The translations under genes were made by a program, and so were the position numbers. Shown piece after piece: positions 1-64,000 of a DNA stretch of 64,000 bases (position 1 is the stretch's first letter; the number at the start of each line of letters is the position of its first letter). Source of the stretch: Bacilli bacterium. GTDB taxonomy: Bacteria; Bacillota_I; Bacilli_A; ML615J-28; CAG-698. A model generated the notes under the pieces. That model had not been told where the DNA came from. It saw nothing but the letters and a program-made list of their open reading frames with translations, and made no database searches. The stretch spans positions 1 to 64,000 of the forward strand of contig JAGCUR010000014.1 of NCBI GenBank assembly GCA_017962745.1, written 5' to 3'.

Positions 1-359
1 AAAGAGAGAGAACAGTAATTGGAAAGTATATAAAGAGTATCTTTTTTGAGGGAGAGTTGGACGAAAACTCAGTATGTGCATTTTTTGCACATACTGCCAA
101 TGATGGGAAATCATATAACGTAAAATACTATAACTTAGATGTTATTATATCTGTTGGTTATAGAGTAAAATCAAAACGAGGAATTGTATTTAGAAAATGG
201 GCAACAAATGTTTTAAAAGAATATTTATTAAAAGGTTATGTCATTAATGAAAATAGAGTAGTAGTATCTAATGAAAACTATATACAACTAAGAAATGAAG
301 TAATAAGTATAAATGATAGATTATTAAAGATAGAAGATAGATTATTAAAGAGTTTATAA
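1..359 (+). CDS. RhuM-family protein, C-terminal part (truncated by window start)
   Basis: The reading frame is open from the window edge (codons in frame from base 3), so the gene begins outside the window. The translation contains the Virulence_RhuM hallmarks: a YYNLDVIISVGYRV stretch followed by an SKRGIVFRKWAT-like stretch and a helical tail. RhuM proteins are often encoded near mobile elements; their biochemical role is not established. It is followed 12 bases later by a second, longer RhuM gene. A 50-base stretch (234-283) is identical to 723-772 in that gene, which indicates recent duplication or gene conversion. Confidence 0.8.
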   Translation, partial: RERTVIGKYIKSIFFEGELDENSVCAFFAHTANDGKSYNVKYYNLDVIISVGYRVKSKRGIVFRKWATNVLKEYLLKGYVINENRVVVSNENYIQLRNEVISINDRLLKIEDRLLKSL

Positions 360-371
360 AAAGGAGAAAAG

Positions 372-1244
372 ATGAATAATAAAGAAAAAAGTTATGAATT
401 AATTAAATTTGAAGACGGGGACTTTAGTTTAGATGTAAAAGTGTCTCCAAAAGAAGATACTGTATGGCTAACTCAAGATCAAATTGCTACCCTATTTGGA
501 AAAGCAAGAAACACTATATCTGAACATATTAATAGTATTTTTTCTTCAAAAGAATTAGATAGCAATACTTCTGTCGGTTTTTCCGACATAAGTGGAAGTC
601 ATAGACCAGCTAAATTATATAACTTGGATGTCGTTTTAGCGGTAGGCTACAGGGTCAATTCTAAAAGAGGTATTGTCTTTAGAAGATGGGCAAATTCGAT
701 TCTTAAACAATACTTACTTAATGGTTATGTCATTAATGAAAATAGAGTAGTAGTATCTAATGAAAACTATATCGAGTTAAGAAATGAGGTAGTAAGCATA
801 AATGATAGATTATTAAAAATAGAAGATAAAGTATTTGATAAACAATATGGATTAGATAAACTATTTTTTAATGGCCAATTTTATGATTCATATACATTGA
901 TTCAAAATATCTTTGAAAAAGCTAAAGAAGAAATAATAATTATTGATAATTATATAGATAGATCTATTTTAGATAGATTAATATTTAAGAAAAGAGAAGT
1001 TAAAGTAATTATATATACCAATATAAATACATCTAAAATAAATGATATAGATATTAATACATTTAATAAACAATATAATAATTTAAAAATAATTAATACA
1101 TTAAAAGTACATGATAGATATATAATTATAGATAAAATAAAATTATATCATTTAGGCGCATCAATTAAAGATTTGGGAAAGAAGATATTTTCAATAAGTG
1201 AATCAGATAAAAGTTTAATACACGTTCTACTAAATCATATTTAA
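372..1244 (+). CDS. RhuM-family protein with a phospholipase-D-like C-terminal region
   Basis: 290 residues. Residues about 10-125 match the RhuM family (TVWLTQDQIATLFG, then YNLDVVLAVGYRV and RGIVFRRWAN). Residues about 150-290 are a separate domain with alternating hydrophobic strands, an IIIIDNYID strand, a VKVIIYTN strand and an HDRYIIID motif followed by LYHLGASIKDLG. That pattern resembles the single-HxK/HxR PLD-like domains seen at the end of some HTH or phage-type regulators. An SD (aaggag) lies at 360-365. No strong terminator follows. A DNA-binding or nuclease role is an inference; RhuM function is not known. Confidence 0.75.
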   Translation: MNNKEKSYELIKFEDGDFSLDVKVSPKEDTVWLTQDQIATLFGKARNTISEHINSIFSSKELDSNTSVGFSDISGSHRPAKLYNLDVVLAVGYRVNSKRGIVFRRWANSILKQYLLNGYVINENRVVVSNENYIELRNEVVSINDRLLKIEDKVFDKQYGLDKLFFNGQFYDSYTLIQNIFEKAKEEIIIIDNYIDRSILDRLIFKKREVKVIIYTNINTSKINDIDINTFNKQYNNLKIINTLKVHDRYIIIDKIKLYHLGASIKDLGKKIFSISESDKSLIHVLLNHI

Positions 1245-1297
1245 AACATTAAAATAAACTAAAAAAATTGTTTTTTTTAGTTGCATACTAAAAATTA

Positions 1298-1306
1298 TGA
1301 TATAAT
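1298..1306 (+). promoter_or_regulatory. Extended -10 promoter of hpf
   Basis: TGATATAAT (TGN plus TATAAT at 1301-1306) lies 25 bases ahead of the hpf start. The best -35 (ttgcat, 1281-1286) is only 14 bases away, so the extended -10 probably carries recognition. Confidence 0.6.
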
Positions 1307-1331
1307 GTAATTGTAGCAAGGAGGTATAGAT

Positions 1332-1886
1332 ATGAAAGTTATCGTTCGTGGAAAGAACAAGTATACACCTACTGAAGCTGTTAATGATTATGCTGTTAAA
1401 AAGCTACAAAGGCTAAATCATTACTTCAAAAATGCCGACAATCTAGAGGCAAATGTATTGTGTAAAGTTTATGATGATTCACAAGTTGTGGAGGTAACTA
1501 TCCCAACAAAGAACATCTTACTTCGTGCAGAAGTAAAAGCAGGCGACTTATTCTCAGCTATCGATTTAGTTTATGATAAGTTAGAAGCTCAAATTAGAAA
1601 GCACAAAGATAAGATTTATTCTAGTATGAAACGTCGTGAAGGAGTTGCTCAATACTACGCAGCAGAAGCTGATTTTGATCCTGAACAATTAAACGCAGAA
1701 GTAATGGAAAACAACTTAGTTAGAGCTAAGACAGTTGACCTATTACCAATGACACCTGATGATGCTATTACACAAATGGAAATGTTAGGACATGACTTCT
1801 ACATCTTCATCAATAGTGAAACAGGTAAAACAAGTATTGTTTATGTTAGAGAAGATCAAAATTACGGTATTATTGAAACTAAATAA
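1332..1886 (+). CDS. hpf: Ribosome hibernation promoting factor, long form
   Basis: 184 residues, the normal length for long-form HPF. The N-terminal domain (about 1-100) begins MKVIVRGKN and has the basic helix KLEAQIRKHKDKI. The C-terminal dimerisation domain (about 125-184) contains DDAITQMEMLGHDFYIFIN and a VYVRED strand. Long HPF binds the 30S subunit and pairs ribosomes into inactive 100S dimers in stationary phase. The start has a perfect SD (aaggagg, 1319-1325). It is a single-gene unit with its own extended -10 promoter and a strong terminator. Confidence 0.95.
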   Translation: MKVIVRGKNKYTPTEAVNDYAVKKLQRLNHYFKNADNLEANVLCKVYDDSQVVEVTIPTKNILLRAEVKAGDLFSAIDLVYDKLEAQIRKHKDKIYSSMKRREGVAQYYAAEADFDPEQLNAEVMENNLVRAKTVDLLPMTPDDAITQMEMLGHDFYIFINSETGKTSIVYVREDQNYGIIETK

Positions 1887-1894
1887 TCTAAACT

Positions 1895-1919
1895 AAAGGT
1901 GCTTTTAGCACCTTTTTTT
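1895..1919 (+). terminator. Rho-independent terminator after hpf
   Basis: Perfect 9-bp stem AAAGGTGCT / AGCACCTTT with a 3-base loop, followed by further T residues. Confidence 0.9.
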
Positions 1920-1931
1920 ATGCTTAAGCAA

Positions 1932-1960
1932 TTGAATTATTAAAAATATAAGCGTATAAT
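1932..1960 (+). promoter_or_regulatory. Sigma-A type promoter of the PII-like/antiporter operon
   Basis: TTGAAT (1932-1937), 17-base spacer, TATAAT (1955-1960), 24 bases before the start at 1985. Confidence 0.75.
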
Positions 1961-1984
1961 CTATTAGGTTAATGGAGGTATATT

Positions 1985-2320
1985 ATGCAAGTATTTTTTA
2001 TAGTATTAACAGAATATGATGTAATGCCTAGAATATTAAGAAAATTAAGTGAATATAATTTCAAAGGAACTGTAATGCATTCCGAAAGTATTAAGCATGC
2101 TTTGATTTATAACGATATAGAACCAGAACCAGTTCTATTCGGTAGCATTAGTAAGCTTGTAAATTATGAACATGCGGAAAAGCCAACTATCTTTGTAGTA
2201 GTTAAAGATGACAAAGAAGTAGAACAATTAAGACAAATCGTTAATGATGCAACAGGTGGCATAAAGGGTAAAGGCTTTATGTTCTCTGTACCAGCATTAT
2301 TCATAGAAGGGTTGGAATAG
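1985..2320 (+). CDS. Small PII-like protein paired with an antiporter
   Basis: 111 residues, soluble. The pattern of a first strand (QVFFIVLTEYD), a helix, a second strand and a closing GKGFMFSVPALFIEG motif resembles PII/GlnB-type ferredoxin-fold regulators. It lacks the T-loop sequence of GlnB, and I cannot place it in a named family. It lies 3 bases upstream of a cation/proton antiporter and shares its promoter, so it probably regulates that transporter, perhaps by binding a nucleotide. It has a strong SD (ggagg, 1974-1978). Confidence 0.6.
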   Translation: MQVFFIVLTEYDVMPRILRKLSEYNFKGTVMHSESIKHALIYNDIEPEPVLFGSISKLVNYEHAEKPTIFVVVKDDKEVEQLRQIVNDATGGIKGKGFMFSVPALFIEGLE

Positions 2321-2323
2321 AAA

Positions 2324-3556
2324 ATGACAGCCATTTTGGCTGTTGCGATTGCGATGATGTTTGGTCTAGCTTCCACAAGACTTGTGAAGCTAATTCATCT
2401 TCCAAACGTAACAGGTTATTTAGTAGCGGGCTTATTAATAGGTCCAATCTTTCATATAGTTAATGATGATAACCTAGCATCACTTGATATCATATCAACT
2501 GTTGCTTTAGGTTTCATTGCCTTCTCAATTGGAAGTGAATTTAAACTAGCTAATATTAAACAATTAGGTGGTAAGATTGTAATTATCACAGTTGCGCAAT
2601 CACTTACAGCTGCCTTACTTGTAGGTCTAGCTTTATGGGCATTTAGAGCACCTCTACCAATTGTCTTTGTGCTTGCGGCAGTTGCTACAGCTACAGCCCC
2701 AGCAGCAACTCTAATGGTGGTAAGGCAATACAAAGCCCATGGTCCAGTAACTAATACATTACTTCCAGTTGTAGCATTCGATGATGCGATTGGTTTGATT
2801 GTATTCTCAGTATGTTTTGCTTTAGCGCAAACATTCGCTAGCGGTGTTGAGATTACAGCATATACAATCGTTGTATTACCACTTTGTGAAATTGCATTTT
2901 CAATTGGTATTGGTGGAGTGTTAGGTGCAATCCTTGCTCTAATGATGAAGTTTTTCCATTCACGTGCAAATAGATTATGTTTAATGGTATGCACAACTAT
3001 TCTTGGTGTTGCCATTTGTGAAATCATTACCAATAATACCCAATTTAGTATGTCATCACTTTTAACTTGTATGATGATTGGTGCTACATTCTGTAACTTA
3101 AGAAGCGATTCTACTGCAATTCTTGATGGATGCGAAAGATGGACGCCACCACTATTTATGTTGTTTTTCGTATTAAGTGGTGCGGAACTTAAGCTTAATG
3201 TAGTTACAACTGTTGGTATAATTGGTATAGTTTATATTGTAACTAGAAGCACTGGTAAATACTTTGGTACATTCTTCTCAGCTATGGCAACAAAGTCAGA
3301 AAAGAATGTTAAGAATTATTTGGGTATCACGCTACTTCCTCAAGCAGGTGTTGCTATCGGTATGGCCCAAATTGCATCAACTGCTTTAGGTGAATATGGT
3401 GCTAAAGTAATGGCAGTAGTATTAAGTGCTACATTATTCTATGAAATTGTCGGACCAATTCTTACTAAGTTGGCACTTAAGAAGGCTGGCGAAATTGAAG
3501 AAGAACCAAGACGTATTAGACGTCGTGATAAAAATAAAGCAGTTACTGCTGCTTAA
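2324..3556 (+). CDS. Cation/proton antiporter, CPA2 (Kef-type) membrane domain
   Basis: 410 residues with 10-12 hydrophobic segments, for example the HLPNVTGYLVAGLLIGPIF region near residue 30, which is typical of Na+/H+ exchanger and Kef families. Conserved acidic positions occur in VVAFDDAIGLIVFS (about residue 150), where CPA2 transporters carry their ion-binding aspartates. There is no C-terminal TrkA_N/RCK domain, only a short Arg/Lys-rich tail. The PII-like protein encoded just upstream could replace that regulatory domain. Cation specificity (K+ or Na+) cannot be read from sequence. The SD is weak and translation is probably coupled to the upstream gene. Confidence 0.85.
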   Translation: MTAILAVAIAMMFGLASTRLVKLIHLPNVTGYLVAGLLIGPIFHIVNDDNLASLDIISTVALGFIAFSIGSEFKLANIKQLGGKIVIITVAQSLTAALLVGLALWAFRAPLPIVFVLAAVATATAPAATLMVVRQYKAHGPVTNTLLPVVAFDDAIGLIVFSVCFALAQTFASGVEITAYTIVVLPLCEIAFSIGIGGVLGAILALMMKFFHSRANRLCLMVCTTILGVAICEIITNNTQFSMSSLLTCMMIGATFCNLRSDSTAILDGCERWTPPLFMLFFVLSGAELKLNVVTTVGIIGIVYIVTRSTGKYFGTFFSAMATKSEKNVKNYLGITLLPQAGVAIGMAQIASTALGEYGAKVMAVVLSATLFYEIVGPILTKLALKKAGEIEEEPRRIRRRDKNKAVTAA

Positions 3557-3560
3557 ATGC

Positions 3561-3587
3561 GAAAACCTACATTGTAGGTTTTCTTTA
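3561..3587 (+). terminator. Terminator after the antiporter
   Basis: Perfect 10-bp stem GAAAACCTAC / GTAGGTTTTC with loop att, then tttaa. Confidence 0.85.
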
Positions 3588-3625
3588 AATATATATTAAA
3601 AAAAGTTAGGCTAAATATTTATTGC

Positions 3626-3654
3626 TTGATAAAAAGGGCTTTTTTTGTTAAGAT
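3626..3654 (+). promoter_or_regulatory. Probable secA promoter
   Basis: TTGATA (3626-3631), 17-base spacer, TAAGAT (3649-3654). Confidence 0.6.
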
Positions 3655-3680
3655 GTTAATAGTGAAAGGACGTGAAGTTC

Positions 3681-6245
3681 ATGCTTAAAACTTTATTAGA
3701 TGCTGGTTATAAAGAATTAAAACGTTGCTCTAAGATAGCTGATCAAGTTGACGCATTACAAGAAGAATATAAATTAAAAACGGATGAGGAGTTACAAGGT
3801 GCTACAGCCAAGTTTAGAGAAAGACTAAAAAATGGCGAGCCTCTAGATAATTTGATTGTAGAAGCATATGCTACAGTTAGAGAAGCTTCAACTCGTGTTT
3901 TACATATGACTCCATTTAGAGTTCAAGTAATTGGAGCACTTGCTCTTCATGGCGGTAATATCGCCGAAATGAAGACTGGTGAAGGTAAAACTCTAACTTC
4001 TACAATGGTTGCATATTTAAATGCTCTTCCAGGTGAAGGTGTTCATATCGTTACAGTTAACGAATACCTTGCTAGACGTGACGCCACGGAAATGGGTGAG
4101 TTATTCAAATGGCTAGGTTTAACAGTTGGCCTAAACGTTAGAGATATTAGTGCCGATGAAAAGCGTGCTCAATATGCATGTGACATCACTTATTCTACAA
4201 ACAACGAACTTGGATTTGACTATTTAAGAGACCATATGGCAATTAGAAAAGAAGATATGGTTCAACGTCCACTTAACTTTGCTATCGTGGATGAAGTCGA
4301 CTCAATCTTAGTCGATGAAGCTAGAACTCCACTAATCATTTCTGGCCAAGCTAAACAAGATACATTTGATGATAAATATCGTCGTGCTAATAACTTCGTT
4401 AGAGGCTTAAAAGTAACTGACTATGATATTGATATTAAAGCTAAGACAATATCTTTAACTGATGAAGGTATGCTTAAAGCTGAAAAGTACTTCAACATGA
4501 TCTCAAGCGGTGGTGATGGTAGCGAAGAAATCACAATCGCCGAAGGCGAAAAAGCTAACGCAACCGAACTATATACTGAAAAGAATGCCGATATCGTTCA
4601 CCGTATTAATAATGCTCTAAGAGCAAACTACATTATGCAAAAGGATATCGACTATGTAGTTCAAGATAATACAGTTATTATTGTAGATGCTTTTACTGGT
4701 CGTTTGATGCATGGTAGACAATATACTGAAGGTTTGCATCAAGCTCTAGAAGCAAAAGAAAATGTAGATATCAAGAAAGAAACTGTAACTGTTGCTACAA
4801 TCACATTCCAAAACTTCTTTAGAATGTATAAGAAGTTAGCTGGTATGACAGGTACAGCTAAGACTGAAGAAGAAGAATTTAGAAATATTTATAACATGTA
4901 TGTAGTAGAAGTACCTACTAACTTACCAGTTATAAGAATTGATGCTCCTGATTTCATGTATGCTACAAAGAAAGCAAAGTTTAATGCGATTGCAAACGAC
5001 ATTGCCGAACGTCATGAAAAAGGTCAACCAGTCCTAGTTGGTACAATTGCGATTGAAACATCAGAATTACTTTCGGATTTATTAAAGAAACGTGGAATCA
5101 AACATGATGTTTTAAATGCAAAGCAACATGAAAGAGAAGCTGAAATTATTGCTAAAGCTGGTTACTTAGGTGCCGTAACCATCGCCACAAACATGGCTGG
5201 TCGTGGAACCGACATTAAGTTAGGCCCTGGCGTTAAAGAAGTAGGAGGACTTGCTGTAATTGGTACTGAACGTCATGAATCAAGACGTATCGATAATCAG
5301 TTAAGAGGTAGATCTGGTCGTCAAGGTGACCCAGGATTTACAAGATTCTATTTATCAGCTGAAGATGATTTGATGAAGCGATTCGGAAGTGAAAGATTCA
5401 AGACCGTCTTAACAATGATGTCTAATCGTGAAACTGGTGAAGAAGTACCTCTTGAATCAAAGATGTTCTCTAAATTCGTAGAAAGCGCTCAAAAGAAGAT
5501 TGAAGGATCTAACTACGATGCTCGTAAGAATGTCTTAGAATATGATGAAGTATTACGTAAACAAAGAGAAATCATCTACAGTCAAAGAGATAAAGTATTA
5601 TTCTATGATGATATAACTGATGTAGCAGTTAACATGATTGAAAACTGCTTTAGAAGAGTAGTTGGTGAAGCTATCGATTATAACTCTCGTCATCATTTAG
5701 TTAATCCAAAAGCAATCCTTGAAGCTATTAATCAAAAATATCTACCTGCTGGCTTAATTCAAGAAAGTGATTTTGAAGGATTAACAGTAGATGCTGCAAC
5801 TGCTAAACTAATGGATGTAGCTAAAGGATTACTAGGGGATAAGAAAACTAATTATCCACCAGAGATTTATCAAGAATTCTTAAAAGCCGGAATCTTAGGT
5901 TCTGTTGATAAATACTGGATTAGACATATCGATGAAATGGATGGCTTACGTCAAGCTGTTAGACTTCAATCATATGCCCAAATCGATCCATTAAGAGAAT
6001 ATCAAGAGATCGCATTTGAAAGATTCAATGAGATGTTAGTTAATATTGAAAACACAGCAACAAATCTAATTAACTGCCGTGTTGTTCATATGAACGTTCA
6101 TCGCGAACAAGCAGTTAAACAAACATTTGCATCTAGCGGCAAAGAAGAAAAGAAAGTACCAGTTAGAGCAGGCGTTAAGGTCGGAAGAAACGACCCATGT
6201 CCTTGCGGATCTGGTAAAAAATATAAAAACTGCTGCGGTAAATAA
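3681..6245 (+). CDS. secA: Preprotein translocase ATPase SecA
   Basis: 854 residues from the ATG at 3681. I chose this start because the aaagga SD (3665-3670) is 10 bases from it but only 1 base from the in-frame GTG at 3672. SecA drives protein export through SecYEG. Visible features are Walker A MKTGEGKT near residue 100, DEVDSILVDEARTPLIISG (DEAD box and preprotein-binding entry), the second-half motifs IATNMAGRGTDIKLG and QLRGRSGRQGDPG, and a C-terminal SEC-C zinc motif with CPCGSGKKYKNCC. That zinc tail normally binds SecB or ribosomes. It has its own promoter and terminator. Confidence 0.98.
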   Translation: MLKTLLDAGYKELKRCSKIADQVDALQEEYKLKTDEELQGATAKFRERLKNGEPLDNLIVEAYATVREASTRVLHMTPFRVQVIGALALHGGNIAEMKTGEGKTLTSTMVAYLNALPGEGVHIVTVNEYLARRDATEMGELFKWLGLTVGLNVRDISADEKRAQYACDITYSTNNELGFDYLRDHMAIRKEDMVQRPLNFAIVDEVDSILVDEARTPLIISGQAKQDTFDDKYRRANNFVRGLKVTDYDIDIKAKTISLTDEGMLKAEKYFNMISSGGDGSEEITIAEGEKANATELYTEKNADIVHRINNALRANYIMQKDIDYVVQDNTVIIVDAFTGRLMHGRQYTEGLHQALEAKENVDIKKETVTVATITFQNFFRMYKKLAGMTGTAKTEEEEFRNIYNMYVVEVPTNLPVIRIDAPDFMYATKKAKFNAIANDIAERHEKGQPVLVGTIAIETSELLSDLLKKRGIKHDVLNAKQHEREAEIIAKAGYLGAVTIATNMAGRGTDIKLGPGVKEVGGLAVIGTERHESRRIDNQLRGRSGRQGDPGFTRFYLSAEDDLMKRFGSERFKTVLTMMSNRETGEEVPLESKMFSKFVESAQKKIEGSNYDARKNVLEYDEVLRKQREIIYSQRDKVLFYDDITDVAVNMIENCFRRVVGEAIDYNSRHHLVNPKAILEAINQKYLPAGLIQESDFEGLTVDAATAKLMDVAKGLLGDKKTNYPPEIYQEFLKAGILGSVDKYWIRHIDEMDGLRQAVRLQSYAQIDPLREYQEIAFERFNEMLVNIENTATNLINCRVVHMNVHREQAVKQTFASSGKEEKKVPVRAGVKVGRNDPCPCGSGKKYKNCCGK

Positions 6246-6250
6246 AACTT

Positions 6251-6279
6251 AAACCTATCCAATTTGGATAGGTTTTATA
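6251..6279 (+). terminator. Terminator after secA
   Basis: Perfect 10-bp stem AAACCTATCC / GGATAGGTTT with a 5-base loop and a short, imperfect T-run. Confidence 0.75.
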
Positions 6280-6419
6280 TTGTTAATTAAAAGAATGATT
6301 AGAGATTAATTTAGAATATTATAAAAATAGTTATTTCATAAATTTTATAAATAATATATTAGACTAGAAAAAAAAGACAAATAAAGTTAAAATATATATG
6401 GAATATATTGGAGAATAAT

Positions 6420-7526
6420 ATGGAAAATTACGAAATAATTAAACATATTGAAGATTATAAAAAGCGCATTAGTGAGTTAAAGGTATCTTTAAAGTTAGAT
6501 GAAGTTAAAGAAAAACTTGCAGCTAATGAAAAGTTAATGGGCGATGCTAACTTTTGGAATGATAATAAAACTAGTACAGCTATCTTAAAAGAAGTAAAAG
6601 AACAAAAAGAAGTAATTAATAGTTTTGGTGCACTTGATGAAAAAGTGGAAGAGTTAGAATTATATTTTGATATGTATAAAAATGATGGGGAAGACTTAAT
6701 GGCTGATATTGAAGCTACAGTAGCTTCAATCGATAAAGAATTAGGTGAATTTGAAATTAAGTCATTATTATCAAAACCATATGATGATTGTGATGCAATC
6801 GTGGAAATGCATCCAGGAGCTGGTGGAACTGAATCACAAGATTGGTGCAGTATGTTATATAGAATGTATATAAGATATTGTGAAAGAAGAGGATATGAAG
6901 TAGAAGTACTTGATTATCTAGATGGTGATGAAGCGGGCATTAAAAGCGTATCGTTTATGGTTAAAGGGCCAAAAGCCTATGGATATATGCGCTGTGAACA
7001 AGGCGTTCACCGCCTTGTTAGGATTTCGCCTTTTGATTCTAATGCTAGACGTCATACATCTTTTGCATCCGTTACGGTATTTCCAAGCGTCAATAGTGAA
7101 ATCAATATTGAAGTAAAGCCAGAAGATATTAGAGTCGATGTATATCGTTCTAGTGGAGCTGGTGGACAGCACATCAATAAAACATCATCTGCTATTCGTA
7201 TTACGCACTTGAAGACAGGAATTGTAGTTAGTTGCCAAAACCAAAGAAGCCAATTCCAAAATAGAGATACTGCGATGCAAGTATTAAAGAGCAAATTATA
7301 TCAACTGGAATTAGAGCAACAAAACAAGTCGATTAAAGATGCGAGTGGTGAAGTAAGCGATAATTCATTTGGTAATCAAATTAGATCATATGTCTTTCAT
7401 CCATATTCGATGGTTAAAGACCATCGTACAAATTACGAAACTGGAAATATTGGCGCAGTTATGGATGGGGACTTAGATGGATTTATCAATGCATATTTAA
7501 AATCAAATTATAATCAAGGTAAATAA
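6420..7526 (+). CDS. prfB: Peptide chain release factor 2, without the programmed frameshift
   Basis: 368 residues from ATG 6420, chosen because ggag (6410-6413) is spaced 6 bases from it; an upstream in-frame TTG lies too close to the SD. RF2 recognises UAA and UGA. The SPF stop-recognition tripeptide is at about residue 203 and the catalytic GGQ at about residue 248 (7161-7169). Many bacteria encode RF2 with a UGA-dependent +1 frameshift near codon 25. Here that region (SLKLDEVKEKL) is read straight through, with no CUU-UGA-C signal, so the autoregulatory frameshift is absent. yitT follows 1 base after the stop. Confidence 0.95.
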   Translation: MENYEIIKHIEDYKKRISELKVSLKLDEVKEKLAANEKLMGDANFWNDNKTSTAILKEVKEQKEVINSFGALDEKVEELELYFDMYKNDGEDLMADIEATVASIDKELGEFEIKSLLSKPYDDCDAIVEMHPGAGGTESQDWCSMLYRMYIRYCERRGYEVEVLDYLDGDEAGIKSVSFMVKGPKAYGYMRCEQGVHRLVRISPFDSNARRHTSFASVTVFPSVNSEINIEVKPEDIRVDVYRSSGAGGQHINKTSSAIRITHLKTGIVVSCQNQRSQFQNRDTAMQVLKSKLYQLELEQQNKSIKDASGEVSDNSFGNQIRSYVFHPYSMVKDHRTNYETGNIGAVMDGDLDGFINAYLKSNYNQGK

Positions 7527-7527
7527 T

Positions 7528-8424
7528 ATGGAAGAAAAACAAGATATTAAGAAAGCGAATAAAAAGCGTATTAAAGAATGGATTAATATTAATATAGGTT
7601 TACTAATTGCTACCTTTTCTTTTAGTTTCTTTCTAGATCCTAACCTATTAGTAATTGGTGGAACTGGGGGAATCGGTACAATTGTTGGGGCATTAACACC
7701 ACTTAATACTTCATTAGTAATATTAGTATTTAACGTATTATTATTAATTGTTAGTTTCTTTGCATTAGGAAAAGCATTCTTTATTAAAACAGTATATGCA
7801 TCATTAGTTTATCCAGCATTCACATATTTATGGAGCCTACTATTTAATGTATTATTTAAAACTACATCGCCTCTAACTGATGGAAGCGTTGATATGACAT
7901 TAATCATCATTATTTCTGCCCTACTTATGGGAGCGGGAATTGGCTTAACTATTAAAAGTGGAGCAAGTACAGGTGGAGTAGACATTGTTCAATATATCCT
8001 CCTTAAGTATTTGCATATACCTTTATCAGTATCACTAATTATCGTAGATGGATCAATTGTAGTACTAGGTACAATCCTTTTAAGTAATTATAGTTTATTA
8101 TTATATGCGATTGTATTTATTTATGTATCAGGAATGGCAATGGATGCAGTAGTTTATAATGGCTTTAACAAGCGAGCAGTACATATCATTTCTGATCATA
8201 ACGAAGAAATCAAACAGCGTATTCTATACGATTTTGAAAGAGGCGTAACTAATATTAATGTTATTGGTGGCTATACTAACCAAAATAGAAGTGAGCTAGT
8301 TTGCGTATTATCAAATGGTGAGTTCTACCGCTTAAAGAGCATTATTAAAGAAATCGATCCAAAGGCTTTCTATTACGTAGTTAGAGCGAGTGAAGTAGGT
8401 GGAGAAGGATTCACCTATGAGTAA
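7528..8424 (+). CDS. YitT family membrane protein (YitT_membrane plus DUF2179)
   Basis: 298 residues. The first ~205 residues carry five or six hydrophobic segments including GGTGGIGTIVGAL and SGASTGGVDIVQYIL, both signatures of the YitT (DUF161) family. The last ~75 residues form the small soluble DUF2179 domain (GVTNINVIGGYTNQNRSELV). The family is common in Bacillota, often in several copies, with no proven transport substrate. The gene starts 1 base after prfB and overlaps recX by 8 bases, so it sits in a tight prfB-yitT-recX operon. Confidence 0.9.
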   Translation: MEEKQDIKKANKKRIKEWININIGLLIATFSFSFFLDPNLLVIGGTGGIGTIVGALTPLNTSLVILVFNVLLLIVSFFALGKAFFIKTVYASLVYPAFTYLWSLLFNVLFKTTSPLTDGSVDMTLIIIISALLMGAGIGLTIKSGASTGGVDIVQYILLKYLHIPLSVSLIIVDGSIVVLGTILLSNYSLLLYAIVFIYVSGMAMDAVVYNGFNKRAVHIISDHNEEIKQRILYDFERGVTNINVIGGYTNQNRSELVCVLSNGEFYRLKSIIKEIDPKAFYYVVRASEVGGEGFTYE

Positions 8425-9178
8425 TGTTAAGATAATTAGTGTAGAAGCGAAAAAAAGCTACTACTTAGTTACCACATCAATTAACGATTATAAGTTTGAT
8501 GAAGACACAATCGTTAAATACGAAGTTTTTAATGATAAGGTTTACGAGAAAAAAGAATTTGATAAAATCATTAAATACAACGAAGAACAAATCGCTTTTA
8601 ATAAAGTCATTAGATATTTAGGATATGGACCTAGAAGTAAACTAGAAATTATCAAATACTTAAAAGATAAAGGTATTGATAACTATAAGCCAACTCTTAA
8701 GAAATTAATTGAATATGGGTATATCAATGATGAGAAGTTAGCTTGCGATTTAGTTAACTACTATATGGAATTAAAAAAAGGCCCTTTATATATTCTAAAG
8801 AAGATGGATGAAAAAGGAATCGATGAATCCATTAGACAAAAGGCGATGGCTATTTATGATAAAGATAGTGAAATTGAGATTTGTTATTTAGTTAGTCAAA
8901 AAGAACTAGAACGCCTAAGTAAATACCCTATCCGTAAACAAAAAACTACCCTTTATTCAAAACTTCAAGCGAAAGGCTTTAGTAGTGAAGTTATAAGATT
9001 AACTATTGATAAATTAGATTATATTGATGACTCACTTGATAACTTAAAAAAAGATTATGAAAAATTATTAGCTAAAGTTAATAAAAAAGATATTAGTGAA
9101 GCGGAAAAGAAATCTTATGTTATCGAAAGACTGATGGCTAAAGGGTATGAATATAAAGTAATTAAAACCATTCTTTAA
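8417..9178 (+). CDS. recX: Regulatory protein RecX
   Basis: 253 residues from ATG 8417, chosen because aagga (8405-8409) is spaced 7 bases. RecX binds RecA filaments and inhibits recombinase activity. Three tandem three-helix RecX repeats are visible: IRYLGYGPRSKLEIIKYLK (about 70-125), then LYSKLQAKGFSSEVI, then VIERLMAKGYEYKVIKTIL at the end. A long N-terminal extension of about 60 residues rich in strands precedes them, as in other Bacilli RecX. It is the last gene of the operon, and the terminator overlaps its stop codon. Confidence 0.88.
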   Translation: MSNVKIISVEAKKSYYLVTTSINDYKFDEDTIVKYEVFNDKVYEKKEFDKIIKYNEEQIAFNKVIRYLGYGPRSKLEIIKYLKDKGIDNYKPTLKKLIEYGYINDEKLACDLVNYYMELKKGPLYILKKMDEKGIDESIRQKAMAIYDKDSEIEICYLVSQKELERLSKYPIRKQKTTLYSKLQAKGFSSEVIRLTIDKLDYIDDSLDNLKKDYEKLLAKVNKKDISEAEKKSYVIERLMAKGYEYKVIKTIL

Positions 9179-9191
9179 GAATGGTTTTCTT
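9164..9191 (+). terminator. Terminator overlapping the recX stop
   Basis: Stem AAAACCATTC / GAATGGTTTT, loop of 5 that includes the stop codon, then ctt. Confidence 0.85.
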
Positions 9192-9245
9192 TACTTTTGG
9201 GATTATTAAGAGTATAATCTATATTGTTGTGGGGTGGAGAGGTAT

Positions 9246-10085
9246 ATGAATAACTTATTCTTACTTATAACTAACTGGAAAATTGAAACTCCCAAGTCAT
9301 ATGGTGCTTTTCACCTTGTTGCTCTTGCTTTAGCAATTGGACTTGCTATATTTTTAGGAATATATGGAAATAGACTTTCTAAAGATCAAGAAAAGTGTGA
9401 CAAGATTACAAAACGATTAGCATTTATCGTTGGACTTGGATTATTAACAATTGAAACATATAAGCAAGTGCTATATTCATTAGAAGCGGGAAGTTATCAA
9501 TGGTATGCATTTCCATATCAATTCTGCTCAGTACCAATGTATGCATGTTTAATTAACTTTTTTATTAACAATAAAAAAGTTAATGATGCCATTTATTGTT
9601 TCTTAGCAATGTTTGGTTTTGTGGCAGGGTTAGCGGTTATGCTATATCCAGGTGATGTATTTATTCCAACGCTTACTATTTGTATTCATACAATGTTATG
9701 GCATGGATCATTACTTGCTTTAGGTGTATTTATGATGACTAGTAGAAAACTAGGTCGTAACTTCTTAAAAGAAGTAATCCCAGGAGCAATTGTATTTGCT
9801 TGTTTCGTATTAGTAGCATTATTACTTGATGTGGTAATGTATCATGGACTATTTAAAGAAGGTGCTAAATTTGCTGGTCAAACATTTAATATGTTTTTCA
9901 TCAGTCCATATTTCAATTGTACATTACCAATTTTATCAATGATTTATCCCAAAGTTCCATATTTAGTATTCTTAATTTGTTACCTTGTAGCATTTACATT
10001 AGGAGTATCAATCATATGGGGAATTAACTATCTAGTTAGATTTATCATTAGCAAAACTAAAAAAGAAAAAGTAGTTAACGAGTAG
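9246..10085 (+). CDS. TIGR02206-like integral membrane protein (YwaF type)
   Basis: 279 residues from ATG 9246, with ggag (9236-9239) at spacing 6. A TATAAT lies at 9213-9218. Seven or eight hydrophobic segments are present, with QWYAFPYQFCSVPMYACL (about residue 80-100) and an NCTLPILSMIYPKVPYL segment typical of the TIGR02206/YwaF family, whose role is unknown. It is a single gene converging on a HAD phosphatase gene and sharing a bidirectional terminator with it. Confidence 0.75.
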   Translation: MNNLFLLITNWKIETPKSYGAFHLVALALAIGLAIFLGIYGNRLSKDQEKCDKITKRLAFIVGLGLLTIETYKQVLYSLEAGSYQWYAFPYQFCSVPMYACLINFFINNKKVNDAIYCFLAMFGFVAGLAVMLYPGDVFIPTLTICIHTMLWHGSLLALGVFMMTSRKLGRNFLKEVIPGAIVFACFVLVALLLDVVMYHGLFKEGAKFAGQTFNMFFISPYFNCTLPILSMIYPKVPYLVFLICYLVAFTLGVSIIWGINYLVRFIISKTKKEKVVNE

Positions 10086-10097
10086 TTAACTACTTTT
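10067..10097. terminator. Bidirectional terminator between 9246 gene and HAD gene
   Basis: Perfect 13-bp inverted repeat AAAAGTAGTTAAC / GTTAACTACTTTT with A-rich and T-rich flanks on the two sides. Confidence 0.85.
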
Positions 10098-10914
10098 ATT
10101 TTATTTCTCCATTTTCAAGTTTGGTTAAGAATTCATAAACGCCACTTTCGGAAAAGCTACTAGTTTTATATTTAGCAACTTTTAATAGTTCGTTATGGGA
10201 ATTGCCCATAGCAACGCCGTATCTGGCAAATTTGATCATATCGATATCATTGTGACCATCACCAAAAGTGATTGTTTTATCTTTATCGATACCATAATGT
10301 TTTCTAATATCTTCTAAGGCTTTACCTTTAGTGATATGAGGATTATAAAATTCTCCGATTAGCGGATTGTTTTTATTCCAAAAGCGAATCATAACATCGC
10401 CTTTGAATCTATCAGCTACATATGTTTTTAGGCGTTCTTTATAATCGATGTTTGCAAAGAAGATAGCACCGGCTGGATCTTGGTCTAAAATATCTTCTAG
10501 AGGACCCGTGTGGAGTCTTCCTCCATCCATGTGAAGAAACGGGCGAATTTCTTCTCTAAATTCATCTAAGAAGATATCATCCCCAACTTCGGAAAACAAG
10601 TTATAGATAACATCTTTATTATCATTATAAAAATCAATGATCTTTTGTTTATCCATTGAGATCATCGTTATTGGATAAGTAGGATCAGATGGGTTATGAA
10701 CCCATGCACCATTATAATTAATAAGTGGGCCTTTTAAGTTTAACTCATTATAATAATCGATGCTTGACCTATTAGGTCTACCGGTAGCGATAACGATCAA
10801 ATTATCTTTAGATAATTCCTTTAGTTTCGCAAAACTTTTCTCATCTTTAGTAGAAAAGTTCGTAACGATAGTATCATCTAAGTCAATGGCGATTAAGTAG
10901 TTTTTTAGTTTCAT
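10096..10914 (-). CDS. HAD-superfamily Cof-type phosphatase
   Basis: 272 residues. Motif I AIDLDDTIV near residue 10 supplies the catalytic aspartates, motif II is VIATGRP, and motif IV is FGDGHNDIDM near residue 220, followed by GVAMGNSH. This is the Cof (IIB) subclass with a cap domain between motifs II and III, which dephosphorylates sugar phosphates, nucleotides or flavin-type metabolites. The substrate cannot be told from sequence. On its strand an SD (aaagg) precedes the start, and a TATAAT (reverse complement at 10939-10944) is a likely -10. Confidence 0.88.
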   Translation of the reverse strand: MKLKNYLIAIDLDDTIVTNFSTKDEKSFAKLKELSKDNLIVIATGRPNRSSIDYYNELNLKGPLINYNGAWVHNPSDPTYPITMISMDKQKIIDFYNDNKDVIYNLFSEVGDDIFLDEFREEIRPFLHMDGGRLHTGPLEDILDQDPAGAIFFANIDYKERLKTYVADRFKGDVMIRFWNKNNPLIGEFYNPHITKGKALEDIRKHYGIDKDKTITFGDGHNDIDMIKFARYGVAMGNSHNELLKVAKYKTSSFSESGVYEFLTKLENGEIK

Positions 10915-11131
10915 AATTAGTACCTTTAATATATAGACATTATAACATATCTTTAGATATTTTAAAATGATAAACAGTTTTAAAGATAATTTTAGGGAAT
11001 TATTTATAATTAATTATGGATTGAAAAAAAGAAGATGATGTAGTAAAATGGATTAAGATGAGAATGATGATTTTTAGTGTTAAAATGCGGTTAATCTCCG
11101 CTTTAAACAATATGAAGGATAGGAGGGCATC

Positions 11132-13300
11132 ATGAAGAAATTTTATATTCCTCAAATTGAGGACGAAACAACTGAAAAAAAGCCAGAAACTGGTGAACAA
11201 GAGGCTCCTAAAGTAGAGCCTAAAAAACCTGCGCGTGAACGCGATCGTTTCGTATCCACATATTATGGAACAAAAGTAAAAGATGAAATTACTATCATGG
11301 GTGCTCAATTCGGTAATAGAGGTGCCCAATATGATTCATTTAGAGATCCTAAAGATCGTATTCGTAAAGATGATTACATGGATTATGTAACTCATCGCGA
11401 GGATGCACCAGTTAGCGCTCGTAGCGATATGACTGAAGAACAAAGAAAAACTCCTTCATACTTGATTAAAGACCCTGCTTATAAAGACATCATGGAACCA
11501 AGTAAGCCTGTTTTCCAAGAAGAAGATAATAGCTTTGTTAGGGCAGAAGAAGCTGACGAACCACAAATTGTTTCTAGAACTAAGATTGAAGAAGAACCGG
11601 AAGTTGAAGTTGAAGAAGAACAACCAAGATTCACTGCTAGCATTGCGCCAAGAATTGAAGAAGAAAAACCAGTATATGCTAATGATGATTTAGAAGATAC
11701 AATTCTTGACACGGAAATGGATGATTTGGAAATCGACTTTGGAGAAGAAAAGAAGTTTACTTCGCTTGATGATGAAGAAGAAGCCGAGGAAGTTAGCGAA
11801 GCACCACTTCCAGAACCTACTCGCGATAGTTTCAAACAAGCTAGAGTAAAAGAAGCTGCTCCTAAGAAAAAACGTATTCGCTATGTTGCTCCTCCTCTAT
11901 CAATGCTTAAACATGGTAATGGAGAAACAATTGGTGATAATGCCGGTGTAGAATATCAAAAGAATGGAATTAATGAAACACTAGCGGAATTTAATGTTGG
12001 TGGAAGAGTAGTTAATTTTGTTAAGGGACCAGTTGTAACGCAATTTGAAATTGCGCTTGATCCTGGGGTAAGAATGCAAAGCGTTGCAAACATTGCATCT
12101 AACATTCAAGCAAAGATTGCCGCAATGTCAATTAGAATTCAATCACCAATTCCAGGTAAATCAACTGTTGGTATTGAAGTACCTAATCAAGATAAGACAA
12201 TGGTTTACTTTGGTGATTTACTTCAAAAAGACCGTGCTTTCTTAAATGATGGTAAACCACTTAATGTAGCACTAGGTTTAGACTTATTTGATAATCCACT
12301 TTATTTAGATATTGCTAAAGCACCACACGTATTAATTGGTGGTACTACAGGTTCTGGTAAGAGTGTATGTATGAATTGTATTATCACATCAATTCTATAT
12401 AAAGCTCATCCAGATGATGTTAAGTTAATAATCGTCGATCCAAAGATTATTGAATTCAGTAGTTATGAAGACTTACCTCATTTAGCAATGCCAATTGTTA
12501 CGGAAGCAAAAGTTGCACAGATGGCACTTAAGTGGTGTGTAGATGAAATGGAAAGACGTTATCAAATGCTTAAACCAGTTCATGCTAAGAACATATCTGA
12601 ATACAATCGTATTGCATCAAGCGATATGGCCCTACCGCATATCCCATATATCTTAATCGTAATCGATGAGTTAGCTGACTTACTTGGTGTAAGTGCAGCT
12701 GATACAATGAGTTATATCCAACGTATTACGCAAAAAGGTAGAGCTGCTGGTATTCATATGATTCTAGCAACTCAACGTCCATCTGCTGATGTAATCAGTG
12801 GTACAATTAAGAACTGTGTTCCATTTAGAATTGCCTTTAAAGTTAAAGACCAAGTTAACTCAAGCATTATCTTAGACCATGCGGGAGCTGAAAAACTTCT
12901 TGGTAATGGTGATATGCTTTATAACAATGGTGTAGAAGAGATTAGAGCTCAAGGTGCTTATATTTCATCTGAGGAAATCAATGAAATCACTGATTTCATT
13001 AGAGATGAATGCGATACAAATTATATTTTAAATATTGATGATGTAATGCAGAAGGAAGAAGCCCAAGAATCAACTGGTGTTGATGATGAATTATTTGGTG
13101 CTGTTGCTAGGTTTGTAGTAGAAGAAAACAATGCATCAATTAACCGTATTCAAAAGACCTTCAATATGGGCTTTAATAAAGCACAAGCAATTATGGAATC
13201 ACTAGAAAACTTAGGCATCGTATCTGAAAACTTAGGAAGTAGAGCTAGAGTTGTTCAAGTAACAATGGAACAACTAGAGGATATTCTAGATAATCTATGA
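11132..13300 (+). CDS. ftsK: FtsK/SpoIIIE-type DNA translocase lacking an N-terminal membrane domain
   Basis: 722 residues with a very strong SD (aggagg) before ATG 11132. The first ~250 residues are acidic, low-complexity and contain no hydrophobic segment. The alpha/beta motor follows, with Walker A GGTTGSGKS near residue 404 and Walker B LIVIDELADL near residue 510, plus the QRITQKGRAAGIHMILATQR stretch. The C-terminal gamma winged helix (about 645-710) would read KOPS/SRS-like DNA sequences. FtsK normally anchors at the septum through four membrane helices; none is encoded here or just upstream. The stop overlaps the next gene (ATGA). Confidence 0.93.
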   Translation: MKKFYIPQIEDETTEKKPETGEQEAPKVEPKKPARERDRFVSTYYGTKVKDEITIMGAQFGNRGAQYDSFRDPKDRIRKDDYMDYVTHREDAPVSARSDMTEEQRKTPSYLIKDPAYKDIMEPSKPVFQEEDNSFVRAEEADEPQIVSRTKIEEEPEVEVEEEQPRFTASIAPRIEEEKPVYANDDLEDTILDTEMDDLEIDFGEEKKFTSLDDEEEAEEVSEAPLPEPTRDSFKQARVKEAAPKKKRIRYVAPPLSMLKHGNGETIGDNAGVEYQKNGINETLAEFNVGGRVVNFVKGPVVTQFEIALDPGVRMQSVANIASNIQAKIAAMSIRIQSPIPGKSTVGIEVPNQDKTMVYFGDLLQKDRAFLNDGKPLNVALGLDLFDNPLYLDIAKAPHVLIGGTTGSGKSVCMNCIITSILYKAHPDDVKLIIVDPKIIEFSSYEDLPHLAMPIVTEAKVAQMALKWCVDEMERRYQMLKPVHAKNISEYNRIASSDMALPHIPYILIVIDELADLLGVSAADTMSYIQRITQKGRAAGIHMILATQRPSADVISGTIKNCVPFRIAFKVKDQVNSSIILDHAGAEKLLGNGDMLYNNGVEEIRAQGAYISSEEINEITDFIRDECDTNYILNIDDVMQKEEAQESTGVDDELFGAVARFVVEENNASINRIQKTFNMGFNKAQAIMESLENLGIVSENLGSRARVVQVTMEQLEDILDNL

Positions 13301-14178
13301 TAAAAAAAGAAATATACATTAAAATGTATATTACCTTCTTACTCTTAAGCATCGCAATTTTGCTTGTTTCCACAAACATCTTTGGCTTAGGAGTGGCATT
13401 TGATATTAGTATCCCAACTAAGAATGGTAAGATTGGTATTGTTACCTTACCAGCACTAATTGGCTTACTTTTACTTACAAGTGTCTTAATGGGATATATA
13501 TTAATGTTACGGAGTGCAAGCAGGGTAGCTGATATTAAAGAAACACTTACGAAAGTTACTAACGCGTATGATTATTTATCAATATTCATTTGGGCAATAA
13601 CTGTTGTTTATTTAATATTTATCTTAGTTGCATTTCCAGTTACAGTTACGCAAAACTCAATGACACCTACAGTACTTGATGGTGAGAAACTAATCGTTAG
13701 CGCTAATAGCCGTAACTTGAAAAGAGAAGATGTTGTTGTCTTCAAAATTGATTCAAGCAAACTACATGTATCATCAACTTATGATGATGAATTATGGCTA
13801 AAAAGAGTTATTGGCTTACCAGGCGAGAAAATTGAGTTTATCGATGGCGTACTTTATGTAAATGGTGAAGCATATATTGAAAGTTATTTATATGAAGAGA
13901 ATGGTAACTTTAAACAAGGAGTTGTCCGTGGTAAAAGTTATGACTGCATGCTTGATTTAACTTATAAGAGCTGTAAAACATTAGCTGATGTAATGAGCTT
14001 AACAGGACTTGAAGGGGATGTAATTCCTGATGGGTACTATTTACTACTTGGAGATAACCGTGCTAATAGTTATGACTCATGGTCAATTGGCCTTGTCCCT
14101 AAAGAGTTAATCATTGGCAAAGCAATGTTCGTTATGAATAACTTATTCGAATATCGTAAAATTGATAAACCGGAGTAA
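13297..14178 (+). CDS. lepB: Signal peptidase I
   Basis: 293 residues. Type I signal peptidases cleave Sec/Tat signal peptides outside the membrane using a Ser/Lys dyad. The Ser is in QNSMTPTV (about residue 121) and the Lys in LKRVIGLPGEK (about residue 169). A downstream GDNRANSYDSW box is the family's C-terminal signature. Unlike the single-anchor Bacillus enzymes, it has three hydrophobic segments (about residues 8-30, 40-65 and 95-120). It overlaps the ftsK stop by 4 bases and is followed 5 bases later by rbgA. Confidence 0.93.
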   Translation: MIKKEIYIKMYITFLLLSIAILLVSTNIFGLGVAFDISIPTKNGKIGIVTLPALIGLLLLTSVLMGYILMLRSASRVADIKETLTKVTNAYDYLSIFIWAITVVYLIFILVAFPVTVTQNSMTPTVLDGEKLIVSANSRNLKREDVVVFKIDSSKLHVSSTYDDELWLKRVIGLPGEKIEFIDGVLYVNGEAYIESYLYEENGNFKQGVVRGKSYDCMLDLTYKSCKTLADVMSLTGLEGDVIPDGYYLLLGDNRANSYDSWSIGLVPKELIIGKAMFVMNNLFEYRKIDKPE

Positions 14179-14183
14179 ATAAA

Positions 14184-15020
14184 ATGATTCAATGGTATCC
14201 TGGCCATATGGCTAAAGCAAAAAAAGAAATTCAAGAGAAATTAAAGCTTGTTGATATTGTCTTCGAATTACTTGATGCGAGGATACCTTTTTCAAGCCAA
14301 AATCCTGAATTTCAAAAAATCTTTGCTTCATCTAAAAGATTGATTATCATCACTAAGTCAGAAATGGCTGATAAAAATGAAACAGCTAAATGGCAAAAGT
14401 ATTTTAAGAATCAAGGAATTGATTCAATCACAGTTGATTCAATCAGCGGAGCTAATGTTAAGAATATCGTAAATAGTGCAAAAGTTGTATTAGAAGAAAA
14501 GATTAAAAAAGATTTAGCAAGAGGTTTAAAACCAAGAGCTATTAGAGCAATGGTAGTTGGTATTCCTAATGTTGGTAAATCAACTTTGATCAATAAACTA
14601 ACTGGCAAACACTCCGCAGCAACTGGCGATAAACCTGGTGTTACTAAAGCCCAACAGTGGATTCGTATCAATAAAGATTTAGATTTATTAGATACTCCAG
14701 GCGTGCTATGGCCTAAGTTTGAATCAATTACGCAAAGTTATCATTTAGCTTTAAGCGGAGCTATTAAAGACGATGTTGTTAGAAAAGAAGATATGATTTT
14801 ATATTTCTTAGATTTTCTAAAGAAATATTATCCATCTAATCTAGTAGATAGATATAATGTAAATATCGATGATGATAATGTCTTAATCTTAGAAAAGATT
14901 GGTAGAAATCGTGGATTCATTAAAGCTAACGAAGTAGATTACGAAAAAGTATATGAAGTATTGTTAACTGACTTTAGATCACTTCGCCTAGGAAGGATTA
15001 CGCTAGATCATGAAGACTAA
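14184..15020 (+). CDS. rbgA: Ribosome biogenesis GTPase RbgA (YlqF)
   Basis: 278 residues, the family's usual length. It is a circularly permuted GTPase that promotes late assembly of the 50S subunit. It begins MIQWYPGHMAKAKK. Motif order is G4 (ITKSEMAD), G1 (GIPNVGKST, about residue 130), G2/switch (GDKPGVTKAQQW) and G3 (LDTPGVLWP), which is the permuted arrangement. A helical C-terminal domain follows. The last 11 bases overlap rnhB, as is common for the rbgA-rnhB pair. Confidence 0.96.
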   Translation: MIQWYPGHMAKAKKEIQEKLKLVDIVFELLDARIPFSSQNPEFQKIFASSKRLIIITKSEMADKNETAKWQKYFKNQGIDSITVDSISGANVKNIVNSAKVVLEEKIKKDLARGLKPRAIRAMVVGIPNVGKSTLINKLTGKHSAATGDKPGVTKAQQWIRINKDLDLLDTPGVLWPKFESITQSYHLALSGAIKDDVVRKEDMILYFLDFLKKYYPSNLVDRYNVNIDDDNVLILEKIGRNRGFIKANEVDYEKVYEVLLTDFRSLRLGRITLDHED

Positions 15021-15639
15021 TTACGATATGTATTTATATGAAAATAAATACAAAAAACTAGGTAAGAAAGTAATCGCTGGCCTTGATGAAGCGGGAAGAG
15101 GTCCTATGGCAGGACCATTAGTTGTAGCGATGGTAATCCTTGATCCGAAGAAAAAGATTGAAGGATTAAATGATTCTAAACAACTAAGCGAGAAAAAAAG
15201 AGAAGCATTATTTGAGGAAATCAATAAGTTTGCGAAAGAAGTAGTAGTAGATGTAATTAGTGTTGATGATGTAGATAAACTAAATGTTTATCAAGCAAGT
15301 AAACAAGGTATGCTAAACTGCTTAAAAAAAGCAAAATCAAAAATTGATTTTGTTTTAACGGATGCGATGCCACTAGGTGATGAATACGAGCATGAAGCAA
15401 TCATCAAAGGTGATGCGAAAAGTGCAACTATTGCTGCTGCTAGCATCGTAGCTAAAGTTACTAGAGATCATTTGATGTTTGAATATGCGAAAGAATATCC
15501 CGAATACTTATTTGAAAAGCATAAAGGATATGTAACTAAAGCACATTTAGATAAGATAAATAGATATGGTATTTGCGAACTTCACAGAAGAAGTTTTTCG
15601 CCAGTCCAAGATGTTATTAAAAAAGGTAATAGAAAATAA
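15010..15639 (+). CDS. rnhB: Ribonuclease HII
   Basis: 209 residues. It removes RNA from RNA-DNA hybrids and single ribonucleotides from DNA. Catalytic carboxylates are in GLDEAGRGPMAGP near residue 23 (Asp-Glu) and TDAMPLG near residue 115. A KGDAKSATIAAASIVAKVTRD stretch and a C-terminal HKGYVTKAH motif are diagnostic. It is the last gene of the ftsK-lepB-rbgA-rnhB run and ends at a bidirectional terminator. Confidence 0.96.
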   Translation: MKTNYDMYLYENKYKKLGKKVIAGLDEAGRGPMAGPLVVAMVILDPKKKIEGLNDSKQLSEKKREALFEEINKFAKEVVVDVISVDDVDKLNVYQASKQGMLNCLKKAKSKIDFVLTDAMPLGDEYEHEAIIKGDAKSATIAAASIVAKVTRDHLMFEYAKEYPEYLFEKHKGYVTKAHLDKINRYGICELHRRSFSPVQDVIKKGNRK

Positions 15640-15669
15640 AAATGTATCATACGATGTATGATACATTTT
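15639..15669. terminator. Bidirectional terminator between rnhB and udk
   Basis: Perfect 14-bp inverted repeat AAAATGTATCATAC / GTATGATACATTTT with loop gat. Confidence 0.9.
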
Positions 15670-15673
15670 ATAT

Positions 15674-16303
15674 TTATTGTTCAGCTTTTAAAATTAAATC
15701 AATGATTTTAGTAGATACTAAATCAATAGCTGCTTGGTTATGTCCACCTTCAGGAATAATGATGTTAGCATATTTCTTTGATGGCTCTACAAACAACAAG
15801 TGCATTGGTCTAACTGTTGTTAAGTATTGATCAATTACAGATTCTACGCTACGACCACGGTCTCTAATGTCACGTTTTAATCTTCTGATGAATCTAATAT
15901 CATCAGCAGTATCTACATATATTTTGATGTCACACATTTCATTGATCTCTGGAATAGCAAAAGTCATAATACCTTCTAAGATGATAACTGGTGATGATTC
16001 AACAACTTCAGTTACATCGCTACGATTATGCATAACAAAATCATAAGTAGGTTTATTGATTGACATCCCGTTTTGTAACATCCTCAAGTGTTCCACAAGT
16101 AACTCTACATCATATGATGTTGGATGGTCATAGTTGACTTTTTGTCTTTCTTCTAAAGAAAGATGATCAAGTCTACGATAATAATCATCAATCCTAATCA
16201 TTGTTACCTTACCATATGCTAAGGCATTTTCATAAATTCTTTTTGCTACTGTTGTTTTACCACTGGCAGTTCCGCCAGCTATTCCGATAATTACTGGTTT
16301 CAT
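15674..16303 (-). CDS. udk: Uridine kinase
   Basis: 209 residues. It phosphorylates uridine and cytidine to their monophosphates in pyrimidine salvage. The N-terminal P-loop is GIAGGTASGKTTVAKRI. Further family marks are RIDDYYR, the NYDHPTSYD substrate loop near residue 60, VILEGIMTF, and the lid region RFIRRLKRDIRDRGR. On its strand a good SD (gaggt) precedes the start, and an ATTATA at 16325-16330 is the reverse complement of a -10 element. It is divergent from the 16392 gene. Confidence 0.95.
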   Translation of the reverse strand: MKPVIIGIAGGTASGKTTVAKRIYENALAYGKVTMIRIDDYYRRLDHLSLEERQKVNYDHPTSYDVELLVEHLRMLQNGMSINKPTYDFVMHNRSDVTEVVESSPVIILEGIMTFAIPEINEMCDIKIYVDTADDIRFIRRLKRDIRDRGRSVESVIDQYLTTVRPMHLLFVEPSKKYANIIIPEGGHNQAAIDLVSTKIIDLILKAEQ

Positions 16304-16391
16304 AAATACCTCTTTTCTACTACCATTATACTAGATAAATATTACTTTTTAAAGACCGAAAAATAATGTATAATGTATTAGAGGTATTAAT

Positions 16392-17096
16392 ATGGAATAT
16401 ATTAAGATTATAATTTATGCTAGCCTTCCGATGGCGATAATCTTTTTCATAATTAATAATAGTATACCAGTTAAAAACTATGCTAAGCGCACTCTAGTTT
16501 TAAGCTTAGTACTAGTTGGCTTTATAATGTTATTTGCTGGAGCAATGCTATTTGATTATTATCGATATGGTGCTAACCCATTTAGCCACTATCAATACTA
16601 TCTAGCAGCAGGCGCTCTATTATTAATTAATCTTGGATTTATAATTTACAATGTAATCCAAACTATAAGATATCATCACCGATTAGGTGCATCAGGTAAG
16701 CAATACCAAAAAGACATCAATCAATATTTATATATTGTATATAGGTACGGTGGTATGTATTACCTTAAGAAAGAAAAAAGAAATGGTAATGATACATATT
16801 TAGGAGAATGCATTCCTTTTGATAAAGGTAGTTTCTTTTACGATGAGGCTTTTAATAAGCATATTGCTAAATCTAGAATAGCGATGAGTGATTATTCATA
16901 TATTGGATCGGCTACCGCCAGTGGCAAGAAGAAGATGGTATTTTATTGCTTTTTGGTAGATGTAGCTAGCGAAGATAACTTAGATCATCTAGAAAGAATA
17001 TCACCATACGAAATAGTAAATATTGATATGTTAGATTTACATAAGACATTAATAATGCGTATTTTAATTGGTGAACAATTTAATATCGAATTATAA
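16392..17096 (+). CDS. Membrane protein of unknown function
   Basis: 234 residues. Three hydrophobic segments (about 5-25, 35-55 and 65-90) are followed by a cytosolic domain of about 140 residues containing paired strands (YLYIVYRYGGMYYL), a lone GKKKMVFYCFLVDV strand and charged loops. I do not recognise the family. A TATAAT at 16369-16374 and an SD (gaggt) precede it. It is divergent from udk and converges on hflX, sharing a terminator with it. No operon partner. Confidence 0.6.
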   Translation: MEYIKIIIYASLPMAIIFFIINNSIPVKNYAKRTLVLSLVLVGFIMLFAGAMLFDYYRYGANPFSHYQYYLAAGALLLINLGFIIYNVIQTIRYHHRLGASGKQYQKDINQYLYIVYRYGGMYYLKKEKRNGNDTYLGECIPFDKGSFFYDEAFNKHIAKSRIAMSDYSYIGSATASGKKKMVFYCFLVDVASEDNLDHLERISPYEIVNIDMLDLHKTLIMRILIGEQFNIEL

Positions 17097-17127
17097 AAGG
17101 AATCATTTAATTAATTATGATTCCTTT
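17096..17127. terminator. Bidirectional terminator between 16392 gene and hflX
   Basis: Perfect 11-bp inverted repeat AAAGGAATCAT / ATGATTCCTTT with a 10-base loop and flanking A/T runs. Confidence 0.85.
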
Positions 17128-18404
17128 ATTAAAAATCTATTTAATTCTTTTGCTAAGTTCTTACTAACTTTAGCTTTAATCTTAATACCTTGTTCTAAGT
17201 ATTCCATCGCCTCTACATTGCTACTAGTTTTAAGGGTATTAACATATTTAGCTTCACTATAAGGAAGCAATATTGTAATTTGTTCTTCACCTTTAAAAAC
17301 TTCAACTTCAATTTCTTTAATCAAAGTTTCAATACCTCTATTTGTAACTGTAGATGTACGGGTAACTTTTGTGTAGTCCGATGGGACATATAAATAATTG
17401 TCGACTTTATCAATTTTATTAAAAGCATAAATGGTAGGGATATTGATAACCCCAATTTCTGCTAATACTTCATTAGTAGTTTGAATTTGTTTTTCAAATT
17501 CGGGATTTGATGCATCAACTACATGAACGATTAAGTCAGCTTCAGTTATTTCTTCTAGTGTAGATTTAAATGCTTCAACAAGCACAGTTGGAAGTTTACT
17601 AACAAAGCCAACGGTATCAGTTAAAATGAATGAATGGTTGTTAGCTAGTTTAATTAATCTAGATGAAGTTTCTAAAGTAGCAAAAAGCATATTTTTACTT
17701 TCAACTTCTTTCTTTTGTAAAGAAGAATATTGCATTATCGCATTAAGCATGCTTGATTTGCCACTATTAGTATAACCAACTAAACAAATGATTGGAGTTT
17801 GCGAAGAACTCCTTTTTTTACGTTGTAAAGCACGCTCTTTAGTAACTTGGGCTAATTGCTTTTTAAGTAAGACGATTCGATCCCCTACATTACGTCTATC
17901 GATTTCTAGTTGGGTTTCACCACGTCCTTTGCCATATGCGCCACCATTGCTACCACCACCTCGCTGGCGGCTTAAGCCTTCGTGGAGGCCAACAAGCCTT
18001 GCTCTCATGTAACGAAGGGTTGCGATTTCTACTTGAAGAAGGGCTTCTTTAGTCTTAGCGCGTTGTTTAAAGATTTCTAAGATAATGTAAGTTCTATCAT
18101 ATACGGTTACATCGACTAACTTATTGATGTTTTGCATTTGTGATGGCGATAATTCATCATTATAAACAATTAAGTTAGCACCAGTCACTTCGATTAAATC
18201 AACTAACTCATTCATCTTACCTTTACGCAAGTAAGTTTTGATGTTAATCGAATCACCACTTTGGGTTATGCTATCAATTACTTCAATATTGATGGCTTCA
18301 CACAGTAACTTTAACTCGTCCATCTCATATTCAAAGCTAATGTTATCGGGCGTTTTATACCCAACAAGGATCGCTTTCTTTTCTAATTTTTCATTTTCTT
18401 GCAT
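17115..18404 (-). CDS. hflX: GTPase HflX
   Basis: 429 residues. HflX binds the 50S subunit and splits or rescues stalled ribosomes under stress. The N-terminal domain (about 1-190) ends in the Gly-rich linker (RQRGGGSNGGAYGKGRGETQ), a hallmark of the family. The G domain has G1 GYTNSGKSS (about residue 212), G3 DTVGFV and G4 NKIDKV. A short C-terminal domain follows. On its strand, an SD (aggtga) lies 7 bases before the start. Single gene, transcribed away from the LemA operon. Confidence 0.95.
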   Translation of the reverse strand: MQENEKLEKKAILVGYKTPDNISFEYEMDELKLLCEAINIEVIDSITQSGDSINIKTYLRKGKMNELVDLIEVTGANLIVYNDELSPSQMQNINKLVDVTVYDRTYIILEIFKQRAKTKEALLQVEIATLRYMRARLVGLHEGLSRQRGGGSNGGAYGKGRGETQLEIDRRNVGDRIVLLKKQLAQVTKERALQRKKRSSSQTPIICLVGYTNSGKSSMLNAIMQYSSLQKKEVESKNMLFATLETSSRLIKLANNHSFILTDTVGFVSKLPTVLVEAFKSTLEEITEADLIVHVVDASNPEFEKQIQTTNEVLAEIGVINIPTIYAFNKIDKVDNYLYVPSDYTKVTRTSTVTNRGIETLIKEIEVEVFKGEEQITILLPYSEAKYVNTLKTSSNVEAMEYLEQGIKIKAKVSKNLAKELNRFLIKES

Positions 18405-18542
18405 AATAATTCACCTATCTAATAGCATAATAACTAATAATATAAAATAATGCAATATATTTATCGGGGGCGTCTATAAACATCTAAATCAATTTACTTT
18501 TAAGGCTAGTTATGATATCATTGTTTTAGGAGGTAAAGCAGT

Positions 18543-20501
18543 ATGGCTGATTCACCTTTGTTAACTCCGCTTGAAGCGTATAATCGCGAATACAAAAACA
18601 TGCATAAAGAAAATGTATCGATGTATTTTGAAGGATTAGTCGATAAAGCAGGTGTTGATCGCGATGCGAACAAAAAGACTATCACAGATATAGCGGGTAA
18701 GCGAAAAGAAATAGAAGAACTTGAAAAGAAAAAACGTGGTAACGGCTTTTTAAAGTTTTTATTAATATTTGGTTTAGTTGTATTTAGCATTGCAACTATC
18801 GTGCTATGGTACTTTGGAATTACAAAACAAATTAACATTGTTATTCCAATTGTAACAACGGCTGCCTTAATTGGTATATATGTATTATTCATTTACCTAA
18901 TTAGAAAAGTAACGGGTAAGATGAAAGAAATTGCCAAGAAGTTAGCTAAACTAAAAGCCGAACTAGATGATTTGATTAAATTATCTTGGGAACAAATGGC
19001 ACGTCTTAACAAGATGTATGATTGGTCGATGGCAGCAAGCCTTGCTCATAAAACGGTTAAACTATTAGAGTTAGATGATAACTTTAATCCAGTGCGTTAT
19101 GAAATGTTAAGTAAGCAATATGGCCTACTTGATAATAAAGATTCAGCTAGATCAACAGCGTTTGTACAGTCGGGATCAATTCTGGGTAATCCATTTTTGT
19201 TTTCCACATTCTTTATTCAAGATTGGGGTAAGAAAACATATCACGGCCAACTAGTTATTAGTTGGGTTGAAAGATACCGTGATTCAAACGGTAACTTAAG
19301 AACTAGAACTAGAACGCAAACACTGCATGCATCAGTTACTAAACCAATTCCAGTTTACCGTAAAGAAACTAAACTTATCATGGGTAATGAAGCTGCTCCT
19401 AATTTATCATTTAGTAGACTTAAATCAGGTGCCCAAGGTAAGAGTGAAAAACAAATCGATAACATGGTAAACAAAGAATCTAAGCAGCTTGATAAGATGG
19501 CTAAAAAAGCTGTTATGAAACAAACTGGTTATACTAGAATTGGTAATAACGAATTTGAATCTTTGTTTGGTGGTGAAGATCGTGATAACGAAATGGAATT
19601 TAGATTACTATTCACTCCTCTTGCTCAACAAAACTTTGTGAAGTTGATTAAATCACAAGAACCATATGGTGATGACTTCTCATTCTATAAGCGCAAGAAG
19701 ATAAATGTAATTAAATCGGATCACTCACAAAGGTTTAGTTACTTATGTAATCCAGCAATGTTTATCTCTAATTCGTATGAAGATGCAAAGATTAAATTTG
19801 AAAGTTACTGTAATGAATATTTCCAATCAATGTATTATGATTTCATTCCATTACTTTCAATCCCTCTTTATCAACAATACAAATCAAGAGATTACATTTA
19901 CCAAAACAGTTCACCAAGTAATGTAACAACATACGAACATGAAGTTATGGCTAATGCATTTGATCAAAGTGCCTTGCTTCATCCTAATTCTAAGACCCAA
20001 GGTATTATGAAAACTTCATTTAACGGTCGTAACTTAAAAGCCGATAATGTTACCATTACCGCTCATTCATTTACGACAGTTGAAAGGGTTGAGTATGTAT
20101 CAGTTCATGGTGGAGATGGCTTGATGCATCAAGTACCAGTACACTGGGATGAATATCTTCCCGTTCAAAAACAAACAAATATGGAAGTTAAGGAAGAAAG
20201 AACTAATCGTAGCGACTTTATCGATCATGCAAATGATGCTGACTTTACAAGCTTCCTAGATTCGGCTTCCTTAAAAGGTTTATTTAGTTACCAAAGAGGA
20301 TTACTTGCAGTTTTATTAAAAGATGAAGTAAATCCTACTACCCTAAATAACTTTAGTAATTGCTTAACATCATTTGAAAGACCACTAGATGAAACATTAT
20401 CAGATTTTGATGATAGTGAATTAAAGAATAAACTATTTAAAGATGATGTATTAAATCAAACAATTGATATCGTGAAAGATATTGACAAGTCAAATAAATA
20501 A
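18543..20501 (+). CDS. Large membrane protein encoded upstream of lemA
   Basis: 652 residues. A charged N-terminal helical region (about 1-70) is followed by two hydrophobic segments (about 75-95 and 100-120) and a coiled-coil stretch (KEIAKKLAKLKAELDDLIKL). The remaining ~500 residues are soluble, rich in aromatic and polar residues, with a strand-rich central part. I do not recognise a named family. The gene has a strong SD (aggagg) and lies 20 bases before a LemA-family gene. Co-transcription suggests the two products form a membrane complex; this is inference. Confidence 0.6.
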   Translation: MADSPLLTPLEAYNREYKNMHKENVSMYFEGLVDKAGVDRDANKKTITDIAGKRKEIEELEKKKRGNGFLKFLLIFGLVVFSIATIVLWYFGITKQINIVIPIVTTAALIGIYVLFIYLIRKVTGKMKEIAKKLAKLKAELDDLIKLSWEQMARLNKMYDWSMAASLAHKTVKLLELDDNFNPVRYEMLSKQYGLLDNKDSARSTAFVQSGSILGNPFLFSTFFIQDWGKKTYHGQLVISWVERYRDSNGNLRTRTRTQTLHASVTKPIPVYRKETKLIMGNEAAPNLSFSRLKSGAQGKSEKQIDNMVNKESKQLDKMAKKAVMKQTGYTRIGNNEFESLFGGEDRDNEMEFRLLFTPLAQQNFVKLIKSQEPYGDDFSFYKRKKINVIKSDHSQRFSYLCNPAMFISNSYEDAKIKFESYCNEYFQSMYYDFIPLLSIPLYQQYKSRDYIYQNSSPSNVTTYEHEVMANAFDQSALLHPNSKTQGIMKTSFNGRNLKADNVTITAHSFTTVERVEYVSVHGGDGLMHQVPVHWDEYLPVQKQTNMEVKEERTNRSDFIDHANDADFTSFLDSASLKGLFSYQRGLLAVLLKDEVNPTTLNNFSNCLTSFERPLDETLSDFDDSELKNKLFKDDVLNQTIDIVKDIDKSNK

Positions 20502-20521
20502 ATAATTGAAAGGAGAAACAT

Positions 20522-21283
20522 ATGGCAAATCAATTAGATGAAATGACTGGTCCTATTTTAGAAGAAGGCAAAGACGTCAACGTCATTGCGAAACAAATTC
20601 CTGTGAAGGTTGGTTGGGGTTCTACACTATTCCAAGTATTGTTATGGATGCCAATTATACCTGGTTTAATTTTACTTATTTTTGGTTTTGCTAAGTTAGA
20701 CACACTTTGGATTTTAATCGTATTCGGCTTTATCCTAATCGCTGCTGGCGTAATCGCTGGTTTAGTTTGGATTTCAATGAAGATCAGAGCTGGAATTTAT
20801 TTGAGACAATTAGAACAAAAGATTCAACATGATGCATCTCAAATCGATAACTATCTAGAAAATAGAGTAGTAATCTTAAAGAACTTAGCTCAACTTGTAA
20901 GCAAAGCTGAAAGACTTGATAAAGAAGCATACATCGGTATCGCTCAAGCAAGAAGTGGTCATTATTCAGATTCTGAAAGAAATGAAGTTCAAGCTCAAGC
21001 TGAAAAAGTAGCTGCTAACATTAACATTCAACTTGAAAGATATCCAGAACTTAGAGCTCATCAAGAAATTCAAGATGCAATTCAACAGAATTCATATCTT
21101 CAAAGAGAAATTACTGCTGCTAGAGAAATCTATAACGATACAGTTAATCAATGGAATCGTGACATTCAAATTTGGCCTAAGTATATGATCGTAGCTGCTA
21201 AAGCTGGTTATACTACTAGAATTCCATTCATCGCTTCTAAAGAAGTTAAAGAAGCAGCTAGAGGAACATTCTTTGATAATTAA
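20522..21283 (+). CDS. LemA family membrane protein
   Basis: 253 residues. Two hydrophobic segments (about 32-55 and 60-85) are followed by a long helical bundle. The bundle shows LemA hallmarks: an ENRVVILKNLAQLVSKA helix, an ERYPELRAHQEIQDAIQQN segment and the terminal AAREIYNDTVNQWNRDIQIWP motif. LemA proteins in most bacteria have one N-terminal anchor; the second helix here is unusual. Function is unknown, though LemA genes often neighbour membrane peptidase or TPM-domain genes. A strong SD is present; it is the second gene of a two-gene operon. Confidence 0.85.
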   Translation: MANQLDEMTGPILEEGKDVNVIAKQIPVKVGWGSTLFQVLLWMPIIPGLILLIFGFAKLDTLWILIVFGFILIAAGVIAGLVWISMKIRAGIYLRQLEQKIQHDASQIDNYLENRVVILKNLAQLVSKAERLDKEAYIGIAQARSGHYSDSERNEVQAQAEKVAANINIQLERYPELRAHQEIQDAIQQNSYLQREITAAREIYNDTVNQWNRDIQIWPKYMIVAAKAGYTTRIPFIASKEVKEAARGTFFDN

Positions 21284-21290
21284 AAAAATA

Positions 21291-21318
21291 AAAGATATCA
21301 GTTTTCACTGATATCTTT
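21291..21318. terminator. Bidirectional terminator after lemA
   Basis: Perfect 12-bp inverted repeat AAAGATATCAGT / ACTGATATCTTT, loop tttc, with A- and T-runs on the two sides. Confidence 0.9.
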
Positions 21319-21687
21319 TTTTTCTTCTTGCTTTTTCGGTTTACTAGCTCTAACCTCTGATGCCTTTTGGTTTATCCATAAAGTGATAACGGCTAAAATA
21401 CCAACGCATAGTGGGATTAGGGCATATCCCATTTGGGCTTCAGTCTTAAAGATAGTATAAGTAAATAATACATTTTTATAATTAATACCGGCAAATACAG
21501 CTGCCGCTACAATTAATAAACCAAATAATAATTCGATGAGGCCAACTCTAAATGCAAAGGCCTCTTTGTTTTTATATAGATGTGTTTGCAAAGATTGAAT
21601 TTTATCATAGCGTTTTAAAAATACAATGATAAAACCTAAATAGATAAACAAAGCACCAGCTAGTCCCCATACAATACTAATTAACAT
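21298..21687 (-). CDS. Small membrane protein of unknown function
   Basis: 129 residues with three hydrophobic segments (about 3-25, 48-68 and 85-108) and a short Lys/Glu-rich C-terminal tail. An FRVGLIELLFGLLIV stretch recalls DUF3784-type small membrane proteins, but the match is weak. A good SD (gaggtga) lies ahead of its start. It converges on the LemA operon and is divergent from the 21780 gene. Confidence 0.55.
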   Translation of the reverse strand: MLISIVWGLAGALFIYLGFIIVFLKRYDKIQSLQTHLYKNKEAFAFRVGLIELLFGLLIVAAAVFAGINYKNVLFTYTIFKTEAQMGYALIPLCVGILAVITLWINQKASEVRASKPKKQEEKKDISEN

Positions 21688-21779
21688 ATAATCACCTCGT
21701 AAACATTATACTAATTTATTTTAAAATTGTAAATGATAGGGAAAAATGGTATAATCCAATTAGTTATAATGGTGGTACT

Positions 21780-24700
21780 ATGATTAATTTTAAGGAAAGC
21801 GAAAAAGTTAATATTTCCCCAATAAGTAATAGCTTACTAAATGTCTTTACGGATAACTACTATTTAGAGCTTGGAAATATCGATTACACCGTAATCGAAA
21901 AGATTTTAAAGCGTGAATTAGTAGCGATTGATGAAGTAACATGCTTTGATATCCAAAACATCGGTATCGGCCATGCTTCTAAATCCACAAAAGATTTAAG
22001 AGATATATTGCCTTTTATTTATTTTGAAAACATTCAAAATAAAGAAAGATCAATTCAGTTATTTATTACTTGTGGACTACTTAGCAAAGTCGTTGCTAAT
22101 AAAGCGGAAACATTTGCCCCAATTGTTTTAATTCAAGTAAAACTAGTATTTATCAATGGTAAATATTATCTTCAAAGCAATGGTATTCCAACTGAAAATA
22201 CGATTTTATTTAATGGTCTTGCTAAGTCGGAATTATCGATGGTTAACGAAAAAGCCGTTAACTCTTTTGCGACGATTTATGATATCGATGAATTCTGTAT
22301 GCAGTTCACTAGACTAAATAATTATGTAGTTAAATTAGAAAACTACTTAACCTTTGCGTTTACTAACCTACCTTCAATTGTTATGGATCATGACCGCTAT
22401 ACATTATCTAGCAACTTTACTTCATATTTAGGAAATAAATATTATATTCCTGGTAAAGAAGAAATCTGTAACATTACTAAATTAAACGATAAACAGCGTC
22501 TTGCAGTGCAAAGATGTAGTTTGGGTGATAACTTTGCGATATCAGGTGTCATTGGTACAGGTAAAACAACTACCTTAATGAATATAGCATCAAACAGTAT
22601 TCGCAAAGGTCAAAAAGTATTATATGTTTCTAGCAACTTATCTACAATCGAAGAAGTCGAAAACAAATTTAACGAACTAGGAATTGGTAACTTAGTTGCT
22701 AATCTTACGGATCCACTACTTGGTAGAAGCTTCTTCCAAAAACCAAAGATCAAAAAGATTAATATTACCGATAATAATAAACAACTTGTCAAAGCATATG
22801 AAGTAGTAGATGCTTACGAAAAAAATCTAACAGGAAGAGTACTTGACTTTAGATTTGTAGATGTAATTAAAGAATTACTAAAGATTAATAAACCAGCAGA
22901 AGATGTAGAGATTGATGACTTAACGGGTATTTATAAATACGAAGGTTTTGAAATTATTGAAGCTCTAAGCCGTATTGAAAAAACGCGAAAGACAATGCCA
23001 CGTCCAAAAGATTCACTATTCTCTAATATTCCTGTTAATAATGATATTGAGTATGCGGATGTACCGATTGGAATCGTAGAGAACTTATATGATTATTATC
23101 AACGATTATATATCCTTAAAACAGAACTAGAAACTAAGTATGGCTTAATTCCAATTCCTAACTATGCGAAGTTTAAAAATGTTGTTAATGACATTAAGAA
23201 AGTAAACATCAACGAAGTACCAGAAAGTTGGATTACACTTGACCAAGAAAAATATCGTGAAGCTAAAGATGCTTTCTCAGATTTTAAAGCAAGCGTATAT
23301 CAAGTTAAAGAAACTAAATCAATTATCGATTGGGAATTTAAAAATTTAGAAGGTATTGATGTTAATGAATTAATTAACAATATCTTATCAGATTACTTTA
23401 ATGAATCAGAATTAGATAAGATTAACAATGTCATTTTTAATATCGATAACTTACGCAAGATTGCCAAGAAGAGCATAAAGATTATTGAGGAGTTAAAAGA
23501 ATTTTTAGCTGACTTCAATAAGAAATATGATTACAATGGTAAGTTTGATAGCAACTGGATTAAAGACTTAATCGGCTTTGCTAATTTTGTTAACGAAAAT
23601 TATGTTTATAATAAATGGTGTAATTTAAATAGATGCCATTTCTTTAATAATGAAATTAGAAAGTATGAAGAAATATTAACTAACTACGAAGTAGCTAAAG
23701 AAGAATATTATAGTGTCTTTAGAAACTATAAAGATTATCAAGAAGGCTTAACTAAGCTAAATAAAGCAATCGAGACTAAAAGACCATTTAGGCAGTTTAG
23801 TCTAGATGAGTTAAAGAAGATTGCTGAAGATGTAAAGAAATATTTAGTTAATGCTAATAATATTGAAAAAGCATATTCAGAATATGAAAGCTTAGTAGGT
23901 GTAGCCTTTAGTAAAGAATTTAATGCGAGCGAAAAGTTTTCTAATTTCTATGATTACATCACAACGATTGAAAAAGAAAACTTGAAGCGTAGCTTCACGC
24001 GTATTTTGGTATTACCTAATGCGGATGATGTTCACCGCATTGCTACAAAATTTAAAGAACAAGCAAGTAAAGTTGAAGTATTAGTTGATAACTTCAATAC
24101 ATTCTTAACATTTGTCAACTTACCTTCTAAATATGGCCAAAAGGCTTTAGGCTATGATTCAATAATCCAAGCTTTACAAGAGCTAAGTTTGTATTTTGAA
24201 AATGTATATCAAACTAATATGTTAATGAAGAAGATTGCGAAAGAATCGGGAGAATTTGTTCGCTTTGATTCATATTTAAGATTAAGATCATTATTAAAAG
24301 AATATGAATTAGCCGAAGAGAAACTAGATCAAAGCAATGATTATAATTCTTTATACGGCGTATTATATAAGAAAGGTCAAACAACTCTTAATGATGTAGC
24401 GATGTTAATTACATCGTTTGCTAGTTACATTGATTACTTCACTGATAAAGAATCATTAGTTAAAAGTTTAGATCCAGAAAACAATAAAAAGATTAATGAA
24501 TTATTGATGGAAGCTAATACAATCATTTACTTCATTAACGATGCTTTTAATGCTTATAACAAGATCTTTAAAGATGGTATTGGTGAATATTATTATGATG
24601 AACTAGATCAAGTTATTGCCCATTGGAAGAAGTTACTTGATGCGAAAGCCGAACTAGAAACTTATCTAGACTTCACTAATCAAATTAGAGTTTTATTCAA

Positions 24701-26039
24701 ACATAAATTATTTAAGTTTGCTAACTTAATTATTAATGGTGAAGTTAACGATATCGTTAATATCTTTAAGTATTGTTATTATAGAATGGTATATGATACT
24801 TACAAGAAGAGTATTATTAATCATATTAGTACAAAGAATGTTGGTAATGCCTTAAGACAAGTTGTTAACTACGAAAAGATTTATATTGAAAACAATATAA
24901 ATGAATTAAAGAAAATGTGTAGCGATGAAAATGTTAAGTTTGAAAACTTAGATTTTGATGCCTACATTGATGCATCAACTGGTAATAAATATTTATATTT
25001 ATGCGATGTTAAGACCCTAAATAGATATATAAGCATCGATAAATTTGATTTAGTATTAGTTGATGATGCTAACTTACTTGATGCGGATGACTACGATAAA
25101 GCAGTATCAGCTAAAAGAGTAGTCGTAGCCGGTGAAGAAAGTTACCGTATGGCGGTAACATCTTCACTAATCACGCGTTTTAGAAGTGAAAGCTTAATGA
25201 CTTTTGATTATCGTTACGTACCAACTCCACTTGTAGTTAGTAACCGTCTTAAAAATATTCATAGCATGATAACTAGCACTGATGAAAAAGAAGCGGGCTT
25301 AGAAGTCATGAATGTGGACGGGGCTAAATATATCTTAAGCTTAATCAAAGAAAATCCAAATGTAGTGATTAACTATTTTACTGCTTTACCTAACATTCAG
25401 CGTAAGATGTTTGATGGCTTAGCTAGTTTACTAGTTAAAGAAGGATTTGCGAAAGACAAGATTATAGATATCTTGCGTCATCAAATCAATATTTGTGATT
25501 TAGGACTTGGATATTTCTATGAAGCTGATTACAATATCATCAATTATGATGAATATGGTAAACAGTTTGATCAAGACTTCTCTACTTGGGCAACTAATGT
25601 ACTTTTATGTAAAAAGAAGATTGTGATCTTAAGTAATAAGAGTGACTTAGATGTTATTCAAGATTTAAAGAGAACAAATGAAAACTTCTTTACGAAATAT
25701 ATTAACCCTACTCCAGCTAAAATTAACGGCTTATCATCTTCAATTTTAGATAAACTGGCTACATCTTTAAAACGTAACAAATATGATGTAATTGGTAGTT
25801 ATGGTGATTTAAGCATGATTCTAGAAAAGAAGGGTCAAATATTTGTAGTACTATTATTTGTTAACCCTGAATCTAGTCACTTTGATATTTTGTCTGATTA
25901 CCGTGATTATTATCAAGCTAATGTGGATAAAGGAATTAATACATTTGTTATTTGGCTTGAAGATATTTATGAAGACTTTGAAAATGTGAAGAAAGACTTA
26001 TTAAATAAACTTAATGAAGCATCTAGCAAAAATAGTTAA
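21780..26039 (+). CDS. Giant degenerate SF1-helicase-like protein
   Basis: 1419 residues, soluble. Walker A GVIGTGKTTT at about residue 256 follows a Q-motif-like NDKQRLAVQRC. About 830 residues of predicted helix and coiled coil separate it from a Walker B-like LVLVDDANLLD near residue 1093. Next come a degenerate motif III (VVVAGEES instead of VGDxxQ) and FDYRYVPTPLVVSNRL, matching the motif IV region of Upf1-like/DUF4011 helicases. The C-terminal ~100 residues resemble a REase-like fold. The DEAx acid and the motif III Gln are lost, so helicase activity is doubtful while ATP binding may remain. Monocistronic. Confidence 0.6.
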   Translation: MINFKESEKVNISPISNSLLNVFTDNYYLELGNIDYTVIEKILKRELVAIDEVTCFDIQNIGIGHASKSTKDLRDILPFIYFENIQNKERSIQLFITCGLLSKVVANKAETFAPIVLIQVKLVFINGKYYLQSNGIPTENTILFNGLAKSELSMVNEKAVNSFATIYDIDEFCMQFTRLNNYVVKLENYLTFAFTNLPSIVMDHDRYTLSSNFTSYLGNKYYIPGKEEICNITKLNDKQRLAVQRCSLGDNFAISGVIGTGKTTTLMNIASNSIRKGQKVLYVSSNLSTIEEVENKFNELGIGNLVANLTDPLLGRSFFQKPKIKKINITDNNKQLVKAYEVVDAYEKNLTGRVLDFRFVDVIKELLKINKPAEDVEIDDLTGIYKYEGFEIIEALSRIEKTRKTMPRPKDSLFSNIPVNNDIEYADVPIGIVENLYDYYQRLYILKTELETKYGLIPIPNYAKFKNVVNDIKKVNINEVPESWITLDQEKYREAKDAFSDFKASVYQVKETKSIIDWEFKNLEGIDVNELINNILSDYFNESELDKINNVIFNIDNLRKIAKKSIKIIEELKEFLADFNKKYDYNGKFDSNWIKDLIGFANFVNENYVYNKWCNLNRCHFFNNEIRKYEEILTNYEVAKEEYYSVFRNYKDYQEGLTKLNKAIETKRPFRQFSLDELKKIAEDVKKYLVNANNIEKAYSEYESLVGVAFSKEFNASEKFSNFYDYITTIEKENLKRSFTRILVLPNADDVHRIATKFKEQASKVEVLVDNFNTFLTFVNLPSKYGQKALGYDSIIQALQELSLYFENVYQTNMLMKKIAKESGEFVRFDSYLRLRSLLKEYELAEEKLDQSNDYNSLYGVLYKKGQTTLNDVAMLITSFASYIDYFTDKESLVKSLDPENNKKINELLMEANTIIYFINDAFNAYNKIFKDGIGEYYYDELDQVIAHWKKLLDAKAELETYLDFTNQIRVLFKHKLFKFANLIINGEVNDIVNIFKYCYYRMVYDTYKKSIINHISTKNVGNALRQVVNYEKIYIENNINELKKMCSDENVKFENLDFDAYIDASTGNKYLYLCDVKTLNRYISIDKFDLVLVDDANLLDADDYDKAVSAKRVVVAGEESYRMAVTSSLITRFRSESLMTFDYRYVPTPLVVSNRLKNIHSMITSTDEKEAGLEVMNVDGAKYILSLIKENPNVVINYFTALPNIQRKMFDGLASLLVKEGFAKDKIIDILRHQINICDLGLGYFYEADYNIINYDEYGKQFDQDFSTWATNVLLCKKKIVILSNKSDLDVIQDLKRTNENFFTKYINPTPAKINGLSSSILDKLATSLKRNKYDVIGSYGDLSMILEKKGQIFVVLLFVNPESSHFDILSDYRDYYQANVDKGINTFVIWLEDIYEDFENVKKDLLNKLNEASSKNS

Positions 26040-26096
26040 TTGCAAAAAAGGATAAATTGTGATACGATTTTAATAGATGTTTAAGGAGATAATATT

Positions 26097-26897
26097 ATGT
26101 TTGAAGAATTTATTGGAAAGATTGCTGATTATACAAATAATTATTCAGCTTGGGGAATTGTAAAACTAGCAGTTGATGCAGTTTTATCATTATTTATTTT
26201 ATTCTTTATTGTAAGGTTATTTAAAGCTAAAACCCATAACAAGTGGCTATATGTCATAATGGTGGGAATCATTATTGCGGTAGTTGCAATTTATATTCTT
26301 CAAATGAGTATGCTTTTAACAATCGTTAAGTTTTTAGCATTCTGGAGTTTAGGAGTATTACTTATCATCTACTCAACTGAAGTTCGAAGATTCTTTGAGA
26401 ATAACTTCCATAATGCGCGTATCTCCACTCCACAAGTAACTGAAGCAGAAAAGAAAGAATTAATTAATGTCTTAACACGTACAGCTAGCTGGTTATCAAA
26501 AAGAAAAGTTGGTGCCCTAATTACGATTGAAAGAGAAGATAGCTTAACAAGTATTATTGAAAAAGCGATTCAAATCAATGGTGTAATTACCGAAGAATTA
26601 CTTACTACTATCTTCACAGTTGGTACAGCAACTCACGATGGTGCGGTTATTATTAGAAACAATAAGATCATGTGTGCCGCTGCTTACTTACCATCAACTG
26701 ATAAATATGACTTACCAAAATCACTTGGTTCTCGTCATAGAGCAGCTATTGGTTTAAGTGAAAGATATGATGCCTTAACAATTGTTGTTTCTGAAGAAAC
26801 TGGAAATATTTCCATTACAATTGATGGTTCAATTAGCCAAGGTATTTCAATTGAAAAATTAACAGATGCGCTAGAGAGATATATTTCTGTTAAGTAA
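26097..26897 (+). CDS. cdaA: Diadenylate cyclase CdaA
   Basis: 266 residues. Three N-terminal membrane helices (about 20-40, 47-65 and 70-90) are followed by the DisA_N cyclase domain with the catalytic DGA motif at about residue 181 and RHR at about residue 213. It makes c-di-AMP from two ATP; c-di-AMP controls potassium and osmolyte transport and wall homeostasis. In most Bacillota cdaA is followed by cdaR (YbbR) and glmM. Neither is present here; the neighbours are a helicase-like gene and a YfcC carrier. Strong SD, and a terminator follows. Confidence 0.95.
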   Translation: MFEEFIGKIADYTNNYSAWGIVKLAVDAVLSLFILFFIVRLFKAKTHNKWLYVIMVGIIIAVVAIYILQMSMLLTIVKFLAFWSLGVLLIIYSTEVRRFFENNFHNARISTPQVTEAEKKELINVLTRTASWLSKRKVGALITIEREDSLTSIIEKAIQINGVITEELLTTIFTVGTATHDGAVIIRNNKIMCAAAYLPSTDKYDLPKSLGSRHRAAIGLSERYDALTIVVSEETGNISITIDGSISQGISIEKLTDALERYISVK

Positions 26898-26903
26898 ATA
26901 ATT

Positions 26904-26935
26904 AAATACACCTCTAAACAAGGTGTATTTTATTA
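26904..26935 (+). terminator. Terminator after cdaA
   Basis: Perfect 10-bp stem AAATACACCT / AGGTGTATTT, 7-base loop. Confidence 0.8.
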
Positions 26936-26950
26936 TTGATGGAGGCTTAA

Positions 26951-28381
26951 ATGGAATCTAAAGTAAATAAGAAATTAATAAATATTTCTACCCATACATT
27001 TATTGTGGCACTAGTGATGCTAGCAGCCCTTATGGTCTTTGCGATCATCTTGACTTATGTAATTCCAAGAGGTGAATATAGCGTAATCATCCAAGATGGA
27101 GAGGAAATAATCGATTACACAAGTTATCATCGATTGGATGATGTGAAAGGTATTAATATCTTTAAAGGGCTATTTGCCCCGATATTACTACTAGCTTCAA
27201 GCGATGGAATCAGTGTCATAATGTTATCTATCTTCCTAGTAGTAATCGCTGCTTGCTTTCAAGCAATGAACGATTGTGCTGGAATTAAAGTAATTGTAAA
27301 GCGAATTGTTAATCGTTTTAGTAATAAACGCTTTATCTTGATGTGTGTAATATCGCTAATCTTTATGCTCTTTGGAGCAATGCTAGGTTTATTTGAAGAG
27401 ATGCTAACGCTCTTGCCAATTGTAGCGATGGTTGCAATATCGGTTGGATATGATTCATTTACTGGCTTTTTAGTATCGATTGTATCTTGTGGATTCGGGT
27501 TTGCATCAGCTATCACTAATCCGTTTACGGTATTATTTGCTTCCAAGATTGTAGATGTTAATCCGCTAATAAATGGCTGGTACCGTGTTATTATCTTTAT
27601 CGTAATGTATATGTTACTTGTTGTCTGGATTTATTTTTACACGCGTAAAATTGCAAAAGATCCAACCAAATCACTAACTTATGATAATGATTTAGATATT
27701 AAAGCTGATATGCAAGAAGCTAGAGTCATTAAAGATGAAAAGAAGATTTTCTTAAGCTACATCATTTTCTTTAGTGTCGTATTAGTTACTATCTTTTGTT
27801 TCTCTTTAATTAGTGCTCTTCGCGACTATACAGTTGTAGCATTGATTGCAGTATTTTTAATCGGTGGCTTTATTGCGAGTCTAGTCGCTACATCAAACTT
27901 GCGTAAGACTGCTACATCATTTGGTAGAGGTGCCCTAAGTGCCCTACCAACGATTGCTTTTATATTACTAGCATCATCAATTAAATATATACTTGTGGAA
28001 GGAAGAGTCATTGCCACAATCTCTAATAGCATCAATGATGCATTAAGGACATCTAACCCATACTTAATTGCTTTGATTTTGTTTGGTATTGTTTTGATAT
28101 TAGAATTCTTTATCTCATCTTCAACTGCTAAAGCCATCTTCGTTATGAGCATTTTATCAGTCTTAACTCTTGGCTTAACTAAAGAAACATTAGTATTAAT
28201 TTATACATTTGGTGATGGATATACTAACTTACTATTCCCAACAAGCCCAGTATTATTAATCGGGTTATCGATGATTGGGGTATCATACTTTAAGTGGCTT
28301 AAGAAAAGCTGGCTATTATTTATTATTACATTTGTCTTAGTTATTGGCTTTTTAGCGCTAGCTATACTAATTGGATATTAG
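26951..28381 (+). CDS. YfcC family transporter
   Basis: 476 residues with about 12 hydrophobic segments. The opening (THTFIVALVMLAALMVFAIILTYVIPRGEY) and the ILLLASSDGISVIMLSIF region match the YfcC/DcuC-like (C4-dicarboxylate anaerobic carrier) family, which also includes arginine/ornithine exchangers. Two SSTAKA/NPFTV-type re-entrant stretches are visible. The substrate cannot be assigned: dicarboxylate or basic amino acid. Strong SD; a DUF218 gene follows after 9 bases, so the two are probably co-transcribed. Confidence 0.82.
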   Translation: MESKVNKKLINISTHTFIVALVMLAALMVFAIILTYVIPRGEYSVIIQDGEEIIDYTSYHRLDDVKGINIFKGLFAPILLLASSDGISVIMLSIFLVVIAACFQAMNDCAGIKVIVKRIVNRFSNKRFILMCVISLIFMLFGAMLGLFEEMLTLLPIVAMVAISVGYDSFTGFLVSIVSCGFGFASAITNPFTVLFASKIVDVNPLINGWYRVIIFIVMYMLLVVWIYFYTRKIAKDPTKSLTYDNDLDIKADMQEARVIKDEKKIFLSYIIFFSVVLVTIFCFSLISALRDYTVVALIAVFLIGGFIASLVATSNLRKTATSFGRGALSALPTIAFILLASSIKYILVEGRVIATISNSINDALRTSNPYLIALILFGIVLILEFFISSSTAKAIFVMSILSVLTLGLTKETLVLIYTFGDGYTNLLFPTSPVLLIGLSMIGVSYFKWLKKSWLLFIITFVLVIGFLALAILIGY

Positions 28382-28390
28382 GAGGAAAAC

Positions 28391-28816
28391 ATGAGAATAG
28401 GTATAATTTTAGGATATCGCTTAAACGATGATGGATCTAGAACTGCTCGTCTTGATAAAAGATGTGACTTAGCTATTAAATACGACAAGCTTTACGGTCT
28501 TGATAAACTAATCGTATCAGGCGGAGTAGCTAACCCATATACGACAATTTCAGAAGCTCAAGCGATGGAAGACTATTTAGTTGAACACGGATTTCCGCTA
28601 GATAAGATTATAAAAGAAGAACAAGCTAAAACAACTTGGGATAATATGTATTATGGTATGCAAATAGCAAGAAGCTTAGGGGTTGATGCAGTAGTCATCA
28701 TCACTACATATGATCATTACCTTCTTTATTACAACACAGTTAAGATTTGTGCGGAAGCAATTAACGATCCAAATATAAATATGATTTTATATGTGGATAC
28801 AGTATATATGGACTAA
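28391..28816 (+). CDS. DUF218 (YdcF/ElyC-like) protein
   Basis: 141 residues, soluble. IILGYRLNDDGSRTARLDKR near the start, then LIVSGGV and SEAQAMEDYL, are the standard DUF218 pattern. The family includes ElyC and SanA, linked to envelope integrity; Escherichia YdcF binds S-adenosylmethionine. It is shorter than the membrane-anchored members and has no anchor. Good SD (aggagg). The terminator stem begins in the stop codon. Confidence 0.8.
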   Translation: MRIGIILGYRLNDDGSRTARLDKRCDLAIKYDKLYGLDKLIVSGGVANPYTTISEAQAMEDYLVEHGFPLDKIIKEEQAKTTWDNMYYGMQIARSLGVDAVVIITTYDHYLLYYNTVKICAEAINDPNINMILYVDTVYMD

Positions 28817-28843
28817 AAGGAGCAAAATGCTCCTTTTATTTTT
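28815..28843 (+). terminator. Terminator after the DUF218 gene
   Basis: Perfect 9-bp stem AAAAGGAGC / GCTCCTTTT, 5-base loop, then attttttt. Confidence 0.9.
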
Positions 28844-28850
28844 TATGATA

Positions 28851-28879
28851 TTGTATCAAAGGTTATTCTTTGATATAAT
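28851..28879 (+). promoter_or_regulatory. ackA promoter
   Basis: TTGTAT (28851-28856), 17-base spacer, TATAAT (28874-28879). Confidence 0.8.
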
Positions 28880-28907
28880 GGATTAGAAGATAAATGAGGT
28901 GAATAAT

Positions 28908-30104
28908 ATGAGTGTTAAAGTTATGGCAGTTAATGCCGGAAGTTCTTCTTTAAAATTTAAATTATTTGAAATGCCAGCAGAAACTGTAATCACAGATGGC
29001 GTTGTAGAAAGAATTGGATTAGAAGATGCTTACTTTACTATTAGAGTAAACGGAGAAAAGAAAAAACAAGTATTACCAATTAAAGATCATGGTGTAGCTG
29101 TACAAATGTTACTTGATGCTTTAATTAGTGAACATATCGTTAACGATATTAGCGAAATTAAAGGTGTTGGTCACCGTATCGTGCAAGGTGGTTGGTACTT
29201 TGATGATTCAGTATTAGTTGATGATGAAGTAATTAGAAAGATTGATGAGTTATGCGATTTAGCACCACTTCACAATCCGGCCCACTTAATCGGTATTAGA
29301 GCATTTATGAATGCTTTACCAGGGGTTCCTAATATTACAGTATTTGATACATCATTCCACCAATCGATGTCAGAAGAATCATTCATGTATGCTATTCCTT
29401 ATGAATGGTATGAAAAATACCACATTAGAAAATATGGTGCTCATGGAACTAGCCACAAATATGTTGCTAATAGATGTGCTGCCTTAATTGGTAAACCAGT
29501 AGAAGAGCTAAAGATCGTTACTTGCCACTTAGGAAATGGCGCAAGCTTATGCGCTATTGAGAATGGTTTGTGCAAAGATACATCAATGGGCTTAACTCCA
29601 CTTGAAGGTATTCCAATGGGAACTAGAAGTGGTAACTTAGATCCAACAGTTGTAAGTTACATCTGCAATAAGCTTAACTTAAATGCTACTGAAGTAGTAA
29701 ATATGTTAAATAAAAAATCAGGATATTTAGGCGTTAGCGGTGTATCTAACGATTCACGTGACTTAGAAGCTGCTATGGCAGCTGGTAATGATCGCGCCCG
29801 CCTTGCTCTAGATATTCAATATAAACGTATCGCTGATTATATTGGTAGTTACTATGTACTTCTAGGTGGAATCGATGCTATCGTATTCACAGCTGGAATT
29901 GGAGAAAACTCTCCGAGATGCCGCCAGCAAGTAGTTAGGCGCCTTGGTGTTTTAGGTGTTAAGATCGATGAAGAAAAGAATAATGTTCGCGGTGAAGAAA
30001 TTCTAATCTCTACACCTGATTCAAAAATCAAAGTATTCATTATCCCAACTGATGAAGAATTAGTAATCGCAAGAGACGTTATGCGTCTAGCTCATATTAA
30101 ATAA
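28908..30104 (+). CDS. ackA: Acetate kinase
   Basis: 398 residues from ATG 28908, with gaggtg (28896-28901) spaced 6 bases. It converts acetyl phosphate and ADP to acetate and ATP, the final step of fermentative ATP production. Signatures are VNAGSSSLKFKLFE at the N-terminus, TVFDTSFHQSM near residue 150, GAHGTSHKYV, HLGNGASLCAI and FTAGIGENSPR. No phosphotransacetylase gene is in the window. It leads an ackA-DUF1292-rubrerythrin-DUF1295 run with 1-2 base gaps or overlaps. Confidence 0.97.
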   Translation: MSVKVMAVNAGSSSLKFKLFEMPAETVITDGVVERIGLEDAYFTIRVNGEKKKQVLPIKDHGVAVQMLLDALISEHIVNDISEIKGVGHRIVQGGWYFDDSVLVDDEVIRKIDELCDLAPLHNPAHLIGIRAFMNALPGVPNITVFDTSFHQSMSEESFMYAIPYEWYEKYHIRKYGAHGTSHKYVANRCAALIGKPVEELKIVTCHLGNGASLCAIENGLCKDTSMGLTPLEGIPMGTRSGNLDPTVVSYICNKLNLNATEVVNMLNKKSGYLGVSGVSNDSRDLEAAMAAGNDRARLALDIQYKRIADYIGSYYVLLGGIDAIVFTAGIGENSPRCRQQVVRRLGVLGVKIDEEKNNVRGEEILISTPDSKIKVFIIPTDEELVIARDVMRLAHIK

Positions 30105-30105
30105 T

Positions 30106-30378
30106 ATGGCTGATGAATATTTAAAACTTGTTAGTCCAGCCGGTGTTGCTGTTGATTTTTTAGAAATCGCTACAATCTATCTAGGTACATCAAAATATAT
30201 AATTGTGCAACCAGCAAAATTATTTGATGGCATGGAAGAAGATGAAGCGTTTGTTTATAAAGTAACAAAGAATAAAAATCGTCAAAACAAATATGAATTA
30301 GTTTTGGATGATGAGATAATCGATAAAGTATTTATCGAATACAATAAATTACTTGATGAAGAAGAAGGAGAAGACTAA
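30106..30378 (+). CDS. DUF1292-like small protein
   Basis: 90 residues, acidic and soluble. Strands ([20 protein letters not shown]) followed by EDEAFVYKV match the DUF1292/YrzB pattern of small Bacillota proteins of unknown function. It starts 1 base after ackA without a visible SD, so translation is probably coupled. Its stop codon overlaps the rubrerythrin start by 1 base. Confidence 0.65.
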
Positions 30379-30911
30379 TGGAATTAAAAGGATCAAGAAC
30401 AGAAAAGAATTTACAAATCGCATTTGCTGGTGAAAGCCAAGCTAGAAATAAATATACATATTTTGCTTCAAAAGCTAAAAAAGATGGCTTTGTTCAAATC
30501 GCTAACATTTTTGAAGAAACTGCTAATAATGAAAAAGAACATGCAAAACTTTGGTTTAAAGCATTAGGCGGCATTGGTGATACAAAAGAAAACTTACTAG
30601 CAGCTGCGGAAGGTGAAAACTACGAATGGACAGAAATGTACAAAGAATTCGCCCAAGTTGCTCGTGAAGAAGGATTTGATAAGATCGCTGCTCAATTCGA
30701 AGGTGTAGCATTAATTGAAAAAAGACATGAAGAAAGATATCGTAAATTACTTGCTAACGTAGAAGGTGGCTTAGTATTTAGTAAAGATGGCGATACTATT
30801 TGGGAATGTGCTAACTGTGGTCACATTCACATTGGTAAAGAAGCTCCGCTAGTTTGCCCAGTTTGTGCTCATCCTCAAGCATATTTCTTTATTTCAAATA
30901 ATAATTTCTAA
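30378..30911 (+). CDS. rbr: Rubrerythrin
   Basis: 177 residues. An N-terminal ferritin-like four-helix domain carries the diiron ligands in ExxH-type pairs ([10 protein letters not shown] near residue 52, EKRHEERY near residue 115). The C-terminal rubredoxin domain has [10 protein letters not shown] and [11 protein letters not shown], the two Cys-x-x-Cys knuckles. Rubrerythrins reduce hydrogen peroxide in anaerobes. It has an SD (aaggag) inside the end of the upstream gene and is co-transcribed with ackA. Confidence 0.95.
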
Positions 30912-30913
30912 TA

Positions 30914-31768
30914 ATGAAAAGTAATAGATTATTTAGCTTTATAGTTGTGATAGCAATCTATGCTATCACAATTATTTTAGGAATCATCCTTTACAACTAC
31001 CTAAATTTCCATTATTTAGTTAATCTTTTAATTAGTGATGTTGTTTGCACAATCGTCGTTTTTATCTTTAGTTTAATCTTTAAAAACGCATCTTGTTATG
31101 ATCCATACTGGAGTGTAGCCCCAGTTGTAGTGATTATTGCTTTATGCACTAAAACTAGCCTAAATACCCCGATAATTTTAGCCACAATCGCAATAATTAT
31201 ATGGGGCCTACGATTAACGCTCAATTGGGCATACACATTTAAGGGCTTAAATTTTGAGGACTGGCGTTATGTGATGTTAAGAGAAAAAACTAAAAAGTTT
31301 TATCCAATCATTAACTTTTTAGGAATTCATCTTTTCCCAACCCTTGTTGTGTATTTTTGTATGATTCCTTTCGTATCCTTATTCTATATGGATGCAAAGA
31401 TGAATGTGTTTAGTTATATTTGCTTTGGCTTGTTGCTACTAGCTCCACTAATTGAAGGAGTAGCAGACATCCAAATGCATAACTTTAGGAAAAAACAAAC
31501 TCACACTTTTATTAGGGTTGGTTTATGGAAATATTCGCGTCATCCTAATTATTTAGGTGAGATTTTAATGTGGATTGCGATGGGGCTATATGCAATTTCT
31601 TGCATCGGCTTTAGATGGTATTTTTTAGTAGGAGCAATTATTAATACGTTAATGTTCTTATTTATCTCAATCCCAATGGCTGAAAACCATCAACGCGAAA
31701 GAAAACCAGGATTTGAGGAATACAAAAGCCAAACTAGATACTTAATCCCTTTAAAGAAATTTAAATAG
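30914..31768 (+). CDS. DUF1295 membrane protein (steroid-reductase/ICMT-like fold)
   Basis: 284 residues with seven or eight hydrophobic segments. The motif VGLWKYSRHPNYLGEILMW near residue 205 is the signature of DUF1295 and of isoprenylcysteine methyltransferase-like membrane enzymes. A cofactor-binding role is possible; no substrate is known. It begins 2 bases after rubrerythrin, which makes it the last gene of the ackA operon. Confidence 0.82.
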   Translation: MKSNRLFSFIVVIAIYAITIILGIILYNYLNFHYLVNLLISDVVCTIVVFIFSLIFKNASCYDPYWSVAPVVVIIALCTKTSLNTPIILATIAIIIWGLRLTLNWAYTFKGLNFEDWRYVMLREKTKKFYPIINFLGIHLFPTLVVYFCMIPFVSLFYMDAKMNVFSYICFGLLLLAPLIEGVADIQMHNFRKKQTHTFIRVGLWKYSRHPNYLGEILMWIAMGLYAISCIGFRWYFLVGAIINTLMFLFISIPMAENHQRERKPGFEEYKSQTRYLIPLKKFK

Positions 31769-31798
31769 CATATCACGGCAGTGATATGCTTTTTTTAA
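31767..31798 (+). terminator. Terminator of the ackA operon
   Basis: Perfect 10-bp stem AGCATATCAC / GTGATATGCT, loop ggca, then seven T. Confidence 0.92.
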
Positions 31799-31804
31799 AA
31801 AATG

Positions 31805-31813
31805 TGGTATAAT
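31805..31813 (+). promoter_or_regulatory. Extended -10 of the ABC transporter operon
   Basis: TGGTATAAT lies 28 bases ahead of the start at 31842. No clear -35 is present because the upstream DNA is the terminator of the preceding operon. Confidence 0.6.
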
Positions 31814-31841
31814 GGTATAGATTTGTATTTGGGAGGCAAAT

Positions 31842-32564
31842 ATGTTAGAGATTTGTAATTTAGTGAAAGTATATAATGGCGACTTTAGAGCAGTTGATGA
31901 TGTCAGCTTGACAATTGGTGATGGAGAAATCTTTGGCTTCATCGGACCAAATGGAGCTGGTAAGACAACTACAATCAAATCTGTTGTTGGTCTAATTGAA
32001 TTTGAAGGTGGATCAATTAGTTTTGATGGGCTAGATGTTGCTAAAAACAGAAACAAAGTTAAAGAAAAAATAGCATACATCCCTGATAACCCAGAAATTT
32101 ATGATAACTTAACTGGTATTCAATATCTTAACTTTATCGGTGATATTTGTAGCCTTGAAAAAGACGCTCGCTTAAAAGATATTGAAAAATATGCGGATAT
32201 GTTTGGCATTACTAAAAACTTAGGTGATTTAGTATCTTCATATTCTCATGGTATGAAACAAAAACTAGCTTTAATTAGTGCCTTTATTAGGCATCCAAAA
32301 CTTTTAATCTTAGACGAACCATTCGTTGGCTTAGATCCTAAAGCAAGCCACGATGTAAAGGAAGTTATGAAAAAGATGTGTGAAGAGGGAAATTCAGTAT
32401 TCTTCTCAACACATGTTTTGGAAGTAGCTGAAAAATTATGTGACAAAGTAGCAATTATTAATCATGGTAAGATTGTGGCAAGTGGAACGATGGAAGAAGT
32501 AAAAGGTTCTTCAAGTCTAGAAGAAGTATTCTTATCAATTGCATCTAAGCAAGAGGAAGAATAA
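31842..32564 (+). CDS. ABC transporter ATP-binding protein
   Basis: 240 residues. Walker A GPNGAGKTT near residue 35, Walker B LLILDEPFVGLDP near residue 155 and an H-loop FFSTHVLEVAE. The signature reads SYSHGMKQKL rather than LSGGQ, a variant seen in ABC-2 type exporters. Its ATG-stop overlap with the permease (TAATG) shows tight coupling. The exported substrate is unknown. Confidence 0.93.
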   Translation: MLEICNLVKVYNGDFRAVDDVSLTIGDGEIFGFIGPNGAGKTTTIKSVVGLIEFEGGSISFDGLDVAKNRNKVKEKIAYIPDNPEIYDNLTGIQYLNFIGDICSLEKDARLKDIEKYADMFGITKNLGDLVSSYSHGMKQKLALISAFIRHPKLLILDEPFVGLDPKASHDVKEVMKKMCEEGNSVFFSTHVLEVAEKLCDKVAIINHGKIVASGTMEEVKGSSSLEEVFLSIASKQEEE

Positions 32565-34189
32565 TGAAGAAGTTTTTTACACTTTTAAAAGTTGATTTAA
32601 TCAACGGTTTTTCTTTGAATAAAAACTTAAACAAGAAAAACCGTAAAGCTAACAAAGGTTCTAGCATGGGATTAATGATATTTATCGTAGCGATGTTTTT
32701 AATAATGTCATTTTCTTATGCATTTATGATTTATGGTTTAGCAAGTGGTGCTGATAGACCAGACTTACTTTTAGTATATGGAGTAGCAGTTGGCGTGATT
32801 GTAACTCTAATGATGACATTTGCTAACGCTTATGGAACGTTATTTAAATCGCGTGATTTTGAGTTGCTTACTAGCTTACCAGTTAGCTCGCGCACTGTTG
32901 TTGCTAGTAAAGTAGCATCACTTACAATTGTCGGTTATGCGTTCTTTGCGCTTATGTATGTTCCAGCGCTAATTATGTATTTTATTATTGAAGGAGTTAG
33001 CGTAGTATCGCTATTTGTTTCAATTGTAGTTTTATTATTGGGACCATTACTAGTAACTAGTTTATGTAGCTTAGTAGCTTACATTATCGGAAGAATCGTA
33101 TCGCGTTTTAAAAACAAAAACACGATCTCTACCATTTTATATGTAATCTTCACGATTGCTTTAATCATAGGTATTTATGCGATCAACTTCACAATGCCGC
33201 ATACTGAAGATGTAGCAGTGTTACAAGCATATGCGGATAACTTGTATAAAGTATTTACTACCATTTATCCGGTAACTAAAGTTGTCGTACAAGCGATGTA
33301 TGGAAACCTACTTTACTTATTATTCTATGTAGCATTAATGGTAGTACCTTATATCTTATTTGTTATCATCATTGGTAATAAATATGTTTATATCAACACC
33401 CATGCGAAAGATTCATATAAGACTAGTAACTATGATATTTCTAAAGAAAAGAATAATAAAACAAGAGGCTTACTTAAGACTTTACTTCAAAAAGAATTTA
33501 AGACATTAGTAGCTACCCCAGTTTATCTAACTAATGTAGTTATTGGACCGGTAATGAGTGTTGCGGTTATTATCTTTACAGCTTATATGCTAAGATATCA
33601 AATCGGACCAGCAACAGGCGAAGCCGTTAATGCTACTTATGTAATATCTGTAAATATAGTATGTGCAATAACTTTATTTGTATCAGGAATTGCGCCTGCT
33701 TCAGGTTGCTCTATTTCAATGGAAGGAAAGAGATTCTGGATCATTAAGAGCTTACCAATTGATGCAAATAAATATATTAGATCTAAACTTCTATTTAGTT
33801 ATTTATTGATGGGACCAGTAATGATTATTGCAAGTGTGGTAGCTAGTATTATTGTTCAAGCAAATTGGTTAGATTTTATTTGCATCATCCTCGTTCCTCA
33901 GATTGCCGCAATGCTATACTCGCTAATCGGTTTACTTTTAAATTTGAAGTTTTATAATCTTGAATGGGATAATCCAACGCAAGCGGTTAAACAAGGAGCA
34001 AATGTCGTGTTACCAATGTTAATCGATTTTGGTATCTTTGGTCATTTGGCAGCGCTAGTTGCAGTAGGTATTATTTTTGAAATAAGCCTTACTTGGGCAG
34101 TTTTAATCGCTGTTAGCATTCTATGTTTAGTATTCTATTTGATTATCAGAAAGCATGGCGTTAGTCTTTACAATAAGATAGCTGCCTAA
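32564..34189 (+). CDS. ABC-2 type exporter permease
   Basis: 541 residues with about 12 hydrophobic segments in two halves (about 40-265 and 320-535), separated by a soluble segment with a NYDISKEKNNKTRG stretch. The arrangement resembles a fused two-half exporter permease similar to YthQ/EcsB-like proteins. It pairs with the ATPase just upstream; a GNAT gene follows 14 bases later, so all three may share one transcript. Confidence 0.85.
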   Translation: MKKFFTLLKVDLINGFSLNKNLNKKNRKANKGSSMGLMIFIVAMFLIMSFSYAFMIYGLASGADRPDLLLVYGVAVGVIVTLMMTFANAYGTLFKSRDFELLTSLPVSSRTVVASKVASLTIVGYAFFALMYVPALIMYFIIEGVSVVSLFVSIVVLLLGPLLVTSLCSLVAYIIGRIVSRFKNKNTISTILYVIFTIALIIGIYAINFTMPHTEDVAVLQAYADNLYKVFTTIYPVTKVVVQAMYGNLLYLLFYVALMVVPYILFVIIIGNKYVYINTHAKDSYKTSNYDISKEKNNKTRGLLKTLLQKEFKTLVATPVYLTNVVIGPVMSVAVIIFTAYMLRYQIGPATGEAVNATYVISVNIVCAITLFVSGIAPASGCSISMEGKRFWIIKSLPIDANKYIRSKLLFSYLLMGPVMIIASVVASIIVQANWLDFICIILVPQIAAMLYSLIGLLLNLKFYNLEWDNPTQAVKQGANVVLPMLIDFGIFGHLAALVAVGIIFEISLTWAVLIAVSILCLVFYLIIRKHGVSLYNKIAA

Positions 34190-34203
34190 ATATAGGTGAT
34201 AAT

Positions 34204-34914
34204 ATGAAACATGTTAAGAGTAAAAGATTAATTATGGAACCAATGTCAATTGAAGAGATGGACGAATTAATCGAAAAAGAAACTGATTTAGAATTAGTCG
34301 AGCTTTATAAAGATTTAAAAGAAAAAGCAAGTGATAACTTACAAGAGTATAAATGGTATAGCACTTGGAAAATCTGTTTAAGGGATGACAATAAACAAAT
34401 CGGTGAATTCCACTTCAATGGCTTAAATAATTGTACAACCCAAATGGGTTATAAAATTAATGAAGAATATTGGGGCCAAGGTTATACTTACGAAGTATTA
34501 GATGCGATGATGAACTATGCTTTAAGTCAAGATGAAGTATACTTTATCGAAATGCTAATTAAGAAAAACGATGAATATAAAGTTAAAGCTTTAAACAAGT
34601 TTAAGTTTAAAATGGTAGCAGAAACTGATACAGAAGCTTTATATGCTTTAGAAAAACCTAAATCAAAAATGTTAATCATTTTTGCTAGCATTGGTTTATG
34701 TATTGGGTTAGCTGTTGGCTTTAGTTTAAATGCAGTCGTAATTAGCTTAAACTATATAGCTATTGGTATTAGCGTTGGCTTGTGCTTAGGCGCATTAATT
34801 GGTGCTACAATCGATAAAAACGATGAAGACAAACGTAAAGAATGCCAAGAAGCGCGCATCAAACAAGGCCAAGAAGAAGCTGCAAAAGCTAGCGAACAAG
34901 ATAACAATGAATAA
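34204..34914 (+). CDS. GNAT acetyltransferase with a C-terminal membrane hairpin
   Basis: 236 residues. Residues 1-155 are a RimJ/RimL-type GNAT domain: an initial SKRLIMEPMS strand, an INEEYWGQGYTYEVLDAMM acetyl-CoA region, and a closing strand. Residues about 158-205 form two Gly-rich membrane helices (IFASIGLCIGLAVGFSL and GISVGLCLGALIGATI), then a charged tail. Fusion of a GNAT domain to a membrane hairpin is uncommon and would place the enzyme at the inner membrane face. SD aggtga. Confidence 0.8.
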   Translation: MKHVKSKRLIMEPMSIEEMDELIEKETDLELVELYKDLKEKASDNLQEYKWYSTWKICLRDDNKQIGEFHFNGLNNCTTQMGYKINEEYWGQGYTYEVLDAMMNYALSQDEVYFIEMLIKKNDEYKVKALNKFKFKMVAETDTEALYALEKPKSKMLIIFASIGLCIGLAVGFSLNAVVISLNYIAIGISVGLCLGALIGATIDKNDEDKRKECQEARIKQGQEEAAKASEQDNNE

Positions 34915-34916
34915 AA

Positions 34917-34945
34917 AAATATGGCTATTTAATAGCCATATTTTT
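34917..34945. terminator. Bidirectional terminator between GNAT gene and nitroreductase-like gene
   Basis: Perfect 13-bp inverted repeat AAATATGGCTATT / AATAGCCATATTT with flanking A- and T-runs. Confidence 0.88.
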
Positions 34946-35693
34946 ATTTTAGGTTATATGTAGCATTAAGATAATATTCTTTATCATCTTTGTTTTCTAG
35001 ATGAAGTATCTTATCATAGGCAATGTTTTCATGATCTAGACATAATTCTAAAAAGTACATAAAGATACCAATATCGATTTGATTATAGAAATCAACTAAT
35101 GCCTTAGGCATAATACCGCGTTTACCTTCTTTTTTATAACGGTATACTTGTAAAGAGCCATTAGCTTCTGTAACTTGCCAAGGCTGGCTGTTACATGCGC
35201 TTGGCGCAAAGCGAACAATATTTGCGATATCTAGATATTTTTCACCATTCCAGATTTCACTAACGCTTTTTCTTTTGCTAGCAAACATATCTTTTCTAAA
35301 CTTGCTAGCATCATCTGCTTTTTTAATAGCAATCATTATTACATAAGTTAGGCCGTCTAGTACTTTTTCTTTTACTTTACCAATACCAAACCATAAAGTA
35401 GCGATATTTTTAGATGTTAAGTATAAATCAATTTGTTCACCGATATAACCGATATTTTGTAAGTAGTTATCTTTTGCTTCACTATAAAACAAAATGCAGT
35501 ATTCTTGACCACGCTTGCAAGTGTTGTGGTCTTTATCGATAACCAGTTTAACTTTTATATCTTTATTAAGAGGCACTACTTTTAAAAAGTAATCTTTTAT
35601 ATCTTTAAGTTCAGCTTCGCTTAAAGCCTCATCACCTATATTTCTAAATATATGAAATGATTTTCTTTTAAATATCATATCGTATGCATTCAT
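34944..35693 (-). CDS. Nitroreductase-family protein
   Basis: 249 residues. RKSFHIF near the start and RFAPSACNSQPWQVTE near residue 165 are FMN-binding signatures of the TM1586-like nitroreductases. The reductase substrate is unknown. The gene lies 10 bases downstream of a permease gene on the same strand, with a good SD (gaggtg), so the two form an operon. Confidence 0.8.
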   Translation of the reverse strand: MNAYDMIFKRKSFHIFRNIGDEALSEAELKDIKDYFLKVVPLNKDIKVKLVIDKDHNTCKRGQEYCILFYSEAKDNYLQNIGYIGEQIDLYLTSKNIATLWFGIGKVKEKVLDGLTYVIMIAIKKADDASKFRKDMFASKRKSVSEIWNGEKYLDIANIVRFAPSACNSQPWQVTEANGSLQVYRYKKEGKRGIMPKALVDFYNQIDIGIFMYFLELCLDHENIAYDKILHLENKDDKEYYLNATYNLK

Positions 35694-35703
35694 ATTTTCA
35701 CCT

Positions 35704-37032
35704 CTAAATTATTAATAATAGTCCAATCAAGGCAGCAACGAGTGTCGGAACTGCGATGATGCTACAATATTTGATGAAGTCTTTAAAACCAAAGTCTACA
35801 TTTTCTTCTTTCAAAATCCTCATCCACATGATACCGGCTAAAGCCCCGATTGGTGTAACATAAGCGCCAATATTCGAACCGATGATGGTAGAATATGTGG
35901 CTACTATAGAATTGATGGTTGCTTCATTTAAAATTGAAGCAAAACCTAGTGACATTGGGATATTGTTAATTAGGTTATCGCTAATTGTAGATGATGCTCC
36001 ATAAATTAGAGCGGTTACCGGCTTAGCGCTAGATAGTCCATCAATAAAGTTTGCAATATATGAAGGAATTCCATGGTAGTCGAGCGCTAAAACGATGATG
36101 TACATCGATAACACAAAGAAGCAAAGGGTATAAGGTAACCTCTTATAGACATGAGTAATTGGTTTAATATCTTTAAAGATAACTGTATAAACGATTAATA
36201 CAATGCTTAAACTTAGGGCAAATAGTAGGGTTACTATCCACATCTGTAAATTGATGTAATTTGATATAGCTAGGATTGTAGTACAAGCAATTAAATGAAT
36301 AATTGCAATAATACTTAATGTTTTATGTTTTACCGGAATTACTTCAATTGCTGGTACATCCATTTTCTTAGATAATTCTTTTCTAAAGATTAAAAGTAAA
36401 ATACCAAGGCTAGTAGCTCCAGCTAAGATGGTAGCTAGCCACATCGATTTAAAGTAAGCTAAAAATGAAATATTAAAGAATGAAGCGATGTAAATATTAG
36501 TTGGGTTACCAATAATAAATAACATACTATAAGTATTAGCCGTTACAAATTCCATTACAAGATAAGGAATGGGACTGATCTTTGCATTCTTAGAAAAGTA
36601 ACAGATAAATAATGTAAATGTTAAGATGACGATATCGTTACTAGTAAAGATGGTAAGGATTGCTGTTAAAATATAAAACGTAAAGAATAATTTATATTTT
36701 GATCCCCCTACTTTTTTAATCGCAACGCTTGCCACATATTCAAAGAACCCTAGTTCATCTAAAGTAATTGATAACATCGTTAAAGATAAAAGTAAGACAA
36801 TTATCTTTAAGGGGTTAATTGAAGAATCAGTATCTAGGCTACTTGCCAAATAGTCAAATGGTAGGGTACCTGTAGCAAGAGTAAGAATTGCTCCAGTTAT
36901 TGCTACTAACCAAAAAGTATCTAGTTTTAATTTGTTAATCTTAATCGTTGGTTTGAAGATTACAAACAAGATTAAGGCGCTACAAGTTATAACGCTTATT
37001 ATAATTGATAATATCATAATTATTTTCTCCAT
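35704..37032 (-). CDS. ArsB/SLC13-type anion permease
   Basis: 442 residues with 11-12 hydrophobic segments. Repeated features (TFTLFICYFSKNAKISPIPY and IIGNPTNIYIASFFN in the first half, SNIGAYVTPIGALAGIMW in the second) match the ion transporter superfamily that includes ArsB, NhaD and SLC13. The substrate (organic acid, arsenite or Na+) is not decidable. SD ggagaaa. It is the first gene of a two-gene operon with the nitroreductase-like gene and is divergent from the aminotransferase gene. Confidence 0.8.
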   Translation of the reverse strand: MEKIIMILSIIISVITCSALILFVIFKPTIKINKLKLDTFWLVAITGAILTLATGTLPFDYLASSLDTDSSINPLKIIVLLLSLTMLSITLDELGFFEYVASVAIKKVGGSKYKLFFTFYILTAILTIFTSNDIVILTFTLFICYFSKNAKISPIPYLVMEFVTANTYSMLFIIGNPTNIYIASFFNISFLAYFKSMWLATILAGATSLGILLLIFRKELSKKMDVPAIEVIPVKHKTLSIIAIIHLIACTTILAISNYINLQMWIVTLLFALSLSIVLIVYTVIFKDIKPITHVYKRLPYTLCFFVLSMYIIVLALDYHGIPSYIANFIDGLSSAKPVTALIYGASSTISDNLINNIPMSLGFASILNEATINSIVATYSTIIGSNIGAYVTPIGALAGIMWMRILKEENVDFGFKDFIKYCSIIAVPTLVAALIGLLLII

Positions 37033-37099
37033 TAAGAATTATACTAGTATCTTTTTGTAAGTCAATTAACAAACGTTTTATTAAATTTTAGTTTTGTGT

Positions 37100-37105
37100 T
37101 ATAAT
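37100..37105 (+). promoter_or_regulatory. -10 element of the aminotransferase gene
   Basis: TATAAT 22 bases ahead of the chosen start; a TTTTAT at 37076-37081 is a weak -35 at spacing 18. An in-frame ATG overlaps this -10, which argues against that ATG as the start codon. Confidence 0.55.
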
Positions 37106-37127
37106 GCTTGGTGTTGAGGTAAAAACG

Positions 37128-38420
37128 ATGATTTACAAGGATTTAAACATTGAAGAATTAGAAAAAGAGTTAGCTAAAGTTAATGAAGAGTTTAATCGTT
37201 TAAAAGGATTAAACTTATCTATTAACATGTCAAGAGGTCAACCTAGTCAAGAACAGCTTGACTTATCGATGCCAATGATGGATGTTTTAAACTCTAAAGC
37301 CGACTTAAGGTGTGAAGATGGAATTGACTGTAGAAACTATGGCGTACTGGGGGGTATTAATGAAGCTAAGAAGTTACTAGGTGATTTAATTGAAGTACCA
37401 GCTAGTAACATTATTATTTATGGTAACTCTAGTATTAACGTTATGTATGACCAAGTTGCTAGATCATTTGCCAAAGGTGTCATGGGAAGTACACCTTGGT
37501 GTAAACTTGATAAAGTTAAATGGCTATGTCCAGTGCCAGGGTATGATCGTCACTTTGCGATTACTGAATACTTTGGAATTGAGATGATCAATATTCCAAT
37601 GAGCCAAGATGGCCCAGATATGGATTTAGTAGAAAAACTAGTTAGCGAAGATGAATCAATTAAAGGTATTTGGTGTGTACCAAAGTATTCTAATCCAAGC
37701 GGTATAACTTATTCTAAAGAAGTAGTAAAAAGATTTGCTCATCTTAAACCTAAGGCAAAAGACTTTAGAATTTATTGGGATAATGCTTATTCAGTGCATC
37801 ATTTATATTTTGATAATCCTGATTACTTAGATGAAATCCTAAATGAATGTAAAAAAGCGGGTAACCCAGATATTGTTTATAAATTTACATCAACTTCTAA
37901 AATTAGTTTTCCAGGCAGTGGCATAGCAGCCCTTGCTGCAAGCGATGCTAATTTAGTTGATATTAAGAAGCAATTATCAATCCAAACAATTGGTTTTGAT
38001 AAAGTAAACCAATTAAGACAAGTTAGATATTTTAAAAACTTAGATGGTATCAAAGAACAAATGCGTATGCATGCTAATATCTTAAGACCTAAATTTGAAG
38101 CGGCAGAAGAAATTCTAGACGCTAATTTAGGTGGACTTGGAATCGGGAACTGGACTAAACCACATGGTGGATACTTTATTTCATATGATGGGTATAATGG
38201 AACTGCCAAAGAAATAGTAGCTAAATGTAAAGAAATAGGAATTTTGCTTACAGATGCTGGAGCAGCATTCCCATATCATTTAGATCCAAATGATTCAAAC
38301 ATCCGTATTGCTCCATCAGCTCCACAACTTGATAAGGTAAAAGAAGCTATATACGCATTTTGTGTAGTTAGCAAGATGGTAACTTTACAGAAGCTAATAA
38401 ATGAAAAGAAAGAAGGATAA
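37128..38420 (+). CDS. Class I aminotransferase, type Ic (aspartate aminotransferase-like, PF12897)
   Basis: 430 residues from ATG 37128 (gagg at 37116-37119, spacing 8). It is a PLP enzyme of fold type I. Landmarks are NMSRGQPSQEQLDLSMPM at the N-terminus, YGVLGGINEAKKLLGDL, WCVPKYSNPSGITYSKE (PLP ring contacts), DNAYSVHHLY and the Schiff-base Lys in TSTSKISFPGSG near residue 260. The family was first called alanine-glyoxylate aminotransferase and later shown to include aspartate aminotransferases. Single gene. Confidence 0.9.
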   Translation: MIYKDLNIEELEKELAKVNEEFNRLKGLNLSINMSRGQPSQEQLDLSMPMMDVLNSKADLRCEDGIDCRNYGVLGGINEAKKLLGDLIEVPASNIIIYGNSSINVMYDQVARSFAKGVMGSTPWCKLDKVKWLCPVPGYDRHFAITEYFGIEMINIPMSQDGPDMDLVEKLVSEDESIKGIWCVPKYSNPSGITYSKEVVKRFAHLKPKAKDFRIYWDNAYSVHHLYFDNPDYLDEILNECKKAGNPDIVYKFTSTSKISFPGSGIAALAASDANLVDIKKQLSIQTIGFDKVNQLRQVRYFKNLDGIKEQMRMHANILRPKFEAAEEILDANLGGLGIGNWTKPHGGYFISYDGYNGTAKEIVAKCKEIGILLTDAGAAFPYHLDPNDSNIRIAPSAPQLDKVKEAIYAFCVVSKMVTLQKLINEKKEG

Positions 38421-38436
38421 AAATCCTTCTTTCTTT
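38407..38436 (+). terminator. Terminator overlapping the aminotransferase stop
   Basis: Perfect 12-bp stem AGAAAGAAGGAT / ATCCTTCTTTCT, loop aaaa; the T-run is weak. Confidence 0.7.
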
Positions 38437-38447
38437 CTATATAAAAT

Positions 38448-38475
38448 AAAAAAGTATCCTATCGGATACATTTTT
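38448..38475. terminator. Terminator of rpmB (works in both directions)
   Basis: GTATCC / GGATAC stem (38454-38459 and 38464-38469) flanked by A-run and T-run. Confidence 0.75.
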
Positions 38476-38677
38476 ATTGGACTGTTCCAGCTCTCTTAAC
38501 TAAACCAGAACGTAGTGCACGAGTTGATACGTATACGCGTTTAACTTTGCCATCAGCATCAACGATTCTAACTTTTTGTAAGTTAGCTTTCCATGTTCTA
38601 CGAGTTGCTGTTAATGAGTGAGGACGGTTGTTACCAGTTACAGTTCCTAAACCAGTCACATAACATTTACGTGCCAT
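38474..38677 (-). CDS. rpmB: 50S ribosomal protein L28
   Basis: 67 residues, standard length. It starts [18 protein letters not shown] and contains [13 protein letters not shown], both diagnostic of L28. The zinc-binding CxxC seen in some bacterial L28 is absent. On its strand a perfect SD (aggaggtg) precedes the start. Confidence 0.96.
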
Positions 38678-38707
38678 AGTGCACCTCCTACATTTCTAAC
38701 CTTATCC

Positions 38708-38736
38708 ATTATACTACTAACATAGATAATAATCAA
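38708..38736 (-). promoter_or_regulatory. rpmB promoter (minus strand)
   Basis: On the minus strand: TTGATT (38736-38731), 17-base spacer, TATAAT (38713-38708). Confidence 0.75.
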
Positions 38737-38775
38737 GTTTTTTTTATTATTTATGGCATCAACTGATACTTATTC

Positions 38776-38804
38776 TTGTATTAAAATGTTAATTTTGTTA
38801 TAAT
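38776..38804 (+). promoter_or_regulatory. Promoter of the 38837 gene
   Basis: TTGTAT (38776-38781), 17-base spacer, TATAAT (38799-38804). Confidence 0.75.
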
Positions 38805-38836
38805 CTTTATAGAATAAATGTATAAAAGGTGACAAG

Positions 38837-39448
38837 ATGAAGAAGAGCGAAATCGATAAAATGCAAAGAAGAAGAGCATATACATTTTTAATTGCGATTG
38901 CTTTAGCTACAGTTGTATTTTTAATTGTAGTATTAGCGATGGTTTTTAAATCTATTAAGTTTAAGAGCTATAAAGATATAGCTCGTAAAAACTTAACAAT
39001 TCTAGGTCAAGATATGTTTAACTTACAAGATGGCGATTATTATATTTTTATTTATTCATCTAATCATGATAATGAAAAGATCAATATGGAAAAGCAAGAT
39101 GCCTTAGAACCTTACATTGTTAATTACTTTACATTCGTAAAGCAAAATAAAAGGAAAAATGGTGTTTGTGAAATGAGATTACTTGATATAGAAAATTCCA
39201 AGAATCAACGCTGTCTTTCTACTTACACTACATCATCATCATCTCGCTGGACTGATTTTTATGTGGATGAAGCGAGCTTACCAATGCTTGTATACTTATC
39301 AGTAGTAGATGCTGGTAATAATCAATATAATTATTCATATGAAACATATACTAGCGAAAGCGATATTAAGTCTCAATTATCTACTTCAATTTCATCAGTA
39401 GTAGGTGTAGCTTATATTCCTTTAAAAAAGGAAAATGAGTATTGTTAA
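38837..39448 (+). CDS. Single-pass membrane protein of unknown function
   Basis: 203 residues. A basic N-terminus (KMQRRRAY) is followed by one membrane helix (about 15-38), with the rest predicted outside. The extracytoplasmic part contains GQDMFNLQDGDYYIFIYSSNHD and a Ser/Thr-rich middle, a pattern that recalls thioredoxin-fold or thioester-type exported proteins, but I cannot assign a family. Good SD (aaaggtg). It is the last chromosomal gene before tRNA-Ser. Confidence 0.6.
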   Translation: MKKSEIDKMQRRRAYTFLIAIALATVVFLIVVLAMVFKSIKFKSYKDIARKNLTILGQDMFNLQDGDYYIFIYSSNHDNEKINMEKQDALEPYIVNYFTFVKQNKRKNGVCEMRLLDIENSKNQRCLSTYTTSSSSRWTDFYVDEASLPMLVYLSVVDAGNNQYNYSYETYTSESDIKSQLSTSISSVVGVAYIPLKKENEYC

Positions 39449-39461
39449 TAGATGATTTGTC

Positions 39462-39491
39462 TTGACATTTACCCATTATAACTAGTATAAT
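39462..39491 (+). promoter_or_regulatory. Promoter of tRNA-Ser
   Basis: TTGACA (39462-39467), 18-base spacer, TATAAT (39486-39491). Confidence 0.85.
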
Positions 39492-39503
39492 GGGATAGGT
39501 TAC

Positions 39504-39594
39504 GGAGTAGTACTCAAGTGGCTTAAGAGGTGCCCCTGCTAAGGGTATAGACTGGGAAACTGGTGCGGGAGTTCAAATCTCCCCTGCTCCGCCA
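39504..39594 (+). tRNA. tRNA-Ser (anticodon GCU)
   Basis: 91 bases. Acceptor GGAGTAG pairs with CTGCTCC (one T-G wobble). The T arm is GGGAG-TTCAAAT-CTCCC. The anticodon loop CTGCTAA holds GCT at 39538-39540. A long variable arm, as expected for class II serine tRNA, lies between the anticodon and T arms. CCA is encoded (39592-39594). It marks the boundary between compact core genome and the accessory region. Confidence 0.96.
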
Positions 39595-39670
39595 TTGACA
39601 TATCCTAGTGAACACCGAATTAGAACAGGATATCTAAGAGGTTGTTTAGCTTTAATGATATATATGAATT

Positions 39671-39697
39671 AAAAGACTAGTGATAGTCTTTTTTTCT
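39671..39697 (+). terminator. Terminator downstream of tRNA-Ser
   Basis: Perfect 9-bp stem AAAAGACTA / TAGTCTTTT, loop gtga, then further T. Confidence 0.85.
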
Positions 39698-39764
39698 TTT
39701 TATCTATGTTGAAATTTTGTGAAAGTATTTTTTGTGGATTTTATCAATATTATTTACAAATTAA

Positions 39765-40272
39765 AAAAGTCTTAGTGGTGCTAAATATAGAACTAACGCT
39801 GATTATTTATGTATGGCATATAATTCAACTGTAACAGATAATATGTTATCAATTAATGAAAAAGCTATAATTAAAAATAAAAAAGAAATAGAAAATGTGA
39901 TGGCAGCTATTAGAAATGGTTTAAATAAAGAAATCATGAAAGATGAATTAGACAGGTTAGAAGCTGAAAAACGTAAATTAGAAATAGAAAATATAAGATT
40001 AATAATAAAGAATAAAAATAAGCCAACTCCTAAAATGCTATTAGCATTCTTAAAATCATTAATAGATATGAATTCTAATACAGAATCTCAAAAAAAAAGA
40101 TTAATACAAAGATTTGTTAAAAAAAGTAGTAGTATATAATAATAAAATAGATATCTATTTGATAGCTGGAGTAGATACATTAGATAGTAACGATGAAATA
40201 AAAGATATAGTAGAATTAGATGATGAAAATAAAGAAAAATTATATCTTGGTAATGGATGTTTAATATTGTAA
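39765..40272 (+). pseudogene. Large serine recombinase, C-terminal remnant with a frameshift
   Basis: From 39813 the frame encodes a coiled-coil segment (AIRNGLNKEIMKDELDRLEAEKRKLE) followed by LLAFLKSLIDMN and KKRLIQRFVKK. This is the order seen at the C-terminus of large serine integrases: coiled coil, then the FVNKVYVYD-like strand. After FVKK the frame stops, but the -1 frame continues VVVYNNKIDIYLI and on to a stop at 40270-40272. The shift falls in the A-run near 40123. Upstream of 39813 the frame is open for only ~45 bases (SLSGAKYRTNADYLC). The resolvase catalytic domain is gone. It lies just behind tRNA-Ser, a typical integration site. Confidence 0.65.
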
Positions 40273-40339
40273 TGTAGCAGATAAACATTTTTAAAATATG
40301 TTATAAAAAACATAAAAGCAAGAAAAAAAGCAGCCAAAT

Positions 40340-40392
40340 ATGTCATATATTACATATTATATGTTGACAAAATTATTAAGAATAAGTAAAAT
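40340..40392 (+). promoter_or_regulatory. Promoter and probable operator of the HTH-ATPase-TOPRIM operon
   Basis: TTGACA (40364-40369), 17-base spacer, TAAAAT (40387-40392), a near-consensus promoter. Just upstream, CATATA-(8)-TATATG overlaps imperfect TGTCA-type half sites, one of them including the -35. The HTH product encoded next is the likely repressor; this is inference. Confidence 0.65.
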
Positions 40393-40410
40393 AACTATGT
40401 AGGTGATGAT

Positions 40411-40686
40411 ATGAATAATTTTTTAGAGTATTTGGATAAAAATCTTAATGAAGTAATGTTTGATGATGAGGATGATGATTATACTAATTTGTTAAAAACA
40501 ATTGCTACTATGATTTCAAACACTAGGAATGAGAATAAGATTACACAACATGAATTATCAGAAATTACCCATATTCAACAAGGAACAATTAGTAAGATTG
40601 AAAATGGTAATTGTAATTTGACTCTTAAAATGTTACAAAGAGTCGCTGATGGATTGGGAAAGAAATTGATTGTGAAATTTGAATAG
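40411..40686 (+). CDS. XRE-family HTH regulator (antitoxin-like)
   Basis: 91 residues. An acidic N-terminal helix (about 1-25) precedes an HTH_3 domain (about 30-85) with KITQHELSEITHIQQGTISKIENG and LQRVADGLGKKLIV. Size and layout resemble HigA-type antitoxins, but no toxin gene is adjacent; the next gene encodes an ATPase beginning 13 bases later. SD aggtga. Its role is probably autorepression of the operon. Confidence 0.8.
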   Translation: MNNFLEYLDKNLNEVMFDDEDDDYTNLLKTIATMISNTRNENKITQHELSEITHIQQGTISKIENGNCNLTLKMLQRVADGLGKKLIVKFE

Positions 40687-40699
40687 AATGGTGAGAAAA

Positions 40700-41800
40700 A
40701 TGGAAAATAGAATTAATAAAATTTTTGTTAAAAACTTTAGAGGGTTAGTTGATTTAGAATTGAATAAACTAAATAGAATAAATGTTCTTGTGGGTGATAA
40801 CAATTCTGGTAAGACAAGTTTTTTAGAATGTATAAAATTGATTTCAAATCCAAATCTTAATAATGCTATTACTATGTGTACAACTAGAACAAAGCAGCTA
40901 AGAGCAGGATCATTTTTTACTGAATTTATAAATATGCTTCCGAAAAGAGATAATTCTGGAATTAATATATCTTGCATTTTTGATTCTGGTAACGAATTAA
41001 AATATAGATTAAACGGAAATGTAGTACAAACATTGATAAACCCAATTGAAATGTCAGAATATATCAAAATAATTAAATTTGATTCGATGCAAAATATTAG
41101 TCAGTTTAATGGTAAAATTGGCTATGATTTTTATAACAAAAACACTCAAGATATTAAAAAAAATGAACAAGAAATAAAATTAAATGCATTCAATGCTTTT
41201 AATTATAGATCATTTAAAGGCAAATCAAATTTGATGAAAGTAGCATACATATCACCTGTTGACTATGCTGGAATTAATCGTTCTTTTGATATTATTATTA
41301 AAAATGAAAAATATAAGGAAATAGTAATAGAATCATTAAAAATTTTTGATCCATACATTGAAGATATTTTGTACATGAAAGATGATTTCGGAGATCCAAT
41401 TGAATGTGTTAAAAATTCTAAAGTTGGAATTATTCCATTATCGTGTTATGGTGATGGTGTAAAAAAATTATTAAGTGTGGCTGGCGGCATAGCATCTGCC
41501 AATAATGGTATTTTATTGATTGATGAATTCGAAACAGCAATACACATAAAAAATTATGATGATGTTTTTAATTTTGTTGATAAAGCGTGCGAAAAATTTA
41601 ATGTTCAATTATTTATCACAACTCATTCAATAGAAGCAGTTGATGAGTTGCTTAAGATAGATAGTCTTGTTGAAAATTCTGATATAAACTTTATTACGTT
41701 ACGAAAAGATTACGATCTTAATAAAACTGTTTCAAGAACATTATCCGCTAGAGAAGTACGAGAAAATCGTAAGAACTTTGATTTTGAGGTTAGATTATAA
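40700..41800 (+). CDS. OLD/ABC-type AAA ATPase (defence-like)
   Basis: 366 residues from ATG 40700 (ggtgag at spacing 5). It begins with FVKNFRGLVDLELN, as AAA_15/OLD ATPases do. Walker A is VGDNNSGKTSF near residue 35, Walker B ILLIDEFETAIH near residue 275, and a TTHSIEAVDEL H-loop follows; a SCYGDGVKKLL signature-like stretch precedes Walker B. There is no fused TOPRIM domain; that domain is encoded by the next gene, which overlaps by one base. The split arrangement matches PARIS (AriA) or AbiL-type systems. I cannot decide between these from sequence. Confidence 0.8.
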   Translation: MENRINKIFVKNFRGLVDLELNKLNRINVLVGDNNSGKTSFLECIKLISNPNLNNAITMCTTRTKQLRAGSFFTEFINMLPKRDNSGINISCIFDSGNELKYRLNGNVVQTLINPIEMSEYIKIIKFDSMQNISQFNGKIGYDFYNKNTQDIKKNEQEIKLNAFNAFNYRSFKGKSNLMKVAYISPVDYAGINRSFDIIIKNEKYKEIVIESLKIFDPYIEDILYMKDDFGDPIECVKNSKVGIIPLSCYGDGVKKLLSVAGGIASANNGILLIDEFETAIHIKNYDDVFNFVDKACEKFNVQLFITTHSIEAVDELLKIDSLVENSDINFITLRKDYDLNKTVSRTLSAREVRENRKNFDFEVRL

Positions 41801-42546
41801 TGAATTCATTAGTATTGTGTGAAGGAAAAACAGATGCTATTTTGCTTAGTTATGTTCTAATTAATCAGTATGGTTATAAACCATTTAAAGATGAAAATGG
41901 TGACAAGAAGAATTTAACTCCAATATTTAATTCAAATTTGAATGAATATGCATATTGGTATAAAAATAATAATAGTTTTGTGTTAATATGTAGTGTCGAT
42001 GGCTGTGACAATATTTCAGAATTTTTCTCAAAATATATTATTCCGATTCAAAAAAATGATTATAAAAATGAAAATATATTTGAAAAAATTGTTATTATAA
42101 GAGATAAAGATGATAAAACTAATGAAGAAATTGAAGAGGTTATTTTATCAAAAACAAATATTAGTTTTTTATCAAACAAATGGGAAAAAGTATGTATTGA
42201 AACAAAATTTGACAATATCAATTCATTTTTTTTAACTTATTTATTAATCATTCCAATAGAACATTCAGGAGCATTGGAGGATGTTGTTTTAACTGCTTTT
42301 TCTGAAGATGATAATAAAAAAATCATTGTAGAAAAGTCATGTAAATTCATTGATGATATTAAACAGGATGCATCAACATATTTGGTAAGCAGAAGATTAA
42401 TATCAAAAGCAAAATTAGGTGTAACTCTTGCGATTATGTCTCCGGAAAAAGTATTTCATTTTATTGATGAAATGCTAAAAAATATTGATTGGACTAAATA
42501 TAATACAATAATGACTACATTTAATGTGTTATCAGAGCTTGCTTAA
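41800..42546 (+). CDS. TOPRIM-type partner of the OLD-like ATPase
   Basis: 248 residues. It starts MNSLVLCEGKTDAILL, where CEGKTD supplies the TOPRIM glutamate, followed by FEKIVIIRDKDDKTNEE near residue 95, which gives the Asp-x-Asp pair. A helical remainder follows. Such proteins (DUF4435/DUF3226-like) act as nucleases triggered by a partner ATPase, as in PARIS AriB. The start codon overlaps the ATPase stop (TAATG). It ends at a terminator-like hairpin. Confidence 0.7.
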   Translation: MNSLVLCEGKTDAILLSYVLINQYGYKPFKDENGDKKNLTPIFNSNLNEYAYWYKNNNSFVLICSVDGCDNISEFFSKYIIPIQKNDYKNENIFEKIVIIRDKDDKTNEEIEEVILSKTNISFLSNKWEKVCIETKFDNINSFFLTYLLIIPIEHSGALEDVVLTAFSEDDNKKIIVEKSCKFIDDIKQDASTYLVSRRLISKAKLGVTLAIMSPEKVFHFIDEMLKNIDWTKYNTIMTTFNVLSELA

Positions 42547-42597
42547 AATATTAATTTAGAATTTTGTATTAATTAATTTATTATTATAAATGTGATG

Positions 42598-42637
42598 AGG
42601 ATTGTCGTTTATATACTTATAGACTCAATCCTTTTTC
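42598..42637 (+). terminator. Terminator of the HTH-ATPase-TOPRIM operon
   Basis: AGGATTG / CAATCCT stem with a 21-base loop and a T-run. Confidence 0.65.
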
Positions 42638-42693
42638 TTATGACTTTTTTTAATAATTGCTTTATAGCTATGTTTATTTTTTAAAAAAAGTGA

Positions 42694-42699
42694 TATAAT
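42694..42699 (+). promoter_or_regulatory. -10 element before the tRNA-like RNA
   Basis: Consensus TATAAT 7 bases before the first base of the tRNA-like fold, within TGATATAATG (extended -10). It makes an independent transcript likely. Confidence 0.65.
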
Positions 42700-42705
42700 G
42701 AGGTC

Positions 42706-42802
42706 GCAGCATTGGTGTACTATGGAATTGCACGCCTGCAAAGGAGGCCCTGGTTCGATTCCAGGATGTTAAAGCGTATCAATGTTGGTACGCTTTAACA
42801 TC
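42706..42802 (+). ncRNA. tRNA-like RNA with miniature anticodon arm and a competing 14-bp hairpin
   Basis: A near-complete cloverleaf can be drawn. Acceptor GCAGCAT / ATGTTAA has 5 of 7 pairs. The D stem is GTGT / GCAC with a GG-containing loop. A 3-bp CCT-GCAA-AGG stem (42735-42744) replaces the anticodon arm. The T arm is perfect, CCTGG-TTCGATT-CCAGG (42749-42765). No encoded CCA follows. The 3' acceptor strand is also part of a perfect 14-bp hairpin (42765-42778 with 42789-42802, 10-base loop), so cloverleaf and hairpin exclude each other. The simplest reading is a decayed tRNA-Cys; a functional mimic or switch ahead of the HEPN gene is the alternative. Confidence 0.6.
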
Positions 42803-42825
42803 TTGAAATCCCACCTTTATTTTTT

Positions 42826-43539
42826 ATGAGCGTTATAATTTATGAATCAATGTGTAAAAACGTTAAGGTTCTTGAACAAACTAGAAGGGTTATTAAGAGA
42901 TTGCTAAACGATGCTCTTGTAGCTAAAAATGAAATGCAACTGAAAGCGTTGACTTATGAATTTGCATTATTATATGCAGCATATACAGAAGCTTATTTCC
43001 TGAAAATGCTTCATTCTGAAAATTGCTTTCCTAGTGATGATTATATCTATGCTATTCTATTTTTTGATACTAAAAAGCAACAAGAAAGAAGTTATGAGCA
43101 ACAATGGGAAAAATGCATTTCTGAAGGATTCAAGGTTATAACTAACAATAATAATTTGGGAGAAATTGCCAATAAGAAAAAAATAGTAACTGAGCTTGTT
43201 AAAAAGTATATAATTGAAAATAGGGAAATTAGAAATAAAATAGCTCATGGTCAATGGGAAGTTGCCTTGAACAGCAAAACAACAGCTGTGAAAAATGATA
43301 TGACGAACGAAATTAATAAATTAGATTTTGTAAAAATTGATTTATGCTTTGATTTATATAAGAAAATTATAAATATAGTATTAATGCTTTTACAATCTCC
43401 CTATCGTGGACATTATAATAATTTTTATAAGGATGTCGAAGAGGTGAATCTTATCGCTGGAAAAATTGAGGCGAGTTCTATTGACACCAAGTATAAATTA
43501 ATTAGTTGGAAAAAAGATGATGAAAATAGAAGAAAATAA
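42826..43539 (+). CDS. HEPN-domain protein (MAE_28990-like)
   Basis: 237 residues, helical, soluble. The motif REIRNKIAHGQW near residue 140 is the Rx4-6H signature of HEPN domains, many of which are RNases in toxin and defence systems. The N-terminal half (QLKALTYEFALLYAAYTEAYFL) matches the layout of MAE_28990/MAE_18760-type HEPN proteins. There is no SD before ATG 42826 or the in-frame ATG 42850; instead a perfect hairpin ends 23 bases upstream. Translation may be controlled by that RNA. No antitoxin gene follows. Confidence 0.7.
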   Translation: MSVIIYESMCKNVKVLEQTRRVIKRLLNDALVAKNEMQLKALTYEFALLYAAYTEAYFLKMLHSENCFPSDDYIYAILFFDTKKQQERSYEQQWEKCISEGFKVITNNNNLGEIANKKKIVTELVKKYIIENREIRNKIAHGQWEVALNSKTTAVKNDMTNEINKLDFVKIDLCFDLYKKIINIVLMLLQSPYRGHYNNFYKDVEEVNLIAGKIEASSIDTKYKLISWKKDDENRRK

Positions 43540-43573
43540 AAGATGCAATTAGTTATACAATTGCATCTTTTAC
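43538..43573 (+). terminator. Terminator after the HEPN gene
   Basis: Perfect 13-bp stem AAAAGATGCAATT / AATTGCATCTTTT with an 8-base loop; it begins in the stop codon. Confidence 0.85.
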
Positions 43574-43619
43574 GTTTATGCGACACTGATTTACCTTAAA
43601 CCGCCACTTATAGAAAGTT

Positions 43620-43651
43620 AAAGGTATCTTAATTGATACCTTTTATTTTTT
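43620..43651 (+). terminator. Orphan terminator
   Basis: Stem AAAGGTATC / GATACCTTT, 6-base loop, then tattttttt. No gene of its own remains between it and the preceding terminator, so it is probably a relic. Confidence 0.7.
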
Positions 43652-43794
43652 GCCTTCGTTTTTTTATAAATCGTCATTTAACGGAAGTATTAGATTTTAG
43701 TTATATTTTAGGCCTTTTTGATATCTTACGAAAACTTTTATTATCAAGCTCTATTACCGAAAATCAACAAATATTTAAAAAGCGGGAATAGAAT

Positions 43795-43980
43795 ATGGAT
43801 TATATAAACAGAAAAAGTTATTTAGAAAAGTTAATTAGATTACAAAATACACCTGATATTAAAGTTATAACTGGAATAAGAAGGTGCGGTAAATCCGTAC
43901 TTTTAAAGCAATTCATAGAATACTTGAAATTGAATGATATTATTATTAAAAATAGATTTAGAATGATTTTTAAATATTGA
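43795..43980 (+). pseudogene. AAA_14/DUF4143 ATPase, N-terminal fragment
   Basis: 61 codons. [17 protein letters not shown], then [17 protein letters not shown] with an intact P-loop, match the first ~50 residues of AAA_14 (DUF4143) ATPases, which are normally about 400 residues. The match ends abruptly and the frame stops after an unrelated tail, so the rest was deleted. Confidence 0.75.
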
Positions 43981-44039
43981 AAACTCATTTTCTTAGATTA
44001 TATTTGATAATATAATTATTGTGAGTCGTATTACTTTCT

Positions 44040-44085
44040 CCTTACGAAATTTAAGGTAGCCTTACGAAAAAATGCTTACCCTTAC
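44040..44085. repeat. Three CCTTAC direct repeats at 20-base spacing
   Basis: CCTTACGAAA at 44040 and 44060 and CCTTACTAAT at 44080 recur at exactly 20 bases, about two helical turns. A further CTTACGAAAA lies at 43725. They could be binding sites for a regulator. The surrounding 43981-44440 holds no intact gene. Confidence 0.55.
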
Positions 44086-44187
44086 TAATTGTATCAAAAT
44101 GGGTAAACATTGCCATTAGCAAACGTAGTTGAATACACCACACTATATGCTGGTTATGGTTGTTGATTCTACAGACAGATTTAGATT

Positions 44188-44219
44188 AGAACTGGAAATA
44201 TCCGGTTCTTTTCTTTTTT
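44188..44219 (+). terminator. Orphan terminator in the relic zone
   Basis: 9-bp stem AGAACTGGA / TCCGGTTCT (one T-G pair), loop aata, then a T-rich run. Just upstream (about 44109-44165) a short open stretch reads LPLANVVEYTTLYAGYGC and stop, possibly the end of a lost gene. Confidence 0.65.
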
Positions 44220-44358
44220 ATAATACTTCGGAAAATGATATAAAAATACATCAAGAATAGCCAAAAATCGGTTAGAAAACAATGCTACTGACTGCTTGTT
44301 TTTCTACCATCTTATTTATCAATGTGTTATAAAGATTATATAGAACATAACTATGAAT

Positions 44359-44409
44359 AATCATTTTTTAATATGTTTAAAAAATGATTAAAACTTTTTT
44401 TAAAAAAGT
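44359..44409. repeat. Two tandem perfect inverted repeats upstream of the sigma factor gene
   Basis: AATCATTTTTT / AAAAAATGATT (44359-44369 with 44379-44389) is followed 3 bases later by ACTTTTTT-t-AAAAAAGT (44393-44409). They lie 70-120 bases before the ECF sigma start and could be terminators of lost genes or operator sites. Confidence 0.6.
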
Positions 44410-44465
44410 GTTACCTTTTTAGCATCTATTACGTCTTATTAGTGAAGAGTGATAAAAAAGTGCTC

Positions 44466-44474
44466 GGGGGGGGG
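44466..44474 (+). repeat. Run of nine G at the sigma factor ribosome binding site
   Basis: An uninterrupted G9 tract, out of place in such AT-rich DNA, ends 6 bases before the ATG at 44481, where the SD should lie. Confidence 0.85.
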
Positions 44475-44480
44475 CTAAAA

Positions 44481-44966
44481 ATGACAAGAAATGAATTTGA
44501 AGTTAAGTATTCTCAATACTATGAAATGCTTTTTAGGGTTGCATACAGTTACGTTAAAAATAGTTGGGATGCAGATGATATTGTCCAAGACGTATTTGTG
44601 AAACTATATCTAACTCATAAAACATTTAAAACTGACGATAATGAAAAGTATTATCTCATACGACTAGTTATCAATAGAAGTATTGATTATATAAGGCACA
44701 ATAAAAAACATAGCTTGTCACTTGACAACGAGTATATCAATAATCTTCCAGATACTTCAGATGCTGATAATAGAAAGAATGAAGAAATATATGAATGTGT
44801 TTGCCTATTAAAAGATAGTTATAAAACTATTATCATATTGTATTATTATGAAAACTATAATCTTAAAGAAATAGCTAGCATTCTCAAGATTACGCAAGAT
44901 AATGCAAAAGTAAGACTTAATAGGGCAAGAGAACAATTGAAAAAACTCATTAACGAAAGAAGGTGA
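44481..44966 (+). CDS. ECF-type RNA polymerase sigma factor
   Basis: 161 residues from ATG 44481. Region 2 (about 10-75) contains SYVKNSWDADDIVQDVFVKL, where DADDIVQDVF is the core-binding helix. Region 4 (about 105-155) contains YYENYNLKEIASILKITQDNAKVRLNRAR, the -35-reading HTH. A GTG at 44442 is in frame, but the G9 tract lies between it and the ATG, and the ATG start fits the domain boundary. It is followed 4 bases later by its probable anti-sigma. The targets are probably the envelope or secreted genes nearby. Confidence 0.88.
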   Translation: MTRNEFEVKYSQYYEMLFRVAYSYVKNSWDADDIVQDVFVKLYLTHKTFKTDDNEKYYLIRLVINRSIDYIRHNKKHSLSLDNEYINNLPDTSDADNRKNEEIYECVCLLKDSYKTIIILYYYENYNLKEIASILKITQDNAKVRLNRAREQLKKLINERR

Positions 44967-44970
44967 AATA

Positions 44971-45759
44971 ATGGAAAGAGATGATTTAAAAGAATTATTA
45001 ACTATGAATATACCTGATCATAAAGGTGATTTTGATAAAGTATATGAGGCTTGTGAAAGAGCAAAGCAAGCAATAAAATTAAAAAAAACTATGCTTATTC
45101 AAGTGCTTACACTTCTAATTATATTGTGTTTTGTTTCATTCTCATCAATTATGATTTATAAAGAAATACAAAAAGAATATGATCTGACAACTATTGTACC
45201 TCCGAGAAATGAAGTTCTAGAAGATCGATTATTTATGCATTTAGATTTTCGCGGAAAGTTTCCACAGTTTGATTCTTATGTTGCTGTCGGCCCAGAAGTT
45301 GGAAGTAATCGTTTTAATCTTAATGTTATATTAAACTCTAATCTTTTGAAAGAAGAAGATAAAAATGTATTAGTAGAATATTCAAAAACTGTTAAAGAAA
45401 AAGTACCAGAGCACAATGTAAGATTTGTAGTATGCCTTGGTGCAAAAGATGACAAAGATTATGTGTTCTTAGCCGATATCTATTATGATGCAAAGTCGCA
45501 TAATGGCTACGAAATAACTACATTTTATTTTGAAAGTAATTTACCATATCCTTTTTCTTCATTAGCGGACGAGTTTGAAGAATTGACGGGAGAAATATTA
45601 ACAACTGATACAATCGATTGCATAACAAGTTATAACGACCAAAACATTTTAGAGTGTGGAATAGCACTATGCTTTGAAAAATTAGATGATGGCACATATA
45701 AAGAATATTATTTGATGAAAACGTACGACAAAAAACAAGAATTTGTTGTAAAAAAATGA
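44971..45759 (+). CDS. Probable membrane-bound anti-sigma factor
   Basis: 262 residues. A short cytosolic N-terminus (about 1-38, MERDDLKELLTMNIPDHKG) precedes one membrane helix (about 40-62) and an extracytoplasmic domain of about 200 residues. This topology and the position 4 bases after an ECF sigma gene fit an anti-sigma that holds the sigma at the membrane and releases it on a signal. No zinc (HxxxCxxC) anti-sigma motif is present. The outer domain is not one I recognise. Confidence 0.7.
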   Translation: MERDDLKELLTMNIPDHKGDFDKVYEACERAKQAIKLKKTMLIQVLTLLIILCFVSFSSIMIYKEIQKEYDLTTIVPPRNEVLEDRLFMHLDFRGKFPQFDSYVAVGPEVGSNRFNLNVILNSNLLKEEDKNVLVEYSKTVKEKVPEHNVRFVVCLGAKDDKDYVFLADIYYDAKSHNGYEITTFYFESNLPYPFSSLADEFEELTGEILTTDTIDCITSYNDQNILECGIALCFEKLDDGTYKEYYLMKTYDKKQEFVVKK

Positions 45760-45845
45760 TGCATTTTTTCGTTAGTATTTATGACAAAATAGACTAACTA
45801 TATATTTAAAATGTTTTTATTGTTTATAAGTGAATATATAAATTT

Positions 45846-45950
45846 ACGAGGAGATAGGTGATTAATATGATTGTCAATTAATAATAACTATAGAGTAATT
45901 AATCACAGCCGTAATCTATTATTAGATTACCATATCAGCCTCGTTTTTTA
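45846..45950 (+). ncRNA. Three-way-junction RNA ending in a T-run
   Basis: Outer stem ACGAGG / CCTCGT (45846-45851 with 45939-45944) continues through a small bulge into GATA / TATC. Inside are two perfect hairpins: GTGATTAAT / ATTAATCAC (45858-45866 with 45898-45906) and GTAATCTA / TAGATTAC (45911-45918 with 45923-45930). TTTTTT follows the outer stem. It is therefore either a branched terminator of the sigma operon or a structured leader/ncRNA. Two weaker hairpins lie between it and the metallopeptidase gene (AGATTgTGCA / TGCAtAATCT, and AATAAT / ATTATT followed by T8). Confidence 0.65.
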
Positions 45951-46051
45951 TTAGATTGTGCAAAAATGATGAAGTGAAAGCACAATTTTGCTTTTATGCA
46001 TAATCTTAAATAATAAAGAATTATTTTTTTTGAATTATGGAGGTTTTATAT

Positions 46052-47971
46052 ATGAAAAAAATAATAAAAACATTTTTGATTGTCATAATATTGTTAGCGC
46101 TTGTGCCATTTTTAGTTGTTGCAAATGCTTCAACAAAGATTGAGCAGCATGATTTTGAAGTATGTTTTATATCGAGAGATTTTGTAAGTCTTAGTAATAT
46201 AAAAATAGATGTATATAATGCTTATGTTGATGATATAGATGATGGCGGAACATATATTTATGGTCATAGTCTTATGTATTCGACATATTCTAACTATAGA
46301 GGAAAAGCCTATTTAAACAAACCTAGTGATAAGTTTTTAATAGTAATTGATTTAGCAACTTTACCACAAGAATATGGAATTGAAAAGAACAGCTACTTTA
46401 TTGAAGAAGGAAACGAAATAATAGTTGATGTTTTAAAAGTCGATTCTATTAAATATGAAGGTAATGATTTAATTTTTTATTCAATCGACGAAAAAAAACT
46501 ATTACTTGATTATACAACTCAAGTTAAGAATGATGACTTGCATAAAAACGATGTAATCTTCAGTGATAAAATAGTTTTGAAAACGGAAGTAGATTATGGT
46601 AGAAAAGTAGCCATTAATAAAGAGATTGATGTATCTAATTATACTCAAAAAGAAAAAGTAGATTATCTTTACAACAAGGGATTAATTAGTAATAGCATAA
46701 GAATAGATAAATATTGTGATATTTTGATAAACAAAGAATTTGAAGGGCTTCATTGCCTGAACGATTTGTTTGAAGAAATCCAAGCATACAAAAAAGATAA
46801 CGATAATATTCCGTTTATACTAGGCAATAAAATTGATTATGTTCTTGATGAAAATGGTGGATTAAGATCAAGACCTAACACAAACAAATCTTATTCATCT
46901 ACGAATTTCAAAATACATTATCGTTCTACTTATTGCGATGATTCAACAGCACAAGCTGTTGCAAGTTATATGGAAGGACTTAGAACATTATTTATAGGCA
47001 ATTACTTCCAAACCCCAATCTTGGAGTTTTTATCAACTAGATATCATATCTATTTGACAGGTGAATCAAATGGTAATACCTTGGGATCTTGCTTTATGAC
47101 TACAAGCAACAAAACCACTGCATCATACATAGTTATATATGGGTTTGACAATTCTTTAACCACTGATATTCAGACTACTCTATCACACGAATACTTTCAT
47201 GCAATACAAAATTCATATAATTCCACAAGCAACTGGTTTAAAGAAGCAGCTGCAGAATGGGCAGGATTATTTGGAACGGGCGACCAAACACAATTCGTTG
47301 ATTGGATGGAATGCATGTATTTAACAAGTGCTAGTTATTGTAATTTCGCAGAGTCGATTTATAATTCTCTTGGATATGAAACTGCTTTTTTTGCTTTGAC
47401 ACTAGATGAATGCTATTGTGGCGCTGAAACATTGGCGGGCATTTATGATGAAATCGGTGACCTGTCTCAAAACTATAGTTTTAGTGACCTGACGGATGCA
47501 ATCGATGCTTATCTTGGTGACGCAGGCTTTGATGACACATTTGAAGATGCAGTTGTAAGAGCTTATGTTAGACTATCTCAACCATATTATCTTTTTGATA
47601 GCCTTACCGGTGACAATAAAACTGATGCACCTCATTCATCGATGAATACAATCAATACTACATTTACAGAGTTGTTGGAACCATATAGCGGCTCGTTATA
47701 TAGAATTAGATGTAGCGGAACTGGTACATATCGCATTACAGCAACAATTGGAATGAGTGGCTATCCATTTACCGCATCATATGTGCGAAGAACAACATCA
47801 AATGGCACAAATAATTATTATGCATATTATAAATTTACTTCAAATCCACTCACATTTACTAATTACCTTTTTGGTACAACTACATGCAATGAAATATGCT
47901 TAGTGCCAACATATTTCGGAAGCAGTAGCCATTCATATACACTAGCATTACAGGTAACTGTAAATTCTTAA
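46052..47971 (+). CDS. Secreted zinc metallopeptidase (gluzincin-like)
   Basis: 639 residues from ATG 46052 (ggagg 46039-46043, spacing 8). A signal peptide (KKIIKTFLIVIILLALVPF, cleavage near ANA-ST) directs export. HEYFH near residue 380 is the HExxH zinc site, and EAAAEW about 15-20 residues later offers the third ligand glutamate. The N-terminal ~270 residues look like a propeptide or binding domain, and the C-terminal ~140 residues are strand-rich. No LPxTG or anchor is seen, so the protein is probably released. It lies downstream of the ECF sigma pair and a structured RNA. Confidence 0.8.
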   Translation: MKKIIKTFLIVIILLALVPFLVVANASTKIEQHDFEVCFISRDFVSLSNIKIDVYNAYVDDIDDGGTYIYGHSLMYSTYSNYRGKAYLNKPSDKFLIVIDLATLPQEYGIEKNSYFIEEGNEIIVDVLKVDSIKYEGNDLIFYSIDEKKLLLDYTTQVKNDDLHKNDVIFSDKIVLKTEVDYGRKVAINKEIDVSNYTQKEKVDYLYNKGLISNSIRIDKYCDILINKEFEGLHCLNDLFEEIQAYKKDNDNIPFILGNKIDYVLDENGGLRSRPNTNKSYSSTNFKIHYRSTYCDDSTAQAVASYMEGLRTLFIGNYFQTPILEFLSTRYHIYLTGESNGNTLGSCFMTTSNKTTASYIVIYGFDNSLTTDIQTTLSHEYFHAIQNSYNSTSNWFKEAAAEWAGLFGTGDQTQFVDWMECMYLTSASYCNFAESIYNSLGYETAFFALTLDECYCGAETLAGIYDEIGDLSQNYSFSDLTDAIDAYLGDAGFDDTFEDAVVRAYVRLSQPYYLFDSLTGDNKTDAPHSSMNTINTTFTELLEPYSGSLYRIRCSGTGTYRITATIGMSGYPFTASYVRRTTSNGTNNYYAYYKFTSNPLTFTNYLFGTTTCNEICLVPTYFGSSSHSYTLALQVTVNS

Positions 47972-48035
47972 TAATTATTTTGAAAACAAAAAAAGTAAAA
48001 AAAGATTTTATTATATAAAAATATTGAAATGCAGT

Positions 48036-48086
48036 GAGGAAAGACTATTTTATTGAAAGTGTCCTATTGTTAATTAGTCTTTCCTC
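48036..48086. repeat. Perfect 12-bp inverted repeat
   Basis: GAGGAAAGACTA / TAGTCTTTCCTC with a 27-base AT-rich loop, followed by ttgttt. It may be the terminator of the metallopeptidase gene. Confidence 0.7.
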
Positions 48087-48121
48087 TTGTTTAATTACAC
48101 TTATAGAAAAAAAATATTATA

Positions 48122-48382
48122 ATGCGGTGTTACATGATTCCAAACGTGATATTAGATAATGGAAAATATAAAGAAACCGCCTTCTTTTTGGAAAATGCTG
48201 GATGCGGTAGATTTAGTGGATGCCCAGTTATTGACTTGTTTTATATGGCTTCAGAAGGATCAGTTGTAGAAAAAGAAGGTATTGCAATCGTATATGGTAT
48301 AATGCACGGCACTTTAAGAGATGCAACTGGTGGTAAGATGGCTATTGTAACTCCATCTAAATACATTCTTGATATTATATAA
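48122..48382 (+). pseudogene. Trypsin-like protease, C-terminal fragment
   Basis: 86 codons. CGRFSGCPVIDLF and the later VYGIMHGTLRDATGGKMAIVTPSKYIL align with GFSGGPVISL and YGIIHGTRQDNTGGKLAIV in the intact protease gene at 50225. The catalytic serine context survives, but the His and Asp parts are missing. There is no SD and a stop lies just upstream in frame, so it is a truncated paralogue. Confidence 0.7.
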
Positions 48383-48449
48383 TTCAAATAATAGTTTTTA
48401 TAATTTGTTAATATTGAGTATTTTGAAAAACTTTTTAAAAGGAGGAAAC

Positions 48450-49199
48450 ATGGAATTTTCACGAAAAATCAAAGATCTAAGGAAGAAAAAAAATGTTTCT
48501 CGAAAAGAATTGGCCGATAAAACCTATACAACGAGCTTGACAGTTTTAAAGTGGGAAACAGGGCTTAGTCTTCCAAGTCGAGAAACACAAAGACTCTTAT
48601 GCGATTATTTTGATATTACTTTAGATGAATTAACTAGCATTGATGATTCAATGATAATAAAGAAAAATAGAGCAATATTTATATACAAAATACTACTGAT
48701 ATTTATTGTCTCTTTGTTTGTGTTATGCGCAATAGGATATGTATTGACAAATAATAATAAAAAGAATACGGAAACTCATATCATATATGATGAAATACCA
48801 TATTTGAAATTAAATAATATCCAAACAAATTATTATCAAATTGGTTTTGAGTACGAAATAATAGATAAAGAATATGTGCTAAAAAATAATGTTTTAACAA
48901 TTCCTAATTCAAGCGAATTATCAACGATTACCTCAATACCTAAAACAAAACCATTGCGTGCTGAATTTAGAATGTCTTGTGAATATGATGTGCAATACTT
49001 TTACATTAATGATTCGTTTGAGCCAGTTGATAACGATGGTAGCTGGACTTATGCAAGAATCTATAGAATAGAAAATGTAGATGAAAAAAACAATATTATA
49101 CATTTAGATGAAATTGAATTTGATAATAATGCTGTTCTAATGATTTCGTGTTATTATCAAGACTTAAATGTAAGATACTATTATGTTATTAAAAAATAG
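48450..49199 (+). CDS. Membrane-anchored XRE-family regulator
   Basis: 249 residues from ATG 48450, with a strong SD (aaggagg). The N-terminal HTH (about 1-58) reads RKIKDLRKKKNVSRKELADK and LSLPSRETQRLLCDYFDITLDEL. One membrane helix lies at about 75-97, and the remaining ~150 residues are predicted outside and strand-rich. Such HTH-TM proteins sense an outside signal and control nearby genes. A secreted protein gene follows 12 bases later and is a likely target or ligand. Confidence 0.8.
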   Translation: MEFSRKIKDLRKKKNVSRKELADKTYTTSLTVLKWETGLSLPSRETQRLLCDYFDITLDELTSIDDSMIIKKNRAIFIYKILLIFIVSLFVLCAIGYVLTNNNKKNTETHIIYDEIPYLKLNNIQTNYYQIGFEYEIIDKEYVLKNNVLTIPNSSELSTITSIPKTKPLRAEFRMSCEYDVQYFYINDSFEPVDNDGSWTYARIYRIENVDEKNNIIHLDEIEFDNNAVLMISCYYQDLNVRYYYVIKK

Positions 49200-49211
49200 G
49201 GGGAGAGTTTT

Positions 49212-49937
49212 ATGAAAAAATTAGTATTATTAATTAATCTATTATTGGTTGCCTTGCTTTTTGTGTTTCAAATTAGGGCAAATGCCACTGAACAAAATAG
49301 CAATGAAAGCAGTGTTATAACAATTGCTGATGAAATCATTATGTTTGGTGAAGGTAATAATAGATGGTTTACGAATCAACCAATTTTAGATGATGCAGAA
49401 CCAGATTATGAATTCAAAAGCACCAATCCAGTTCAAAAATATTATAGGCATGAGATGATTATAGACCGTTATATAAATGAAGAAAAATATGGTCTATTTG
49501 GAATTGATTCAACAAATGAAACGCACAGGCTCGAACCTAATGCATATTTGTACGATCCGATTTCAACCGGTGCAAACGGATATGTTCATATTTCTATATC
49601 AACTGTTGCGCAATTCCCTGATCCGGATTATATAGCAAGGGATAATGACACATTAAAAATGAAAAATATGTATTCTGATTTAGCCATTTCAGGAGATTCA
49701 ACGAAGGTTGGATATGGTAAAATTCTTTATAGAACTGGTCAAGTAGGGGAAACGTGGGGTAATTGGTCATATGTGGATTTAGAACCATTTATTGATACAA
49801 ATGCTTCGTTAAGCTTTTATGGACAGCAATGTGTTCAAATAGTGGTTATTTATGAAGTGAAGGAAAAAGCACCAACAATTTTTCAATCAAATAAATTTTA
49901 TCATGTTAGAGGAATATATGAATTTATGATAGTGTAG
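49212..49937 (+). CDS. Secreted protein of unknown function
   Basis: 241 residues. A signal peptide (KKLVLLINLLLVALLFVF, cleavage near ANA-TE) is followed by an aromatic, strand-rich mature part with no membrane helix. I recognise no domain. A purine-rich SD (gggggag) precedes the start. It is probably co-transcribed with the membrane-anchored XRE gene 12 bases upstream. The 287 bases after it (49938-50224) show no gene; only an SD for the next gene is clear. Confidence 0.65.
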   Translation: MKKLVLLINLLLVALLFVFQIRANATEQNSNESSVITIADEIIMFGEGNNRWFTNQPILDDAEPDYEFKSTNPVQKYYRHEMIIDRYINEEKYGLFGIDSTNETHRLEPNAYLYDPISTGANGYVHISISTVAQFPDPDYIARDNDTLKMKNMYSDLAISGDSTKVGYGKILYRTGQVGETWGNWSYVDLEPFIDTNASLSFYGQQCVQIVVIYEVKEKAPTIFQSNKFYHVRGIYEFMIV

Positions 49938-50224
49938 GCATTATACTATATGATTAACAAACTGTTGAAAAATACGTGCATCAATTAATTTCTTTCGCTA
50001 ACGGCAATTTCATAAAATAAAAGTTTTCTGGGTCGCGTCTTAAATGAACAAGATATGTGTATTCATATATAATGACAATGGTCAACATTTAAATAATAAT
50101 AGTGACTCTACATTAACAATTATAAAAGTTGTTGTTAATTAAGTGTTAAATCTAATATAAAGAAACTGTTCATGTATGTCAGTAATTAAATATAGATAAA
50201 AAGATACATAAGGAGAAAATAAGT

Positions 50225-50905
50225 ATGAAGAAGAATGAAATGTTTAAACATATTGTTGCAATAAGAACTGCTAAAAATAATAGTGTGCTTGGTGGCACTG
50301 GTTTTTTTGTAAAAACTGATGATGATAAGTGCTTTTTAGTAACTGCGACTCACGTAGCTAGAGAGACAACGAGCGGTACAGATATCTGCGTTAGAAATCT
50401 TGCTACTGGATTACCATTTGCTTTTAAGATTAGTCAGCTTAATAAAATGGTCATATGGCTATATCATCCGATTGCAGATATAGCAATTCTGGAAGTAGAG
50501 CGAAGTTCCAATATCAATTTATCGCTATATGTGTTACCAATATCGGTTTTTGAAAATGACTTCAATAATGTGCCGGAAAGGGAATCAATTGTTACTATGT
50601 ATGGTATGCCTGATGTCTACACTGATTTAGAATTCGCTCCGTTTACTTGTGATAGTTATCCTGCATCAAATCTATGGGTTTCGTATTTTGAGATTACAGG
50701 AAGCGTGTTTAAATGTTTTATGTTGGATAAGCCATCAACTCAAGGTTTTAGTGGGGGACCAGTTATAAGTTTATCTAAAAATGATTTGCAAAAATGCTAT
50801 GGCATAATCCATGGTACTAGGCAAGATAACACCGGAGGAAAATTGGCCATCGTAGTACATAGCGGGTATCTATTTGAACTATTGGGCTACGCCAAAAATG
50901 TTTAG
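50225..50905 (+). CDS. Trypsin-like serine protease, cytoplasmic
   Basis: 226 residues with the trypsin-fold triad in order: His in LVTATHVARE near residue 40, Asp in HPIADIAILEV near residue 84, Ser in TQGFSGGPVIS near residue 178. There is no signal peptide or membrane helix, so it should act in the cytoplasm. Such proteases occur in defence-linked systems as effectors activated by a partner, but no obvious sensor gene is adjacent here. SD aaggag. A truncated paralogue lies at 48122. Confidence 0.8.
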   Translation: MKKNEMFKHIVAIRTAKNNSVLGGTGFFVKTDDDKCFLVTATHVARETTSGTDICVRNLATGLPFAFKISQLNKMVIWLYHPIADIAILEVERSSNINLSLYVLPISVFENDFNNVPERESIVTMYGMPDVYTDLEFAPFTCDSYPASNLWVSYFEITGSVFKCFMLDKPSTQGFSGGPVISLSKNDLQKCYGIIHGTRQDNTGGKLAIVVHSGYLFELLGYAKNV

Positions 50906-51268
50906 TCACCGAATATTAAAAAAAGTACAGCGCATTGTCAAGTCTAAAAATTAGCATTTAAGATCAATGTAATAATTAGCCCTCGATTGAGAGAGATTTG
51001 ATAGGAAAGAAGATGTATTTGCATTCAAAATGGTGAACAAAATGCTATTCGTTTATAATGTGGTGGACAAGCAACGATAGGCACTGTTTATCTTAATGGG
51101 TTTAATCCGAATATTCTTTCTAAAATGGCAAATGGGAGCTTCTTAAAATGGAATTGTTGGATTAGCTGATGATATTGAAGCATATATAGAAAAAAAACAC
51201 TTTTTAATACTGCGAGTAATTAAGAATAAAGATCTATATTCAAATAAAAAAGAGTTGTAGGCGAAAAA
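50906..51268. other. Gene-poor stretch with a possible relic
   Basis: No intact gene. A short open stretch (about 51060-51168) reads CGGQATIGTVYLNGFNPN and a little more before a stop. It has protein-like composition but no start or SD and no family I recognise; it is probably a leftover of a deleted gene. Confidence 0.4.
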
Positions 51269-52102
51269 ATGGATTTAAGATATGAAAAAATAAGAGACAC
51301 ATTTAAAAATAAAATACTGTACACACGAAAATCAATGTTTTCATTTGTCAAACTGTACTTAATTAGGAAATATAAAATTGATTTTAATGTTAGAAAATTA
51401 AAAGAAATCACTTATGGTGAAAAAATACCAAGTTCAAATTACGAAAAAGAAGCAGCCGCTATTTTTGATATGTATAGCAATTTGTTGAAAAGCAAAGATA
51501 TTAGTATGTTTTGTAAAAAAGCAAAAATATCAAATGTTGAATTAGAATATAATAGCGTGAGCACCTCAATAATAAATATATGGCGTGAACACATAGATGA
51601 TGTATATGTGTTTATGCTAATGAACTTCTTGCTTTTGTGCAATGGCTTACCAATCATTAATCCATATAAGCAAAGATATTCTGAATTCATTGATTCGCTG
51701 AATAACAAGGATGTTGAATCGTTGAATAATCTAATACTTATAATTTTAGATGATACTGAGACATTGGATGCCAATTATTATGATAATTGCTTGCAGATTG
51801 ATAGGGACGTGTTAATTGAGTTTATTATCAATAACAAAACAAATATATGTGAAGTCGGTAAGATAAATCACATATATTTGTTTGGCTCTTATGCTAGCGG
51901 ATTAACACGTTATGATAGCGATATTGATTTGCTTGTTTTTTCAAAAGATGATCTAACTTTTGAAGAAAAGATTAGTGGCATTAATTACATAAAGGAATTA
52001 ATAAGAGATAGATTCAAAAGAATAGTTGACATTCATGAAACAACTCGTGAAATACTTGCTAAAGATAATGAAAGAATAGACAATAGAATATTAATATTTT
52101 AG
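51269..52102 (+). CDS. Degenerate Fic-like domain fused to a minimal nucleotidyltransferase
   Basis: 277 residues. The C-terminal part (about 195-277) is a Pol-beta-type nucleotidyltransferase: HIYLFGSYASGLTRYDSDID gives the GSx(8-10)DxD active site, and KRIVDIHETT may give the third acid. The middle (about 105-165) reads FMLMNFLLLCNGLPIINPYK then RYSEFIDSL, which follows the helices after the Fic active site (ARLLMNLLLLxAGYPPxxI type). The preceding HPFxxGNGR motif is replaced by EHIDDVYV, so AMP transfer by Fic is unlikely. Weak SD. The RHS gene follows 13 bases later. Confidence 0.6.
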   Translation: MDLRYEKIRDTFKNKILYTRKSMFSFVKLYLIRKYKIDFNVRKLKEITYGEKIPSSNYEKEAAAIFDMYSNLLKSKDISMFCKKAKISNVELEYNSVSTSIINIWREHIDDVYVFMLMNFLLLCNGLPIINPYKQRYSEFIDSLNNKDVESLNNLILIILDDTETLDANYYDNCLQIDRDVLIEFIINNKTNICEVGKINHIYLFGSYASGLTRYDSDIDLLVFSKDDLTFEEKISGINYIKELIRDRFKRIVDIHETTREILAKDNERIDNRILIF

Positions 52103-52115
52103 AAAGAGAAAACTA

Positions 52116-55100
52116 ATGAGCAATAATGGGCTAAAAAATAAGAACGAAATAATTAATAAAATTGTTGATAATACTGAGGTATTATGTAATGTTTCGAGGC
52201 ATCATGGTAATGCTTCATTGAAGATTAACTTAGTATCTACTTTGGGAGCATATAAAGTTGATTTCTTTTTATATGTGGATTCATATAATACTAATAATAT
52301 CGGTTTCGGGTTAGGTGCTACATGTAACTTATATAGGAAATTTATATTTTCTAATAATAAATATAAAATTACTACATTTGAAGGACTTGAATATGAATTT
52401 GATAGCATTGGAAATGATAATTATTATAATGCAGAGCTCAATCAACGAATAGTTAAATATAGCGAAGATGATGATGTGTTTAGTTTGTTTGATGGGTTTG
52501 GCAATGAATACTATTATGGTGGCTTTAGTCATTATCCACTAGAAGTTACTTTTGGACAAAGCGGATACAAGTTAGATTTAACTATTACAGATAATAGATT
52601 AGCGGTAGTCAAGGTCAAATCAGGTTCGAGAGCAATTAGTTCAATTTATATTACATACACATCAATAGGAAGTGCTTATTATGCGACATCAATAACTTGT
52701 ACGAAACCGAATAATGTATATACTCTAACTTATAATAATAGCGGAAGAATAAGCAACATTGTTGCTAATATAAGTGGCTATGGAAGTACACCTTTTTCGA
52801 ATATGAACTACTCTTTTAATCAATATGATATAACGGTAGTTGATAATATTAGACATAGACGTTGCAAAGTGACACGTGGTTTTAATCAACAGGAACAAAC
52901 ATATATAGTTACTAAAATTGAAGAAGACTATTATGAAAACAATACTTCAATTGATAAAATAACAACAAATGTTACACATAGCAATAATTATTATACAAAA
53001 GTATATGATAATAATGGAAATTTTGTTGAACTATATTATGATAATGAACAAATAGAATATATTGTAGACTCAAATTGTAATTTACAGAAGTGTTTATATG
53101 ATGATTATAAAAAACAAATTGGAAACTATAGTTCAATTTCATTCTTAAAGAAATATGTTGAAGAAAACAATTTAGTAAAGAATGGCTATTTTGAGAATTC
53201 ATCACATATGAACTATTGGAGTATTGTAGGCACATCAAGCGGTGGTATTAGCTACGATAATGATAGACCATTATCAAGTGCTATTGGGCCATATTATTTA
53301 TATATAAATAATATGGGTAACGAATGTTATTTAAAACAGACGATAAATATTAAAGGAAGCGAACTTGATAACTATACATTAGTACTATGGGTAAAGCAAT
53401 TATCTTTAGGGACCAATTCTAATTATGATTTGTCAATTGAAGTGAAATATAATACTTCTGACAATATTGTAAGCCCTATACCTTTTACTTTTGTTGAAAA
53501 TATTCCTCATAGTTCTACGATAAATCCAAATTGGCATCCTTTGATATTTGATGTGTCAAAACACAAAAACTTTGATTCAATAGACTTAATGATTAAATTG
53601 CCAAATACAGGAATTCAATATGCTATTGATGGAATCATATTGATAAAAAATAAAGTTATAAATGAATCATCTTATTATCTGTTTGGCAAAAAAAGTAAGC
53701 AAGAAAATAAAGATGAAATGGTTAATTATGTACATAATTATCATGACAGTCATTATAATATTGATAAATTAGGAATGATCATTGATAAGGATGGTATAAT
53801 TACTAGATATTCATATGATGATGCTTGTGTAAATGTTGTAAGTGAAGAAAAGTGTAATAAAACAATCCAAAGAGTTTATGATGAAAACGAAAAGAACAAT
53901 TTATTGAGTGAAACGATAACATGCGGAAATAAAAAAGTTGTTAGCAGCAATGAATATACCGAGTCGAAAGATTACATAGAAAAAGAAATTTCATATGATG
54001 ATTCTGAAACTGAATATACTACTGGCGAATCAAGTGGCCGTGTGTCAAAAATAGTTCCACCTACTGGAATTAACGAATTTTACGCGTACAATAGTGTAGG
54101 ATTAAAAGGCTTAACGCTTATTAGAGGTAGTAGTTTTGATGCGGATTTAAACTATCTATATAATGATCAAATGAAATTGACCAAAGTTGAAAAATTAAAT
54201 TATGAATTATATAGATACAATTATCAAAACTTAAAACTAAACAGTGTAACGCTCCAGAATAATAATTTATTGCTAGAATCTTATAATTATCAAAGTACTT
54301 TCCCTTATGGAATCAGTAAGATTAAAAAAGGCTCAAATGGCGATGAGGTACAATTTATATATGACAGTTATGGTAATATCAAACAAGTTCAATATAAACT
54401 TAAAGGAGATAATAGTTTTTCCTTAAAATATGAATTTGAATATGATGATGTTGCCCATGCGTCTTTAAAGTGCATAACAAACTATATTGATAACGATTGT
54501 TGCTGTAAAGATTTTGCATATGATGCTATAGGAAACATTGAGACCATTTATGATTCGCAAAATCATAATTATGATGTGCACTATTTATTTGATGATTACA
54601 AAAATTGTATAAAAGATATTGACATTGAAAATGTAAAGAGAATTGAAGTGATTCCATATCAAAACAAAGAACAAAAAGCAACAAAGAAAGATTTAATTGA
54701 TAGTTGTTTATATCAACTTAATAATGAAAAGAGAAAATATTATTGTTTTTTTGATGGTACAAGTACACATTCAAATTACTTAAAGCAAATTTTTTGTGCT
54801 AACCGCTCTAACGATATTGAAAAAACAATAAGTCCATCTATTGGTGATGGTGTTGTACCAGTGAATAACAATGGGAATTGGTATTTTCCTATATCTACCA
54901 CTTCACAATTGAAATATATTATACCTAGTGAATATATAAATGCTGACGCTCATTCACTAATAAATGGATCTATTGGATTTTTATTTATTCCGACATCAGT
55001 AAATAGCGTTAAAACGCTCTTCAGCATATACGATAATACTGGATATTCTAGATTAGTTTGTGAAAACATAGATGATAATTTAATAGTAAAAATATATAGA

Positions 55101-57740
55101 ACTAATAATGCATGCTATGAAACATACAATTTAGAAACTAGTTGCAAAGCGAATATGTTAAATTATTTTGGCTTTAGTTTTAGCTTCAATTTGAGTACTA
55201 ACGAAAAACAACTTTGGTTTCTAATTAATAATAGAAAATATCATTTTAGTTTCGATTTGAATAATACTTTGTGCTTCACTGCGTTTAGTATTGGCAGTTA
55301 TAAAAATGTCAGCACATCTTTTTCTACATTCAAATTATATTCATTAATGTTTATGCCACTTAATTACAATGTTAATGTTTTAAATATAACTGGGCTTAGC
55401 AAAAACTATCATCTTTTAAAAGATATATATGAAACAGCAAATGAAAAAGAAGAAATAATATCTATGGATACTTTTCCAACAAATACTATTAATAGCATTA
55501 CTGATTTTATTCCTTTAACCACATCGTTTATTTCAAAATCTAATAGAAAGCCAGTATATTTAAATCTTAGATACGACGAAGACTGTATTAGAAACAGATA
55601 TTTCAAATATAATAGTTTATTAAAACAAAACATGCTTAAGATGGACGGTATTAATTTAGTATATGATTTATCACTAGGTCATACTTTTACAATTGCAATG
55701 AATGTAATATTTAATAGACTGATGGCTAAGAATTATATTTATACAATTAAAGATAATAGTAAATACATAAGTTTATTAAGCGTTAATAATCAATTATACT
55801 TGGATGTGAATGGCTCGCTAACTAACATTAACATTACAATAACTGCAAATGCAGCATTTTTTATTAGTTTGGGACTTGATTATGTTGCTTCTAGTGATTC
55901 GTTAATCTGTGATTATTATAAAGTTAGAATAGTAGTAAATAATAGTTCATATGAGAACACAATTAATATAACTTCTTTATCAAATCCATTACTAATAGTG
56001 GGATCTAAAGGAATGAATGAAAACCTTGATTACTTTATGGATGGATATATTAATTCCTTGTGTTATAATAATACATATATGAGTGTTACAAGTGTTAACA
56101 CATTACGTGGCGAAGTTAAGCCAGTAAGAAGCGAAGCTATTATTGATGGATTTGGAAGAGTAAATAAAAAAGTATTATTAAAAGATACATTTAAACTTGA
56201 AAAAACTCTTGCTTATAAACAAGTAGAAGAATCATCGCAAGTATTTAAAGATACGATGATTGTTGATAGTGAAATAATAAAAGATAATTCCAATAACACA
56301 CTTTTGCAAAGAAGCTACGAATATGGTGGCGGTCATAGTTATGGAAACATATCTAAAATCAAAGAGAATGGATCTATTAAGAATCAATACGTATATAACG
56401 AAAAAGGGTATTTAATTACTAGCTATTATAATAATGAAGGTAAATTTGATACATTTGAAATTAATAGCGATGGAAATATTACCAGAAAGCTTACTCGTCA
56501 TCCAACATCATTATATGTTTATAGTGATATCTCATATGTGTATGATTCTTCATGGCCTGATAGGTTAGTTCAAGTTGGCGATAAAAGAATAGAATACGAT
56601 AATGATTCTATTGGGTGCCCAAAACACTATGGCTATTTCGATAATAACGGAGTATTCACAAGTGGTATAACTTATTCTTGGCGATTATCAAAACTAATTG
56701 GTTTAACAGATTCAATTAATAATAAAACTATTAATTATGATTATGATGAAGAAGGAAAACGAATAAAGAAGACTGTTGATGATGTTAATCATTATTACTA
56801 TTACGAAGGTGATAGATTGCTAACAGAAATAATCAGTAATGGTAAAAGGTTAGAATTCTTATACGATGAATCAAATGATATCATTGGTTTTGATTATCAC
56901 GCAAATGGAGCAACAAGTAGATATTACTTCATCAAAAATATTTTGGGAGATGTAGTAAAAATAGTTGACTCTAGTGGTATCGTTAGAGTGACATATGAGT
57001 ATAGTGCATATGGTGATGTATTATCGATAAGTGGATCTTATGCATCAACAATCGGCAATTTAAATCCAATTAGATATCGTAGTTATTATTATGATGACGA
57101 TACAGAAATGTATTACTTAAAAACTAGATATTACAATCCTAACTGGTGTAGATTTATAAGTAGCGATAATATTAATTATCTAGAATATGATAATCCATTA
57201 AATATTAGTTTGTTTAGATATTGTGCAAACAATCCAGTAATGAATGTTGATCCGGATGGAACATGGATATGGATAGTTATTCTTGCTTCTATTGCTATAG
57301 CGGCGACAGCTCACGATATGTATCAAATTTTTAGATCAGACGAAGACAAAAAAGTTAGTTATTCAATTCAGAATGGAGAAGTTATTATTAAAAATTCGCG
57401 AGAAATACTTACTCCTTGGGTAAAATATATTTATAGTATTTATTTGAATCATATAAATGCTGATACAAAAGATATGATTAAAGGAACATCCATGGGAATG
57501 GAATTTGAGTGGTGGGTTCATAATGCAGCATATTATATTGGAAGTGGTTTGAAATTGCTTGGGGTAAAAAAACTTTTCGGATTGGATATAGACGAACCAC
57601 TTGTCAGTGCCGAAAGTGTTAACATTGGAAAAAGTATTTATGCAGATAAACATGGATGGAAATCTGGAATTATGCATCTCGGATACTTGCTCATCAATCC
57701 TTTTGGAGCGATTCATGACTTATTTTTATTGCTTTGGTGA
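52116..57740 (+). CDS. Large RHS-repeat protein with a polymorphic C-terminal tip
   Basis: 1874 residues. A carbohydrate-binding-like domain (about 350-520) opens NLVKNGYFENSSHMNYW. YD/RHS repeats follow (about 570-870: IKQVQYKL, YDAIGNIETIYD). Two LamG-like jelly-roll regions sit at about 875-1130 and 1175-1335, then more RHS repeats (about 1400-1660). The RHS core signature is YYDDDTEMYYLKTRYYNPNW and ends NNPVMNVDPDG near residue 1712. The last ~160 residues, beginning with a hydrophobic helix (WIWIVILASIAIAATA), are the variable toxin-like tip. No signal peptide is visible, so export needs another route. Its start lies 13 bases after the Fic-NTase gene. Confidence 0.85.
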   Translation: MSNNGLKNKNEIINKIVDNTEVLCNVSRHHGNASLKINLVSTLGAYKVDFFLYVDSYNTNNIGFGLGATCNLYRKFIFSNNKYKITTFEGLEYEFDSIGNDNYYNAELNQRIVKYSEDDDVFSLFDGFGNEYYYGGFSHYPLEVTFGQSGYKLDLTITDNRLAVVKVKSGSRAISSIYITYTSIGSAYYATSITCTKPNNVYTLTYNNSGRISNIVANISGYGSTPFSNMNYSFNQYDITVVDNIRHRRCKVTRGFNQQEQTYIVTKIEEDYYENNTSIDKITTNVTHSNNYYTKVYDNNGNFVELYYDNEQIEYIVDSNCNLQKCLYDDYKKQIGNYSSISFLKKYVEENNLVKNGYFENSSHMNYWSIVGTSSGGISYDNDRPLSSAIGPYYLYINNMGNECYLKQTINIKGSELDNYTLVLWVKQLSLGTNSNYDLSIEVKYNTSDNIVSPIPFTFVENIPHSSTINPNWHPLIFDVSKHKNFDSIDLMIKLPNTGIQYAIDGIILIKNKVINESSYYLFGKKSKQENKDEMVNYVHNYHDSHYNIDKLGMIIDKDGIITRYSYDDACVNVVSEEKCNKTIQRVYDENEKNNLLSETITCGNKKVVSSNEYTESKDYIEKEISYDDSETEYTTGESSGRVSKIVPPTGINEFYAYNSVGLKGLTLIRGSSFDADLNYLYNDQMKLTKVEKLNYELYRYNYQNLKLNSVTLQNNNLLLESYNYQSTFPYGISKIKKGSNGDEVQFIYDSYGNIKQVQYKLKGDNSFSLKYEFEYDDVAHASLKCITNYIDNDCCCKDFAYDAIGNIETIYDSQNHNYDVHYLFDDYKNCIKDIDIENVKRIEVIPYQNKEQKATKKDLIDSCLYQLNNEKRKYYCFFDGTSTHSNYLKQIFCANRSNDIEKTISPSIGDGVVPVNNNGNWYFPISTTSQLKYIIPSEYINADAHSLINGSIGFLFIPTSVNSVKTLFSIYDNTGYSRLVCENIDDNLIVKIYRTNNACYETYNLETSCKANMLNYFGFSFSFNLSTNEKQLWFLINNRKYHFSFDLNNTLCFTAFSIGSYKNVSTSFSTFKLYSLMFMPLNYNVNVLNITGLSKNYHLLKDIYETANEKEEIISMDTFPTNTINSITDFIPLTTSFISKSNRKPVYLNLRYDEDCIRNRYFKYNSLLKQNMLKMDGINLVYDLSLGHTFTIAMNVIFNRLMAKNYIYTIKDNSKYISLLSVNNQLYLDVNGSLTNINITITANAAFFISLGLDYVASSDSLICDYYKVRIVVNNSSYENTINITSLSNPLLIVGSKGMNENLDYFMDGYINSLCYNNTYMSVTSVNTLRGEVKPVRSEAIIDGFGRVNKKVLLKDTFKLEKTLAYKQVEESSQVFKDTMIVDSEIIKDNSNNTLLQRSYEYGGGHSYGNISKIKENGSIKNQYVYNEKGYLITSYYNNEGKFDTFEINSDGNITRKLTRHPTSLYVYSDISYVYDSSWPDRLVQVGDKRIEYDNDSIGCPKHYGYFDNNGVFTSGITYSWRLSKLIGLTDSINNKTINYDYDEEGKRIKKTVDDVNHYYYYEGDRLLTEIISNGKRLEFLYDESNDIIGFDYHANGATSRYYFIKNILGDVVKIVDSSGIVRVTYEYSAYGDVLSISGSYASTIGNLNPIRYRSYYYDDDTEMYYLKTRYYNPNWCRFISSDNINYLEYDNPLNISLFRYCANNPVMNVDPDGTWIWIVILASIAIAATAHDMYQIFRSDEDKKVSYSIQNGEVIIKNSREILTPWVKYIYSIYLNHINADTKDMIKGTSMGMEFEWWVHNAAYYIGSGLKLLGVKKLFGLDIDEPLVSAESVNIGKSIYADKHGWKSGIMHLGYLLINPFGAIHDLFLLLW

Positions 57741-57744
57741 TGAT

Positions 57745-58605
57745 ATGAAAACGAAAACAAAATTTTTAATTATATTCTTTTCGTGCTTATTAGGATTCAT
57801 AATGGCAACTTCTATAGCTTTTATATATACTAGCTATTGGTATAATGTGATTGATGAAATGGTTGGACAAATTGATGAAAATGATAATCTTTTATATTAT
57901 AACGATTATAATTTTTATTATAAAGGAGAGAAAAAAAATCTAGGCAATTACGTCAGTAATGTTTTTTTTGATAGGATATGCTTTATTAATGGCGATTATT
58001 TGATATGTTTAAAGCAAAATGCAAAGAGCATAGATTATTATTTAATGGATCATAATGGCAGTATCAATTTAATATATACATCAAAAGATGAATGCTATAT
58101 TGATGCTTATATTGATGATAGTCTTTATTTTACAACAAATAAATATTTAGGCAAAAATATCAAATATATTGCATATAATGTATATGATAAGATTGAAAGT
58201 GAAATGAGTATAGAAGATTATTATTCAACAGTTTATAATACGAAATATTTGTTAACATACGGTGAGTGCTTCCGTGTTATTGATACATTTTCTAAAGTCG
58301 CGAAAGATATTACAATAGATAGATTATTGACAAATTCAATTGTTAATAATTTATATGAAGCAAGAAAGAGATTGATGAATTCAAGTATGACGATTATGAA
58401 TGTTTATTTTATTGATAATGATATTTATATAGATGTAAGCATCGATAACAAAAATGGTATAACTTTAAAATATGATTTCGAGTCGGAAAAAATTGATATA
58501 GTTGGTAAAGTATGCTTTGAGTGGCTTGAACATATTAAATCGTCATACTTATTTGATGGAAATTGTAAGCCTATCGAAAAAATATTGAGTAAATATTGTG
58601 TTTAA
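57745..58605 (+). CDS. Membrane-anchored protein, candidate immunity partner of the RHS tip
   Basis: 286 residues from ATG 57745, 4 bases after the RHS stop (SD ggtgat, weak). One N-terminal membrane helix (about 6-28) is followed by an extracytoplasmic domain rich in short strands and Tyr/Asp, resembling a beta-propeller-like or DUF5050-type surface protein (repeated YxxGxxLY-type strands). I do not recognise a family. Position right after an RHS toxin tip is where immunity genes usually sit; that role is inference. Confidence 0.55.
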   Translation: MKTKTKFLIIFFSCLLGFIMATSIAFIYTSYWYNVIDEMVGQIDENDNLLYYNDYNFYYKGEKKNLGNYVSNVFFDRICFINGDYLICLKQNAKSIDYYLMDHNGSINLIYTSKDECYIDAYIDDSLYFTTNKYLGKNIKYIAYNVYDKIESEMSIEDYYSTVYNTKYLLTYGECFRVIDTFSKVAKDITIDRLLTNSIVNNLYEARKRLMNSSMTIMNVYFIDNDIYIDVSIDNKNGITLKYDFESEKIDIVGKVCFEWLEHIKSSYLFDGNCKPIEKILSKYCV

Positions 58606-58713
58606 CAAAGATATATACATATATTTTGAAGATTTATATATACTCATGTATGTAAAGGGCATTTATAATGAGACAACATAGTTTCATAAGAATATTAGAG
58701 AGGACAATAGCTA

Positions 58714-59487
58714 ATGGAATTCGAAAATAAAGTATACCACTCAAAGGTTTTTAAAGATTGCTCAGAGTTTTTAATTGAAGGAATTAGTGATGTGAGCAAA
58801 CAAATTTTATCATTTGGATATGAGTTTTTGGCTCCAATTGAAAATTATTTAGAAAACTATAAAGAATATCTTGATTCACATTTATTGCTAATTAAAATGA
58901 GGGATATTCTTTTTGAAAAAGATAAATTCAGTAATCTTAAAATTTATAAGGATGTAGATAATAAAGTTAAAAACTATCTTGAAAAGAAAAATTTATTAAA
59001 GAAGCCATTACAATACTATTCATGGATACTTGATTCAATCATTAAATCTATCAACAACCTTAAAGAATGGAGAATTATTAGTGTAAAAAGTGAACAAATA
59101 TTTAAAACATCCAAAGAGTTATTTGAGTATCAAGCATTTTTAAGTTATTCATCTATTGATAAAGCCTTATCGTTTTGGATTTTTCAATATTTTAAAGAAA
59201 GAAATATCTTTTTATATGTCGATTGGATGTTTGGAAAGTATTATGATAATGGTGTCAATTCAAAAGATCAGTTAGAGATTGAAATAAAAAATTCAATAAA
59301 GTTTATTTATCTCAGAACATTAAATAGTGAAATATCTAGCGGAAAGTATACTAGGTCATGGTGTGGATGGGAAATTGGAAGATCTTACCAATATCATGTT
59401 AATAATCAATATATTTGTGATGATTTTGCTATTGGACCAATTAATAGTCCTAGCATTCTAGATGGGTTCAAAGAATTCACGGGATAA
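58714..59487 (+). CDS. TIR-domain protein with a helical N-terminal domain
   Basis: 257 residues. The N-terminal ~130 residues are helical. The C-terminal TIR domain (about 135-245) has an EYQAFLSYSSIDKALSFWI first strand and helix, the KERNIFLYVDW strand, an SIKFIYLRTLN strand, and RSWCGWEIGRSYQY, where the Trp/Glu pair fits the NAD+-cleaving glutamate site. It is the first gene of a three-gene run with a second TIR protein. SD gagagg. Function as a signal-producing or NAD-depleting defence enzyme is inferred from the family. Confidence 0.75.
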   Translation: MEFENKVYHSKVFKDCSEFLIEGISDVSKQILSFGYEFLAPIENYLENYKEYLDSHLLLIKMRDILFEKDKFSNLKIYKDVDNKVKNYLEKKNLLKKPLQYYSWILDSIIKSINNLKEWRIISVKSEQIFKTSKELFEYQAFLSYSSIDKALSFWIFQYFKERNIFLYVDWMFGKYYDNGVNSKDQLEIEIKNSIKFIYLRTLNSEISSGKYTRSWCGWEIGRSYQYHVNNQYICDDFAIGPINSPSILDGFKEFTG

Positions 59488-59524
59488 GTTGAAAATTTGT
59501 AATAGAATTAAAAGGTGTAAAATT

Positions 59525-60166
59525 ATGTTTATGTGTGATTTTTCCATATCTTTAGATATTGGTACTGCAATTATTGCACTATTAGGTGTTGTGTCAATAA
59601 TAGTGTACTTTTGTAGCAGAAAAAAATTAAAAAAATTAGATTTTGATGTTGATGCGTGTGAATTGGGTTTGACTGGTGGCAATATTCATTTAATTTGTAA
59701 CAATACTCACAAGCAAATTGCTTATAGAATATGGGTTGATATTAACACCAGGGTTCTTGCCGTAAAAGTAAATTTGGATGAAGATAATATACGTGCTGTT
59801 AACGATTCATATTATAAATGTTTTACTGATACTAGAGAACTTCTAAAAGAGATCCCTGCTAATAAATTAAATGACGAAAATGAATTGGTAAACTTAATTA
59901 TCAGGTTTTTAAATGAAGTTATGCGACCTTATTTAACAAAGTGGGGAGTTCGCTATGCAAACTGGTTTGATAATGAGATAAGTAAAGATGAGAACAAAGG
60001 GCTAAATCCAATTGATATTCAAAGAAAATATCCTTTATACAATGAATTAACTGAAGATTTGTTATTGATTAATGAAAAAGTGATTAATTATAGTAATAAG
60101 TTACAAGAGATTGCTTTTTCTATTTCAAAAAATAAAAAAGTGGAGGGCAAAGGTAAAAATGATTGA
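59525..60166 (+). CDS. Single-pass membrane protein between two TIR genes
   Basis: 213 residues from ATG 59525 (aaggtg at spacing about 7). One membrane helix (about 8-28) precedes a cytosolic helical domain of about 180 residues with HLICNNTHKQIAYRIWVDIN, TRVLAVKVNLDEDNIRAV and NEVMRPYLTKWGVRYANWF. I have no name for the domain. The gene overlaps the following TIR gene by 8 bases, so the two are translationally coupled. By analogy with Thoeris it could be the membrane effector opened by a TIR-made signal; that is inference. Confidence 0.65.
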   Translation: MFMCDFSISLDIGTAIIALLGVVSIIVYFCSRKKLKKLDFDVDACELGLTGGNIHLICNNTHKQIAYRIWVDINTRVLAVKVNLDEDNIRAVNDSYYKCFTDTRELLKEIPANKLNDENELVNLIIRFLNEVMRPYLTKWGVRYANWFDNEISKDENKGLNPIDIQRKYPLYNELTEDLLLINEKVINYSNKLQEIAFSISKNKKVEGKGKND

Positions 60167-60773
60167 TAGACATAAAGTTTTTATAAGTTATTATCATCAT
60201 GACGATCAGTATTACAAAGACGAAATAGAGTCATGGAATGATATTTATCATTTGTTCGTAGATTTTTCTGTCAACGATGGAGATATAGACGACGCAAATA
60301 TGTCTGATGAAGCAATTAGAATGAAAATTAGAGATGAATATATTAAAGATTCCACTGTCCTGATTTTGCTATGTGGTCCAAATACAAAACATAGAAAATT
60401 TATTGATTGGGAACTTCACGCTGCAATGTATAATACTGAAAAAAATCCCAAAATGGGCATACTAGTTGTAAATTTGCCATTATCTAAAAATAACATAAGG
60501 GCAGTTGAGGATAGAGAAAAACAAATTGTTGCGCCATACACTACATGGACATCTTTTAAAACACGAACTGAATATGAAGAATCTTACCCTGACATACCTT
60601 CAAGAATTATAGACTCGCTTGTCACTAAGAATTCAGATATAACTTTTGTTAATTGGGATACGATAAGTAAAAAACCTTATTTACTACAAGAACTTGTTGA
60701 TTTTGCTTATAAGAGAAGAAAAACTGTCGAGTATGATCTTTCTGCGCCTTTAAGAAGAAAAAACACAAATTAA
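60159..60773 (+). CDS. ThsB-like TIR protein (MTH538/DUF1863 type)
   Basis: 204 residues from ATG 60159. Residues 1-130 form the TIR-like domain: RHKVFISYYHHDDQYYKDEI, HLFVDFSVNDGDID, an RMKIRDEYIKDSTVLILLCG strand and FIDWELHAAMYN with the conserved Trp-Glu. This is the layout of Thoeris ThsB, which makes cyclic ADP-ribose-type signals. The canonical ThsA (SIR2-SLOG or Macro-TM) is absent; the gene overlaps a membrane-protein gene instead. The C-terminal ~70 residues are charged. Confidence 0.8.
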   Translation: MIDRHKVFISYYHHDDQYYKDEIESWNDIYHLFVDFSVNDGDIDDANMSDEAIRMKIRDEYIKDSTVLILLCGPNTKHRKFIDWELHAAMYNTEKNPKMGILVVNLPLSKNNIRAVEDREKQIVAPYTTWTSFKTRTEYEESYPDIPSRIIDSLVTKNSDITFVNWDTISKKPYLLQELVDFAYKRRKTVEYDLSAPLRRKNTN

Positions 60774-60845
60774 TCAGTTTTTCGAAAGCGCAGGAGGATA
60801 TTTACTTTATATCCAAACAACTTTTTTTGCCATTTAAGTGATATT

Positions 60846-60879
60846 AGTTAGAATTTCTATAATTCTAACTTTTTCTTTG
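60846..60879 (+). terminator. Terminator of the TIR operon
   Basis: Perfect 10-bp stem AGTTAGAATT / AATTCTAACT, loop tctat, then ttttcttt. A weaker hairpin (GGATAT / ATATCC, 60796-60814) lies closer to the stop. Confidence 0.88.
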
Positions 60880-60885
60880 TTTGAG

Positions 60886-60994
60886 CAAAAAAAGTTGTAT
60901 TGATGAAAAAATAAAAAGTGAAACAGAAAAAGATATAGATGACGAAAGCATTTCAATTAAAAACGGATTATTAGTTTTGAAGTATCTAATCTAA
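60886..60994 (+). pseudogene. Short coding remnant ahead of the AlbA_2 operon
   Basis: An open stretch without an ATG reads SCIDEKIKSETEKDIDDESI and then GLLVLKYLI and stop. Composition is protein-like, but no SD or start is visible. It is probably the end of a deleted gene. Confidence 0.35.
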
Positions 60995-61077
60995 AGCAAG
61001 AAATCTTTAAATTGCCAATTTTCTTGCTCTCTTATATTGATTTCTTGCTCACTTTGCTATAAAATGTAAGCAAGAAA
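60995..61077 (+). promoter_or_regulatory. Promoter surrounded by four copies of a 9-bp operator
   Basis: AGCAAGAAA occurs at 60995-61003 and 61069-61077, and its reverse complement TTTCTTGCT at 61020-61028 and 61041-61049. The copies form two divergent/convergent pairs, and the outer pair is 74 bases apart (about seven turns). A promoter, TTGATT (61037-61042), 17-base spacer, TAAAAT (61060-61065), lies inside the second pair, so a bound protein would block polymerase. The AlbA_2 gene begins 11 bases after the last copy. Confidence 0.8.
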
Positions 61078-61088
61078 AGAGGAAAAAA

Positions 61089-62477
61089 ATGGACAAAAAT
61101 TATGCAAAAGAATTAATTTCAATGAAAAGCGAAAGAGAATGGATTGAATTAAAAGAAAATTGGTACAATAGAACAGAAATTGGAGAATACATATCTGCTT
61201 TATCAAACTCTGCTGCATTATATAAAATGAGTTATGCATATATGATTTGGGGAGTTAGCGATGATAAACACCAAGTTGTTGGAACAACATTTGATTATGA
61301 TAAAGAAGAAAAAGGAGAATCGCTTAAGCATTTTTTATCTAGAAATCTTACACCTTCTATAAATTATACATTTCAAGAATTGACTATTGATGGAAAAAGG
61401 ATTGTTTGTCTAACTATTCCTTCTGCTAAAATTGTTCCAACAGAGTTCAATAAAGAAAGATTTATTCGTATTGGATCAAGCAAAGAACAGTTAAGAAAAT
61501 ATCCTCAAATTGAAGCAGAACTATGGACAAAACTTAATAACTTGGAAAAGACAATAATTAATACTGAATCTCCAAAGCAAAATCTGTCTTTCAATAAACT
61601 TTTTGTCTATTATGCCAGCAAGAATATAATATTAAACGAGAAATCATTTAAGGATAATTTATCTTTTTATGTTCCAAATACTAAAATTTATAATATCTTA
61701 GCCTTTTTAATGGCCGATGAAAATAATATTCCAGTAAGAGTTTCGGTCTTTAAAGGAACAAAAAAATCAGATAATTTATATTCAGTAAAAGAATTTGGCA
61801 ATCAATGCTTGTTATATGCAATAGATAAAGTTCTAGAATATTGTGATGTCATAAACATAATTCAAGCAGATGAGACAAATAGACTTGTTGAAAGAAATGA
61901 TGTGCCATTATTTGATACAAAATCACTAAGGGAAGCCGTTTTAAATGCGTTTATACATAATGAATGGTTAGAGTTGAATGCACCAATGATATCTGTTTTT
62001 TCAGATAGAATAGATATACTTTCATATGGCTCTTTACCAAATGGTCAAACGATTGAGGGTTTTTATGAGGGTAAAAGCAAACCTAGATGCATTGAACTAG
62101 CTAATATCTTTCTTCAATTAAGAATAAGTGAAAGATCAGGGCGCGGAGTAAATAAGATTGTAGATACATATGGTAAGGATGCTTTTGATATTGAAAAAGA
62201 CTTTATTAAAGTAACAATAGAATATAACAGAGTTCTTGCTCATCATATGAGCGCAAGTGAGCAAGAAACCATAGAAAAAGTGAGCAAATCAAAGAAGCAT
62301 ATGGATGATATCGTATCTGAAATGAGAAATAATCCTAATATAACAACATTAGAGTTAATGAGCATTCTAGGCCTAAAAAAAACATCTATACAAAAGTATA
62401 TTGGAATGCTTAAAGAGGATGGAGTTATTGAACACGTTGGAGCAACAAAAAAAGGGTATTGGAAGATTTTAGTATAG
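61089..62477 (+). CDS. AlbA_2 (Schlafen AAA_4-like) DNA-binding regulator
   Basis: 462 residues. The N-terminal AlbA_2 domain (about 10-135) includes SEREWIELKENWYNRTEIGEYI and AYMIWGVSDD. The middle (about 270-370) has the ATP_bind_4 type LREAVLNAFIHNEWLELNAPM and SGRGVNKIVDTYG. A C-terminal winged helix (about 410-460) reads NITTLELMSILGLKKTSIQKYI. This is the layout of AlbA_2/HATPase_c_4 transcriptional regulators. Four operator copies before the gene suggest autorepression. SD gagg. Two genes follow after 11 bases and a 1-base overlap. Confidence 0.85.
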   Translation: MDKNYAKELISMKSEREWIELKENWYNRTEIGEYISALSNSAALYKMSYAYMIWGVSDDKHQVVGTTFDYDKEEKGESLKHFLSRNLTPSINYTFQELTIDGKRIVCLTIPSAKIVPTEFNKERFIRIGSSKEQLRKYPQIEAELWTKLNNLEKTIINTESPKQNLSFNKLFVYYASKNIILNEKSFKDNLSFYVPNTKIYNILAFLMADENNIPVRVSVFKGTKKSDNLYSVKEFGNQCLLYAIDKVLEYCDVINIIQADETNRLVERNDVPLFDTKSLREAVLNAFIHNEWLELNAPMISVFSDRIDILSYGSLPNGQTIEGFYEGKSKPRCIELANIFLQLRISERSGRGVNKIVDTYGKDAFDIEKDFIKVTIEYNRVLAHHMSASEQETIEKVSKSKKHMDDIVSEMRNNPNITTLELMSILGLKKTSIQKYIGMLKEDGVIEHVGATKKGYWKILV

Positions 62478-62488
62478 AGGTAAAAATA

Positions 62489-63124
62489 ATGTATAGTTTT
62501 GTTACCAACAAACAAGAAAAAAAAGAACTGCGTTGTGCATGTGAGCAAATAATAAAAAACGTTCAACGAAGTAGTCTTAGAGAATATTTTACTTTTCAAT
62601 TTGAACTAATAGGTAGTGGAAATTTGAATATACTTACAAAAAATGGAGAAAATGGTGAATACGATTTGGATTATAATCTAATAATTCAAAAGGATAAGCA
62701 AGGGCTAATAGATAATCCGAAAAGAATTAAGGACTTATTTATGAAAGCATTTAACGAAGCTAATCCTACGCTTGGATTTAAGTCGCCAGAAAATTCTACA
62801 TCAGTTATTACATCAAAACTCACATATGATAATCGACTTCATTTTTCTTTTGATGTCGCTATTATGTGTGAAGGGTATGATGGCGATTATTTAAAAATCA
62901 AGTATAATAGAAACAATGATCTTTACTATTGGAATCAAGTCAAAGATTCAAGTGGATATAAAACCAAGATTAAAGCATTAAAAAGCATGAATTTATGGGT
63001 TGAAGCGAAAGAAAGATATCTAGAAAAGAAAAACATGTATTTAAAACGAAACGAGGAAAAAGCATCATTTTCCATTCTTCTTGAAGTATTAAAAGAGATG
63101 AATGATGTTTATCATTTATACTAA
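62489..63124 (+). CDS. Nucleotidyltransferase-like protein
   Basis: 211 residues from ATG 62489 (agagg at spacing 8). FELIGSGNLNIL near residue 38, YDLDYNLII near residue 60, and FSFDVAIMC near residue 122 supply a GS motif and three acidic residues in the order of the Pol-beta nucleotidyltransferase fold. An STSVIT stretch lies between them. The overlapping downstream gene encodes a HEPN-type protein, matching the MNT-HEPN toxin-antitoxin logic in which the NTase modifies and silences the HEPN toxin. It is longer than MntA (about 100-140 residues), and I cannot name the family. Confidence 0.65.
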   Translation: MYSFVTNKQEKKELRCACEQIIKNVQRSSLREYFTFQFELIGSGNLNILTKNGENGEYDLDYNLIIQKDKQGLIDNPKRIKDLFMKAFNEANPTLGFKSPENSTSVITSKLTYDNRLHFSFDVAIMCEGYDGDYLKIKYNRNNDLYYWNQVKDSSGYKTKIKALKSMNLWVEAKERYLEKKNMYLKRNEEKASFSILLEVLKEMNDVYHLY

Positions 63125-63816
63125 TGACAAAAGAAGAATTTTGGAATAGCATAATAATTTCTGATGAAGAAAAACAAAAGAGTCTATTCTATCTTAAGTA
63201 TCGTGGAATTGATGAGCATAATTATGTTCGTTTATTCTTAGAAAGTAGAACCGGTAGAAAAGTAACATATTCAGAAATTGCTTCTACATTCAGATACGAT
63301 AAAAGGATAAGAAGAGTCATTTACAAGTTTATAGGTATTTTAGAAGAATCAATTAGAGCTTATGTAGCAAATAAATATACCAATAATTTAGATCAAGTAG
63401 AATGGATTGGTCAGATAAAAAACGAACAAAGAGAATTGTTCAATCGACTAGATGAATTAACATTAGGGCAACTTTTTAATCAAATTAAAAAATTGAAGGA
63501 AGATAGAAAGTATTTATTTGATTATTTAGAAAATGATGGTAACTGGATTAATAAAGATTTTGAAGCCATTATTGAGTTAAGGAATCAAATAAGTCATAAT
63601 CGTTTCATTCTTAATAATATGAAATTAAAAGAGTGTAGTATTGGAGATGGAAATGGCTCGTTATGGGCAAATTTGTTGAACTTAAAAAGGTTTTTGCCTA
63701 ATGAAGTAAAGCAAAAGTTTTGTGATGAGGTAAACAATTGTGCTATATGTTTTGGAAAAAAATACGATTATCAAGTGTGTGGAGATGTCCCAGTCGAGAT
63801 AATAATAAATATTTAA
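63124..63816 (+). CDS. Abi_2-like HEPN protein
   Basis: 230 residues, helical. The middle (IYKFIGILEESIRAYVANKY near residue 78, then LTLGQLFNQIKKL) and ELRNQISHNRFIL near residue 160 follow the AbiD/AbiF (Abi_2) pattern. RNQISH is the Rx4H HEPN motif. Abi_2 proteins cause abortive infection by phage. Its ATG overlaps the stop of the NTase gene by one base, showing translational coupling. It is the last gene of the AlbA_2 operon. Confidence 0.75.
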   Translation: MTKEEFWNSIIISDEEKQKSLFYLKYRGIDEHNYVRLFLESRTGRKVTYSEIASTFRYDKRIRRVIYKFIGILEESIRAYVANKYTNNLDQVEWIGQIKNEQRELFNRLDELTLGQLFNQIKKLKEDRKYLFDYLENDGNWINKDFEAIIELRNQISHNRFILNNMKLKECSIGDGNGSLWANLLNLKRFLPNEVKQKFCDEVNNCAICFGKKYDYQVCGDVPVEIIINI

Positions 63817-64000
63817 ATTATTATATTAAAAGCGATAATTAGTATTGCCATATGAAAATAATATATTAAATATAAGGTAAATTACTATTTCTTTTTGACT
63901 ATAATAATATTTTTTGACAGACTTTATCTTATTGTACATTACATATTTATGACGATGTTGGTTTATCATTTGGAACACAGTATTGATGATACATCTGGAT
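63817..64000. other. AT-rich end of window, no assignable gene
   Basis: A TTGACA lies at 63914-63919 without a well-spaced -10, and an ATG at 63949 opens a frame that runs off the window (MTMLVYHLEHSIDD). No SD is present, so I do not call a gene. Confidence 0.4.

Follow-up and report, generated by a model that had tools for sequence, protein, structure and literature searches.

A conserved pair of a tRNA-like RNA and a HEPN gene as a candidate type III-like toxin-antitoxin module in bacteria

A tRNA-like RNA without a decoding anticodon arm lies directly ahead of a HEPN gene in a contig from a member of the Bacilli (JAGCUR010000014.1, assembly GCA_017962745.1), whose first 64,000 nucleotides were analysed and are here called the window. 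As judged by sequence comparison, the cloverleaf, a hairpin that competes with it and the HEPN gene of the window together represent a module of RNA and protein that is conserved elsewhere, and comparison across genomes shows that the RNA and the gene are conserved as a pair and move as a unit. This pair is rather likely to be a module for abortive infection or a toxin-antitoxin system of type III-like design, with the tRNA mimic restraining a HEPN RNase. A search of openly accessible papers found no description of tRNA-like RNAs beside HEPN genes.

In the window, the unit is read from the forward strand and opens with a TATAAT box (42694-42699), from which transcription is predicted to start near the 5' end of the acceptor stem; no -35 consensus for this box is found in the window. 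A first-pass annotation, made from the sequence alone, had described a cloverleaf behind the box, and all of its elements are present. The cloverleaf body (42708-42770), recognised as tRNA-like by covariation, by its elbow nucleotides and by a covariance model built without the window, has an acceptor stem of only 5 bp (AGCAT/ATGTT, 42708-42712 with 42766-42770), an intact D arm (42715-42733), a short hairpin at the position of the anticodon arm (CCT-GCAA-AGG, 42735-42744) and a perfect T arm (CCTGG-TTCGATT-CCAGG, 42749-42765). The competing hairpin (42765-42802), previously put at 14 bp, extends to 17 bp around a 4-nt loop, with 14 unbroken Watson-Crick pairs followed by a G-U pair and two more. 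Because its 5' arm occupies the entire acceptor 3' strand, cloverleaf and hairpin are mutually exclusive, as had been proposed. The HEPN open reading frame (42826-43539, 237 aa), predicted to encode an RNase toxin with the motif RNKIAHGQW, starts after a spacer of 23 nt and lacks a Shine-Dalgarno sequence, both as first noted. Directly past its stop codon stands a 16-bp hairpin (43536-43573, no strand assigned), which a scan classed as terminator-like on the minus strand.

The folded region of the window is more stable than its shuffled versions in 200/200 cases (z = -4.8), and the arm CCT-GCAA-AGG, folded alone, prefers a different small hairpin. The tRNA-like RNA occurs once in the 1.5-Mb genome. 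At this RNA ARAGORN calls no tRNA, and an Rfam scan returned sub-threshold matches only, the tRNA-like SpF41 among them.

On the evidence of compensatory change among relatives, both the cloverleaf and the competing hairpin are under selection. In an alignment (A2) of 32 sequences of the hairpin-bearing type, here called class A, pairing in the acceptor, D and T stems reaches 94.8%, and these stems contain 101 double-change cells compared with 27 in shuffles, a signal that collapses on sliding. Double changes affect 5/5 acceptor pairs and, in the competing hairpin, 12/12 tested pairs (126 cells against 33 when shuffled, 32 sequences). The nucleotides of the tRNA elbow are close to invariant in the same 32 sequences: U8, G18, T54-T55-C56 and A58 are each found in 32/32, A21 in 31/32, and A14 and G19 in 30/32. 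The D and T arms, U8-A14, G18/G19 and the TTCRA elbow nucleotides together make up a tRNA-like fold. At the anticodon-arm position the family has a variable hairpin, with a stem of 3-20 bp and loops mostly of 3-5 nt, one loop having 7 nt. Within the HEPN clade of the window, 6/7 members have the GNRA loop singled out by the first-pass annotation, as GCAA or GAAA; the family as a whole does not share it. The hallmarks of a decoding tRNA, namely a 7-nt anticodon loop on a 5-bp stem, a 7-bp acceptor and a CCA end, are absent.

A covariance search bears directly on the proposed structure: a model (R2) built from 29 relatives with the window left out recovers positions 42708-42803 at 55 bits (E = 2.3e-13). 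The structure is conserved and is no near-copy of a real tRNA, and the covariation of both folds together with conservation across HEPN homologues upholds the earlier judgement that the locus represents more than plain decay. In 10 of the 37 members examined, a TATAAT-like box recurs at offset -14 from the acceptor start, and the start of transcription is therefore placed approximately at the 5' end of the mimic.

The link between RNA and protein was assessed with HEPN homologues gathered without reference to the RNA, from six viral contigs and 52 genome contigs. Because the genome scan was seeded with the peptide RNKIAHGQ, it may have passed over members whose motif differs. After setting aside a duplicate (L011), three contigs cut off at the gene (L058, L059 and L061) and two degraded fragments (L053 and L064), the tRNA-like RNA was found just upstream, on the same strand, in 52/52 intact homologues with readable upstream DNA; this count includes one locus where only the 3' half of the RNA is visible (L036) and two that are near-identical (L037 and L038). 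The homologues share 17-43% identity and span seven phyla (Bacteroidota, Pseudomonadota, Bacillota, Cyanobacteriota, Deinococcota, Myxococcota and Campylobacterota), in addition to a fragment from Fibrobacter. Carriers include Marinifilum, Oceanospirillum and Shewanella, and L034, L035 and L043 are gammaproteobacterial members. Plasmid-borne members occur in Raoultella (L073, RNA at 51.9 bits), Kovacikia (L117, RNA read by eye) and Rhodococcus (L145), where the RNA is also present and adds Actinomycetota as an eighth phylum. These comparisons support the suggestion that the mimic is functionally tied to the HEPN gene.

The pairing was also predictive in both directions. The RNA covariance model R1 alone pointed to a second RNA in locus L044 (41.8 bits), and 23 nt behind it lies a divergent second HEPN gene (RNRIAHGQW) that is absent from the protein-search list. 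In the other direction, searching 399 Pseudomonadota genomes with the HEPN profile added a single gene (L153), and the RNA accompanies it at 82.6 bits; a Bacteroidota survey run with the same settings added none. No orphan RNA was found in 368 further genomes of one proteobacterial class or in 395 further Bacteroidota genomes (763 in total). The R1 matches of 39-43 bits in these surveys were all ordinary tRNAs according to ARAGORN, and the working cut-off for class A was therefore set at about 45 bits; the RNA of L044 was accepted below it because ARAGORN finds no tRNA there and a HEPN gene comes next. Since the predictions at L044 and L153 held and orphan RNAs were not seen, RNA and protein travel together, both being rare. 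The HEPN gene is present in 1/28 genomes of the window's own family, two DNA queries found no copy in E. coli, no copy was found in phage records, and the second HEPN of L044, used to scan viral sequences, gave no hit. The L044 locus itself, from Olleya namhaensis (L044:1777-4290), carries tandem RNA-HEPN units of different subfamilies, class B and then class A-like.

The RNAs differ in layout around a constant core. Class A RNAs place the hairpin between mimic and HEPN gene. Class B RNAs have a G-rich acceptor and no hairpin, and the start codon follows at a short distance. The class B members (13/13) all belong to one HEPN clade, starred on the tree, that extends over five phyla, and RNA class changes once on the HEPN tree compared with 11.4 times in shuffles; RNA type therefore tracks the protein and not the species. 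In a third layout, read by eye in Campylobacterota (L057, L062 and L063) and in L117, an outer stem encloses the mimic and takes the place of the competing hairpin behind it. In the Sulfurovum loci the outer stem encloses an extra insertion too. From these comparisons, the tRNA mimic is the constant part of the module and the hairpin is an accessory.

Class A RNAs are predicted to be bistable. In 33 class A members the tRNA fold lies within a median of 0.9 kcal/mol of the optimum when the 3' arm of the hairpin is left off, and in the full leader the hairpin fold is ahead by a median of 10.3 kcal/mol, these being energies that exclude tertiary contacts and modifications. Class A acceptor pairs are often G-U or mismatched, for example ACTTG/CTTGT in L016, L017 and L019, and the same acceptor strand is nearly perfectly paired inside the hairpin. 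The energies and the weak acceptor pairing therefore restrict the advantage of the tRNA form to RNA still being transcribed or trimmed at its 3' end. The hairpins are mostly 15-22 bp long and a clear U-run follows only four of them (L016, L019, L056 and L060), so termination at this point is probably not general. The first-pass annotation had raised a switch controlling HEPN synthesis; the mutually exclusive pair of folds is indeed conserved, but switching cannot be what is essential about the module, given that an entire HEPN clade has the mimic and no hairpin.

The protein encoded downstream has the characteristics of the HEPN superfamily. RNKIAHGQ (residues 136-143), E55 and W94 are invariant in 47 homologues, and a confident AlphaFold2 model (pLDDT 92.6) is almost entirely helical; the predicted helical fold combined with the R-x4-H motif (RNxxxH) supports placement among HEPN proteins. 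The earlier label of MAE_28990 did not survive, as no Pfam family passes its cut-off and the nearest similarity, to HEPN_Swt1, falls short of it (E = 0.049). Similarly, no Pfam, NCBIfam, PADLOC or PDB family covers the protein, and the RNA has no dedicated Rfam family. NCBIfam shows a faint Cas13e similarity in one homologue (E = 0.0024). Sequence searches gave no solved relative, Foldseek gave no significant match to a solved HEPN structure, and BFVD gave no significant fold match.

The module is distributed sporadically. The window unit lies in a variable island, where similarity to a congener stops at the 3' end of a tRNA-Ser gene (39594). A stretch of about 108 bp (44112-44219) recurs elsewhere in the same genome (G000:C4:76548, 94%) and in the congener, which suggests nested insertions into a tRNA-Ser island. 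Upstream of the unit, an AAA ATPase and a TOPRIM/DUF3226 protein (40679-42546) match PADLOC PDC-M38A/B at 1e-98 and 2e-64 and form a separate candidate defence system. The idea that the RNA serves the neighbouring TOPRIM nuclease was dropped, and with it any link of RNA or HEPN to the AAA/TOPRIM genes: PDC-M38 is outside the most frequent neighbour families of the relatives, and the RNA accompanies HEPN everywhere. A 61-aa open reading frame behind the unit (43795-43980) resembles only the N-terminus of the PDC-S01 AAA ATPase and is apparently truncated. Elsewhere, the window genome also encodes a genuine Abi_2/AbiF protein (G000:C7:63889-64464, 149 bits). Neighbours of the relatives match models of Hachiman, Druantia, Septu and PD-T7-1, and 203 family models were matched among 140 neighbour proteins compared with 112 among 130 random proteins of the same genomes, an enrichment that is only suggestive because random stretches match many models too.

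Under the reading that is rather likely, the RNA would have a promoter of its own, with transcription beginning roughly at the acceptor, and would fold as a tRNA mimic that binds a HEPN dimer as a non-cleavable pseudo-substrate and keeps the RNase off in the manner of a type III antitoxin. The toxin mRNA would be produced by read-through, and in class A the antitoxin form could be transient or arise after 3' trimming, with the long mRNA carrying the inactive form. Phage infection, through shut-off or the degradation of tRNA or other RNA, would disturb the RNA and release the HEPN RNase, whose natural targets would plausibly be tRNAs. If the mimic restrains the RNase, it would probably do so as a pseudo-substrate that lacks a cleavable anticodon. 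Besides conservation and covariation, this reading draws on the recurring promoter box, the fold energies, the agreement of RNA class with the HEPN tree, the sporadic distribution, the island setting of the window unit, the defence genes close by and the AbiF precedent. A further proposal is more tentative: a mimic reduced to elbow and acceptor might inhibit the HEPN RNase and at the same time act as bait when tRNAs come under attack in infection, with the bistable acceptor and hairpin coupling RNA maturation to toxin dose, and such an arrangement could represent a new class of RNA-gated HEPN immunity.

Other explanations share part of this evidence. The mimic could be an activator or sensor, such that a HEPN-RNA complex detects a phage-caused change in the tRNA-like RNA (cleavage, modification, or hijacking of RNase P or the CCA enzyme) and only then cleaves RNA. 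A complete elbow is the feature presented to tRNA nucleases and to the enzymes that modify and process tRNA, it is the most conserved part of the RNA, and both the window and several relatives have defence genes close by. However, the order of RNA, hairpin and toxin is that of type III antitoxin loci, and we regard this explanation as rather unlikely. A purely cis-acting leader, in which the contest between tRNA fold and hairpin sets HEPN expression, for example through autoregulation by HEPN binding its own leader, would account for the covariation of both exclusive folds, for the hairpin being about 10 kcal/mol more stable in the full-length RNA and for the U-runs behind the hairpins of L016, L019, L056 and L060. 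Class B, which keeps the mimic without any hairpin, and the arrangement with the mimic inside an outer stem (L057, L062, L063 and L117) are difficult to reconcile with it, and it is judged improbable.

Two simpler origins are weaker still. The position of the window unit in a variable island behind tRNA-Ser is what would be expected if the RNA were a tRNA gene in decay or what is left of an attachment site next to a mobile element, but this explanation is refuted by the covariation of both folds and by the match of the covariance model that left the window out. Strong compensatory covariation, an invariant elbow, a common 5-bp acceptor and a constant position before HEPN in eight phyla also speak against it, no tRNA-tail repeat was found in the window, and it can be given almost no credence. 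It is likewise extremely improbable that the RNA is a functional tRNA with unusual decoding capacity whose place before HEPN genes is due to chance. The Rfam tRNA model (RF00005) does score above threshold in 10/18 relatives' loci scanned, but about half of the loci yield no tRNA with ARAGORN, the anticodons it assigns are inconsistent (Tyr, Stop, Leu, Met, Phe, Asn and undefined), arm length ranges over 3-20 bp with a single 7-nt loop, and in class A the acceptor is 5 bp long and lacks a CCA end.

If the RNA indeed acts as an antitoxin, a widely transferred RNA-protein pair would join the small set of RNA-gated HEPN nucleases such as AbiF and Cas13, with a partner that is a tRNA minus its anticodon. 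A guard that resembles the victim suggests why such toxins may target tRNAs. Class A would also be a natural case of bistability, with one strand contested by a tRNA fold and a hairpin. Genome annotation misses the module: tRNA finders skip the RNA or assign it an arbitrary anticodon, and the protein belongs to none of the named families.

Several known systems resemble the module in part. SpF41, a small RNA of Streptococcus (RF02435), is like the window RNA in being tRNA-like, with a T arm, no real anticodon and a hairpin behind, in SpF41 a terminator hairpin. Its model scores the window RNA at 26.2 bits, below the gathering threshold of 52, its hairpin does not share the acceptor strand, unlike that of class A, and it is located beside Streptococcus phage terminase genes or among satellite-phage genes with no HEPN annotated adjacent; it was rejected as the same system. 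SpF41 occurs in 28 records of Streptococcus phages and satellite phages (L141-L144 among such elements), just before the terminase small-subunit gene in phiNJ2 and after the conserved gene FIG01118498 in satellites. Mimicry of tRNA in a leader is also familiar from E. coli, where threonyl-tRNA synthetase (ThrRS) autoregulates through the tRNA-like thrS operator. This operator and other tRNA-mimic mRNA leaders share with the module a mimic in the leader of a possible binding protein. The thrS case is one of anticodon mimicry, whereas the module shows the opposite, a full elbow with the anticodon lost, and its gene encodes a predicted toxin.

The closest parallels are found among RNA-controlled toxins. 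In ToxIN-type type III systems, as in the module, an RNA is placed ahead of an RNase toxin gene and is likely co-transcribed with it, and an RNA immediately upstream of the toxin gene on the same strand is what 52/52 testable loci show, its antitoxin role being the putative part. ToxN is not known as a HEPN protein. The module RNA is a single, non-repeated tRNA-like RNA, with one copy per unit and no tandem repeats. ToxI, by comparison, is a tandem-repeat pseudoknot RNA, and tandem repeats count as a key type III feature (PMC12373285). The nearest understood system is AbiFCd-RCd22 of C. difficile, where a structured RNA transcribed together with the AbiF HEPN toxin neutralises it (PMC12373285). 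The AbiF/AbiD systems (Abi_2, PF07751; RF03085) resemble the module in having a structured RNA gene directly upstream of the HEPN gene, an RNxxAH motif, no protein antitoxin seen and, in some members, a terminator-like hairpin between RNA and gene. They differ in that their RNA consists of abiF hairpin motifs of about 36 nt instead of a tRNA mimic, and a bistable acceptor and hairpin is not known to be described for AbiF. Membership in AbiF was rejected, as the protein has no Abi_2 (PF07751) match and hhalign gives a probability of 0.2%; Rfam likewise finds no abiF RNA motif (RF03085) at the loci scanned. The HEPN protein is not detectably related to AbiF by profile, and the analogy therefore rests on architecture. 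The module probably works like AbiF-RCd22 without being a member of that system, with protein and RNA families of its own.
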